NCBI GenBank assembly: GCA_017551505.1
Contig: JAFZLL010000038.1
Span: 1-33,442, forward strand
Reading direction: 5' to 3'
Source of the DNA: Eubacteriaceae bacterium
Lineage (GTDB): Bacteria > Bacillota > Clostridia > Eubacteriales > Anaerofustaceae
Length of the DNA stretch: 33,442 nucleotides
The number at the start of each line of letters is the position of its first letter. Positions within the stretch are counted from its first letter, which is position 1. Below, in pieces: positions 1-33,442 of this stretch. The translations under genes and the position numbers were made by a program. Below the pieces are notes generated by a model. It made no database searches. It saw nothing but the letters and a program-made list of their open reading frames with translations, and was not told the DNA's origin.

Positions 1-1767
1 CCGGTTTCCGTCAGGGGGCAATTCTCCATGACGGATGAAGAAGAGGAGAGTTTCGTTTCCGGGCTCTTCTCGGAATTCTCCGAGATCTCCCAGTGCGTCG
101 TGCTGAACACCTGCAACCGTTTCGAGCTGTATTTCGACGGCAGCGAAGAGAATATCATCCCCGTCGAGAAAGCCCTGTGCTCCTTCAAAAGCGCTGATGA
201 GAAGGCCGTGAGGGAAAACAGCTTCACCTACAGCGGCGAAGACGCGATAACGCAGCTGATCACGCTCGCCTGCGGGATGGATTCGATGGTCCTGGGCGAG
301 GACGAGATACTTCGCCAGATAAAGGAAGCCTACGCAAAAGCGCACGACAAAGGCCGTACCGGTTTTGAATTCAATACGATCTTCAAAATGGCCATAACCG
401 CCGCCAAGGAGATAAAGACGCTCACGGGGCTGTCAATGACGCCGGTCTCGATAGGGACCCTGGCCGCCGCCGAAGCCGCCCGCTTTGGAACGGAAGGGAC
501 CGAGGTGAATGTACTGATAATGGGCATCACCGGAAAGATCGGCCTGATCACGGCGAAGAACGCCCTGGCACATGGAGGCATCCGGCTTACCGGTACGACG
601 AGGGCGAAGGATCTGAAGAGCCTGGACGTGGACGGCACACAGGTGCCGCTCTATCCCTTCGACGAGCGGTATTCCCTCTTTGACGGGGCGGATGTCATCA
701 TTTCCGCTACGAATTACGAAGGCCATACGGTCAGCAGGGACGAATTCGCAGCCTGCCTGAAGACAAAAAAGAACAGGCTGTTCATAGACCTGGCCGTTCC
801 CGCGGATATAGACCCGGCGCTCAGGGATGAAGAGGGATGCACGCTGCACGATATCGACTACTTCACTACCCTGGCCGAGGAAAACAACGAACTGAAAAAA
901 CAGAAAGCCGACCAGGCTGCCGAGAACGCCCGCATCTGGGAACAGAACATCATGAAGGAGCTGCGCATAAGGGAGGCCATCGACCTGATCCCCCGCTTCA
1001 AAAAGGTGATCAGCCAGGGCGACGCGGGCAAATTCATATATGACCTCAGGAAAAATACCACATTCTCGCAGATGCAGGATGTGGTGGAATACATCAAACA
1101 ATTCATCGACATAAACGAGGAGAAAATGAACCAGAAGAACTCTAGAGCATATTTCCCGCTCTACATAAAGGCGGAAAACATGAAGGTACTCATAGTCGGA
1201 GGAGGAAGCACGGCAACGCGCAAGGTCCGTTCCCTGTCCGATTATAAAGCCGACGTTACGGTCATCTGCGAGAATCCGTCCGACGAGCTGACAGCTCTGG
1301 AAGCATCCGGGAAGATAAAGGTAATCAACAGGGACTTCGAGATGTCGGATATCGATACGGGATATTTTTTGGTCGTAGCGGCTACCAACGATACGCCCCT
1401 CAACGCGGCCATCGCCGAAAGATGCTCCGATCTCGGCATCCTGACCGACATAGTCGATGACCCGCAGCTCTGCACTGCGCTGTTCCCTTCCATCGTGAAG
1501 TCGGGAGACGTCACGGCAGCCATCTCCACCAACGGAAAGAGCCCCGTGATAGCCAAATACCTCAAGAGCAAGGTCAGGGAGGCGCTTCCCGAAAATATCT
1601 CCGCAGTCAACGAGAGGATGAATTCCTTCCGGATCTACCTTAAGAGCAAGGTCAGCGACGTTGCCAGGCGCGGGGTGATCAACAACCAGATCCTCGCCAT
1701 GATCCTGGAGGACAACGCCGATGACGACCAGATAAAGCAGTTCATCGAAAAGGCCGCGAGGGAATGA
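1..1767 (+). CDS. hemA: Glutamyl-tRNA reductase fused to precorrin-2 dehydrogenase (5' partial)
   Basis: This two-domain enzyme does the first committed step of tetrapyrrole synthesis (glutamyl-tRNA to glutamate-1-semialdehyde, NADPH-dependent) and carries a siroheme-branch dehydrogenase at its C-terminus. The reading frame is open to base 1, and the codons before the ATG at 28 read PVSVRGQFSM, which matches the conserved HemA N-terminus (APVEIRE...), so the true start lies upstream of the window. The catalytic Cys is in NTCNR (codon 112-114), followed by GMDSMVLGEDEIL and a Rossmann loop GITGKIG that differs from the usual GxGxxG. The dimerisation region after about base 880 is shorter than normal. 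From about 1150 the protein is a CysG-N/Met8/SirC-type domain with IVGGGSTATRKV, TDIVDDPQLC and AAISTNGKSP. Whether it also inserts iron is not clear from sequence. The fused arrangement is known from clostridial hem clusters such as that of Clostridium josui. hemC starts one base after the stop. Confidence 0.93.
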   Translation, partial: PVSVRGQFSMTDEEEESFVSGLFSEFSEISQCVVLNTCNRFELYFDGSEENIIPVEKALCSFKSADEKAVRENSFTYSGEDAITQLITLACGMDSMVLGEDEILRQIKEAYAKAHDKGRTGFEFNTIFKMAITAAKEIKTLTGLSMTPVSIGTLAAAEAARFGTEGTEVNVLIMGITGKIGLITAKNALAHGGIRLTGTTRAKDLKSLDVDGTQVPLYPFDERYSLFDGADVIISATNYEGHTVSRDEFAACLKTKKNRLFIDLAVPADIDPALRDEEGCTLHDIDYFTTLAEENNELKKQKADQAAENARIWEQNIMKELRIREAIDLIPRFKKVISQGDAGKFIYDLRKNTTFSQMQDVVEYIKQFIDINEEKMNQKNSRAYFPLYIKAENMKVLIVGGGSTATRKVRSLSDYKADVTVICENPSDELTALEASGKIKVINRDFEMSDIDTGYFLVVAATNDTPLNAAIAERCSDLGILTDIVDDPQLCTALFPSIVKSGDVTAAISTNGKSPVIAKYLKSKVREALPENISAVNERMNSFRIYLKSKVSDVARRGVINNQILAMILEDNADDDQIKQFIEKAARE

Positions 1768-1768
1768 T

Positions 1769-2653
1769 ATGGAGACGATAAGAGTTGGCACCAGGGGAAG
1801 CGAGCTGGCTCTCGCCCAGACGAACGAGGCGATCGAAAGGATCGAATCCGCGTTTCCCGGATACAGATGCGAGAAAGTCATCATCTCCACCACCGGAGAC
1901 AGGTTCACAGATGTTTCTCTGGACAAGCTGGGCTCCAACGGGCTCTTTACCAATGAGATAGAGCACGAGATGAGAGAAGGGAAGATCGATATCGCAGTAC
2001 ACAGCGGAAAGGACCTCCCCTCCTATACGGCCCCGCCGTTCTCGATACCCGCCGTGCTTAAAAGGTCCTACCCGACCGACTGCCTGCTCTACAGGGTCTC
2101 GGAGCTCGACATCGAAAAGAATACGGATCTTGCAGGGCTGACCATCGGCACATCGAGCTCAAGGCGGGAATACCTCGCGAAAAAGTATTATCCGTCCTGC
2201 AGGGTGGAGCTGATAAGAGGCAACATCCAGACCAGGCTCAATAAGCTCAGGGACGGGAAATACGACCTGATATTCATGGCCAAGGCAGCGATCGCGCGTT
2301 CAAAGGCCCTCGCTATGGACGGCATAGGCGTGATAGACCTTCCCGCAGAGCAGTTCGTACCCGCTGCATGCCAGGGGATCATCGCCATAGAAGCGCTGGA
2401 GACGAGCAGGTTCGTACCTGTCATGGAAAAGATAAGCGACAATCCGACGAAAGTGCTCTTCGACAGCGAACGGAAGCTGATGCGTCTTCTGAAAGCCAGC
2501 TGCCATGACGAGACCGGCGTAAATATCGCCTTTGAGGACGGCATATGCAGGATACACGCCTTCTATAAGGAGTCGGGCATAATCACGAAGACCTGCCCGC
2601 CGGACGGACTTGATGAGACTATAGAGCTTTTGGCAAAGGAGCTTCAGGAATGA
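1769..2653 (+). CDS. hemC: Porphobilinogen deaminase (hydroxymethylbilane synthase)
   Basis: Joins four porphobilinogen units into hydroxymethylbilane in the cytoplasm. The 294-residue protein is close to the family length. Diagnostic segments are RVGTRGSELALAQT at the N-terminus, IISTTGDR, the substrate loop HSGKDLPS (usually HSLKDLP), IGTSSSRRE and RGNIQTRLNKL. Cys245 in LKASCHDETG is the expected attachment point of the dipyrromethane cofactor. The ATG lies one base after the hemA stop, with GAGGG just upstream, and the last four bases overlap the next gene (ATGA), so translation is probably coupled. The Leu-to-Gly change in HSGKDLP is mild and does not remove the catalytic Asp. Confidence 0.97.
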   Translation: METIRVGTRGSELALAQTNEAIERIESAFPGYRCEKVIISTTGDRFTDVSLDKLGSNGLFTNEIEHEMREGKIDIAVHSGKDLPSYTAPPFSIPAVLKRSYPTDCLLYRVSELDIEKNTDLAGLTIGTSSSRREYLAKKYYPSCRVELIRGNIQTRLNKLRDGKYDLIFMAKAAIARSKALAMDGIGVIDLPAEQFVPAACQGIIAIEALETSRFVPVMEKISDNPTKVLFDSERKLMRLLKASCHDETGVNIAFEDGICRIHAFYKESGIITKTCPPDGLDETIELLAKELQE

Positions 2654-4158
2654 ATAAAGGATATGTCTATATCACAGGAGGCGGGCCCGGCAATCCTCTG
2701 GATGTGACGCTAAGGGCGGTAAAAGCCCTGGAAAACTGCGATGCGGTGCTGTACGACGACCTCGTATCGGCCGGACTGCTGAAATACTGCAGGCCCGGTA
2801 CAGAGGAGATATACGTAGGCAAGAGGACAGGCAGGCATTCAATGAAACAGCCGGAGATCTGCGAGCTGCTCTGCGAGAAGGCGCTGGAGGGAAAGACCGT
2901 CGTACGCTTAAAGGGCGGGGATCCCTTCGTCTTCGGGCGCGGCCCGGAGGAATGCGAAGCGCTTTCGAAGGCGGGGATACCCTACGAACTGATCCCAGGG
3001 GTCACCTCGGCGACTTCCGTGCCGATGGCGGCGGGCATACCTGTGACGTTAAGGGAAGAGAGCAGGTCCTTTTCGGTGATAACGGGGCATACGGCCTCCG
3101 GGGATGTGACGGAGCTCGAGGACTTCAAGGCCTACGCGGCGATAAACGGAACGCTCGTATTCCTTATGGGCCTCTCGTCCCTGAAGCCGATAGCCGACGC
3201 GCTGATGCATTTCGGCAAAGACGCAAACACCCCTGCGGCGGTCATTTCGAACGGCACTAAGCCCGAACAGCACGTGGTGCGCGCCGCGCTGAAGGACATA
3301 GCCCGGGCAGCTGAGCAGGATGAGCTCTGCGTTACCCCGGCGATCATCGTCGTAGGGGAAGCGGCAGGCATCGACCTGAGAAGTCCCGAAGACAGGCCTC
3401 TGAGCGGCTGTTCGGCCCTGGTCTGCGCCAGCGGGGATTTCTGCGCCAAGCTGAGCGGCATGATCGAAAAGCTTGGCGGAAGCTGCGCCGTCTCCCCGAT
3501 CCTCACCTTCAAAGACACCGATCCTGCGCCTCTCGAAGCGGCGATCGAGAACATAGGCGATTACAGCGCCATAGTCTTTACCGGCAGCAACGGGGCCAGA
3601 AGGTTCTTCGACCGCTATTTTGCAATGGGCAAGGACATAAGAGGGCTCAGCCATCTGAAAACAGCTGTCATAGGCGAAGCCACCGGAGATTTCCTTATGG
3701 AGACATATCATATAGCTGCCGACATAATGCCCGGACAGTACACCTCCGACGCCCTGGGCAAAGCGCTTACAGAAAAGCTTTCCCGCAGCGAAAGGATGCT
3801 CATCCCCAGAGCTGTCAAAGGCACCGAAGTGCTCTCTGGCATACTGAAGGAAGCAGGCATGGCCTTTGACGAGATAGCAGTCTACGATTCGGAGCCGAAT
3901 CCGGTCGACCTGACGCAGCTGAAGGGCAAAAAGGAGCTCATCTTCGCCTCTTCCGAAGGCGTCAGGTCCTTTTTCGCCGGGGACAGGCAGCAGATCGAAG
4001 ACGCGTTGAAAGATATCGACATAATCTGCATCGGCAAATTCACAGCCGAGACACTGGCCGGGTATATCGGCCGTGAAAGGATACATACGGCCCGCAAGGC
4101 TACGGCCGAGGGGATCGTGGAATACTTGACTCAAAAGTACAACGTGGAGGAACAATAA
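2650..4158 (+). CDS. cobA-hemD: Uroporphyrinogen-III C-methyltransferase / uroporphyrinogen-III synthase fusion
   Basis: A bifunctional 502-residue protein. Residues about 1-245 are an S-adenosylmethionine-dependent uroporphyrinogen-III C-methyltransferase (SUMT), shown by GPGNPLDVTLRAVKAL, YDDLVS, VRLKGGDPFVFGRG and PGVTSA. Residues about 250-495 are a divergent HemD domain with the loosely conserved segments VFTGSNGARRFF and LIFASSEGVRSFF. Together they close hydroxymethylbilane to uroporphyrinogen III and methylate it to precorrin-2, the substrate of the dehydrogenase domain fused to HemA in the same operon. The order methyltransferase then synthase is the usual one in clostridial fusions. 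The start overlaps the hemC stop (ATGA) and the stop abuts the hemB ATG. The product points toward siroheme or cobalamin rather than protoheme through hemE, which is absent here. Confidence 0.95.
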   Translation: MNKGYVYITGGGPGNPLDVTLRAVKALENCDAVLYDDLVSAGLLKYCRPGTEEIYVGKRTGRHSMKQPEICELLCEKALEGKTVVRLKGGDPFVFGRGPEECEALSKAGIPYELIPGVTSATSVPMAAGIPVTLREESRSFSVITGHTASGDVTELEDFKAYAAINGTLVFLMGLSSLKPIADALMHFGKDANTPAAVISNGTKPEQHVVRAALKDIARAAEQDELCVTPAIIVVGEAAGIDLRSPEDRPLSGCSALVCASGDFCAKLSGMIEKLGGSCAVSPILTFKDTDPAPLEAAIENIGDYSAIVFTGSNGARRFFDRYFAMGKDIRGLSHLKTAVIGEATGDFLMETYHIAADIMPGQYTSDALGKALTEKLSRSERMLIPRAVKGTEVLSGILKEAGMAFDEIAVYDSEPNPVDLTQLKGKKELIFASSEGVRSFFAGDRQQIEDALKDIDIICIGKFTAETLAGYIGRERIHTARKATAEGIVEYLTQKYNVEEQ

Positions 4159-5124
4159 ATGAGAAACAGATTCAGAAGACTGAGAGGGACACAGGCTGTC
4201 CGTGATCTGGTCGCGGAGACAGTCGTCACGAAGAAGGACCTTATCTATCCTATGTTCGTCATCGAGGGGGACGGGATAAAGGAGCCAATTCCTTCAATGC
4301 CCGGAGTATTCAGGTATTCGATAGACAACCTGGACGAGATAATGGAACAGGTCAAGGCCAGCGGCATATCCGGCATCCTTCTCTTCGGTGTGCCCGCACA
4401 TAAGGACGAGGTGGGCAGCGAAGCCTATAATCCCGACGGGATTGTCCAGAAGGCTATAAGGTATATCAAGGAAAAGTATCCCGAACTCATCGTCATCGCG
4501 GATATCTGCCTGTGCGAATACACCGACCACGGACACTGCGGAGTGCTTAACGGACATGAGATACTCAACGATGAGACGCTCCCACTTCTGGCCAGGATGG
4601 CGCTCACCTGCGTTCAGGCGGGAGCGGACATGGTCGCCCCTTCAGACATGATGGACGGGGACGTGGAAGCGATACGCGACCTTCTGGATGAGAACGGCTA
4701 TGCCAATACCCCGATCATGGGCTACAGCGCAAAATATGCATCCGGATATTATTCGCCCTTCAGGGACGCCGCTGGGTCCGCGCCGAGCTTCGGCGACAGG
4801 AAGAGCTACCAGATGGATATAAGAAACGGCAAGGAAGGCATCAGGGAACTGGAAAACGACGTGGATATGGGTGCTGACATACTGATGGTCAAGCCTGGAC
4901 TGGCTTACCTCGACGTACTGAAAGAATCCTCCCTCACCTTCGACTACCCCATCGCCGTTTACAACGTGTCCGGCGAATACTCTATGGTCAAGGCAGCCGC
5001 CCAGAACGGCTGGATCGACGAGAAACGTATCGTTATGGAGAACATGATCTCCTTCAAACGAGCAGGTGCGTCGATAATCATCACCTACCACGCTCTAGAC
5101 GTGGCCAAGTGGCTGGACGAATAA
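4159..5124 (+). CDS. hemB: Delta-aminolevulinic acid dehydratase (porphobilinogen synthase)
   Basis: Condenses two 5-aminolevulinate molecules into porphobilinogen. The 321-residue length is normal. The zinc-type active site is complete, with Cys117, Cys119 and Cys127 in DICLCEYTDHGHCG. The two substrate-binding lysines are Lys192 in GYSAKYAS and Lys245 in LMVKPGLAY. It is therefore the Cys-rich zinc-dependent class rather than the Asp-rich magnesium class. The ATG follows the cobA-hemD stop with no gap, and GGAGG about 8 bases upstream lies inside the previous gene. hemL follows after 9 bases. Confidence 0.98.
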   Translation: MRNRFRRLRGTQAVRDLVAETVVTKKDLIYPMFVIEGDGIKEPIPSMPGVFRYSIDNLDEIMEQVKASGISGILLFGVPAHKDEVGSEAYNPDGIVQKAIRYIKEKYPELIVIADICLCEYTDHGHCGVLNGHEILNDETLPLLARMALTCVQAGADMVAPSDMMDGDVEAIRDLLDENGYANTPIMGYSAKYASGYYSPFRDAAGSAPSFGDRKSYQMDIRNGKEGIRELENDVDMGADILMVKPGLAYLDVLKESSLTFDYPIAVYNVSGEYSMVKAAAQNGWIDEKRIVMENMISFKRAGASIIITYHALDVAKWLDE

Positions 5125-5133
5125 GGAGACGCT

Positions 5134-6402
5134 ATGATACATACTGAATCGGAAGCACTGTACAAGGAAGCCTGTAAGATGATGCCCGGCGGGGTCAACT
5201 CCCCCGTCAGGGCTTTCAAAAACGTCGGCACGACTCCCGTATTCATCGACCATGCCAAGGGAGATAAGATCTACGACGTGGACGGCAACGAATATATCGA
5301 TTACGTGTGCTCCTGGGGTCCGAACATCCTGGGTGCGGCGAGGGACGAGGTGATAAACGCGGTCAAAGCCGCCTGCGAGAGAGGGCTGACATACGGCGCT
5401 CCTACCAAGAAAGAGAGCGAGCTGGCCAAGCTGGTCATCAAGGCGACCGGATTCGTCGAGGTGCTCCGCCTCGTCAACAGCGGAACGGAAGCCGTAATGA
5501 GCGCCATCAGGGCGGCAAGAGGCTATACGGGCCGCGACCTCGTGCTAAAATTCAACGGCTGCTACCACGGACACTCCGACGGGATGCTGGTAAAGGCCGG
5601 ATCCGGGCTGCTGACGAACGCGGAACCCGACAGCGCGGGCGTTCCCAAAGCATATTCCGACTGCACCCTGGTTTGCGAATACAACTCTCTGGAAGAGGTC
5701 AGCGGGATCTTCGAGAAATACGGGGAGAATATCGCATGCATTATCGTGGAGCCCGTAGCCGCAAATATGGGTGTCGTCCCGCCGAAACCGGGCTATCTTC
5801 AGGGCCTGAAGGACATCTGCGAAAAGTACGGCGCGCTGCTCATATTCGACGAGGTGATCACGGGATTCCGTCTCGCCCCGGGAGGAGCCGCAGAATACTA
5901 CGGGGTGACGCCTGACCTCGTCACCTACGGCAAGATCGTAGGCGGAGGCATGCCTCTGGCGGTCTACGGAGGACGCGAGGAGATCATGAGAAAGGTCTCT
6001 CCGGACGGCTCTGTCTATCAGGCGGGCACTCTTTCGGGAAACCCCATCGCAGTCACTGCAGGCATTGAGACACTCAAGATACTGACCGAGAATCCCGATA
6101 TCTACACTGAGATCGACAGAAAGACCGGAGTGCTGGAAAAAGCATACAGGGAAGCCGCTGATTTTACCGTAAACAGAGTCGGTTCGCTGATGAGCGTCTT
6201 CTTTACGACCGGAAGCGTTTACGACTACCCGACGGTGGCCAAGTCGGACACAGCCCGTTTCGCCGAGTATTTCAAATTCATGCTGGAGCACGGCATTTAC
6301 TCCGCCCCGTCGCAGTTCGAGGCAATGTTCGTCAGCTGCGCCCATACGGATGAGGATATCGAAAAGACCTGCGAAGTCGTAAGGGAGTATTTCTCAAAAT
6401 AA
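5134..6402 (+). CDS. hemL: Glutamate-1-semialdehyde 2,1-aminomutase
   Basis: A pyridoxal-phosphate enzyme that converts glutamate-1-semialdehyde, the HemA product, to 5-aminolevulinate. The 422 residues begin with the family-typical MMPGGVNSPVRAF. The cofactor lysine is Lys267 in TYGKIVGGGMP, and the PLP-ring Asp is in LLIFDEVITGFR. NSGTEAVMSAIRAAR is also typical. AAGGAG sits 5 bases before the ATG. As last gene of the operon it supplies the aminolevulinate used by HemB. A run of hairpins follows the stop codon. Confidence 0.98.
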   Translation: MIHTESEALYKEACKMMPGGVNSPVRAFKNVGTTPVFIDHAKGDKIYDVDGNEYIDYVCSWGPNILGAARDEVINAVKAACERGLTYGAPTKKESELAKLVIKATGFVEVLRLVNSGTEAVMSAIRAARGYTGRDLVLKFNGCYHGHSDGMLVKAGSGLLTNAEPDSAGVPKAYSDCTLVCEYNSLEEVSGIFEKYGENIACIIVEPVAANMGVVPPKPGYLQGLKDICEKYGALLIFDEVITGFRLAPGGAAEYYGVTPDLVTYGKIVGGGMPLAVYGGREEIMRKVSPDGSVYQAGTLSGNPIAVTAGIETLKILTENPDIYTEIDRKTGVLEKAYREAADFTVNRVGSLMSVFFTTGSVYDYPTVAKSDTARFAEYFKFMLEHGIYSAPSQFEAMFVSCAHTDEDIEKTCEVVREYFSK

Positions 6403-6531
6403 CGCTTCAGGCAAAACTGCTGTGAAGTAAGCATGCTATCAGAACGCCTGGGTCCGAATATGATCCGGGCATCTGCTAAGCAGAATTGACAAAACAATAC
6501 CGGCCTGCTGCCCATGCAACGGGCCGGTATT
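6403..6531 (+). ncRNA. Candidate structured RNA (3' end of hem operon or leader of M24 gene)
   Basis: Four inverted repeats lie in a row. The first is 6404-6409 with 6423-6428, holding an inner GCA/TGC helix at 6411-6413 and 6418-6420. The second is a 9-bp stem 6446-6454 with 6462-6470 (two G-U pairs, 7-base loop). The third is a short palindrome at 6472-6484. The fourth is a perfect 10-bp stem 6496-6505 with 6522-6531. I do not recognise a known riboswitch class. The arrangement, folded domain then terminator-like stem then gene 31 bases later, would suit a cis-regulatory leader, but it could simply be the operon's 3' untranslated region. Confidence 0.4.
6496..6531 (+). terminator. Probable terminator hairpin after hemL / before M24 gene
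   Basis: AATACCGGCC at 6496-6505 pairs perfectly with GGCCGGTATT at 6522-6531 across a 16-base loop. The downstream T content is weak (TTGACT), so as an intrinsic terminator it would be inefficient or part of an attenuator. Strand is inferred from the flanking genes, both on +. Confidence 0.55.
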
Positions 6532-6562
6532 TGACTATCCGAAAACGAAGGGATCCAATAAT

Positions 6563-7810
6563 ATGAATAATAGATATTCAGTCGACATCCTGCCTGTCAG
6601 GCGCCAGCAGGAGATAATGGACGAGATCAAGCTGAAAAGGCTCGAAACGCTGCTCCCCTCCCTTATGGATGAGACAGGGATCGAGCTATGGCTCATCCTC
6701 ACAGGCGAGCAGAACGAAGATCCGGTATACAGGAGCCTTGTCCCTAGCTCGATAATGAATGCCAGCAGGACGACCTGCCTCGCATTCGTCAAGGAGAAAG
6801 ACGGCACTTTCAACAGGTACAGCATCAACAAACCCAACGGGGCTCTCGCGCGCTTCTATAAGCAGCTCAAGTTCGACAATAACCTGCAGTGGGAATACAT
6901 TGCGGACTTTATCAGGGAGAAGGATCCGAAAACGATAGGCATCAACATATCGAAGGACAGCTCCCTGTGCTCGGGACTCTCTGCAGCATTCTATCTGCGT
7001 CTTGTGGAGGAGCTCGGGGATCTTGCCGGCAGGCTTGTGGACGCCAACGATCTGTGCGTACGGTGGATAGAGACCAGGACTGAGGAGGAACTCGCCATGT
7101 ATCCATCGATCTACAGGCTCACTACCGAGATAATGTCCAGAGCGTTCTCCAGAGAGGTCGTAACCCCGGGAGTCACCACTACCCAGGAGGTCGAATGGTG
7201 GATCATAGAGGAATGCGCCAGGCTCGGCATACCTTTAAGCTTCAGACCTGACGTCAATTTCCAGAGACCGGGCCAGAGCGGTATGGCAACCGGCACCATA
7301 AGATGCGGCGATCTGCTTCACTACGACCACGGCATAGTGTATCTGGGCCTTGCGACCGACCACCAGAGGCTCGGCTACGTGCTCAGGCCCGGAGAGACGG
7401 AAGCCCCCGCAGGCCTGACCGAGGGCTGCAGGATCGGACGCGAATTTGCCGATATGACAGGACGCGAGATGCTCTTTAACAGGACAGGCAACGAGGTCTT
7501 TTCCGCGGCTAAGCAGGCCGCCGAGAATGCGGGCATAGAAGCCACGCTCTATACTCATCCCCTGGGACCATTCGTACACTCCGCGGGACCGATCATAGGC
7601 CTTTATGACAAACAGGAATTCATCCCCGGCGCAGGCGAGAACAGGCTCAATGCCAACACCGTTTACGCGCTTGAGTACAACGTCGCATGCGATGTCCCTG
7701 AATGGGACGGCCAGAAAGTCTGGTTCTATCTAGAGGAGAGCGTGCTTTTGCGTGAAAGCGGCAGGATAGAATATCTGGGAACCGAACACGGGCAACTGAT
7801 GCTTATCTGA
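6563..7810 (+). CDS. M24-family metallopeptidase (Xaa-Pro aminopeptidase-like)
   Basis: A 415-residue protein of the creatinase/prolidase-like M24 family, expected to remove an N-terminal residue from proline-containing peptides or act as a related peptidase. Residues 1 to about 170 resemble the creatinase-type N-terminal domain. The C-terminal half is the pita-bread fold, with candidate metal ligands Asp in HYDHGIVY, Asp in LATDHQR, His in LYTHPLGP, Glu in YALEYNV and Glu in FYLEESVLL. The surroundings of these ligands differ from standard Xaa-Pro aminopeptidases (YDHG where IDFG is usual), so the exact substrate is uncertain. No signal peptide is visible, so it is probably cytoplasmic. GAAGGG lies upstream of the ATG. 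It stands alone between the hem operon and hslVU. Confidence 0.85.
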   Translation: MNNRYSVDILPVRRQQEIMDEIKLKRLETLLPSLMDETGIELWLILTGEQNEDPVYRSLVPSSIMNASRTTCLAFVKEKDGTFNRYSINKPNGALARFYKQLKFDNNLQWEYIADFIREKDPKTIGINISKDSSLCSGLSAAFYLRLVEELGDLAGRLVDANDLCVRWIETRTEEELAMYPSIYRLTTEIMSRAFSREVVTPGVTTTQEVEWWIIEECARLGIPLSFRPDVNFQRPGQSGMATGTIRCGDLLHYDHGIVYLGLATDHQRLGYVLRPGETEAPAGLTEGCRIGREFADMTGREMLFNRTGNEVFSAAKQAAENAGIEATLYTHPLGPFVHSAGPIIGLYDKQEFIPGAGENRLNANTVYALEYNVACDVPEWDGQKVWFYLEESVLLRESGRIEYLGTEHGQLMLI

Positions 7811-7876
7811 ACCTCCGTTTTTCGGAAAAATGTCCACCGCTGGACACCATCATCCATTCATGTCGATTCTTTATCG

Positions 7877-7900
7877 GGCAGGCCTGAACCTGCCTTTCTT
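7877..7900 (+). terminator. Weak terminator-like hairpin after the M24 gene
   Basis: GGCAGG at 7877-7882 pairs with CCTGCC at 7889-7894 over a 6-base loop, and TTTCTT follows. A second perfect 6-bp stem (7831-7836 with 7841-7846, loop CCGC) lies just upstream. Together they plausibly end the M24 transcript before the hslV promoter. Confidence 0.5.
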
Positions 7901-7953
7901 CATTACGTATTAAAAATCCGCCGAGATTAAAACAAGATTATCGCCTGCTTCTG

Positions 7954-7980
7954 TTGGCACTCAATTGTTGACACTGCTGA
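7954..7980. promoter_or_regulatory. CIRCE-like palindrome at the hslVU promoter (candidate HrcA site)
   Basis: The left arm TTGGCACTC (7954-7962) matches 8 of 9 bases of the CIRCE half-site TTAGCACTC. After exactly 9 bases the right arm CACTGCTGA (7972-7980) matches 6 of 9 of GAGTGCTAA. The element overlaps the -35 box at 7968-7973, where a repressor would block RNA polymerase. The match is degenerate, so HrcA control of this heat-shock protease operon is an inference. Confidence 0.4.
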
Positions 7981-7996
7981 TAACAGGATATATAAT
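7968..7996 (+). promoter_or_regulatory. Consensus sigma-A promoter of hslVU
   Basis: A perfect -35 TTGACA (7968-7973) and a perfect -10 TATAAT (7991-7996) are separated by the optimal 17 bases. Transcription should start near 8003, about 60 bases before hslV. This is the closest match to consensus among the promoters I found. Confidence 0.88.
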
Positions 7997-8065
7997 GTTT
8001 TACAGTCGCACCGTTTGTATTGAAGTATATATACTGAAGCGGTCAACGAATCAAGGAGAATGAAA

Positions 8066-8611
8066 TTGCTGCGAGCCACAACAATACTCGCCGTAAGGCG
8101 AAACGGCATAACTGCCATAGGCGGAGACGGCCAGGTGACGCTGGGCGAGAATACGATAATGAAGCACACCGCCCAGAAGGTCAGGACGGTTTACGGAGGC
8201 AAAGTCGCAGTGGGTTATGCGGGGACCGTGTCCGACGCTTTCACGCTGTGTGAGAAATTCGAAGCCAAGCTGGAGGAATACTCCGGCAATCTCATGAGGG
8301 CCGCCATCGAGCTGGCCAGGGAATGGAGAGGCGATAATTATCTGAGGAAGCTGGAGGCGATGCTGATCGTCTGCGATAAGGACAATATCTTTATAATCAG
8401 CGGGGACGGCGAAGTCGTGGAGCCTGATGACGACGTAGCCTCGATCGGTTCCGGCAGCATGTACGCCCTGGCTGCAGCGCGCGCGCTGCTCAGGCACAGC
8501 GATCTGGACAGCGAGTCGATCGTCAAGGATGCCATGCAGATAGCCTCTGAGATATGCGTATACACCAACAGCAACATCAATACGCTGACCCTGAAAGGAG
8601 ACGAGCAGTGA
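8066..8611 (+). CDS. hslV: ATP-dependent protease subunit HslV (ClpQ)
   Basis: The N-terminal-threonine peptidase of the HslUV (ClpQY) protease, a bacterial proteasome-like double ring. Conserved features are ATTILAVRR, in which the catalytic Thr is exposed after removal of a short propeptide, [34 protein letters not shown] and [16 protein letters not shown]. An ATG exists at 8060, but AAGGAG ends at 8058, only 1 base before it. The in-frame TTG at 8066 has an ideal 7-base spacing, so I choose TTG; the protein is then 181 residues. The stop overlaps the hslU start (GTGA). A consensus promoter lies upstream. Confidence 0.95.
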
Positions 8612-10008
8612 ACCAGCTTACCCCCTCACAGATAGTCAAGGAACTGGATAAATACATCATCGGCCAGGACGACGCAAAAAAGAGCGTCGCAGTAGCGCTG
8701 CGCAACAGATACCGCCGCCAGCAGCTCAGCGACGAGATGAAGGATGAGATCACGCCCAAGAACATCATCATGATCGGGCCCACCGGCGTCGGAAAGACCG
8801 AGATCGCCAGGAGGCTCGCCAAGCTGGTCAACGCGCCGTTCATCAAAGTCGAGGCGACCAAATATACCGAGGTCGGCTATGTCGGAAGGGATGTGGAGAG
8901 CATGGTCCGCGACCTGGTGACGGTCGCTATCCAGATGGTGAAAGCAAGGGAGATGGCCAGGGTCCGCGAAAAGGCAACGGACGCCGTCAACGAAAGGCTT
9001 CTTGACGCCATATATCCGGAGAGCAAATCCAGGCCGTCAAGAAACGCCTACGAGCTGTTCATCGGAGGCAGACCTGCCAGCCAGCAGCCGCAAAGCACAC
9101 AGGCCCTCCCGACACCGGAGAACCTGCAGACGAGGGAAGACTACAGACGCCGGCTTTTGAACGGGGAACTGGAGGACATGGTCATCGAACTGGAGGTGGC
9201 CGACAACAGTTCCATCCCCATCGGCGTCATCGGCCAGAACGGCAGCGACGATATGACCATGAATATGGGCGGCATACTGCAGGGACTGCTTCCCCAGAAG
9301 AAAAAGAAGAGGAAGATGTCGGTCTCTTCCGCAAGGGAGATACTCATCAATGAGGAGAGCCAGAAGCTTCTGGACATGGATGCCATCAATGAGGAAGGTC
9401 TCAGAAGCGCGGAGCAGGAAGGGATAATCTTCCTGGATGAGATCGATAAGATATGCGGAAGCGGCGCCACCAACGGACCGGACGTCTCCAGAGAGGGCGT
9501 CCAGAGAGATATCCTGCCCATCGTGGAAGGCTGCACCGTATCGACGAAATACGGTCCGGTAAAAACGGATTATATGCTTTTCATCGGCGCGGGAGCTTTC
9601 CATACCCAGAAGGTATCCGACCTGATCCCGGAGCTGCAAGGGCGCTTCCCTATCACCGTAAGGCTCAATTCACTGACGGAGGAGGATTTCCGCAAGATAC
9701 TTACACAGCCGCAGAACGCTATCATAAAACAGTATACAGAGCTGCTCAGGACTGAAGGCGTCGAGCTTAAGTTTGACGATGACGCGCTGGAACTGCTTGC
9801 CAGGATGGCTTATATGGAGAACGATACCGAGGAGAACATCGGAGCGAGGAGGCTGTACACCGTCATCGAAAAGCTTCTGGAGGATATATCCTTCCATGCC
9901 CCGGAATACGACTGCGGCGATTTTACCGTCACCAAGGAATATGTGCAGAGCATCTTCAAAGACGAGGAAGAGGGCTTCACAAAGGATATGAGCAAATTTA
10001 TCCTGTAA
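8608..10008 (+). CDS. hslU: ATP-dependent protease ATPase subunit HslU (ClpY)
   Basis: The AAA+ unfoldase that caps HslV and feeds it substrates. The protein is 466 residues from the GTG at 8608. That start overlaps the hslV stop (GTGA) and has AAAGGAG 7 bases upstream, which favours it over an earlier in-frame ATG at 8554. Walker A is GPTGVGKT (57-64), the pore loop is GYVG (90-93) and Walker B is [10 protein letters not shown]. Between them is the variable I-domain, which includes a lysine-rich QKKKKRK stretch. FITVRL-like RFPITVRL and NIGARRL (sensor 2 region) are present. HslU's usual C-terminal tail, which docks in HslV, ends here in KDMSKFIL. There is no clear terminator before the rpsB promoter. 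Confidence 0.97.
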
Positions 10009-10035
10009 ATTGCGCAGGAACAAGGCAAAAAAACG

Positions 10036-10064
10036 TTTACATCAGACACAGGCTGTGATAAAAT
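10036..10064 (+). promoter_or_regulatory. Sigma-A promoter of rpsB-tsf
   Basis: TTTACA (10036-10041), a 17-base spacer, and TAAAAT (10059-10064) preceded by an extended -10 TG. Transcription should start near 10071, leaving a leader of about 120 bases before rpsB. Confidence 0.75.
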
Positions 10065-10069
10065 CTAAA

Positions 10070-10166
10070 ATTGTTGCGGTCTGTGTTTTTATATGCCGCA
10101 ATAATTACACACGCGCTTCATCAGGGCAAAAACGTTGGTGCCGGAAGGTAATGCCGAAAAAGCGCG
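10070..10166 (+). promoter_or_regulatory. Structured mRNA leader of rpsB
   Basis: Two stems fill the leader. ATTGTTGCGG (10070-10079) pairs with CCGCAATAAT (10096-10105), 10 bp with one G-U. CGCGCTT (10112-10118) pairs perfectly with AAGCGCG (10160-10166) and encloses a 41-base region. The second stem ends shortly before the AGGAGG-type ribosome binding site at about 10180. Ribosomal protein operons often carry leaders that bind their own product (S2 here), so autoregulation is plausible. I do not recognise a named leader family. Confidence 0.45.
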
Positions 10167-10194
10167 GAGGAAGAACCAATAGGAGGAAAGAAAC

Positions 10195-11019
10195 ATGAGC
10201 TACATCACAATGAAGCAGCTTCTCGAAGCGGGCGTCCAGTTCGGTCACCAGACCAGAAGATGGAACCCCAAGATGAAGAAGTACATCTACACGGAGAGGA
10301 ACGGGATCTACATCATCGATCTGCAGCAGACTGTCACCATGTGCAACGAAGCCTGCGATTTTATCAAGCAGCAGGCCATGGACGGAGCATCCTTCCTGTT
10401 CGTGGGGACCAAGAAGCAGGCACAGGGAGCCATAGAAGACGAAGCAAAGAGATGCGGAGCCTTCTATGTCAACCAGAGATGGCTGGGCGGGACCCTTACC
10501 AACTTCGCTACGATCTCAAAACGTATCGAAAGACTTCACAAGCTTTATGAAATGGAAGAGGACGGCACATTCGACGTGCTGCCGAAGAAGGAAGTCGTCA
10601 ATCTGAAGAATGAGCGCGACAAACTCGAGAAGTTCCTCGGCGGCATCAAGGATATGAAAAAGCTGCCTTCCGTAATGTTCGTCATCGACCCCAAGAAGGA
10701 AAGGATCGCTGTCCTGGAAGCCAAGAAGCTCGGCATACCTGTAGTATCCGTCGTCGATACCAACTGCGATCCCGATGACGCGACATATCCGATCCCCGGC
10801 AATGATGACGCCATCAGAGCGGTTGCACTCATCTGCAACACCATCGCCAACGCGATCATCGAAGGCAACCAGGGAGAAAGCTTCGATGTTCCCGAAGGAG
10901 CACCGGAAGAGGAAGCCGCACCTGCGCCCGAAGAACCCGTCGAACAGCCGACAAAATCCCAGGTACTGGAATCCCAGGCAGTGTACACTTCCAAGCCGGA
11001 AGAAAATACGGAGGAATAA
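10195..11019 (+). CDS. rpsB: 30S ribosomal protein S2
   Basis: A structural protein of the small ribosomal subunit. The 274-residue sequence carries the family hallmarks [22 protein letters not shown] near the N-terminus (given in part: [15 protein letters not shown]), [14 protein letters not shown] and [19 protein letters not shown]. The last ~45 residues are an acidic, proline-rich tail ([16 protein letters not shown]) longer than in Bacillus S2 and probably disordered. The ATG has AGGAGGAAAG upstream. tsf follows after 9 bases, the widespread rpsB-tsf pairing. Confidence 0.98.
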
Positions 11020-11028
11020 TACGAATAT

Positions 11029-11916
11029 ATGATTACAGCTGCATTAGTTAAAGAACTCAGAGATAAGACCGGAGCCGGCATGATGGACTGCAAGAAGGCT
11101 CTGAACGAGACCAATGGCGACATCGATAAGGCAATCGACTATTTAAGGGAAAAAGGAATCGCCGGAGCATCCAAAAAGAGCGGAAGGATCGCCGCCGAAG
11201 GTGCTGTAGCCACCTATAATGACGGGACGACTGCTTCTCTGGTAGAGATCAACAGCGAGACCGACTTCGTTGCAAAGAACGAAAAGTTCGTCAACTTCGC
11301 AAATGATACAGCCAAGTTCATCGCCGACAACGACGGCAAGGACATTACTGAAGAGCTTGAACTCAAAGCCAAGGAAATGATCGCTGCCATCGGAGAAAAC
11401 ATCGTAGTACGCAGATATACGGTTTATAAGGCAGCTGCCGATGAACTCATTGCCTCCTATATCCACATGGGAGGTAAGATCGGCGTTATGGTCCAGGTAA
11501 AGTGCGAAGGCGGGATAAAGGACAATCCGGAAGTCGTCGAATTCGCAAAGAACGTTGCCATGCAGATCGCGGCGATCAACCCGACATATGTCGATCCTTC
11601 ACAGATCCCGGCAGAAGAACTGGAGCATGAGAAGCAGGTCCTGATAACACAGTCCCAGAATGAGGGCAAATCCAAGGAGATCGCCGAAAAGATGGTCGCC
11701 GGCAGGATCCAGAAGTTCTACAAGGAAATATGCCTTCTGGAGCAGCCTTACGTAAAGGACGACAAGGTCTTCGTCAAGGATTACATGAACGCTACAGCCA
11801 AAAACGCAGGCGGAAAGCTCTCTATCGAAAAATTCATCAGATACCAGATGGGAGAAGGACTCGAAAAGAGAAACGAGAATTTTGCCGAAGAGATCCAGAA
11901 ACAGATCAATGGCTGA
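11029..11916 (+). CDS. tsf: Translation elongation factor Ts
   Basis: The nucleotide-exchange factor that regenerates EF-Tu-GTP. The protein is 295 residues with the UBA-like N-terminal domain ALVKELRDKTGAGMMDCKKA, the EF-Tu contact motif ETDFVAKN, and the repeated core domain ending in the dimerisation region. The nearest Shine-Dalgarno (GGAGG, 11010-11014, inside the end of rpsB) is about 14 bases before the ATG, longer than usual, so coupling to rpsB translation is likely. A strong terminator follows 10 bases after the stop. Confidence 0.98.
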   Translation: MITAALVKELRDKTGAGMMDCKKALNETNGDIDKAIDYLREKGIAGASKKSGRIAAEGAVATYNDGTTASLVEINSETDFVAKNEKFVNFANDTAKFIADNDGKDITEELELKAKEMIAAIGENIVVRRYTVYKAAADELIASYIHMGGKIGVMVQVKCEGGIKDNPEVVEFAKNVAMQIAAINPTYVDPSQIPAEELEHEKQVLITQSQNEGKSKEIAEKMVAGRIQKFYKEICLLEQPYVKDDKVFVKDYMNATAKNAGGKLSIEKFIRYQMGEGLEKRNENFAEEIQKQING

Positions 11917-11926
11917 CAGAGTTAAC

Positions 11927-11952
11927 AAAGAGCGCGCAAGCGCTCTTTTTTT
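11927..11952 (+). terminator. Intrinsic terminator of rpsB-tsf
   Basis: AAAGAGCGC (11927-11935) pairs perfectly with GCGCTCTTT (11940-11948) around a GCAA (GNRA) tetraloop, and a run of seven T (11946-11952) follows. This is a textbook Rho-independent terminator, so pyrH needs its own promoter. Confidence 0.95.
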
Positions 11953-11981
11953 CTATTTGTAAGTAGAAACATGCATTATCA

Positions 11982-11990
11982 TGTTATAAT
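11982..11990 (+). promoter_or_regulatory. Extended -10 promoter immediately before pyrH
   Basis: TGT-TATAAT is an extended -10 with a perfect TATAAT at 11985-11990 and no convincing -35. The usual start point, 7 bases after the hexamer, falls on the A of the pyrH ATG at 11997. There is no Shine-Dalgarno between the box and the ATG. Confidence 0.75.
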
Positions 11991-11996
11991 TCAATC

Positions 11997-12698
11997 ATGA
12001 AAGCAGTATATAAGCGCGTGCTGCTCAAGCTTTCCGGCGAAGCGCTGGGAGACTCGGGGAGCGGGATCGACGAAAAGAAAGTATTGGCAGTCTTAAGTGA
12101 GATCAGGACAGTGCACGAACTGGGAGTTGAGGTCGCCATAGTGGTCGGCGGAGGAAACTTCTGGCGAGGGCGCACCTCAGGCAGCATAGAGAGGGCTACG
12201 GCCGACAGCATGGGCATGCTGGCGACTGTGATGAACGCACTCGCACTGACCGATATATTCTCCTCGAACGGGCTGAAGACGAAAATGTTCTGCGCCTTGG
12301 ATATCTCCGGCGTATGCGAGGTATTCAATAACAAGAGGGCGATCGAAGAATTGGAGAACGGCAATGTAGTCATCCTCGGCGGAGGCACCGGAAGGCCGTT
12401 CTTCTCCACTGATACCGCGGCAGCCCTGAGAGCTGCGGAGATACACGCCGATATGATCCTCTCCGCAAAAAACGTTGACGGAATATACGACAGCGATCCC
12501 AAAACAAATCCCGCAGCTGTCAAATACGATACGTTGACATATCAGGAGATCCTGGAAAAGAACCTTAAGGCTATCGACACAACTGCAGCTGCTCTCTGCA
12601 TGGATTTCAGTATTCCGCAGGCAGTATTCTCCCTCAATGAAGAAGGAAACATCCTGAAAAACGTATGCGGTGAAAACACCGGCACATTTATAAAATAG
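11997..12698 (+). CDS. pyrH: UMP kinase
   Basis: A hexameric amino-acid-kinase-fold enzyme that phosphorylates UMP to UDP for RNA, DNA and cell-wall precursor synthesis. The 233 residues include YKRVLLKLSGEAL, IVVGGGNFWRG, GGGTGRPFFSTDTAAALRA and SAKNVDGIYDSDPK. The ATG at 11997 fits the family N-terminus and no alternative start is possible. It has no ribosome binding site, and a perfect TATAAT ends 6 bases before it, so the mRNA is probably leaderless. frr follows 11 bases after the stop. Confidence 0.97.
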   Translation: MKAVYKRVLLKLSGEALGDSGSGIDEKKVLAVLSEIRTVHELGVEVAIVVGGGNFWRGRTSGSIERATADSMGMLATVMNALALTDIFSSNGLKTKMFCALDISGVCEVFNNKRAIEELENGNVVILGGGTGRPFFSTDTAAALRAAEIHADMILSAKNVDGIYDSDPKTNPAAVKYDTLTYQEILEKNLKAIDTTAAALCMDFSIPQAVFSLNEEGNILKNVCGENTGTFIK

Positions 12699-12709
12699 GA
12701 GGCAAATAT

Positions 12710-13267
12710 ATGGCAGAAGATATACAAGTTCAGGCAAAATCAAAAATGGAAAAGACGCTGGAAGCCTTATCGGCAGAACTGGAGACGCTGAAAGCCGGCA
12801 GGGCAAATCCCCATATGCTGGATAAGATAACCGCAGATTATTACGGGACACCGACACCTATCAACCAGATGGCCAGTATCGCGTCGCCGGAGCCGAGGGT
12901 ACTGACGGTCACACCGTGGGATCAGGGAGTCTTGAAAGCCATAGACAAGGCTATCCAGGCTTCTGATCTCGGGCTCAACCCGTCCAACGACGGAAAGATG
13001 CTCAGACTGGTCATCCCGCAGCTAACCGAGGAACGCAGGAAAGAACTCGTCAAGCGCGTCAGCAAACTTGGCGAGGAATCCAAAGTAGCTCTCCGCAATA
13101 TCCGCCGCAGCGTAATGGAAGATCTCAAAAAGATGGAAAAAGCCAAGGAGATCACGGAAGACGACGTCAAGGACGGTGAAAAGGAGGTCCAGAAGACCCT
13201 CGATGATTTCATCAAAAAGACCGACGAGATAATCAAGGCCAAGGAAAAGGAGATAATGACCGTCTGA
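12710..13267 (+). CDS. frr: Ribosome recycling factor
   Basis: With EF-G, it splits the post-termination ribosome. The 185-residue length is exact for the family. Conserved segments include LKAGRANPHMLDKI, YYGTPTPINQMA, ITVTPWD-like LTVTPWD, LNPSNDGKMLRLVIPQLTEERRKELVK (in part: VIPQLTEERRKELVK) and RNIRRSVMEDLKKMEK. GGAGG sits upstream of the ATG in the 11-base gap after pyrH, and the two are surely cotranscribed. Confidence 0.98.
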   Translation: MAEDIQVQAKSKMEKTLEALSAELETLKAGRANPHMLDKITADYYGTPTPINQMASIASPEPRVLTVTPWDQGVLKAIDKAIQASDLGLNPSNDGKMLRLVIPQLTEERRKELVKRVSKLGEESKVALRNIRRSVMEDLKKMEKAKEITEDDVKDGEKEVQKTLDDFIKKTDEIIKAKEKEIMTV

Positions 13268-13278
13268 CGGCCGTGACT

Positions 13279-13767
13279 ATGGGCAGGATATGCTGTTTTA
13301 CCGGGCATAGAGAATATCTTTATCCCTTCAAAGCAGGTTCTCCAAAGTTCGGTATTATCAAGTCAAAGCTTAAGGAATATATCGGATCCGCCATTCAATG
13401 CGGATTCGATTATTTTATTGTCGGCGGGGCAAACGGCGCAGACGAATGGGCATTGGATATACTGAGCGGAATGAAAGCGAATGGTGCTGATATCAGCATC
13501 GAGATCGCACTCCCGTTCGCGTCTTTTCCCCACAAGAAGGGAGCTGCGGATAAGGAGACTATAGTATCGCTCGAAAAAGACCCGCTCTGCTACGAAAAGC
13601 GAAACCGCTATATGGTGGAACACTCAGAGAGGATAATTGCAGTCTATGATGAAGATTATCCCATTGAGGGAGGCACTAAACAGACAGTGGGGTTTGCTGT
13701 TGAAGCAGGGCTAGAGATAGAATTCATCCGGTGGCACAGTCTGACAGATCATCACCTCGAAACATGA
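13279..13767 (+). CDS. SLOG-family protein (DUF1273/YpsA-like nucleotide-binding fold)
   Basis: About 162 residues that resemble the SLOG superfamily (Rossmann-like, related to DprA and lonely-guy proteins). Visible family features are the N-terminal CFTGHR, the glycine-rich VGGANGADEWALDI, the RNRYMVEHSERIIAVYD stretch with the typical RN and D, and GGTKQTVGFAVEAG near the end. SLOG domains bind nucleotides or nucleotide-derived ligands; the role of this subgroup is not established. I prefer the ATG at 13279 to an in-frame GTG at 13273. Neither has a good Shine-Dalgarno, and the 11-base distance from frr suggests translational coupling. It replaces the uppS-cdsA genes that often follow frr in Firmicutes. 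Confidence 0.75.
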   Translation: MGRICCFTGHREYLYPFKAGSPKFGIIKSKLKEYIGSAIQCGFDYFIVGGANGADEWALDILSGMKANGADISIEIALPFASFPHKKGAADKETIVSLEKDPLCYEKRNRYMVEHSERIIAVYDEDYPIEGGTKQTVGFAVEAGLEIEFIRWHSLTDHHLET

Positions 13768-13809
13768 TGCTAACAACACTGAAAGGCAGAAAACAAAGAC
13801 TTTTCCGCA

Positions 13810-15000
13810 TTAGCCCATCAAATATGCATCTAATTCTGCGGAGGAAAAATACCTGCGCAGCTTGGTCTCGCTCAAGCTGCAGGTGCCCTGTATGACATCG
13901 CTTTTGCCGCCGCCATGGCCGTTTATTGCCGAATTGATATCATCAGCCGCTGCTTTCAGATCGATATGACCGGAAGCTATGACATAGCGCCAGCCTTCCC
14001 TATCACTGCCGCAGAAAACTGCGCAGACACCGCTGTATCTGGCCGCCCCGAATACCGCGACATCTCTGGCCTGCGGCATTCCCATGGCTTTCGGTACGAA
14101 TAATACGGCATTTTTTTCTGTAATATCTGTCATCTCAGCAGTGAGCTTTTCAGCCAGGAGCGCAGACAGCCTGGATACTCCCCTCTTCAATTCCTCGTTC
14201 TCGTCTTTGAGCCTGATCACCGAATTATACGCTTCTTCCTGAGCGGTGGAGAAAGAACGGGCTATCGCTGAGAACTCGTTATTCCTGTCCCTGAGATAAT
14301 TGAAGGCTTTCAGGCCGCAGATGACGTGCAGTCTGGTGCCGCTTCCTTTGGGAAAGGTCCCGATGATCCGGATCACTCCGATCTCCCCCGTAAATGCGAC
14401 ATGAGGCGCGCAGCATGCGCAGGCATCGATCCCGGTGACCCGCACTATCCTTATCTTCTGGCCTTCCAGATCTTTTTTGCTGCGGTAATCAAGCACTGCC
14501 AGTTCCTCGTCGCCGGGGAAAGAAGCGCTGACAGGCACATTGCTGCAGACAGCATCATTGGCTGCGTCTTCAAGGACACGGATATCATCGTCGGGAATGA
14601 CTCCAGAAAAATCGATCTCCATGAAAGCTTCTCCCATATGGAAGCCGACGTTTTCATAACCGTATCTGTTATGTATCAGACCTGACAGGATGTGCTCCCC
14701 GGAATGGTTCTGCATACGGGAGAACCGCTTATCCCAGTCGATCCTGCCGGAAACGGTCTGTCCGGGCTTCAGCTTGGCAAAAGAATGATGCCATATCTCC
14801 TCCCCTTCCATAAAAGCCCTGTCTATGAATATATCATCCAGCGTGCCTTCATCGGGATCCTGTCCGCCTCCTCCCGGGAAAAAGGCGGTCTTATCCAACA
14901 GGATATCATACCCGCCCTTGACGGAATCCCTTACCTCGCGCACAACAGCGCTGAATTCCCTTATATGTGAGTCTTCCTCGTACAGTCTTTCAGTCAGCAT
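13810..15000 (-). CDS. Alanyl-tRNA editing protein, AlaX long type with DHHA1 domain
   Basis: A stand-alone relative of the alanyl-tRNA synthetase editing domain that would remove Ser (or Gly) from mischarged tRNA-Ala. The 396 residues begin with a small beta-barrel region (TAFFPGGGGQDPDEGTL), followed by the editing domain with the zinc ligands His99 and His103 (HSGEH) and Cys196 and His200 (CCAPH). The C-terminal part after about residue 260 has a coiled stretch and a DHHA1-like domain with GGGKSDVIQG-type residues (usual GGRGGG...AQG), so this is the AlaX-L form. The start has GAGAGGG upstream and an extended -10 promoter directly behind the opp terminator. The gene converges on the SLOG gene, 42 bases apart, with no obvious shared terminator. 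Confidence 0.88.
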   Translation of the reverse strand: MLTERLYEEDSHIREFSAVVREVRDSVKGGYDILLDKTAFFPGGGGQDPDEGTLDDIFIDRAFMEGEEIWHHSFAKLKPGQTVSGRIDWDKRFSRMQNHSGEHILSGLIHNRYGYENVGFHMGEAFMEIDFSGVIPDDDIRVLEDAANDAVCSNVPVSASFPGDEELAVLDYRSKKDLEGQKIRIVRVTGIDACACCAPHVAFTGEIGVIRIIGTFPKGSGTRLHVICGLKAFNYLRDRNNEFSAIARSFSTAQEEAYNSVIRLKDENEELKRGVSRLSALLAEKLTAEMTDITEKNAVLFVPKAMGMPQARDVAVFGAARYSGVCAVFCGSDREGWRYVIASGHIDLKAAADDINSAINGHGGGKSDVIQGTCSLSETKLRRYFSSAELDAYLMG

Positions 15001-15023
15001 ATATCCCTCTCTTTGCTAACCGG

Positions 15024-15032
15024 ATCATATCA
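15024..15032 (-). promoter_or_regulatory. Extended -10 promoter of the AlaX gene
   Basis: Read on the minus strand this is TGA-TATGAT, an extended -10 with one mismatch in the hexamer. It lies 24 bases before the start codon and about 30 bases downstream of the opp terminator. No good -35 is visible. Confidence 0.45.
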
Positions 15033-15062
15033 CCGGCTTTTTTCGCTGCGCAGAACGCGAAC

Positions 15063-15092
15063 AAAAATACGCCGGGGGCTTCCCCGGCGTAT
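15063..15092 (-). terminator. Intrinsic terminator of the opp operon
   Basis: On the minus strand ATACGCCGGGG (15092-15082) pairs perfectly with CCCCGGCGTAT (15077-15067) over a 4-base loop, followed by TTTTT. It lies about 10 bases after the oppF stop. An 11-bp GC-rich stem with a U-tract is strong evidence that the operon ends here. Confidence 0.93.
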
Positions 15093-15102
15093 AGAACATC
15101 GA

Positions 15103-16035
15103 TCAAGCGTTGGTCCATTTCTGGAACTCTTCGTCCGTTGCCAGTACGGTATGGGTACCTTCTACCAGATGCTCCATGCCCTTATCGTAATCGATACCGC
15201 TTTCGTAATAGTTGTATGTCATGTATTTTCTCTTTTTCTCCACCTTCGGGTTCGGGGAAGGTATGGCGGACAGAAGGCTCTTTGTGTACGGATGTATGGG
15301 ATTATCGAAAATCTCATCCCTGGTGCCTGTTTCCACCATATGTCCCAGATGCAGAACACCGATGCGGTCGGAAATATACTTGACCATGGAAAGGTCGTGG
15401 GCGATGAAGAGATAGGCGCAATGTGTCTTGTCCTGCATATCCTTCATAAGGTTTACCACCTGAGCCTGAATGGATACGTCGAGGGCTGAAATGCATTCGT
15501 CGGCTATAACAAGCTTAGGATTCATTATAAGAGCTCTCGCGATGCCTATCCTCTGGCGCTGTCCGCCTGAAAACTGGTGCGGATAACGGGTGGCGTGGTC
15601 AGGATCCAGGCCGACTTCTTCCAGCATATCTATGACCATCTGTTTGCGCTCAGCCTCACTACCGGCCATGTGGTTGATATCTATTCCCTGAGCAATGATC
15701 TCATCGACTCTCTTGCGGGGGTTAAGGCTTGCCATTGGGTCCTGGAATATCATCTGCATGTCGCAGTGGAGCTTTCTGAATGTCTCTTTATCCATTTTCC
15801 CGGAAACATCCATCCCCTCAAAGGTGATCTTGCCGGCAGTAGGCTCATAAAGCCTGATGATCGAACGGCCGATCGTGGTTTTTCCGCTTCCCGATTCACC
15901 GACCAGACCGTATGTCTCTCCGGGATAGATCTCAAAGGAGACATCGTTGACCGCTTTGACCGTAAACTTGCGTGAGACCTTGAAATATTGTTTAAGGTGT
16001 TCTACCTTGAGCAGAGGTTCGCGTTCTTCTGTCAT
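15103..16035 (-). CDS. oppF: Oligopeptide ABC transporter ATP-binding protein OppF
   Basis: One of the two ATPase subunits that power peptide import. The 310 residues show Walker A GESGSGKTT, the Q-loop in MIFQDPMASLNPR, signature SGGQRQRIGIARAL, Walker B LVIADE and the switch His in FIAHDLS, followed by the HPYTKSLLSAIP tail typical of the oligopeptide/dipeptide subfamily. The residue after the catalytic Glu is Cys (ADECISALDVS) where Pro is usual (DEP); the catalytic Glu is intact. The start overlaps the oppD stop by four bases (ATGA). It is the last gene of the operon. Confidence 0.95.
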   Translation of the reverse strand: MTEEREPLLKVEHLKQYFKVSRKFTVKAVNDVSFEIYPGETYGLVGESGSGKTTIGRSIIRLYEPTAGKITFEGMDVSGKMDKETFRKLHCDMQMIFQDPMASLNPRKRVDEIIAQGIDINHMAGSEAERKQMVIDMLEEVGLDPDHATRYPHQFSGGQRQRIGIARALIMNPKLVIADECISALDVSIQAQVVNLMKDMQDKTHCAYLFIAHDLSMVKYISDRIGVLHLGHMVETGTRDEIFDNPIHPYTKSLLSAIPSPNPKVEKKRKYMTYNYYESGIDYDKGMEHLVEGTHTVLATDEEFQKWTNA

Positions 16036-17105
16036 TTGTTCTCCTCCTTAAGCATCCTTTCGATTCTGCCCTTGATCTCGGGCGGCATGTCGTGCGTCGG
16101 CGCCCTGTCATCAAGCAGCCATGTGGCAGCGTAGTGAGTATCGCTCATCTTGAACATCGGAGGGTCTATCCTTGTGTCGATGTTCAGTGCATACTTGTTT
16201 CTCGGAGCAAAAGCGTCTCCCTTTATCTCGTTTTTGAGCGTCGGGGGAGATCCGGGGATCGTGTAAAGCCTGTCGTCGCGCGTATCCAGATCGGGCATTG
16301 CGGAGAGCAGTCCCCAGGTGTACGGATGGCGCGGCTCGTAGAATATCTCGTCTACCGTGCCCTTTTCCACCAGTTTGCCGGCGTACATGACGTCGACATA
16401 ATCAGCCACCTTCGCGACGACGCCCAGGTCATGGGTTATGTAGATGACGGATATGTTCTTCTTGACCTGAATATCCTTGATAAGCTCCAGTATCCTTGCC
16501 TGAATCGTGACGTCCAGAGCTGTGGTAGGTTCGTCGCAGATGAGCAGGTCCGGGTCGCACGCCATTGCGATGGCGATAACGACTCTCTGCCTCATGCCTC
16601 CGGAAAGCTGGTGCGGGTAGTTCTTCATGCGCTTTTCCGGATCGGTGATGCCGACCAGCTCCAGCAGTTCAAGAGCTTTAGCCTCAGCCTCGGCTTTGGG
16701 AGTCTTATAGTGCCAGATCATGGATTCCGTGATCTGCTTTCCGATAGTCATCGTCGGATCCAGCGAGGTCATGGGATCCTGGAAGACCATGGCTATATGC
16801 TTTCCGTTGATATCCCTCCTGATCTCATTCTTTGACATCTTGAGGATATCTACCGTTTTGCTTTCGCCTCCGTTGTCATTATAGGTGAACTTTACGGTTC
16901 CGCTGTTGACGATCGAGTTGGAAGCAAGGATGCCCATCATGGCCTTGGCGGTAACGGATTTTCCGCTTCCGGATTCACCGACGATAGCGACCGTCTCACC
17001 GCGATAGAGGTCCATATCGACCCCGCGGATGGCGTTGACTATACCTGTCGTGGTTTTGAAAGAGATCGAAAGATCTCTGACTTCCATTATTTTTTCTCTT
17101 GCCAT
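16032..17105 (-). CDS. oppD: Oligopeptide ABC transporter ATP-binding protein OppD
   Basis: The second ATPase of the importer. Walker A is GESGSGKSV, the Q-loop is in [12 protein letters not shown], the signature is [15 protein letters not shown], Walker B is [14 protein letters not shown] and the switch His is in YITHDLGVV. The reading frame is open further upstream to 17165, but the ATG at 17105 ([13 protein letters not shown]) is preceded by AGGAGG at the right distance and starts 10 bases after the oppC stop. The protein is 357 residues. The C-terminal oligopeptide-transporter extension with GSPPTLKN is present. Confidence 0.95.
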
Positions 17106-17115
17106 ATCGTCCTCC

Positions 17116-18192
17116 TTACATCTGCGCCATCTTCGGATCGAGGGCGTCTCTGAGTCCGTCAGCAACCATGTTGCAGCAGAGCATCAGGAGAGCCAGCACG
17201 ATAAGAGGCGGAAGTATCTGGTAGGGATGCGTCGTGAAGGAGTTGTAGCCGGAGCTTATGAGGGAGCCGAGGCTGGCCTGCGGAGCAGGTATGCCGAGAC
17301 CCACGAAAGACAGGAAAGCTTCGGTGAATATCGCGTTGGGAATCGAAAACATCGTATTGGTGATGATCTGTCCGATTATATTGGGCAGCACTTCAGAGAA
17401 GATGATATGCCAGCTGCCTGCGCCGAAGGTACGGGAAGCAAGCACGAATTCCTGTTCCTTGAGCTTGAGCATCTGAGCCCTTGCGATCCTGCTCATGCCT
17501 ACCCATCCTGAGACCATCAATGCGAGTATTATCGTAAACAGCCCCGGTTTGAACACCAGCATCAGCAAAGTCACGATGACCAGAGTCGGAATGGAGTTGA
17601 CCACCTCAAGCACTCTCTGCATGATGTTGTCCACCCATCCGCCGAAATACCCTGCGATAAGCCCGTAGCTCATTCCGATGGCCATATCTATGAGCACGGC
17701 GGAAACTGCGATAATCAAGCTGATGCGCGTGCCCATCCAAGTCCTCGTCCAGATATCGCGGCCGAGGTTATCGGTGCCGAACCAGTAGTACACATCGGCA
17801 GCGCCTTCCGTGGTCTTATACTTATTGATCACTCTGGAAGATCCGCCTCCGGGAGAACGCATCACCTCAGACCCATCGAAGACACCTATCTTCTCCAGTC
17901 CAGGTACCCTTGGAGCAAAATCCTGGAATTCTATCTTCTGCTGATCGAAGGTATATCCGCTTACCATAGGTCCGATCACAGCCATGATCGTAATGAACAC
18001 CAGCAGGATAAACCCTATGACTGCGCCTTTATTCTTCTTGAAGCGGATGAATACATCCTTCCAGTAATCCTGGCTGGCAAAGTTTGAGTCGATATGCTCT
18101 TCCGGCTTGTTGCCGATGAATTCAAAGTCATTCGGAAGAAATTCGATCGAATCCATATCAAAGTTGTCGCTAGCTATCTGATACTTATTCAC
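17116..18192 (-). CDS. oppC: Oligopeptide ABC transporter permease OppC
   Basis: An inner membrane permease of 358 residues. It has a long cytoplasmic N-terminus (about 75 residues), one membrane segment (GAVIGFILLVFITIMAVIG), a large extracytoplasmic loop and then the five-helix BPD_transp_1 core. The EAA-type coupling loop that docks on the ATPases is around EAFLSFVGLGIPAPQASLG. GTDNLGRDIWTR is a hallmark of the OppC/DppC group. Its start overlaps the end of oppB by 8 bases. Confidence 0.94.
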   Translation of the reverse strand: MNKYQIASDNFDMDSIEFLPNDFEFIGNKPEEHIDSNFASQDYWKDVFIRFKKNKGAVIGFILLVFITIMAVIGPMVSGYTFDQQKIEFQDFAPRVPGLEKIGVFDGSEVMRSPGGGSSRVINKYKTTEGAADVYYWFGTDNLGRDIWTRTWMGTRISLIIAVSAVLIDMAIGMSYGLIAGYFGGWVDNIMQRVLEVVNSIPTLVIVTLLMLVFKPGLFTIILALMVSGWVGMSRIARAQMLKLKEQEFVLASRTFGAGSWHIIFSEVLPNIIGQIITNTMFSIPNAIFTEAFLSFVGLGIPAPQASLGSLISSGYNSFTTHPYQILPPLIVLALLMLCCNMVADGLRDALDPKMAQM

Positions 18193-19126
18193 CTGAATCC
18201 TCCTTTGCGAGCCTGATGCGCGGATCGATGACTCCGTAAAGCAGATCCACGACGAGCATGATGATAATGTACATGACGCTGTATATATAGGTCATGGCGA
18301 TAGTGACGTTGTAGTCATTCGCCTGGATAGCCGCTGTCATGAGCGCTCCCATGCCCGGGATGGAGAATATCTTCTCCACGACAAGCGAGCCTGTCATGAG
18401 CCCGACGACCAGAGGTCCGAGGACCGTGACTATGGGAATGAGGGCATTGCGCAGCGCATGTCTGAAGATCAGCGCCGGGCCGGATATGCCCTTGCTCTCC
18501 ACCAGGAGCATGTAATCGCTGTCCAGCACTTCCAGCATCTCAGTCCTCGTGAAACGGGCGATCGACGCGATGGTGAACATGCTGAGAGCGAAGGTCGGAA
18601 GCAGGCTGGAACGGAAAGGTTCGGTCTTGGTATAAAGCAGCGGGAACCAGCCCAGCCGGTATGCAAATGTGTAGAGCATCAGCAGGGCAAACACATAGCT
18701 CGGTACTGACACACCCAATACCGAGATGACTGTCGTCAGGTTGTCCCAGAAAGTATTGTGCTTTAAAGCTGCTATTATACCGAGCAGCAGCCCGATGACC
18801 GCGCCGACGGAGACCGCCTGCAGGCCGATCCTCATGCTCGTCGGTACTCTTGTCTTAAGCATCAGGTTTATCGATATGTTCTTGTTGATTACGTAGGAGA
18901 TGCCGAAATCAAATTTGGCGACATTCTTTACGTACTTGAAAAACTGCACGTATAACGGCTGGTTTAGTCCGTATTTCTCGTTCAGTTTTTCTATCAGCTC
19001 ACGTGAGAGCTTTTCATCGTTAAAGGGGGATCCGGGCATAAACTGCATCATGGCGAACAGCACAAATATGATAACGAGGATCGTTACGAAAGCTGTTCCC
19101 AGTCGTTCAGCTATGTATTTCTTCAT
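18185..19126 (-). CDS. oppB: Oligopeptide ABC transporter permease OppB
   Basis: The partner permease, 313 residues with six predicted membrane segments. The first is AFVTILVIIFVLFAMMQFMPG followed by the PGSPF motif common to OppB/DppB; this one is given in part (FVLFAMMQFMPGSPF). The C-terminal half contains EKIFSIPGMGAL, the EAA-like coupling region. AAAGGAGGGG lies upstream of the ATG. It is separated from oppA by 160 bases that contain a strong stem-loop. Confidence 0.94.
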   Translation of the reverse strand: MKKYIAERLGTAFVTILVIIFVLFAMMQFMPGSPFNDEKLSRELIEKLNEKYGLNQPLYVQFFKYVKNVAKFDFGISYVINKNISINLMLKTRVPTSMRIGLQAVSVGAVIGLLLGIIAALKHNTFWDNLTTVISVLGVSVPSYVFALLMLYTFAYRLGWFPLLYTKTEPFRSSLLPTFALSMFTIASIARFTRTEMLEVLDSDYMLLVESKGISGPALIFRHALRNALIPIVTVLGPLVVGLMTGSLVVEKIFSIPGMGALMTAAIQANDYNVTIAMTYIYSVMYIIIMLVVDLLYGVIDPRIRLAKEDSGE

Positions 19127-19205
19127 GGTTCGTTCCCCTCCTTTTCAATTAATGTTTATATATTGCAAATGTGTGTTTTGAATTCAAATTCGTAATCTTT
19201 ATAAA

Positions 19206-19243
19206 CGAGTGCAGCAAAGATATCATCTATCCTGCTGCACTCG
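19206..19243 (-). terminator. Intercistronic stem-loop between oppA and oppB
   Basis: CGAGTGCAGCA (19206-19216 on +) pairs perfectly over 11 bp with TGCTGCACTCG (19233-19243), with a 16-base loop. On the transcribed strand it is followed only by TTTAT, so it is likely a partial terminator or an RNA-stabilising element that keeps oppA mRNA more abundant than the downstream genes. Confidence 0.7.
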
Positions 19244-19286
19244 CTCAACGCTTTAATTCATTTTTCGCTTTTCAGGCGATACTGTC

Positions 19287-21002
19287 TTATTTCTCTATAT
19301 AAGCGTTTCTGTAAACAGTCGGCATGCCGATGGCATGGAACTCGATCCCCTTGACGTTAGCCTTGATCAGGGATGCGTCGTTCTTCTGATATACGGGAAG
19401 GATGACGGCATTCTCCATGATGATCTTCTCGCATTCCATCATGGTGTCCCATCTTTCCTGGATAGAGAGCGAACCGTCTTTGCAGGCTGCGACCTTCTTA
19501 TCGTATTCTGCTGAGAGTTCCGGAGCGACAACGTTCCATCCGCCGCCCAGAACCTTGGTGCCGTCGTCATAGACCTGGGCATTGAAGGAAGACCACAGGT
19601 CGGTATATGTCATGGGATCGGCGTAGTCAGGACCCCAGCGGGTAAGACCGATCTCAAAGTTACCGGCGTTCATATCGGCAAGTCTGGCCTTCTTGGTCTC
19701 GACTTTCAGGTGGACTTTGACATGACCCTGGAAGGTTTCGTTGAACTGACCCTGGATGAATGCAGCAACGTCCTGAGCCTGCTGGTTGTCTTCGACGACC
19801 AATTCGAAATCGAAATCGGTGACGCCGAGTTCCGCAGCGGCAGCTTCGTAGAGCTTATATGCTTCTTCCTTATTGTAGAGGCAGTCGGCGTATACGGTCT
19901 TGGCATCTACATATTCACGGACGTCTCTTCCGTCAGGAGCAGAGGCAAGTCCCTTCGGGTAGACGTAGTCGGCGGCGATGGAGCCGTCCTTAACGACGTT
20001 GTTCGCAACAGCTTCTCTGTCGTAAGCTCTCATCAGAGCCTTTCTGAGGTTAAGGTTTCTGAGATATCCAGTGTTCGGGTTGGTTCCCTTGAATGTATGC
20101 TCGTTGCCCATGTTGACTGAGAGGAACCAGAGGTATGATCCGTAGAGCACCTGGAATTCGGGATTGTCCTTGTATGTTTCTACAAGGCTTCCGTCGATGA
20201 CCGCATAGTCGAGTTCGTTGTTCTCGTATGCGAGGATCGCGGACTGAGCATCCTTGATGACATGGTAGCGGAGTCCGTCGAGCTTGACCTTGTCCGCATT
20301 ATAGTACGTCTCGTTCTTATCGAGAACGATGGTCTCTGTTGAGGGCTCATATTCCACGAGCTTGAAGGGGCCGCAGCCGATGAAGGTCTCGGGGCTGGTG
20401 CCGTAGTTCTCACCGCAGGAATCGATGAATTTCTGATTTCTGGGATAGAAAGAGTTGAAGCAGGTGAGCGAGAGCATGAACGGGCACGGATACTCCAGCG
20501 TTACTTCGAAAGTCTTCTCGTCGACGGCTCTGACTCCGAGCGCGGACTTGTCGGCTACGCCGTTGAATACGTCGTTGCTTCCCTTGATCTGCATGATGGA
20601 ATATCCCATATATGCATACTCGGAATTATACACGGGGTCAACTAGTGTCTGGAAAGCATCCACGAAGTCCTGAGCGGTCACGGGATCGCCGTTCGTCCAG
20701 AAAGCATCCTTGCGGATGTTGAACGTCCATGTCAGGTTGTCTTCCGAAACGCTCCATCCTTCAGCCATAAGACCTTCGGTATTACCGTCTTTATCAAGAC
20801 CGGTAAGGCCTTCGATCAGCTGAGACTGAACTCCGAAGGAGGTTCCGTCGGTGGCTTCCTGGGGATCCAGAGAAGTGACCTCGGTGTTGATGTGGATATC
20901 GATATAGTTATCTACCGCTCCACCCTTCTTACCGCAGGCGCTGAAACTCACGATCATCAAAGAGGCGAGCAGAACAGCGGCCAGTTTCTTTGCGATTTTC
21001 AT
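19287..21002 (-). CDS. oppA: Oligopeptide-binding lipoprotein OppA
   Basis: The extracellular substrate-binding subunit that captures peptides for the importer. The 571 residues start with a lipoprotein signal: a lysine-rich start, hydrophobic stretch, and FSAC as lipobox with Cys23 as lipidation site. The rest is an SBP_bac_5 domain with TSLDPQEATD near the N-terminus, the family signature around TWTFNIRKDAFWTNGDPVTA (A-DF follows), and a C-terminal ARLADMNAGNFEIGLTRW region. It is first in the operon, with a good promoter, AGGAG before the ATG and a ~63-base leader. Confidence 0.95.
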   Translation of the reverse strand: MKIAKKLAAVLLASLMIVSFSACGKKGGAVDNYIDIHINTEVTSLDPQEATDGTSFGVQSQLIEGLTGLDKDGNTEGLMAEGWSVSEDNLTWTFNIRKDAFWTNGDPVTAQDFVDAFQTLVDPVYNSEYAYMGYSIMQIKGSNDVFNGVADKSALGVRAVDEKTFEVTLEYPCPFMLSLTCFNSFYPRNQKFIDSCGENYGTSPETFIGCGPFKLVEYEPSTETIVLDKNETYYNADKVKLDGLRYHVIKDAQSAILAYENNELDYAVIDGSLVETYKDNPEFQVLYGSYLWFLSVNMGNEHTFKGTNPNTGYLRNLNLRKALMRAYDREAVANNVVKDGSIAADYVYPKGLASAPDGRDVREYVDAKTVYADCLYNKEEAYKLYEAAAAELGVTDFDFELVVEDNQQAQDVAAFIQGQFNETFQGHVKVHLKVETKKARLADMNAGNFEIGLTRWGPDYADPMTYTDLWSSFNAQVYDDGTKVLGGGWNVVAPELSAEYDKKVAACKDGSLSIQERWDTMMECEKIIMENAVILPVYQKNDASLIKANVKGIEFHAIGMPTVYRNAYIEK

Positions 21003-21071
21003 TTTTTTCTCCTTTTATTTTTAGTTTTCACGGTATGTATTTCTATTCCATCCGGTAAAACTATTAAGCAA

Positions 21072-21100
21072 ATTATACAGGTCAGCCAATTATCAATCAA
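21072..21100 (-). promoter_or_regulatory. Sigma-A promoter of the opp operon
   Basis: On the minus strand -35 TTGATT (21100-21095), 17-base spacer, -10 TATAAT (21077-21072). Expected transcription start is near 21065. Confidence 0.8.
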
Positions 21101-21252
21101 GTCTTACGGGCAGGAAATAATAATTTTCTAAACCGATTCTGCCGAAACGGTTAATTTATATACTGTATTTTCACAACTCAGCCCTTAAAATACCCATAAT
21201 GCACCGTGTTCAGGCATGAGGGCTTTCACATGTTGTGCGAACAATGTGTGTT

Positions 21253-22023
21253 TCAAAATCTCAGAGAGAGGCAGGAAAGTCCCCCGTCGATCTTGCGGAA
21301 TTCAGAGGTATCGGCGGCAACGGTCTCATAGCCTGCTTTCTCTAGGGCTTCCCTTGTCATGGGGAAGCCTTCAGGCACGATGACCTTCCCGTTGATCCAA
21401 AGGGAATTGGTGGCATAGGCCTCTTCTTCGCTGACGACGATCTTCCTGTAATCCTTAAATTCAGGCCTGTCTATGAACTCACCGCACAGCAGCATCGTAT
21501 CATTTTCCATATAATCGGCGCCTGTCTTCAGATGGAGCACCAGTTTCAAGGGCACTGCTACAGTCTTATACCCGAAAGCAGCCATGATCGAAGCAAACTG
21601 AGCTATGCCTTCATCGTTCGTTCTTGCGCTCTGTCCGACAAAGAAGGTGTCCCCCGCCTTCATCACGTCCCCGCCTTCAAAAGTACCCGGCGCTTTGATA
21701 TGGAAGATCTGGTCCTGACTGTAAAACATGCTTATTGCAGGCAGTATCTCCTCTTTTTCACCGTTGCGGCTGCTTTCTTTCGGATTGGTTATGACTGCGC
21801 ATTCCTTGGTGACTACTGCAGGGTCTTCCACGAAACAGGAATCCGGGAAAGCCTCGTTAGCAGGAAGGACCGTAACATCCAGCCCAAGGGATTCCAGTGT
21901 CCTGATATAGGCTTTGTGCTGGTCAAGTGCTTTTTCGTAATCCGGAGTTCCCAGATAGGCAGAAGTGGTTATCCCCTTGACCATATTCCTGCATGGGGTT
22001 CTGACGATCGCTTTTGTAAACAT
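21253..22023 (-). CDS. Dimethylarginine dimethylaminohydrolase (DDAH) family protein
   Basis: A guanidino-group-modifying enzyme of the amidinotransferase/arginine deiminase superfamily. DDAH enzymes hydrolyse N-methylated arginines to citrulline; bacterial relatives may act on arginine or other guanidino compounds. The 256-residue length fits. Visible active-site candidates are FVED (64-67), Glu116 in GTFEGGDV, His164 in VLHLKTG and the nucleophile Cys251 in GGLSCLSLRF at the extreme C-terminus, where DDAH places it. NTMLL-like NDTMLLC is also typical. A GAGAGG ribosome binding site precedes the ATG. The gene has its own promoter and lies upstream of, and in the same direction as, the peptide transporter. 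Its physiological substrate cannot be read from sequence. Confidence 0.87.
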   Translation of the reverse strand: MFTKAIVRTPCRNMVKGITTSAYLGTPDYEKALDQHKAYIRTLESLGLDVTVLPANEAFPDSCFVEDPAVVTKECAVITNPKESSRNGEKEEILPAISMFYSQDQIFHIKAPGTFEGGDVMKAGDTFFVGQSARTNDEGIAQFASIMAAFGYKTVAVPLKLVLHLKTGADYMENDTMLLCGEFIDRPEFKDYRKIVVSEEEAYATNSLWINGKVIVPEGFPMTREALEKAGYETVAADTSEFRKIDGGLSCLSLRF

Positions 22024-22082
22024 GATATGCCTCTCTTTCTTTTTCTTTTTATCGATATGTGTTTTATCAGGATATTTTTATG

Positions 22083-22091
22083 ATTATAGCA
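22083..22091 (-). promoter_or_regulatory. Extended -10 promoter of the DDAH gene
   Basis: On the minus strand TGC-TATAAT, an extended -10 with a perfect hexamer (22088-22083). Transcription should start near 22076, about 53 bases before the ATG. No good -35 is present, which suits an extended -10 promoter. Confidence 0.7.
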
Positions 22092-22103
22092 CTGCGCGTG
22101 CTA
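22087..22103. promoter_or_regulatory. Operator-like inverted repeat over the DDAH -10 box
   Basis: TAGCAC (22087-22092), 5 bases, GTGCTA (22098-22103): a perfect 6-bp-arm palindrome that overlaps the start of the -10 hexamer and its TG extension. Its size and place are typical for a dimeric repressor site. The regulator is unknown and none is encoded nearby. Confidence 0.5.
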
Positions 22104-22194
22104 ATAGAATCGACTTCCGGCTCAATTATGGATCATTATTAATTGGTGCTCGGATATCTCAGTTAAGTATAAAGCCTAAAAGTTCATCACGGCA

Positions 22195-22223
22195 TTGCCA
22201 AAATCAAACATTTGTTCTATAAT
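22195..22223 (+). promoter_or_regulatory. Sigma-A promoter of the polymerase-yolD operon
   Basis: TTGCCA (22195-22200), 17-base spacer, TATAAT (22218-22223). Transcription should start near 22230. The spacer contains a LexA-like box. Confidence 0.85.
22205..22218. promoter_or_regulatory. LexA (SOS/DinR) box within the promoter spacer
   Basis: CAAACATTTGTTCT matches 11 of 14 positions of the Gram-positive LexA consensus CGAACRNRYGTTYG, with the core AAAC-N4-GTTC one mismatch from GAAC-N4-GTTC. It lies between the -35 and -10 boxes of a translesion polymerase gene, exactly where LexA repression would be expected. Confidence 0.75.
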
Positions 22224-22254
22224 GATACTAGGAAACTCGGAGGAAGGCAGTCCC

Positions 22255-23751
22255 GTGGAAAGGTCATATATCGCAATCGATCTGAAATCCTTTTACGCGT
22301 CCGTTGAATGCAACGAACGTGGGCTGGACCCGCTTACGACCAACCTTGTCGTTGCCGACAAGAGCCGTACGGACAAAACGATCTGCCTTGCGGTCTCCCC
22401 TTCCCTTAAATCCTTTGGAGTGTCAAGCCGCCCCCGGCTCTTCGAGGTGCTCCGAAAAGTAGACGAGATCAACGCTGAGAGGCGCATGAAAGCGCCGGGA
22501 CATATACTTGTCGGCGAGTCGAACGATCTCAACGAGCTGAAGTCACACCCTGAGACCGCGCTCTCATTCATTGTTGCCACACCGCGCATGGCATATTATA
22601 TAGAATACTCCACAATGGTCTACAGCGTATATCTCAAATACATCGCACCGGAAGACATCCATGTCTACTCGATCGATGAAGTGTTCATTGACGCCACAAA
22701 ATACCTCAGGACATACGGTATGTCAGCACATGAACTGGCCATGACGATGATCAGGGACGTATTGAAGGAAACAGGCATCACCGCTACAGCCGGCATCGGG
22801 ACGAATCTGTATCTCAGCAAGATCGCCATGGACATCGTAGCCAAGAAAATGCCTGCAGACAGGGACGGCGTGCGCATCGCGGAACTTGATGAGATGAGCT
22901 ACAGACGCGAGCTCTGGGATCACAGACCGTTAAGCTCATTCTGGCGCATCGGCAGAGGCATATCCTCCAGGCTCGAAGCGAAGGGCATCTTTACCATGGG
23001 CGATATAGCCCGAACTTCTCTTACAAAGCGGGGCGAGGACATGCTCTACAGCATGTTCGGGATCAACGCAGAGCTTTTGATCGATCACGCATGGGGATGG
23101 GAGCCCTGCAGGATGGAAGATATAAAGGCATACAGGCCCGAGAGCAGCAGCCTGAGCTCAGGGCAGGTCCTTTCCCGCCCGTACAGCTTCGAGAAAGCAA
23201 AGCTTGTGACAAGAGAGATGACAGACCAGCTGGTACTGGATCTTGCGTCGAAGAAACTGTGCACCGATCAGCTGGTGCTCACGATAGGCTATGAATCGCT
23301 GGAAAACCAGAACAAAGCAATGACTTACGATGGCGAGGTCAGCGACGACTGGTACGGCCGCACGATCCCGAAACACGCGCACGGCACCGCAAATCTAAGC
23401 GGTAAAACTTTTTCCACGAGACTGATAGAACAGGCAGTCATGGACCTTTACGACAGGATAGTTGACAGGGATCTTTATATAAGGCGCATCAACGTCACCG
23501 CCTGCCGTCTGACGGATGAGGAGACCATGAAAAAAGAGAAAAGCTGCGAACAGCTGTCCATGCTCTCGATGATCGATAATAAAGCGGAAGAAGCGGAAGA
23601 GAAAGAACTGGCAAAGGAACGCAGCCGTCAGGATGCCATTCTAAAGATAAAGCAGAAATACGGAAAGAACTCCATCCTGCGGGGCATGGACCTGGACGAG
23701 GACGCAACTGCCATCGCCCGCAACAGCCAGATCGGAGGGCACAAAGCGTGA
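22255..23751 (+). CDS. Y-family DNA polymerase (UmuC/UvrX-like)
   Basis: A translesion polymerase that copies past damaged bases. From the GTG at 22255 it has 498 residues. GGAGGAAGG lies 7 bases upstream of that GTG, whereas an earlier in-frame ATG at 22195 falls on the -35 box. Catalytic residues are Asp9 (IAIDLKSFYAS) and Asp141-Glu142 (VYSIDEVFID). TAGIGTNLYLSKIA is the conserved palm/fingers motif, and a little-finger domain follows. EQLSMLSM near residue 445 could be a sliding-clamp binding motif. The C-terminal SILRGMDLDEDAT...NSQIGGHKA resembles the tail of the B. subtilis YqjW (UvrX) and YozK group rather than DinB/Pol IV. It is coupled (GTGA overlap) to a YolD-like gene, as in Bacillus, and has a LexA box in its promoter. 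Confidence 0.93.
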   Translation: MERSYIAIDLKSFYASVECNERGLDPLTTNLVVADKSRTDKTICLAVSPSLKSFGVSSRPRLFEVLRKVDEINAERRMKAPGHILVGESNDLNELKSHPETALSFIVATPRMAYYIEYSTMVYSVYLKYIAPEDIHVYSIDEVFIDATKYLRTYGMSAHELAMTMIRDVLKETGITATAGIGTNLYLSKIAMDIVAKKMPADRDGVRIAELDEMSYRRELWDHRPLSSFWRIGRGISSRLEAKGIFTMGDIARTSLTKRGEDMLYSMFGINAELLIDHAWGWEPCRMEDIKAYRPESSSLSSGQVLSRPYSFEKAKLVTREMTDQLVLDLASKKLCTDQLVLTIGYESLENQNKAMTYDGEVSDDWYGRTIPKHAHGTANLSGKTFSTRLIEQAVMDLYDRIVDRDLYIRRINVTACRLTDEETMKKEKSCEQLSMLSMIDNKAEEAEEKELAKERSRQDAILKIKQKYGKNSILRGMDLDEDATAIARNSQIGGHKA

Positions 23752-24167
23752 AAAACAAAAGGGACGATTATTCAGATATCATAGATCTGCCTCATCATCA
23801 GTCAAAAACCAGGAAGCATATGTCTCTGCATGACAGAGCTGCGCAGTTCGCACCGTTCGCGGCGCTTACAGGGTACAGTGAAGCGATCAGGGAGACCGGA
23901 AGACTGACAGACGAAGCCCCTGATATGAGCGATCAGGCGAAAGCCGAACTTGATGAAAAACTTGAGATGCTTCGCTTCCTGCTTCCTCAACTGCCTGAAA
24001 TCACCATGACATTCTTTACCGAAGATGAACGGAAAAGCGGCGGAAGATATGAAAAGATCACAGGAAAGGTCAAACGCATCGATGAGGCTTCCCGAAGGAT
24101 AATAATGGAGCTGGGAGAACAGATAGAGATCGACAGGTTGACGGGATTGGAATTCGAAAATAGCTGA
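23748..24167 (+). CDS. YolD-like family protein
   Basis: A 139-residue cytoplasmic protein of the YolD-like family, which is repeatedly found beside UmuC-like Y-family polymerases in Bacillota; it may play a UmuD-like accessory role, though that is not proven. Family features are SLHDRAAQFAPFAALTGYSEAI near the N-terminus (in part: RAAQFAPFAALTGY), and a C-terminal beta-rich segment with ITGKVKRIDEASRRIIM. The GTG start overlaps the polymerase stop (GTGA) and has GGAGGG upstream, so the two proteins are made together. Confidence 0.9.
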   Translation: MKNKRDDYSDIIDLPHHQSKTRKHMSLHDRAAQFAPFAALTGYSEAIRETGRLTDEAPDMSDQAKAELDEKLEMLRFLLPQLPEITMTFFTEDERKSGGRYEKITGKVKRIDEASRRIIMELGEQIEIDRLTGLEFENS

Positions 24168-24208
24168 ACATATACAGATGACGAAGACCATGAATAACAG
24201 AGAAATCC

Positions 24209-24217
24209 TGCTATACT
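24209..24217 (+). promoter_or_regulatory. Extended -10 promoter before the CDF transporter
   Basis: TGC-TATACT is an extended -10 with one hexamer mismatch. Transcription would start near 24224, about 23 bases before the ATG. No good -35 is visible. Confidence 0.45.
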
Positions 24218-24246
24218 GAAGATGAAAAAAAGAGGACGGACAGATC

Positions 24247-25383
24247 ATGCACGAAAGAGACAGAAACAATACACAAAGCGCTGACCGGGATGCCGTGATA
24301 ATCCGAGCGAGCATGATCGGGATAGCGGTGAATATGGTACTGGCAGGGGTCAAAGCCACAGTCGGTCTGGCCTCTCACTCTATCGCGGTTGTGCTGGATG
24401 CAGTTAACAACCTCTCGGACGCTCTTTCAAGCGTAATAACGATCCTGGGCACCAAACTGTCGGGAAAGCAGCCGGACAAAAAGCATCCTATGGGATACGG
24501 GAGGGTGGAATACCTGAGCGCAACGGTAGTAGCCGCGCTGGTGATTTACGCAGGCATCGCTGCCCTGTACGAATCAACAGTGAGGATCATTATCCCCGAG
24601 ACATCGGAGTATACCGCGGTTTCAGTGATAATGATCGGGCTGGCAGTAGCAGTGAAACTGCTCCTCGGCCGCTATGTAAAAAGACGGGGGGAAGCGGTAG
24701 GTTCCGATTCGCTGCAGGCCTCCGGGACAGACGCCCTGTCCGACGCTGTTCTGTCCGCTTCCGTATTGGCATGCGCATTGATCAAGACACTGACCAGAAT
24801 TTCCCTGGAGGCGTATATCGGGGTGATCATCTCCGTGTTCATCATCCGCTCGGGCGTGGGCATCATCCGCGAAACGATCAGCGAGATAATCGGTCAGCGC
24901 ACGGACACAGAACTGAGTCAGAAGGTCAAGGAACTGATATGCCAGGAAGACGGTGTGTTTGGCGCATATGACCTGTTTCTGAACAACTACGGGCCTGACC
25001 GCTATTACGGCTCCGTAAATATTGAGGTCGCGGATTCCGCCACAGCTGCACAGATCGACCAAATGTCCAGACATATCAAAGGCAGGGTCTACTGGCAGGC
25101 AGGTGTCACGCTCACTGGGATCGGCATATATTCCCGCAACACAACGGACGCAGAGGCTGTCCGGCTCCGGGAAGAAATCGAAAAGAGCGTCATGTCGCGG
25201 AACGAAGTCCTTCAGGTTTACGGATTTGATATTTCTGCCGACATGCAGGAAATACATTTTTATGTAGTGCTTGATTTTGGATTGGATTATAAGACCGAAC
25301 TGGCAAAGATAACGGAGTATCTGGAAACACTGTATCCGAAGATACGTTTCAGACTGGCTCCTCACATGGATATTTCCGACTGA
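24247..25383 (+). CDS. Cation diffusion facilitator (CDF) metal transporter
   Basis: A proton-coupled divalent-metal exporter of 378 residues, with six membrane segments in the first ~210 residues and a long cytoplasmic C-terminal part. That part contains one CDF cytoplasmic domain (ZT_dimer-like, ELSQKVKELICQEDGV... onward) and a further repeat-like extension ending at residue 378. Candidate metal ligands are Asn54 and Asp58 in helix 2 (NNLSD) and Asp162 and Asp166 in helix 5 (TDALSD). Zinc CDFs usually have His in these sites, so the N/D-D-D set is more like the manganese-type group; metal specificity is an inference. The KKHPMGYGRVEY loop is a strong CDF signature. No metal-responsive regulator is adjacent. 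Confidence 0.93.
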   Translation: MHERDRNNTQSADRDAVIIRASMIGIAVNMVLAGVKATVGLASHSIAVVLDAVNNLSDALSSVITILGTKLSGKQPDKKHPMGYGRVEYLSATVVAALVIYAGIAALYESTVRIIIPETSEYTAVSVIMIGLAVAVKLLLGRYVKRRGEAVGSDSLQASGTDALSDAVLSASVLACALIKTLTRISLEAYIGVIISVFIIRSGVGIIRETISEIIGQRTDTELSQKVKELICQEDGVFGAYDLFLNNYGPDRYYGSVNIEVADSATAAQIDQMSRHIKGRVYWQAGVTLTGIGIYSRNTTDAEAVRLREEIEKSVMSRNEVLQVYGFDISADMQEIHFYVVLDFGLDYKTELAKITEYLETLYPKIRFRLAPHMDISD

Positions 25384-25411
25384 ATTCAGAATGAAAAGAG
25401 AGCATTGCAGT

Positions 25412-27190
25412 ATGACAGAAAAAGAGATTTTTTCTACGACAGGACATCTCAGCGCAGATGAAGCCGTGACCGGAGTGAAGGCTCTTGGCTTAGTCGATCT
25501 GGAAGGAGCGAAGACGAAAGCGATCATCGTGGAGTATGTACTCCCCATTGACGGCGCGAGCGTGGGAGTGAACACCTACGAGATCACAAATTACACGCTT
25601 TTTCAAATAAAAGAAAACGGCTATGACCAAGCCATTGAAATGGATTACGACGGTGTTCCGGGAAATGAGGGAACCATAGAGCGCGTGTATGTAAATGACA
25701 AGCCTGTTCTGTCCGAAAAAAACGGCGTTAACGAAGGCCGGTACGTGATCATCGAAGTAAACACAGCATATATGCTATCCGGCCAGAATCTGAGCTACAC
25801 AGCCAGCCTGATAGCAGGCGCAAGACAAATCGATCAGGTTAAGACCTCAGACGGACGGACGGTAACTCCGAATACGAGGGAAATCAAGAACTACACAGAA
25901 TCAATGCAGCCGGATTTCAGAGGCAACATACGGCTAGTACGCACTGTGAACAAAGAAGGCTTTCTTCTTCCGGAGTTTGGCCCGGACAGCGGCTGGACGC
26001 AATACCATATCGGTAACGGCGCATTCAGGGCGACCCATTGCTATAGCGAGTATACAGGTTGGTATGAAGACTTCGAGCTGCCCTATTCTCTTTTCGTACC
26101 GCCTACGAAGCTACTGGAAGCCAACAAAGGCAAGGTGGGTCTGATCATCCATATGGAACACGCCGGCAGCAACGATTCCGATCCCATGGCTGCGGTCACG
26201 TCCTCCCGTGCAGCAGTTCGGCTGGCACAGATGGCCTCTCAAAAGGAACATCCCGCTATCGTAGTGGTGCCGCAGGTGGAGGAGAGCCGCCGCTCCACGG
26301 ACGATATGGTAGCCTCCAGCGAAGTCAACACCGCTGCATTCGAATTGCTTGACGCGCTTTTGGAAACCTATGCGGATTATATTGATATCGATCGCATATA
26401 TGGAACTGGCCAATCCATGGGCGGCATGACGATTCTGAACATGGCTTCTCAGCGCGATCACTTTTTTGCAGGCATCGCAGTAGCAGGCGCCCAGTGGTCC
26501 AACAGCTACGCTAAACCGTTCCAGCATAACGGTGCCCCTGCGCGTTCACCGGAAAATGATCCTATCAGTTTCAGCGGCAGCGTGGATTCAGACAATTATC
26601 TCAACTGGTATTATATGATCTCCGATGCCAACGTCTTTGTTCAAACCTGCGCCGATGACGCGATGGCCACAGCGGAATGGTGCTATGCCAAAGAGTATCT
26701 GGAATCAGCCGGAGGCCATATCTCGTACTCCGAATGGGATCCATGGCTGGAAGTCGACGAACAGAACGCAATGGGGCGTGCACTTCTGGACAGGGACACT
26801 TCGGGACCCGGCTTAGGGATCACCTGGGTGTGCTATACCCGCGGGTCACATATGTCCACCTGGAAGTACGCTTACAGAGTGGATTTTGCATTGGAATGGC
26901 TTTTTAGGCAAAACCGCTTGACTGCGATCAACCGGGGCAAGCTGGGACAGCTGAAAAACCTCTGGTTGGGCAGAGACGATACAGGTGTGATCCGAAGCGG
27001 GTCTGGGACAGCGAAGCTGAATTCGGCACAGTTCACACCTCGCGGTGCCAGCAACCATTATGGTGAAGGCTGGACGCCGGTATCCGTGGTCAATGCTCTG
27101 CTTTCTGATGAAAATACCAGAGATACGGAGGAAGTCCGCAGGCTTTATGCCCTTCTGAGCAAAGAAGAAAAGGCTCAAATCAAATCTTAG
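25412..27190 (+). CDS. Esterase-like alpha/beta hydrolase with N-terminal Ig-like domain
   Basis: A serine hydrolase of the kind found in PHB-depolymerase-like/EstA esterases. Residues up to about 140 look like an Ig-type beta-sandwich (EstA_Ig_like), followed by an alpha/beta hydrolase domain with the nucleophile elbow GTGQSMGG (Ser335 counted from the ATG at 25412). A likely catalytic His is in TRGSHMSTW, and the Asp may lie in the FVQTCADD region. I prefer the ATG at 25412 because AAAAGAGAG sits 9 bases before it; an in-frame ATG at 25391 has no ribosome binding site. There is no signal peptide, which is unusual for this architecture. The substrate is unknown. The stop is only 5 bases from the end of the convergent transaldolase gene. 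Confidence 0.8.
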   Translation: MTEKEIFSTTGHLSADEAVTGVKALGLVDLEGAKTKAIIVEYVLPIDGASVGVNTYEITNYTLFQIKENGYDQAIEMDYDGVPGNEGTIERVYVNDKPVLSEKNGVNEGRYVIIEVNTAYMLSGQNLSYTASLIAGARQIDQVKTSDGRTVTPNTREIKNYTESMQPDFRGNIRLVRTVNKEGFLLPEFGPDSGWTQYHIGNGAFRATHCYSEYTGWYEDFELPYSLFVPPTKLLEANKGKVGLIIHMEHAGSNDSDPMAAVTSSRAAVRLAQMASQKEHPAIVVVPQVEESRRSTDDMVASSEVNTAAFELLDALLETYADYIDIDRIYGTGQSMGGMTILNMASQRDHFFAGIAVAGAQWSNSYAKPFQHNGAPARSPENDPISFSGSVDSDNYLNWYYMISDANVFVQTCADDAMATAEWCYAKEYLESAGGHISYSEWDPWLEVDEQNAMGRALLDRDTSGPGLGITWVCYTRGSHMSTWKYAYRVDFALEWLFRQNRLTAINRGKLGQLKNLWLGRDDTGVIRSGSGTAKLNSAQFTPRGASNHYGEGWTPVSVVNALLSDENTRDTEEVRRLYALLSKEEKAQIKS

Positions 27191-27195
27191 ATCGA

Positions 27196-27852
27196 TTACT
27201 TGTCTCCGAACACTGCGCGGTAGTCTTCCTGGAATTTCACTATTCCGGCATCAGTCAGAGGATGGCTGACCATCTGCATAAGTATCTTATACGGCACCGT
27301 GGCTATATCCGCACCTGCCAGAGCACAGTCAGTGACATGGACCGTGTTCCTGATTGAAGCAGCTATGATCTCAGTTTTTATACCTCCGACAGAGAATATT
27401 TCCGATAACTCACGCACAAGGTCGATGCCGTGCATGTTGATGTCGTCTATTCTTCCGAGGAACGGGGATACATAGCTTGCCCCGGCCGCCGCAGCAAGGA
27501 GCGCCTGATTGGACGAAAAGATCAATGTGCAGTTGGTCCTTATCCCTTCTCTTTCGAGTACCTTTATGGCTTTGAGGCCTTCAGCTGTCATCGGTATCTT
27601 TACGACCATATTCTTATGGATCGCTGCAATTGCTTCTCCTTCCTCGACCATGCCCCGGCAATCCGTGGTGGTGGCTTTTACTTCACCGGAAATGGGTCCG
27701 TCAACGATTTCGGAGATCTCCCTTAAGACCTCCATATAGTCCCTTCCCTCCCTGGCGATCAGCGACGGATTCGTCGTAACACCGGAGATTATCCCCATAT
27801 CATTTGCTTCAATGATCTCATCCACATTGGCTGTGTCGATAAAAAACTTCAT
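27196..27852 (-). CDS. Small transaldolase / fructose-6-phosphate aldolase-like protein
   Basis: A 218-residue single-domain TIM barrel of the TalC/FSA group, which transfers a dihydroxyacetone unit (transaldolase) or cleaves fructose-6-phosphate. Diagnostic segments are [26 protein letters not shown], the Schiff-base lysine in [26 protein letters not shown] and [10 protein letters not shown]. The two activities cannot be separated reliably by sequence. AAGGAGG precedes the ATG. The gene is monocistronic as far as can be seen, and converges with the esterase gene. Confidence 0.93.
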
Positions 27853-27898
27853 ATATCCTCCTTAAAAGGCAGAAGCCATATAAAAAACTGACAATTTC

Positions 27899-27904
27899 AT
27901 TATA
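27899..27904 (-). promoter_or_regulatory. Candidate -10 box of the transaldolase gene
   Basis: Minus-strand TATAAT at 27904-27899, in a good position for a ~40-base leader. The -35 region is poor (GGAATA at 17 bases), so this call is tentative. Confidence 0.35.
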
Positions 27905-28099
27905 CATCATGTTTGAACGATTATTCCTGGTGACCATTCCTGATAGCGTATCCGGTAAATCGCATTCTACGGGGTCCGTCGGATAACGAGTTATGCATTA
28001 ACACAGGCAGGTACAGACTCGAATGGACAGCAACCGGTATTTATGAATACGAAACTGCTTCTTATCACACTCAGGGATCGCGTTGCTTTCTTTATACGC

Positions 28100-28134
28100 A
28101 AAAGTGCGGCACCGGTTTTATACCGCTGCCGCAC
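28100..28134 (-). terminator. Intrinsic terminator of the VWA surface-protein gene
   Basis: On the minus strand GTGCGGCA (28134-28127) pairs perfectly with TGCCGCAC (28111-28104), and the stem continues inward through CGGT/ACCG after one mismatch. TTTT follows. It lies about 20 bases after the stop codon. Confidence 0.88.
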
Positions 28135-28155
28135 CTTCCGTTTTATTCTGTCTGT

Positions 28156-30588
28156 TTATTCGTGAGATCTGTCCATCCTGCGTTTTTTCTCAATGAGCAT
28201 GACACTGAACAGCTCAATGTAAGCAATGGCCATAATCAGGACCCACAATAAAATGCTGTTCTCTTCTCCGGTCTGCGGAGAGCCCTCTTTCCACTGAGCT
28301 ACAAACTCATGATCCTCTGTTACCGTATACTCGTCGCCGGGATCAAACTCAGAACCTTTCCAGTAAAGGAATGTATATCCGTTTCTTACCGGCGCTTCAT
28401 GTATATTAATCACCACACCTTTAGGATATTTCTCGATGATATCTGAGGTATCGCCGTTGTAAGAACCGCCGTTCAGCTTATATGTGATGGTGACCAAATC
28501 TTCCTGTGTATTGATAATGTAGACTCCCGCTTCAACTACGCCTTCAGCTACTTGGATTTCCGGAGCCTTGTATCCCGCTACGGTCTCTGGCTCCTCAACT
28601 TCATACTCTATCTGTTTGATCGTCTTCTCTCCGTCTTTTTCAACGAGCTCGCTGTCCGGAAGATCCTCAAAGGTATAGACCCAATTGCCTTGGCCATCAT
28701 CTTTTATTTCAGCGGTATCCACCACCTTTTCTCCAACAAGCAGGTTGACGCTTATGCTTTCAGGGCGGGTTTTGTATTTGTTATTATTATCTTCCCAAAT
28801 CTTCTCAACTCGGATATCAATGTATCTAATGTAAGACACCTCCGGTATTTCAAAGGTAAATGAACCTTCCTTCTCATCGGAAGTCACATAATCCAACACC
28901 GCTGATACGTTTGTGTCATAGAAGGCGCTTCCCGCATCTTCTCTTAGGATCAGGTCATAGGACAGAGTGACCGGATTGGCATTCTCGATCGGGACATTGA
29001 TCGTCCAGGTGATAGTCTTGGTGTCAGCATCGTATTCGACGACATAAGGATATACTCCGTCTACATTTGTGCCGAAATTCCACTTTCCGTCAGCATAGGT
29101 GACCGTCAGAGCTTCGCCGCTGCGAGTCATTCTGAAGGCATCCTTATTGTCTTCGTTCTTCAAGGTGAAATCATCAGTGATCTGGTCGGTAACAACGCCT
29201 TCCTGTACCATGTAGCGGATGCTGTTGTCAATGTCGGTGAACAACTGCTGCACAGCGGAAGAATCTTTCGCTTGCGCTCCATACTTGGAAACAGTTCGAA
29301 GCCATGAACTGAATGGAATAGCAACATTGGTTATAACACTGTCTGTGCTGTCAAGATATGTAATTGCCGCACAGTTGTATTTATCCAACATATCCGCCCA
29401 ATAATGTGCAGCAATATAAACACCTTTTTGCATGCAATCGACATGGTATTGGTAGTAATCGGGGTTGATCGTTGTTTGATCGAAAGTATACGTCCCATCA
29501 TTATTCTTAATTACAGAATAAGGGTTTGCCTGCAGATAGGGAATATCTGTCCATTTCCCTTCCGGAGTATATTCAAAATATGACTTATAATCAGCCCTCC
29601 AATCGGTATAAGGGAACAGTTCTGCACCATTAGTGGTAGCCTGCTTTGTAACAGTTCCCTTTGGAACATCAGTCTTGTCACCTGCATAAAAGCACGGTTG
29701 ATCCCATTTGGTTACACCTGTTAATTCCGGATCATTGCTGTTATATAAATCTTCAAATGAGCTGAAAACAAAGATATTGCTCTTATTCGTCGGATCCAGT
29801 ACATCCATTGCATAGCCATACTTATCATAACCTGCACTCTGGTTTAACGAAGGCATCCCATTATACGCAATACCAACTGAGCCATTTGTGTTATTCCCGG
29901 GGCGCTTCATGTACTGAGAATAAATCGTTGTCGGTTCATTGGCGTCATTATACCAGATATAGCTTTTTCCATCTGTCAGAAGAATTACATATTTGTTCTC
30001 AGAAGGAACCTCGCTATCAGCTTCAAGCATCTCATCCGCAACAACCAGCCCTGCATGAGTATTGCTCCCATTGCCGAACGCTGCCTCGACTTGCGCCTTA
30101 GTCATATTAAGGGCTTGGTTAATCAGATCTTTCGTGTCATCAGAATATACGACCAGCCCTTTATTGCTCCCATTCGATAAATAATCAAGAGCATCATATG
30201 CCCGACCGCGGAACCGAACAACCCCTACCTTTAACTTAACATTGGGATTATTATTGAGAATACTCGCAAACAGTGAATTAACACTATCTGCAAATGCCGT
30301 TCCGCTTAATGTAGACGTTGAGCTATCCATCGTGAACACGATATCGATCTCGTTCTGATATTCCGCCGACGGCAGGGACAGCGTGACAGTTGTCTCCCTA
30401 TCGTCTCCTTCCAGTTCTGTCGGATCAGCGGTCTTGGATCCGCTGACATCAAATTTAGTGGTTTCTTCCGGGATTTCTTCCGGGATTACTTCCGGGATTT
30501 CTTCTGCATAGACCTTCTGCACTGTGGGCATAAAGCTCAGCAGCATGATCAATGCAAACAGAAAACATAATGCTTTTTTGATCTTCAT
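28156..30588 (-). CDS. Cell-wall-anchored surface protein with VWA, Cna-B and InlB-type repeat domains
   Basis: An 810-residue exported protein likely to act as an adhesin or pilus-tip-like protein. It has a signal peptide (hydrophobic core CFLFALIMLLSFMP, cleavage around YAEE), a short EEIP/EVIP repeat at residues 29-42, and a von Willebrand A domain with complete MIDAS residues (DSSTS 88-92, Thr in GSNTHAGL, Asp in LLTDGKSY). A beta-rich region follows, then a Cna-B-type domain (RVEKIWEDNNNKYKTRPESI in part: IWEDNNNKYKTRPESI), an InlB/Listeria-Bacteroides-type repeat (TYKLNGGSYNGDT to FVAQW), and a sorting signal: SPQTG, hydrophobic helix and KKRR tail. SPQTG replaces the usual LPxTG. No sortase gene lies within the window. 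The middle of the gene is visibly more AT-rich than its neighbours, as expected of an acquired surface gene. Confidence 0.9.
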   Translation of the reverse strand: MKIKKALCFLFALIMLLSFMPTVQKVYAEEIPEVIPEEIPEETTKFDVSGSKTADPTELEGDDRETTVTLSLPSAEYQNEIDIVFTMDSSTSTLSGTAFADSVNSLFASILNNNPNVKLKVGVVRFRGRAYDALDYLSNGSNKGLVVYSDDTKDLINQALNMTKAQVEAAFGNGSNTHAGLVVADEMLEADSEVPSENKYVILLTDGKSYIWYNDANEPTTIYSQYMKRPGNNTNGSVGIAYNGMPSLNQSAGYDKYGYAMDVLDPTNKSNIFVFSSFEDLYNSNDPELTGVTKWDQPCFYAGDKTDVPKGTVTKQATTNGAELFPYTDWRADYKSYFEYTPEGKWTDIPYLQANPYSVIKNNDGTYTFDQTTINPDYYQYHVDCMQKGVYIAAHYWADMLDKYNCAAITYLDSTDSVITNVAIPFSSWLRTVSKYGAQAKDSSAVQQLFTDIDNSIRYMVQEGVVTDQITDDFTLKNEDNKDAFRMTRSGEALTVTYADGKWNFGTNVDGVYPYVVEYDADTKTITWTINVPIENANPVTLSYDLILREDAGSAFYDTNVSAVLDYVTSDEKEGSFTFEIPEVSYIRYIDIRVEKIWEDNNNKYKTRPESISVNLLVGEKVVDTAEIKDDGQGNWVYTFEDLPDSELVEKDGEKTIKQIEYEVEEPETVAGYKAPEIQVAEGVVEAGVYIINTQEDLVTITYKLNGGSYNGDTSDIIEKYPKGVVINIHEAPVRNGYTFLYWKGSEFDPGDEYTVTEDHEFVAQWKEGSPQTGEENSILLWVLIMAIAYIELFSVMLIEKKRRMDRSHE
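30462..30504. repeat. 12-bp tandem repeat in the signal-proximal part of the VWA gene
   Basis: TTTCTTCCGGGA occurs at 30462-30473 and 30474-30485, a one-base variant at 30486-30497, and a partial copy follows. On the coding strand it encodes the tetrapeptide series EVIP/EEIP/EE just after the signal peptide. In-frame units of four residues could be gained or lost by slippage without breaking the gene. Confidence 0.85.
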
Positions 30589-30689
30589 TTAAAACCTCCC
30601 TGTAAATTACTCTCGGAGGAAACTATAATGCGCACGTTCCGAGTCTAGTCGAGGATTCATTTAATTGTTTTGAAAGTCATTCTATAAAC

Positions 30690-30718
30690 ATTTTAACGAT
30701 ACTACAATGAAACGGCAA
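30690..30718 (-). promoter_or_regulatory. Sigma-A promoter of the VWA surface-protein gene
   Basis: Minus strand: -35 TTGCCG (30718-30713), 17-base spacer, -10 TAAAAT (30695-30690). The expected start near 30683 gives a ~95-base leader ending in AGGGAGG before the ATG. Confidence 0.6.
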
Positions 30719-31144
30719 ATACAATAAAACACATAACAATTCTCATTTTTATCTTTAACATCGCTGACGGATCAGACACGAACCCGACCTGCGCCATAAT
30801 GCTTACCCGGCAGTTTACCGCGTCATATAAGGATCATTTGATGATTCGCGAATACCGGATCGGCTGCTGCAATCGTCCTAACCGGATCAGGAGGATATAT
30901 CTGACCGAGCTTCATCGTCAGTCCGGTCATGACCGCGAAATGACTGTTCCTAATTCATTCCATTGTCATGAATAATATAACTGCTTCTTTCTGTACATCT
31001 TTACATAACAATCGAGTCTCCTTTTCCCGGTAAAATGATCAACAGCTTTAGAGCTCTCCTGCCCTGAAATGCTTCAAAGAACGCGTCAGGTCAGTTTACT
31101 GCGGACCGGATCCTTCTGTCCGATCTGTATCGATGCGGAACGCG

Positions 31145-31168
31145 AAAAGGCAGTGATAAACGCTGCCT
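31145..31168 (-). terminator. Probable terminator of the serpin gene
   Basis: Minus strand: AGGCAG (31168-31163), 9-base loop, CTGCCT (31153-31148), then TTTT. It lies about 80 bases after the serpin stop codon. The plus strand also has a T-run after this stem, so it may work in both directions. Confidence 0.6.
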
Positions 31169-31246
31169 ATCATTTCTTTTTTTAAAAGGTTTTACTTTCA
31201 AAACATGAATAAACCGCAGGCTGGGACTTCCGGTTTTGCTCATTGA

Positions 31247-32461
31247 TCAGTCGATATCCCAGACTGTACCGGAGAAGAGCAGCGAACCGTCGCGGGAGGT
31301 GATCACGAAAAAGAACGGCCTGTCCACGATGAAATCTACCGGTTTTTCCGGGATCATTATCGAAGTGAACCGGATGCTTGCCTCGGTGTATGCCGCACCG
31401 AGCACTCCTCCCTCATCCATTGCCGCCATTGCCGCGTGCTCGATCCTGTCCAACCCTAAATTTCCCGCTTCGGGAGTCAGCGGAGAGAAGTCCGCTTTGC
31501 CATGGTCGAATACCTCCGTCACTCCCAGATCCTTCAGAGCAGGGATGAGATCCATCTTGGAAGATACCCTGAAACGCGGAAGGGACAGATTTACCTTGGT
31601 GTTCCTGCTCCCGAAGGGTTCGCCGGCACTCACATTGCCGACTCTCTCATTGATAACGGACCAGACCTCGCTGTCGTCCAGAAGCTCGTTGAGAGAAATC
31701 CCCTTTTTCGGAAGAAAGAAGTAGGCATCGCCGTCCATCTCCAGTGAATCGGAGACCGCAGTGAATCTCTCGCCCCAGTAATACCTCATGTCCTCCGATT
31801 TATGCATCATGTCTACTGTCACGTCCTTCTTTTCCCCGTGAAAAACCTCTTTGGACGTGTCTGACAGCTCATAGGCTTTCTTCCATGACGCTTTATAGTA
31901 TATCGCGGATATGAGCTCCAGAGCCGTTAGCGGGTCAGTGTCCTCCTCGACTTTATCGGAAAGCAGATTTCCGGTGTTTTTATTGATCCATGCGGCGATT
32001 TTCTTATTCGCTGCCCTGTCTCCCATCCTGACGCTGAAAGCTTCGCTGCGAAAATACCTTGAGAGATTGCTTACCGTATCGTCATTGTATTTGACGCTGT
32101 CATTCATCCAGACGGAGTTATTGATCAGGCAGGTTAAGACCGGGTTGTCTGAACTGTTGGAGTTTAGTATATTGCCTACCTTTTCTCTCAGTCCCTCGAT
32201 CCCGCCTTCATTCAACAGATCGGCGATCTGTTTTCTCGTTTCACCCTCCGTGATCTCAGCCAGCATTGCCAGGGCGACATAAACGTTTACGGGAGAATAC
32301 ACCCTGTTCTGCTTTTCATCACCGGAAAGGAAAGCCTTCATCGTGGAAGAATAGAAGCTTCCCATTTCTGCGCGGTATGACCTTACCCTGTTGACGAAAA
32401 CGTCCCTGGCATTCATCCAGTCCAGGCATTCCCTGCTGTCAACATATTTATCGATCTTCAT
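31247..32461 (-). CDS. Serpin-family serine protease inhibitor
   Basis: A 404-residue serpin. The ATG at 32461 has GAGAGG about 10 bases upstream; another in-frame ATG six codons earlier has none. Family features are VYSPVNVYVALAMLAEITEG (normally SP.SI..ALAM...GA.G), LINNSVWMND, ISAIYYKASWKKAY and LSLPRFRVSSKMDL (FK-type strand). The C-terminal block IVDRPFFFVITSRDGSLLFSG is also present. The reactive-centre loop begins at EHAAMAAMDEGG; with standard spacing from the P17 Glu, the P1-P1' bond is Thr-Ser in RFTSIM. The hinge is VLGAAY, less alanine-rich than in strong inhibitors, so inhibitory action is probable but not certain. No signal peptide is seen, so it is cytoplasmic or exported by an unknown route. 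Confidence 0.9.
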   Translation of the reverse strand: MKIDKYVDSRECLDWMNARDVFVNRVRSYRAEMGSFYSSTMKAFLSGDEKQNRVYSPVNVYVALAMLAEITEGETRKQIADLLNEGGIEGLREKVGNILNSNSSDNPVLTCLINNSVWMNDSVKYNDDTVSNLSRYFRSEAFSVRMGDRAANKKIAAWINKNTGNLLSDKVEEDTDPLTALELISAIYYKASWKKAYELSDTSKEVFHGEKKDVTVDMMHKSEDMRYYWGERFTAVSDSLEMDGDAYFFLPKKGISLNELLDDSEVWSVINERVGNVSAGEPFGSRNTKVNLSLPRFRVSSKMDLIPALKDLGVTEVFDHGKADFSPLTPEAGNLGLDRIEHAAMAAMDEGGVLGAAYTEASIRFTSIMIPEKPVDFIVDRPFFFVITSRDGSLLFSGTVWDID

Positions 32462-32485
32462 AATCCGATTACCTCTCATTCACGA

Positions 32486-32534
32486 CACAGGCTCCCTGCT
32501 CAATTGCTTTAAGAGCCGATGCAGGAAGCCTGTG
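32486..32534 (-). promoter_or_regulatory. Long stem-loop just upstream of the serpin gene
   Basis: CACAGGCTCCCTGC (32486-32499 on +) pairs with GCAGGAAGCCTGTG (32521-32534) over 14 bp, with one G-U possible on the transcribed strand and a 21-base loop. No T-run follows on either side. Its base lies about 10 bases from the serpin ribosome binding site. It may process or stabilise the mRNA, act as a Rho-independent-like pause, or control translation. Confidence 0.65.
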
Positions 32535-32563
32535 CAAAATCATTTTAAATTGCTTTATACGGT

Positions 32564-32989
32564 CTATGCTTTGAAATACAGGACAAGGAACACGGTGGAG
32601 ACCAGGAAGAAGGCAAGTCCCACGACAAGCAGGGGCCTGGGAGAGAACGGGTCCTTATGCCTCTCCTCTTTATACTCCTGAAAGCTCTGGTCCTTTTTCA
32701 CCCTGTCCTCGAAGTCTTTTTTGAACAGGAAGCTGAAACGCCGGAACGAGTAGGTGAACGCGTCGAAAAAGCCGCTGTTCACTACATAAAGCAGCATTCC
32801 CGAACCGATAAAGAAAGCCGCGGGGATGAAAGTGGCGTCGCACAGGCAGAAAAACACATCCTTAGCCGAGGATGATGAAAATATCCTGCGTGAGAGCACA
32901 TACCATACGGCAAAGACAAGGCCGATGGCCGCGATGACCGCACAGGATGCTTTTCTGCCGTCCTTCATTCCCTCTGCCTCTTTGTTCAA
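32564..32989 (-). CDS. Small membrane protein, DUF3899-like
   Basis: A 141-residue protein with three predicted membrane segments: about residues 15-34 ([19 protein letters not shown]), 52-70 ([17 protein letters not shown]) and 120-139 ([20 protein letters not shown]). Between the second and third is a polar stretch with [15 protein letters not shown] and many charged residues. The layout and the GFFD-FTYSFRR segment resemble DUF3899 proteins, whose function is unknown. The start overlaps the stop of the upstream OppF-like gene (ATGA), so the two are coupled, which suggests a link to that transporter. Confidence 0.65.
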
Positions 32990-33442
32990 ACCCCCAGCTC
33001 CTTGATATATTTCTCGAATTCCTTTTCCGTGCAGCGCACTATGTGCCCCGGAGAGACCTCCCTGTCCTCCGGCTCCTGGGAATTGTCGCTGTCCAGTGCC
33101 GGCGTATAGGTGATCCTCTGGCGGGTCTTCTCATAATGAGGATCCGGCAGGGGGATCGCCGAGAGCAGAGAACGGGTATAGGGATGGAGCGGATGGGCAA
33201 AGAGCTCATCCGACGGTGCGGATTCCACTATCTTGCCGTAGTACATGACGGCGATCCTGTCAGAGAAGTATTTTACTACAGAAAGATTGTGGGCTATGAA
33301 CAATATGGTCAGACCCATGTTCTTTCTCAGGTCGTTTATGAGGTTGATGATCTGCGCCTGTATCGACACGTCGAGGGCGGAGATAGGCTCATCGGCGATG
33401 ATGATGTCCGGTTCCATCACGATGGATCTGGCGATACCGATT
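32986..33442 (-). CDS. OppF-type peptide ABC transporter ATPase, second copy (5' end outside window)
   Basis: The C-terminal ~151 residues of an oligopeptide/dipeptide transporter ATPase. The frame runs off the right edge, beginning [12 protein letters not shown] just after where the signature motif would be. Walker B is IIIADEP, the D-loop is SALDVS and the switch His is in [28 protein letters not shown] is the oligopeptide-family tail. It is clearly paralogous to the OppF at 15103-16035 but diverged, for example with the usual DEP where the other has DEC. It implies a second Opp/Dpp operon continuing beyond the window. Confidence 0.92.

What the first reader, a model, noticed from the sequence alone, without database searches (positions are those of the whole stretch)
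6403..6562. Chain of four RNA hairpins between hemL and the M24 peptidase
In 129 bases there are three folded segments followed by a perfect 10-bp GC-rich stem placed 31 bases before the next gene. It does not match a riboswitch class I recognise. A folded domain plus terminator-like stem just before a gene is the layout of a riboswitch or attenuator. A small RNA released from the 3' end of the hem operon is an equal alternative.
Basis: partly seen in the sequence, partly recalled or inferred. Interest (0 to 1): 0.5.

Follow-up and report, generated by a model that had tools for sequence, protein, structure and literature searches.

The report
Transposon-end RNA in a terminator
The folded stretch after hemL looks like a worn copy of an undescribed RNA that marks one end of mobile DNA elements which splice themselves into bacterial transcription stop signals and bring their own stop signal along.

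Summary
The fold is real (6435-6540: z -5.7, 0 of 200 shuffles as good), but it is probably no riboswitch for the next gene. The window's genome holds eight copies, mostly after unrelated genes such as tuf. Relatives occur elsewhere: 47 of 200 genomes of one family at E<=1e-5; no Rfam scan matched the element. In 55 members an 11-bp helix has 36 two-sided compensatory cells against 10.6 in shuffles, and G-U outnumbers A-C 156 to 18, pointing to an RNA on this strand. Upstream flanks are unrelated (1 similar pair), downstream flanks shared in groups (35 pairs): the RNA is the left end of mobile units. I located right ends for nine units. They carry the left motif inverted; seven of eight tested lie beside the 3' end of a large serine recombinase gene or remnant. 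In seven of nine the host flanks rejoin into a hairpin, mostly terminator-like. So these elements seem to insert inside terminators and bring an RNA fold plus a replacement terminator. The hemL copy is degenerate: a profile of foreign members recognises its 3' part (E 8.7e-7), but left arm, right end and recombinase are not detectable.

The parts
5134..6402 (+). hemL (glutamate-1-semialdehyde aminomutase), last gene of the hem cluster; the model match starts 18 nt after its stop
   Evidence: Pfam Aminotran_3 2.5e-70 (the name hemL is from context); gap
6404..6428 (+). 5' hairpin CUUCAGGC..UGAAG; not beyond chance
   Evidence: z -1.13, 26 of 200 shuffles
6421..6545 (+). whole element: match to the covariance model of the RNA family
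   Evidence: R3 81 bits, E 3.7e-21 (this copy was among the 11 training rows); profile of 45 foreign members matches 6457-6539, E 8.7e-7
6435..6481 (+). composite hairpin; in this copy it seems to replace the family's P1/P2 (only AUGCU/GGCAU of P1 could still form, by eye)
6463..6476 (+). conserved block ATCCGGGCATCTGC, most of it the 3' strand of helix P1 in the family
   Evidence: identical in the tuf copy; alignment A9
6496..6531 (+). terminator-like stem-loop, 16-pair frame with one mismatch in this copy; sequence shared with tuf, C60 and C38 copies
6532..6541 (+). tail after the stem, similar among four paralogues (hemL, tuf, C60, C38); weak U-tract
   Evidence: no Pfam match at 1e-3, no PDB match at 1e-3

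Best explanation
The stretch is a decayed copy of the left end of a family of mobile elements driven by DUF4368-type large serine recombinases (LSRs). These elements integrate at a TT/AA core in or at the loop of intrinsic terminator hairpins, mostly behind genes, which destroys the terminator. The left end is a structured RNA: helix P1, conserved internal-loop sequence RUAARACAGU, helix P2, single-stranded RACAGGRUUGG-AAA, then an intrinsic terminator. It is transcribed as the 3' end of the host gene's mRNA and supplies a replacement terminator, so the insertion is tolerated and the element is insulated from read-through. Behind hemL the mobile parts are gone; what remains is the 3' part of that RNA and its stem-loop, which I think now ends the hem transcript. 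Shown by computation: family, helix covariation, left-end position, split terminators. Inferred: transcription, termination, tolerance, and descent of this copy from such an element.
For: Second copy after tuf, 78% over 71 nt; 8 copies in the genome. Members not used for the model: G392 1e-14, G136 1.6e-14 and others; 47 of 200 genomes of one family. P1 on 55 rows: 84.8% of cells paired vs 79.5 shuffled, 36 two-sided cells vs 10.6, slid controls 36-53%; the four outer pairs, not in the model's structure, have 118 Watson-Crick, 58 G-U, 10 A-C, 31 other. Flanks: 1 similar pair among 56 upstream flanks, 35 among 53 downstream flanks, 25 members involved. Right ends with inverted motif. Left and right flanks complementary: mean 26.9 vs 17.7 in 56 mismatched pairings, 4 of 8 above all controls; A-run within 2-32 nt upstream in 31 of 47 foreign members vs 3, 2 and 6 of 47 in shifted windows. 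Rejoined flanks fold as one hairpin in 6 of 8, mean of all 8 -17.5 vs -8.6 kcal/mol for 56 mismatched joins, 5 of 8 below every mismatched join; a ninth also splits a stem (not folded). LSR near full length in L197, L213, L209, L226; domains Resolvase, Recombinase, Zn ribbon, DUF4368 in L197. DUF4368 remnant beside own copy C59. The element is absent from 29 hemL loci of relatives. Profile of foreign members hits the window copy.
Against: The window copy has no recognisable left arm (profile match starts at model position 38), no right end, no recombinase and no A-run or split stem; own copies have the A-run in 0 of 8. Two of nine units (L213 and the genome's own C59) show no split terminator, and L209 and L226 are reached by 6 and 4 of 56 control pairings. 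In 26 of 34 loci searched no right end was accepted, often for lack of DNA; stray pattern hits in L214, L219 and the window were judged chance. Core positions were chosen by eye. The profile test is not fully independent: its rows were aligned with a model that included own copies. Paralogues share terminator sequence, so part of the similarity is recent duplication. L226's rejoined stem lacks a T-run. With R1 only 1 of 12 other genomes of the window's family matched, weakly. No RNA data.
Confidence: 0.7

Rival explanations
1. Host 3'-UTR RNA family (terminator-linked, perhaps releasing a small RNA) that serves the cell; mobile elements merely insert next to it or picked it up.
For: 8 copies in one genome, most directly after unrelated genes such as tuf, hemL and an Lrp-like gene; no right end was found for seven of the eight; conserved unpaired sequence suggests a partner molecule.
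Against: Downstream flanks are homologous among members, upstream flanks are not; the conserved motif recurs inverted at right ends; in the units that could be closed the RNA lies inside the split terminator, so it came with the insertion; absent from 29 hemL loci of relatives.
Confidence: 0.15
2. Riboswitch or attenuator controlling the downstream M24-like gene.
For: Fold plus stem 31 nt before the gene; 17 of 55 members have a co-directional next ORF, and a few lie 9-33 nt before a TnpV or DUF6061 gene.
Against: Most copies precede convergent genes; I saw no other copy before an M24-like gene in the translations read (not searched for); no Rfam match on the element.
Confidence: 0.05
3. An ordinary intrinsic terminator whose upstream fold is chance.
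For: Stem and position after a stop codon fit; hairpin 1 is no better than chance; with the terminator columns removed the foreign profile gives only E 0.018 for this copy.
Against: 78% identity with the tuf copy over 71 nt, including 14 identical bases before the stem; foreign profile E 8.7e-7 with next window hit 0.43; covariation of P1 in the family.
Confidence: 0.08

Closest known systems
Multi-targeting large serine recombinases with DUF4368 (Durrant et al., PMC10083194; passages read; also PMC13137831, passages read)
   Same: Same domain set in the L197 recombinase; integrates at many sites; one of their integrases has a TT core and A/T-rich attB ends.
   Different: They describe relaxed specificity, with some more complex motifs in a supplement I could not read; the word terminator does not occur in either main text. 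Here the site looks like a whole intrinsic terminator palindrome, and the element end is a structured RNA. That the recombinases belong to the same clade was not tested by a tree.
Tn4451/Tn6104-type mobilisable transposons (TnpX, TnpV) (PMC3158075; passages read)
   Same: Large serine recombinase and TnpV: a TnpV gene follows the RNA in L134 (Pfam) and in its relatives L165, L171 and L177.
   Different: 2-bp target reported for TnpX; no terminator targeting or end RNA in the passages seen (terminator: 0 occurrences). Whether TnpX carries DUF4368 was not tested.
Group IIC introns (recalled; only a search listing seen)
   Same: Mobile elements that use terminator stem-loops as targets.
   Different: Those are retroelements with a ribozyme and reverse transcriptase that insert beside the stem; here an LSR and insertion in the loop. 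No reverse transcriptase was looked for.
IS110-family bridge RNA (recalled, no call)
   Same: A structured RNA encoded in the non-coding end of a mobile element.
   Different: The recombinase here is a large serine type, and the RNA is followed by a terminator; guide pairing was not tested.

Membership tests
RNA family described here (model R3) | Sequence profile from members of other genomes finds it | tested here: met
   E 8.7e-7 at 6457-6539, best hit in the window, next 0.43; 0.018 without the terminator columns
RNA family described here (model R3) | P1 5' arm with RUAARACAGU | tested here: not met
   Window reads AUCAGAACG; profile match begins at model position 38
DUF4368 LSR element, window copy | Right end with inverted motif, recombinase gene, split host terminator | tested here: not met
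DUF4368 LSR element, foreign and C59 copies | Left RNA end plus right end with inverted motif | tested here: met
   9 units: 8 among 34 loci searched by pattern, plus L164 by profile
DUF4368 LSR element, foreign and C59 copies | Recombinase gene or remnant at the right end | tested here: met
   tblastn: 7 of 8 units, not L210; L164 not tested
Terminator-targeting insertion | Host flanks rejoin into a hairpin around a shared core | tested here: met
   6 of 8 by folding, a ninth by sequence; not met in L213 and L203
Intrinsic terminator (window copy) | GC-rich stem followed by a U-tract | tested here: inconclusive
   Stem met; U-tract below the scan's rule
Riboswitch / Rfam family | Match to a known family | tested here: not met
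Riboswitch | Conserved association with a co-directional downstream gene class | tested here: not met
   17 of 55 co-directional, classes mixed
Riboswitch | Ligand binding | not testable with these tools
   -
3'-UTR-derived small RNA | Distinct short transcript | not testable with these tools
   no transcript data

The most novel reading that the evidence does not exclude
The end RNA is a junction-sensing switch. When integrated, the surviving 5' half of the host terminator (A-run plus CCCG-type arm) can pair with the CGGG of P1's 5' strand (seen by eye in many members, not tested), while in the excised circle a different sequence lies upstream and P1 forms with GCAUCUGUC. P1's many G-U pairs (G can meet C in one fold and U in the other) fit such a two-state design. 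The switch would set read-through of the element's own terminator, and so expression of genes such as TnpV, by whether the element is integrated or circular. The recombinase family would be natural terminator-specific integrases.
Probability: 0.2. Interest if true: 0.88.

Novelty: new variant of a known kind. Interest (0 to 1): 0.7.

Why it matters
If right, it says what a group of promiscuous large serine recombinases aims at: not loosely AT-rich DNA but intrinsic terminators, abundant and nearly neutral sites. It also shows a tidy bargain: the element breaks a stop signal and brings a new one with a conserved RNA. Both parts are directly testable, and recombinases with this domain are already used as genome-engineering tools, so their true target rule is useful. 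It also warns that 3'-end structured RNAs in intergenic scans can be mobile-element ends or relics.

Tried and rejected
Riboswitch class: five Rfam scans, none on the element; the Gut-1 near-miss in L112 lies upstream of the element in short palindromes. GACAG/CUGUC pairing inside the element: rejected, because AAGAAAG replaces AAGACAG while CUGUC stays. Mini-hairpin P3 (CUGY..RCAG), built into R3: superseded by the longer P1, which uses the same bases. DUF6061 as general partner: 1 of 15 DUF6061 loci has a strong R3 match upstream, one more (L188) is weak. Loop-tail pseudoknot CYAA/UUGG: seen by eye in some members only, not tested. Public-genome pattern scan: 15 exact hits; the three I printed (L054, L059, L062) show no such stem by eye, the other 12 were not inspected. 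Viral contigs: pattern hits L142-L145 and L146 gave no R3 match at E<=1e-4, two further patterns found nothing; TnpV loci L177/L178 did match (E 8.6e-6), and of three DUF6061 loci one reached only E 0.054. Phage and plasmid collections: no blastn match with one foreign member. Orthologous spacers: blastn of the spacer found, besides the own genome, one 24-nt match in 100 relatives, and R3 found nothing in 29 of their hemL loci. R3 in the class: 82 of 391 genomes at E<=0.01, most of it in my view terminator noise; 16 of 391 reach 1e-7, four of which held training sequences. A9 also holds a few weaker ones (such as L121 and L139, 9.4e-7 and 5.4e-6). R2 gave 18 of 391 at 0.01, of which besides the own genome I kept three (G312, G111, G100). 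Rows dropped: A9 was limited to E<=1e-6 from 56 chosen sources (55 rows); L172 and L174 were left out of the profile. The gene cluster suggests a clostridial-type bacterium, but no call names the organism.

Full report
Observation. The spacer between hemL (stop 6402) and the next gene (ATG 6563) holds a weak hairpin (6404-6428), a composite hairpin (6435-6481) and a terminator-like stem (6496-6531). The first does not beat shuffles; the stretch with the other two does. Rfam has nothing.

A family in the genome. Part of the spacer recurs once by blastn, directly after tuf, 78% identical over 71 nt. A two-sequence covariance model gives six copies in the genome, a six-sequence model eight, and R3 again eight. 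Seven of the eight follow a same-strand gene: tuf, hemL, a KH-domain gene, an Lrp-like gene, a dehydrogenase-like gene and two others (names other than tuf and hemL are my reading of translations). C59 does not; its upstream neighbour is on the other strand. The tuf, C60 and C62 copies face convergent genes, so a leader role is out for them.

A family elsewhere. R1 pointed to G063 (E 0.0096); R2 to G312 (9e-9), G111 (1.5e-5) and G100 (7e-4); these four share a longer consensus by eye. Model R3, trained on 11 sequences (seven of this genome, these four), then found members it had not seen: G392 1e-14, G136 1.6e-14, G116, G082, G330, G170, G171, G188, G106, G368, G225 and G155. With the own genome, G312, G111 and G100, 16 of 391 genomes of the class reach 1e-7. 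In one family of the class 47 of 200 genomes reach 1e-5. The distribution is patchy: with R1 only 1 of 12 other genomes of the window's own family matched, and weakly, and 29 hemL loci of relatives have no R3 match. That fits a mobile origin better than an inherited operon feature. Rfam scans of 25 of these loci gave no match on the element.

Structure. In 55 aligned members the consensus is helix P1 (GGYRGnUGYuC / GGGCAnCUGYC, often prolonged past a one-base bulge by CRUAA/UUAYG), an internal loop RUAARACAGU, a variable helix P2 (GUAAUU/AAUUAC, GUGUUA/UAACAC, GUUAAA/UUUAAC; read by eye, not counted), single-stranded RACAGGRUUGG-AAA, and a terminator. P1: 84.8% of cells pair (79.5 shuffled; 36.2-53.4 when slid), and 36 cells have two-sided changes (10.6 shuffled; 0 of 500 as high). 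Wobble cells are G-U rather than A-C, 156 to 18, and 58 to 10 in the four outer pairs that the model did not contain. Without the 11 training rows the figures are 127 to 12 and 46 to 7. An inverted repeat kept only as DNA should not prefer G-T over A-C on one strand, so I read this as selection on RNA of this strand.

Left end of mobile units. Among 56 members, upstream flanks (up to 600 nt) are similar in one pair, downstream flanks in 35 pairs among 53 available, involving 25 members. The downstream groups carry TnpV or DUF6061 (Pfam), XRE-like or resolvase-like genes (my reading), or cargo such as chromate transporters with an ArsR-type regulator (L210) and a GNAT-like gene (L198, my reading). 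In L197 an 8-kb unit ends with a 608-aa large serine recombinase (Resolvase, Recombinase, Zn ribbon, DUF4368). Right ends carry ACTGT(C/T)TTAY, the inverted copy of the left motif RTAARACAGT, after a short hairpin. The pattern came from L197 and L210; over 34 loci it gave eight ends that I accept, and stray hits in L214, L219, the window and elsewhere in L197 and L203 that I do not. A profile of the eight adds L164 (E 1.3e-17) over 51 loci and touches several left ends weakly on the opposite strand, as an inverted repeat should. By tblastn the recombinase is near full length in L197, L213, L209 and L226, C-terminal only in L229, L211 and L203, not found in L210, and seen as an N-terminal piece at the edge of L199. 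So several units look like internal-deletion derivatives. L203 is this genome's own C59 copy.

Insertion into terminators. Foreign members have an A-run within 2-32 nt before the element in 31 of 47 cases, against 3, 2 and 6 of 47 in shifted windows, usually followed by a GC-rich arm (by eye). In L210 the left flank AAAAATGCCCGGCTGCC is answered 1.9 kb later by GGCAGCCGGGCATTTTT; L197, L229, L211, L226 and L209 behave alike. Own left-right pairings score 26.9 on average, 56 mismatched pairings 17.7. L197, L210, L229 and L211 exceed every control; L209, L226, L203 and L213 are reached by 6, 4, 13 and 48 of 56. Rejoined flanks fold as one hairpin in 6 of 8 units, with the TT or AA core inside the loop in five and at the loop's edge in L197; the mean of all eight is -17.5 against -8.6 kcal/mol for mismatched joins, and 5 of 8 lie below every mismatched join. 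I chose the core by eye. L164 (AATCCCCGC / GCGGGGATT) makes it 7 of 9 (not folded). L213 and L203 do not fit. L226 has the stem but no T-run.

The window copy. A profile built from 45 foreign members finds it at 6457-6539, E 8.7e-7, the best place in the window, but only from model position 38 on; with the terminator columns removed the E-value is 0.018. The rows were aligned with a model that included own copies, so the test is not fully independent. Left arm, right end and recombinase are not detectable. I therefore call it a degenerate relic. That it descends from an insertion is inference from its kinship with C53 and C59, the two canonical copies (60 and 62 bits), and from its absence at other hemL loci. 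That it terminates hem transcripts is inference from its stem and place.

Mechanism. Shown by sequence: element position, ends, split terminators, RNA helix. Inferred: the recombinase integrates at terminators; host transcription enters the left end and stops at the element's terminator; selection keeps an RNA fold because read-through, or the difference between integrated and circular states, matters. The conserved single-stranded parts have no explanation yet.

Literature. Durrant et al. (PMC10083194, passages) report a multi-targeting clade of which most members carry DUF4368, one integrase with a TT core and A/T-rich ends, and others with more complex motifs shown in a supplement. PMC13137831 (passages) uses such enzymes in bacteria. 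The word terminator is absent from both main texts. C. difficile elements with TnpX- and TnpV-like genes are in PMC3158075 (passages). The listings for serine recombinases with terminators, DUF4368 and structured-RNA surveys (PMC8040213 passages) showed me no report of this RNA or this target. Supplements could not be read and subscription journals are mostly not held, so an existing report cannot be excluded.

Noticed in passing
L203:5369-6058 (-), G000:C59: Remnant of a DUF4368 large serine recombinase between the RNA copy and a right end in the window's own genome.
   Followed up: yes
window 28-1767: One ORF joins glutamyl-tRNA reductase with a siroheme-synthase-type NAD-binding domain.
   Followed up: no
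   Followed up: partly
L005:3129-3162: A GGCATGACC..GGTCATGCC hairpin between the tuf copy and the convergent gene resembles the hairpin of right ends (E 0.0016); the tuf copy may keep a worn right end, or this is the convergent gene's terminator.
   Followed up: partly
L110:527-590 (-): Strong Rfam match to pemK RNA (RF02913) near another member.
   Followed up: no
L112:439-515 (-): Tandem short palindromes just upstream of the element score near the Gut-1 threshold (45.4 of 50 bits).
   Followed up: no
A9, loop of P2 and tail UUGG: A number of members could pair a CYAA in the P2 loop with the conserved UUGG before the terminator (by eye).
   Followed up: no
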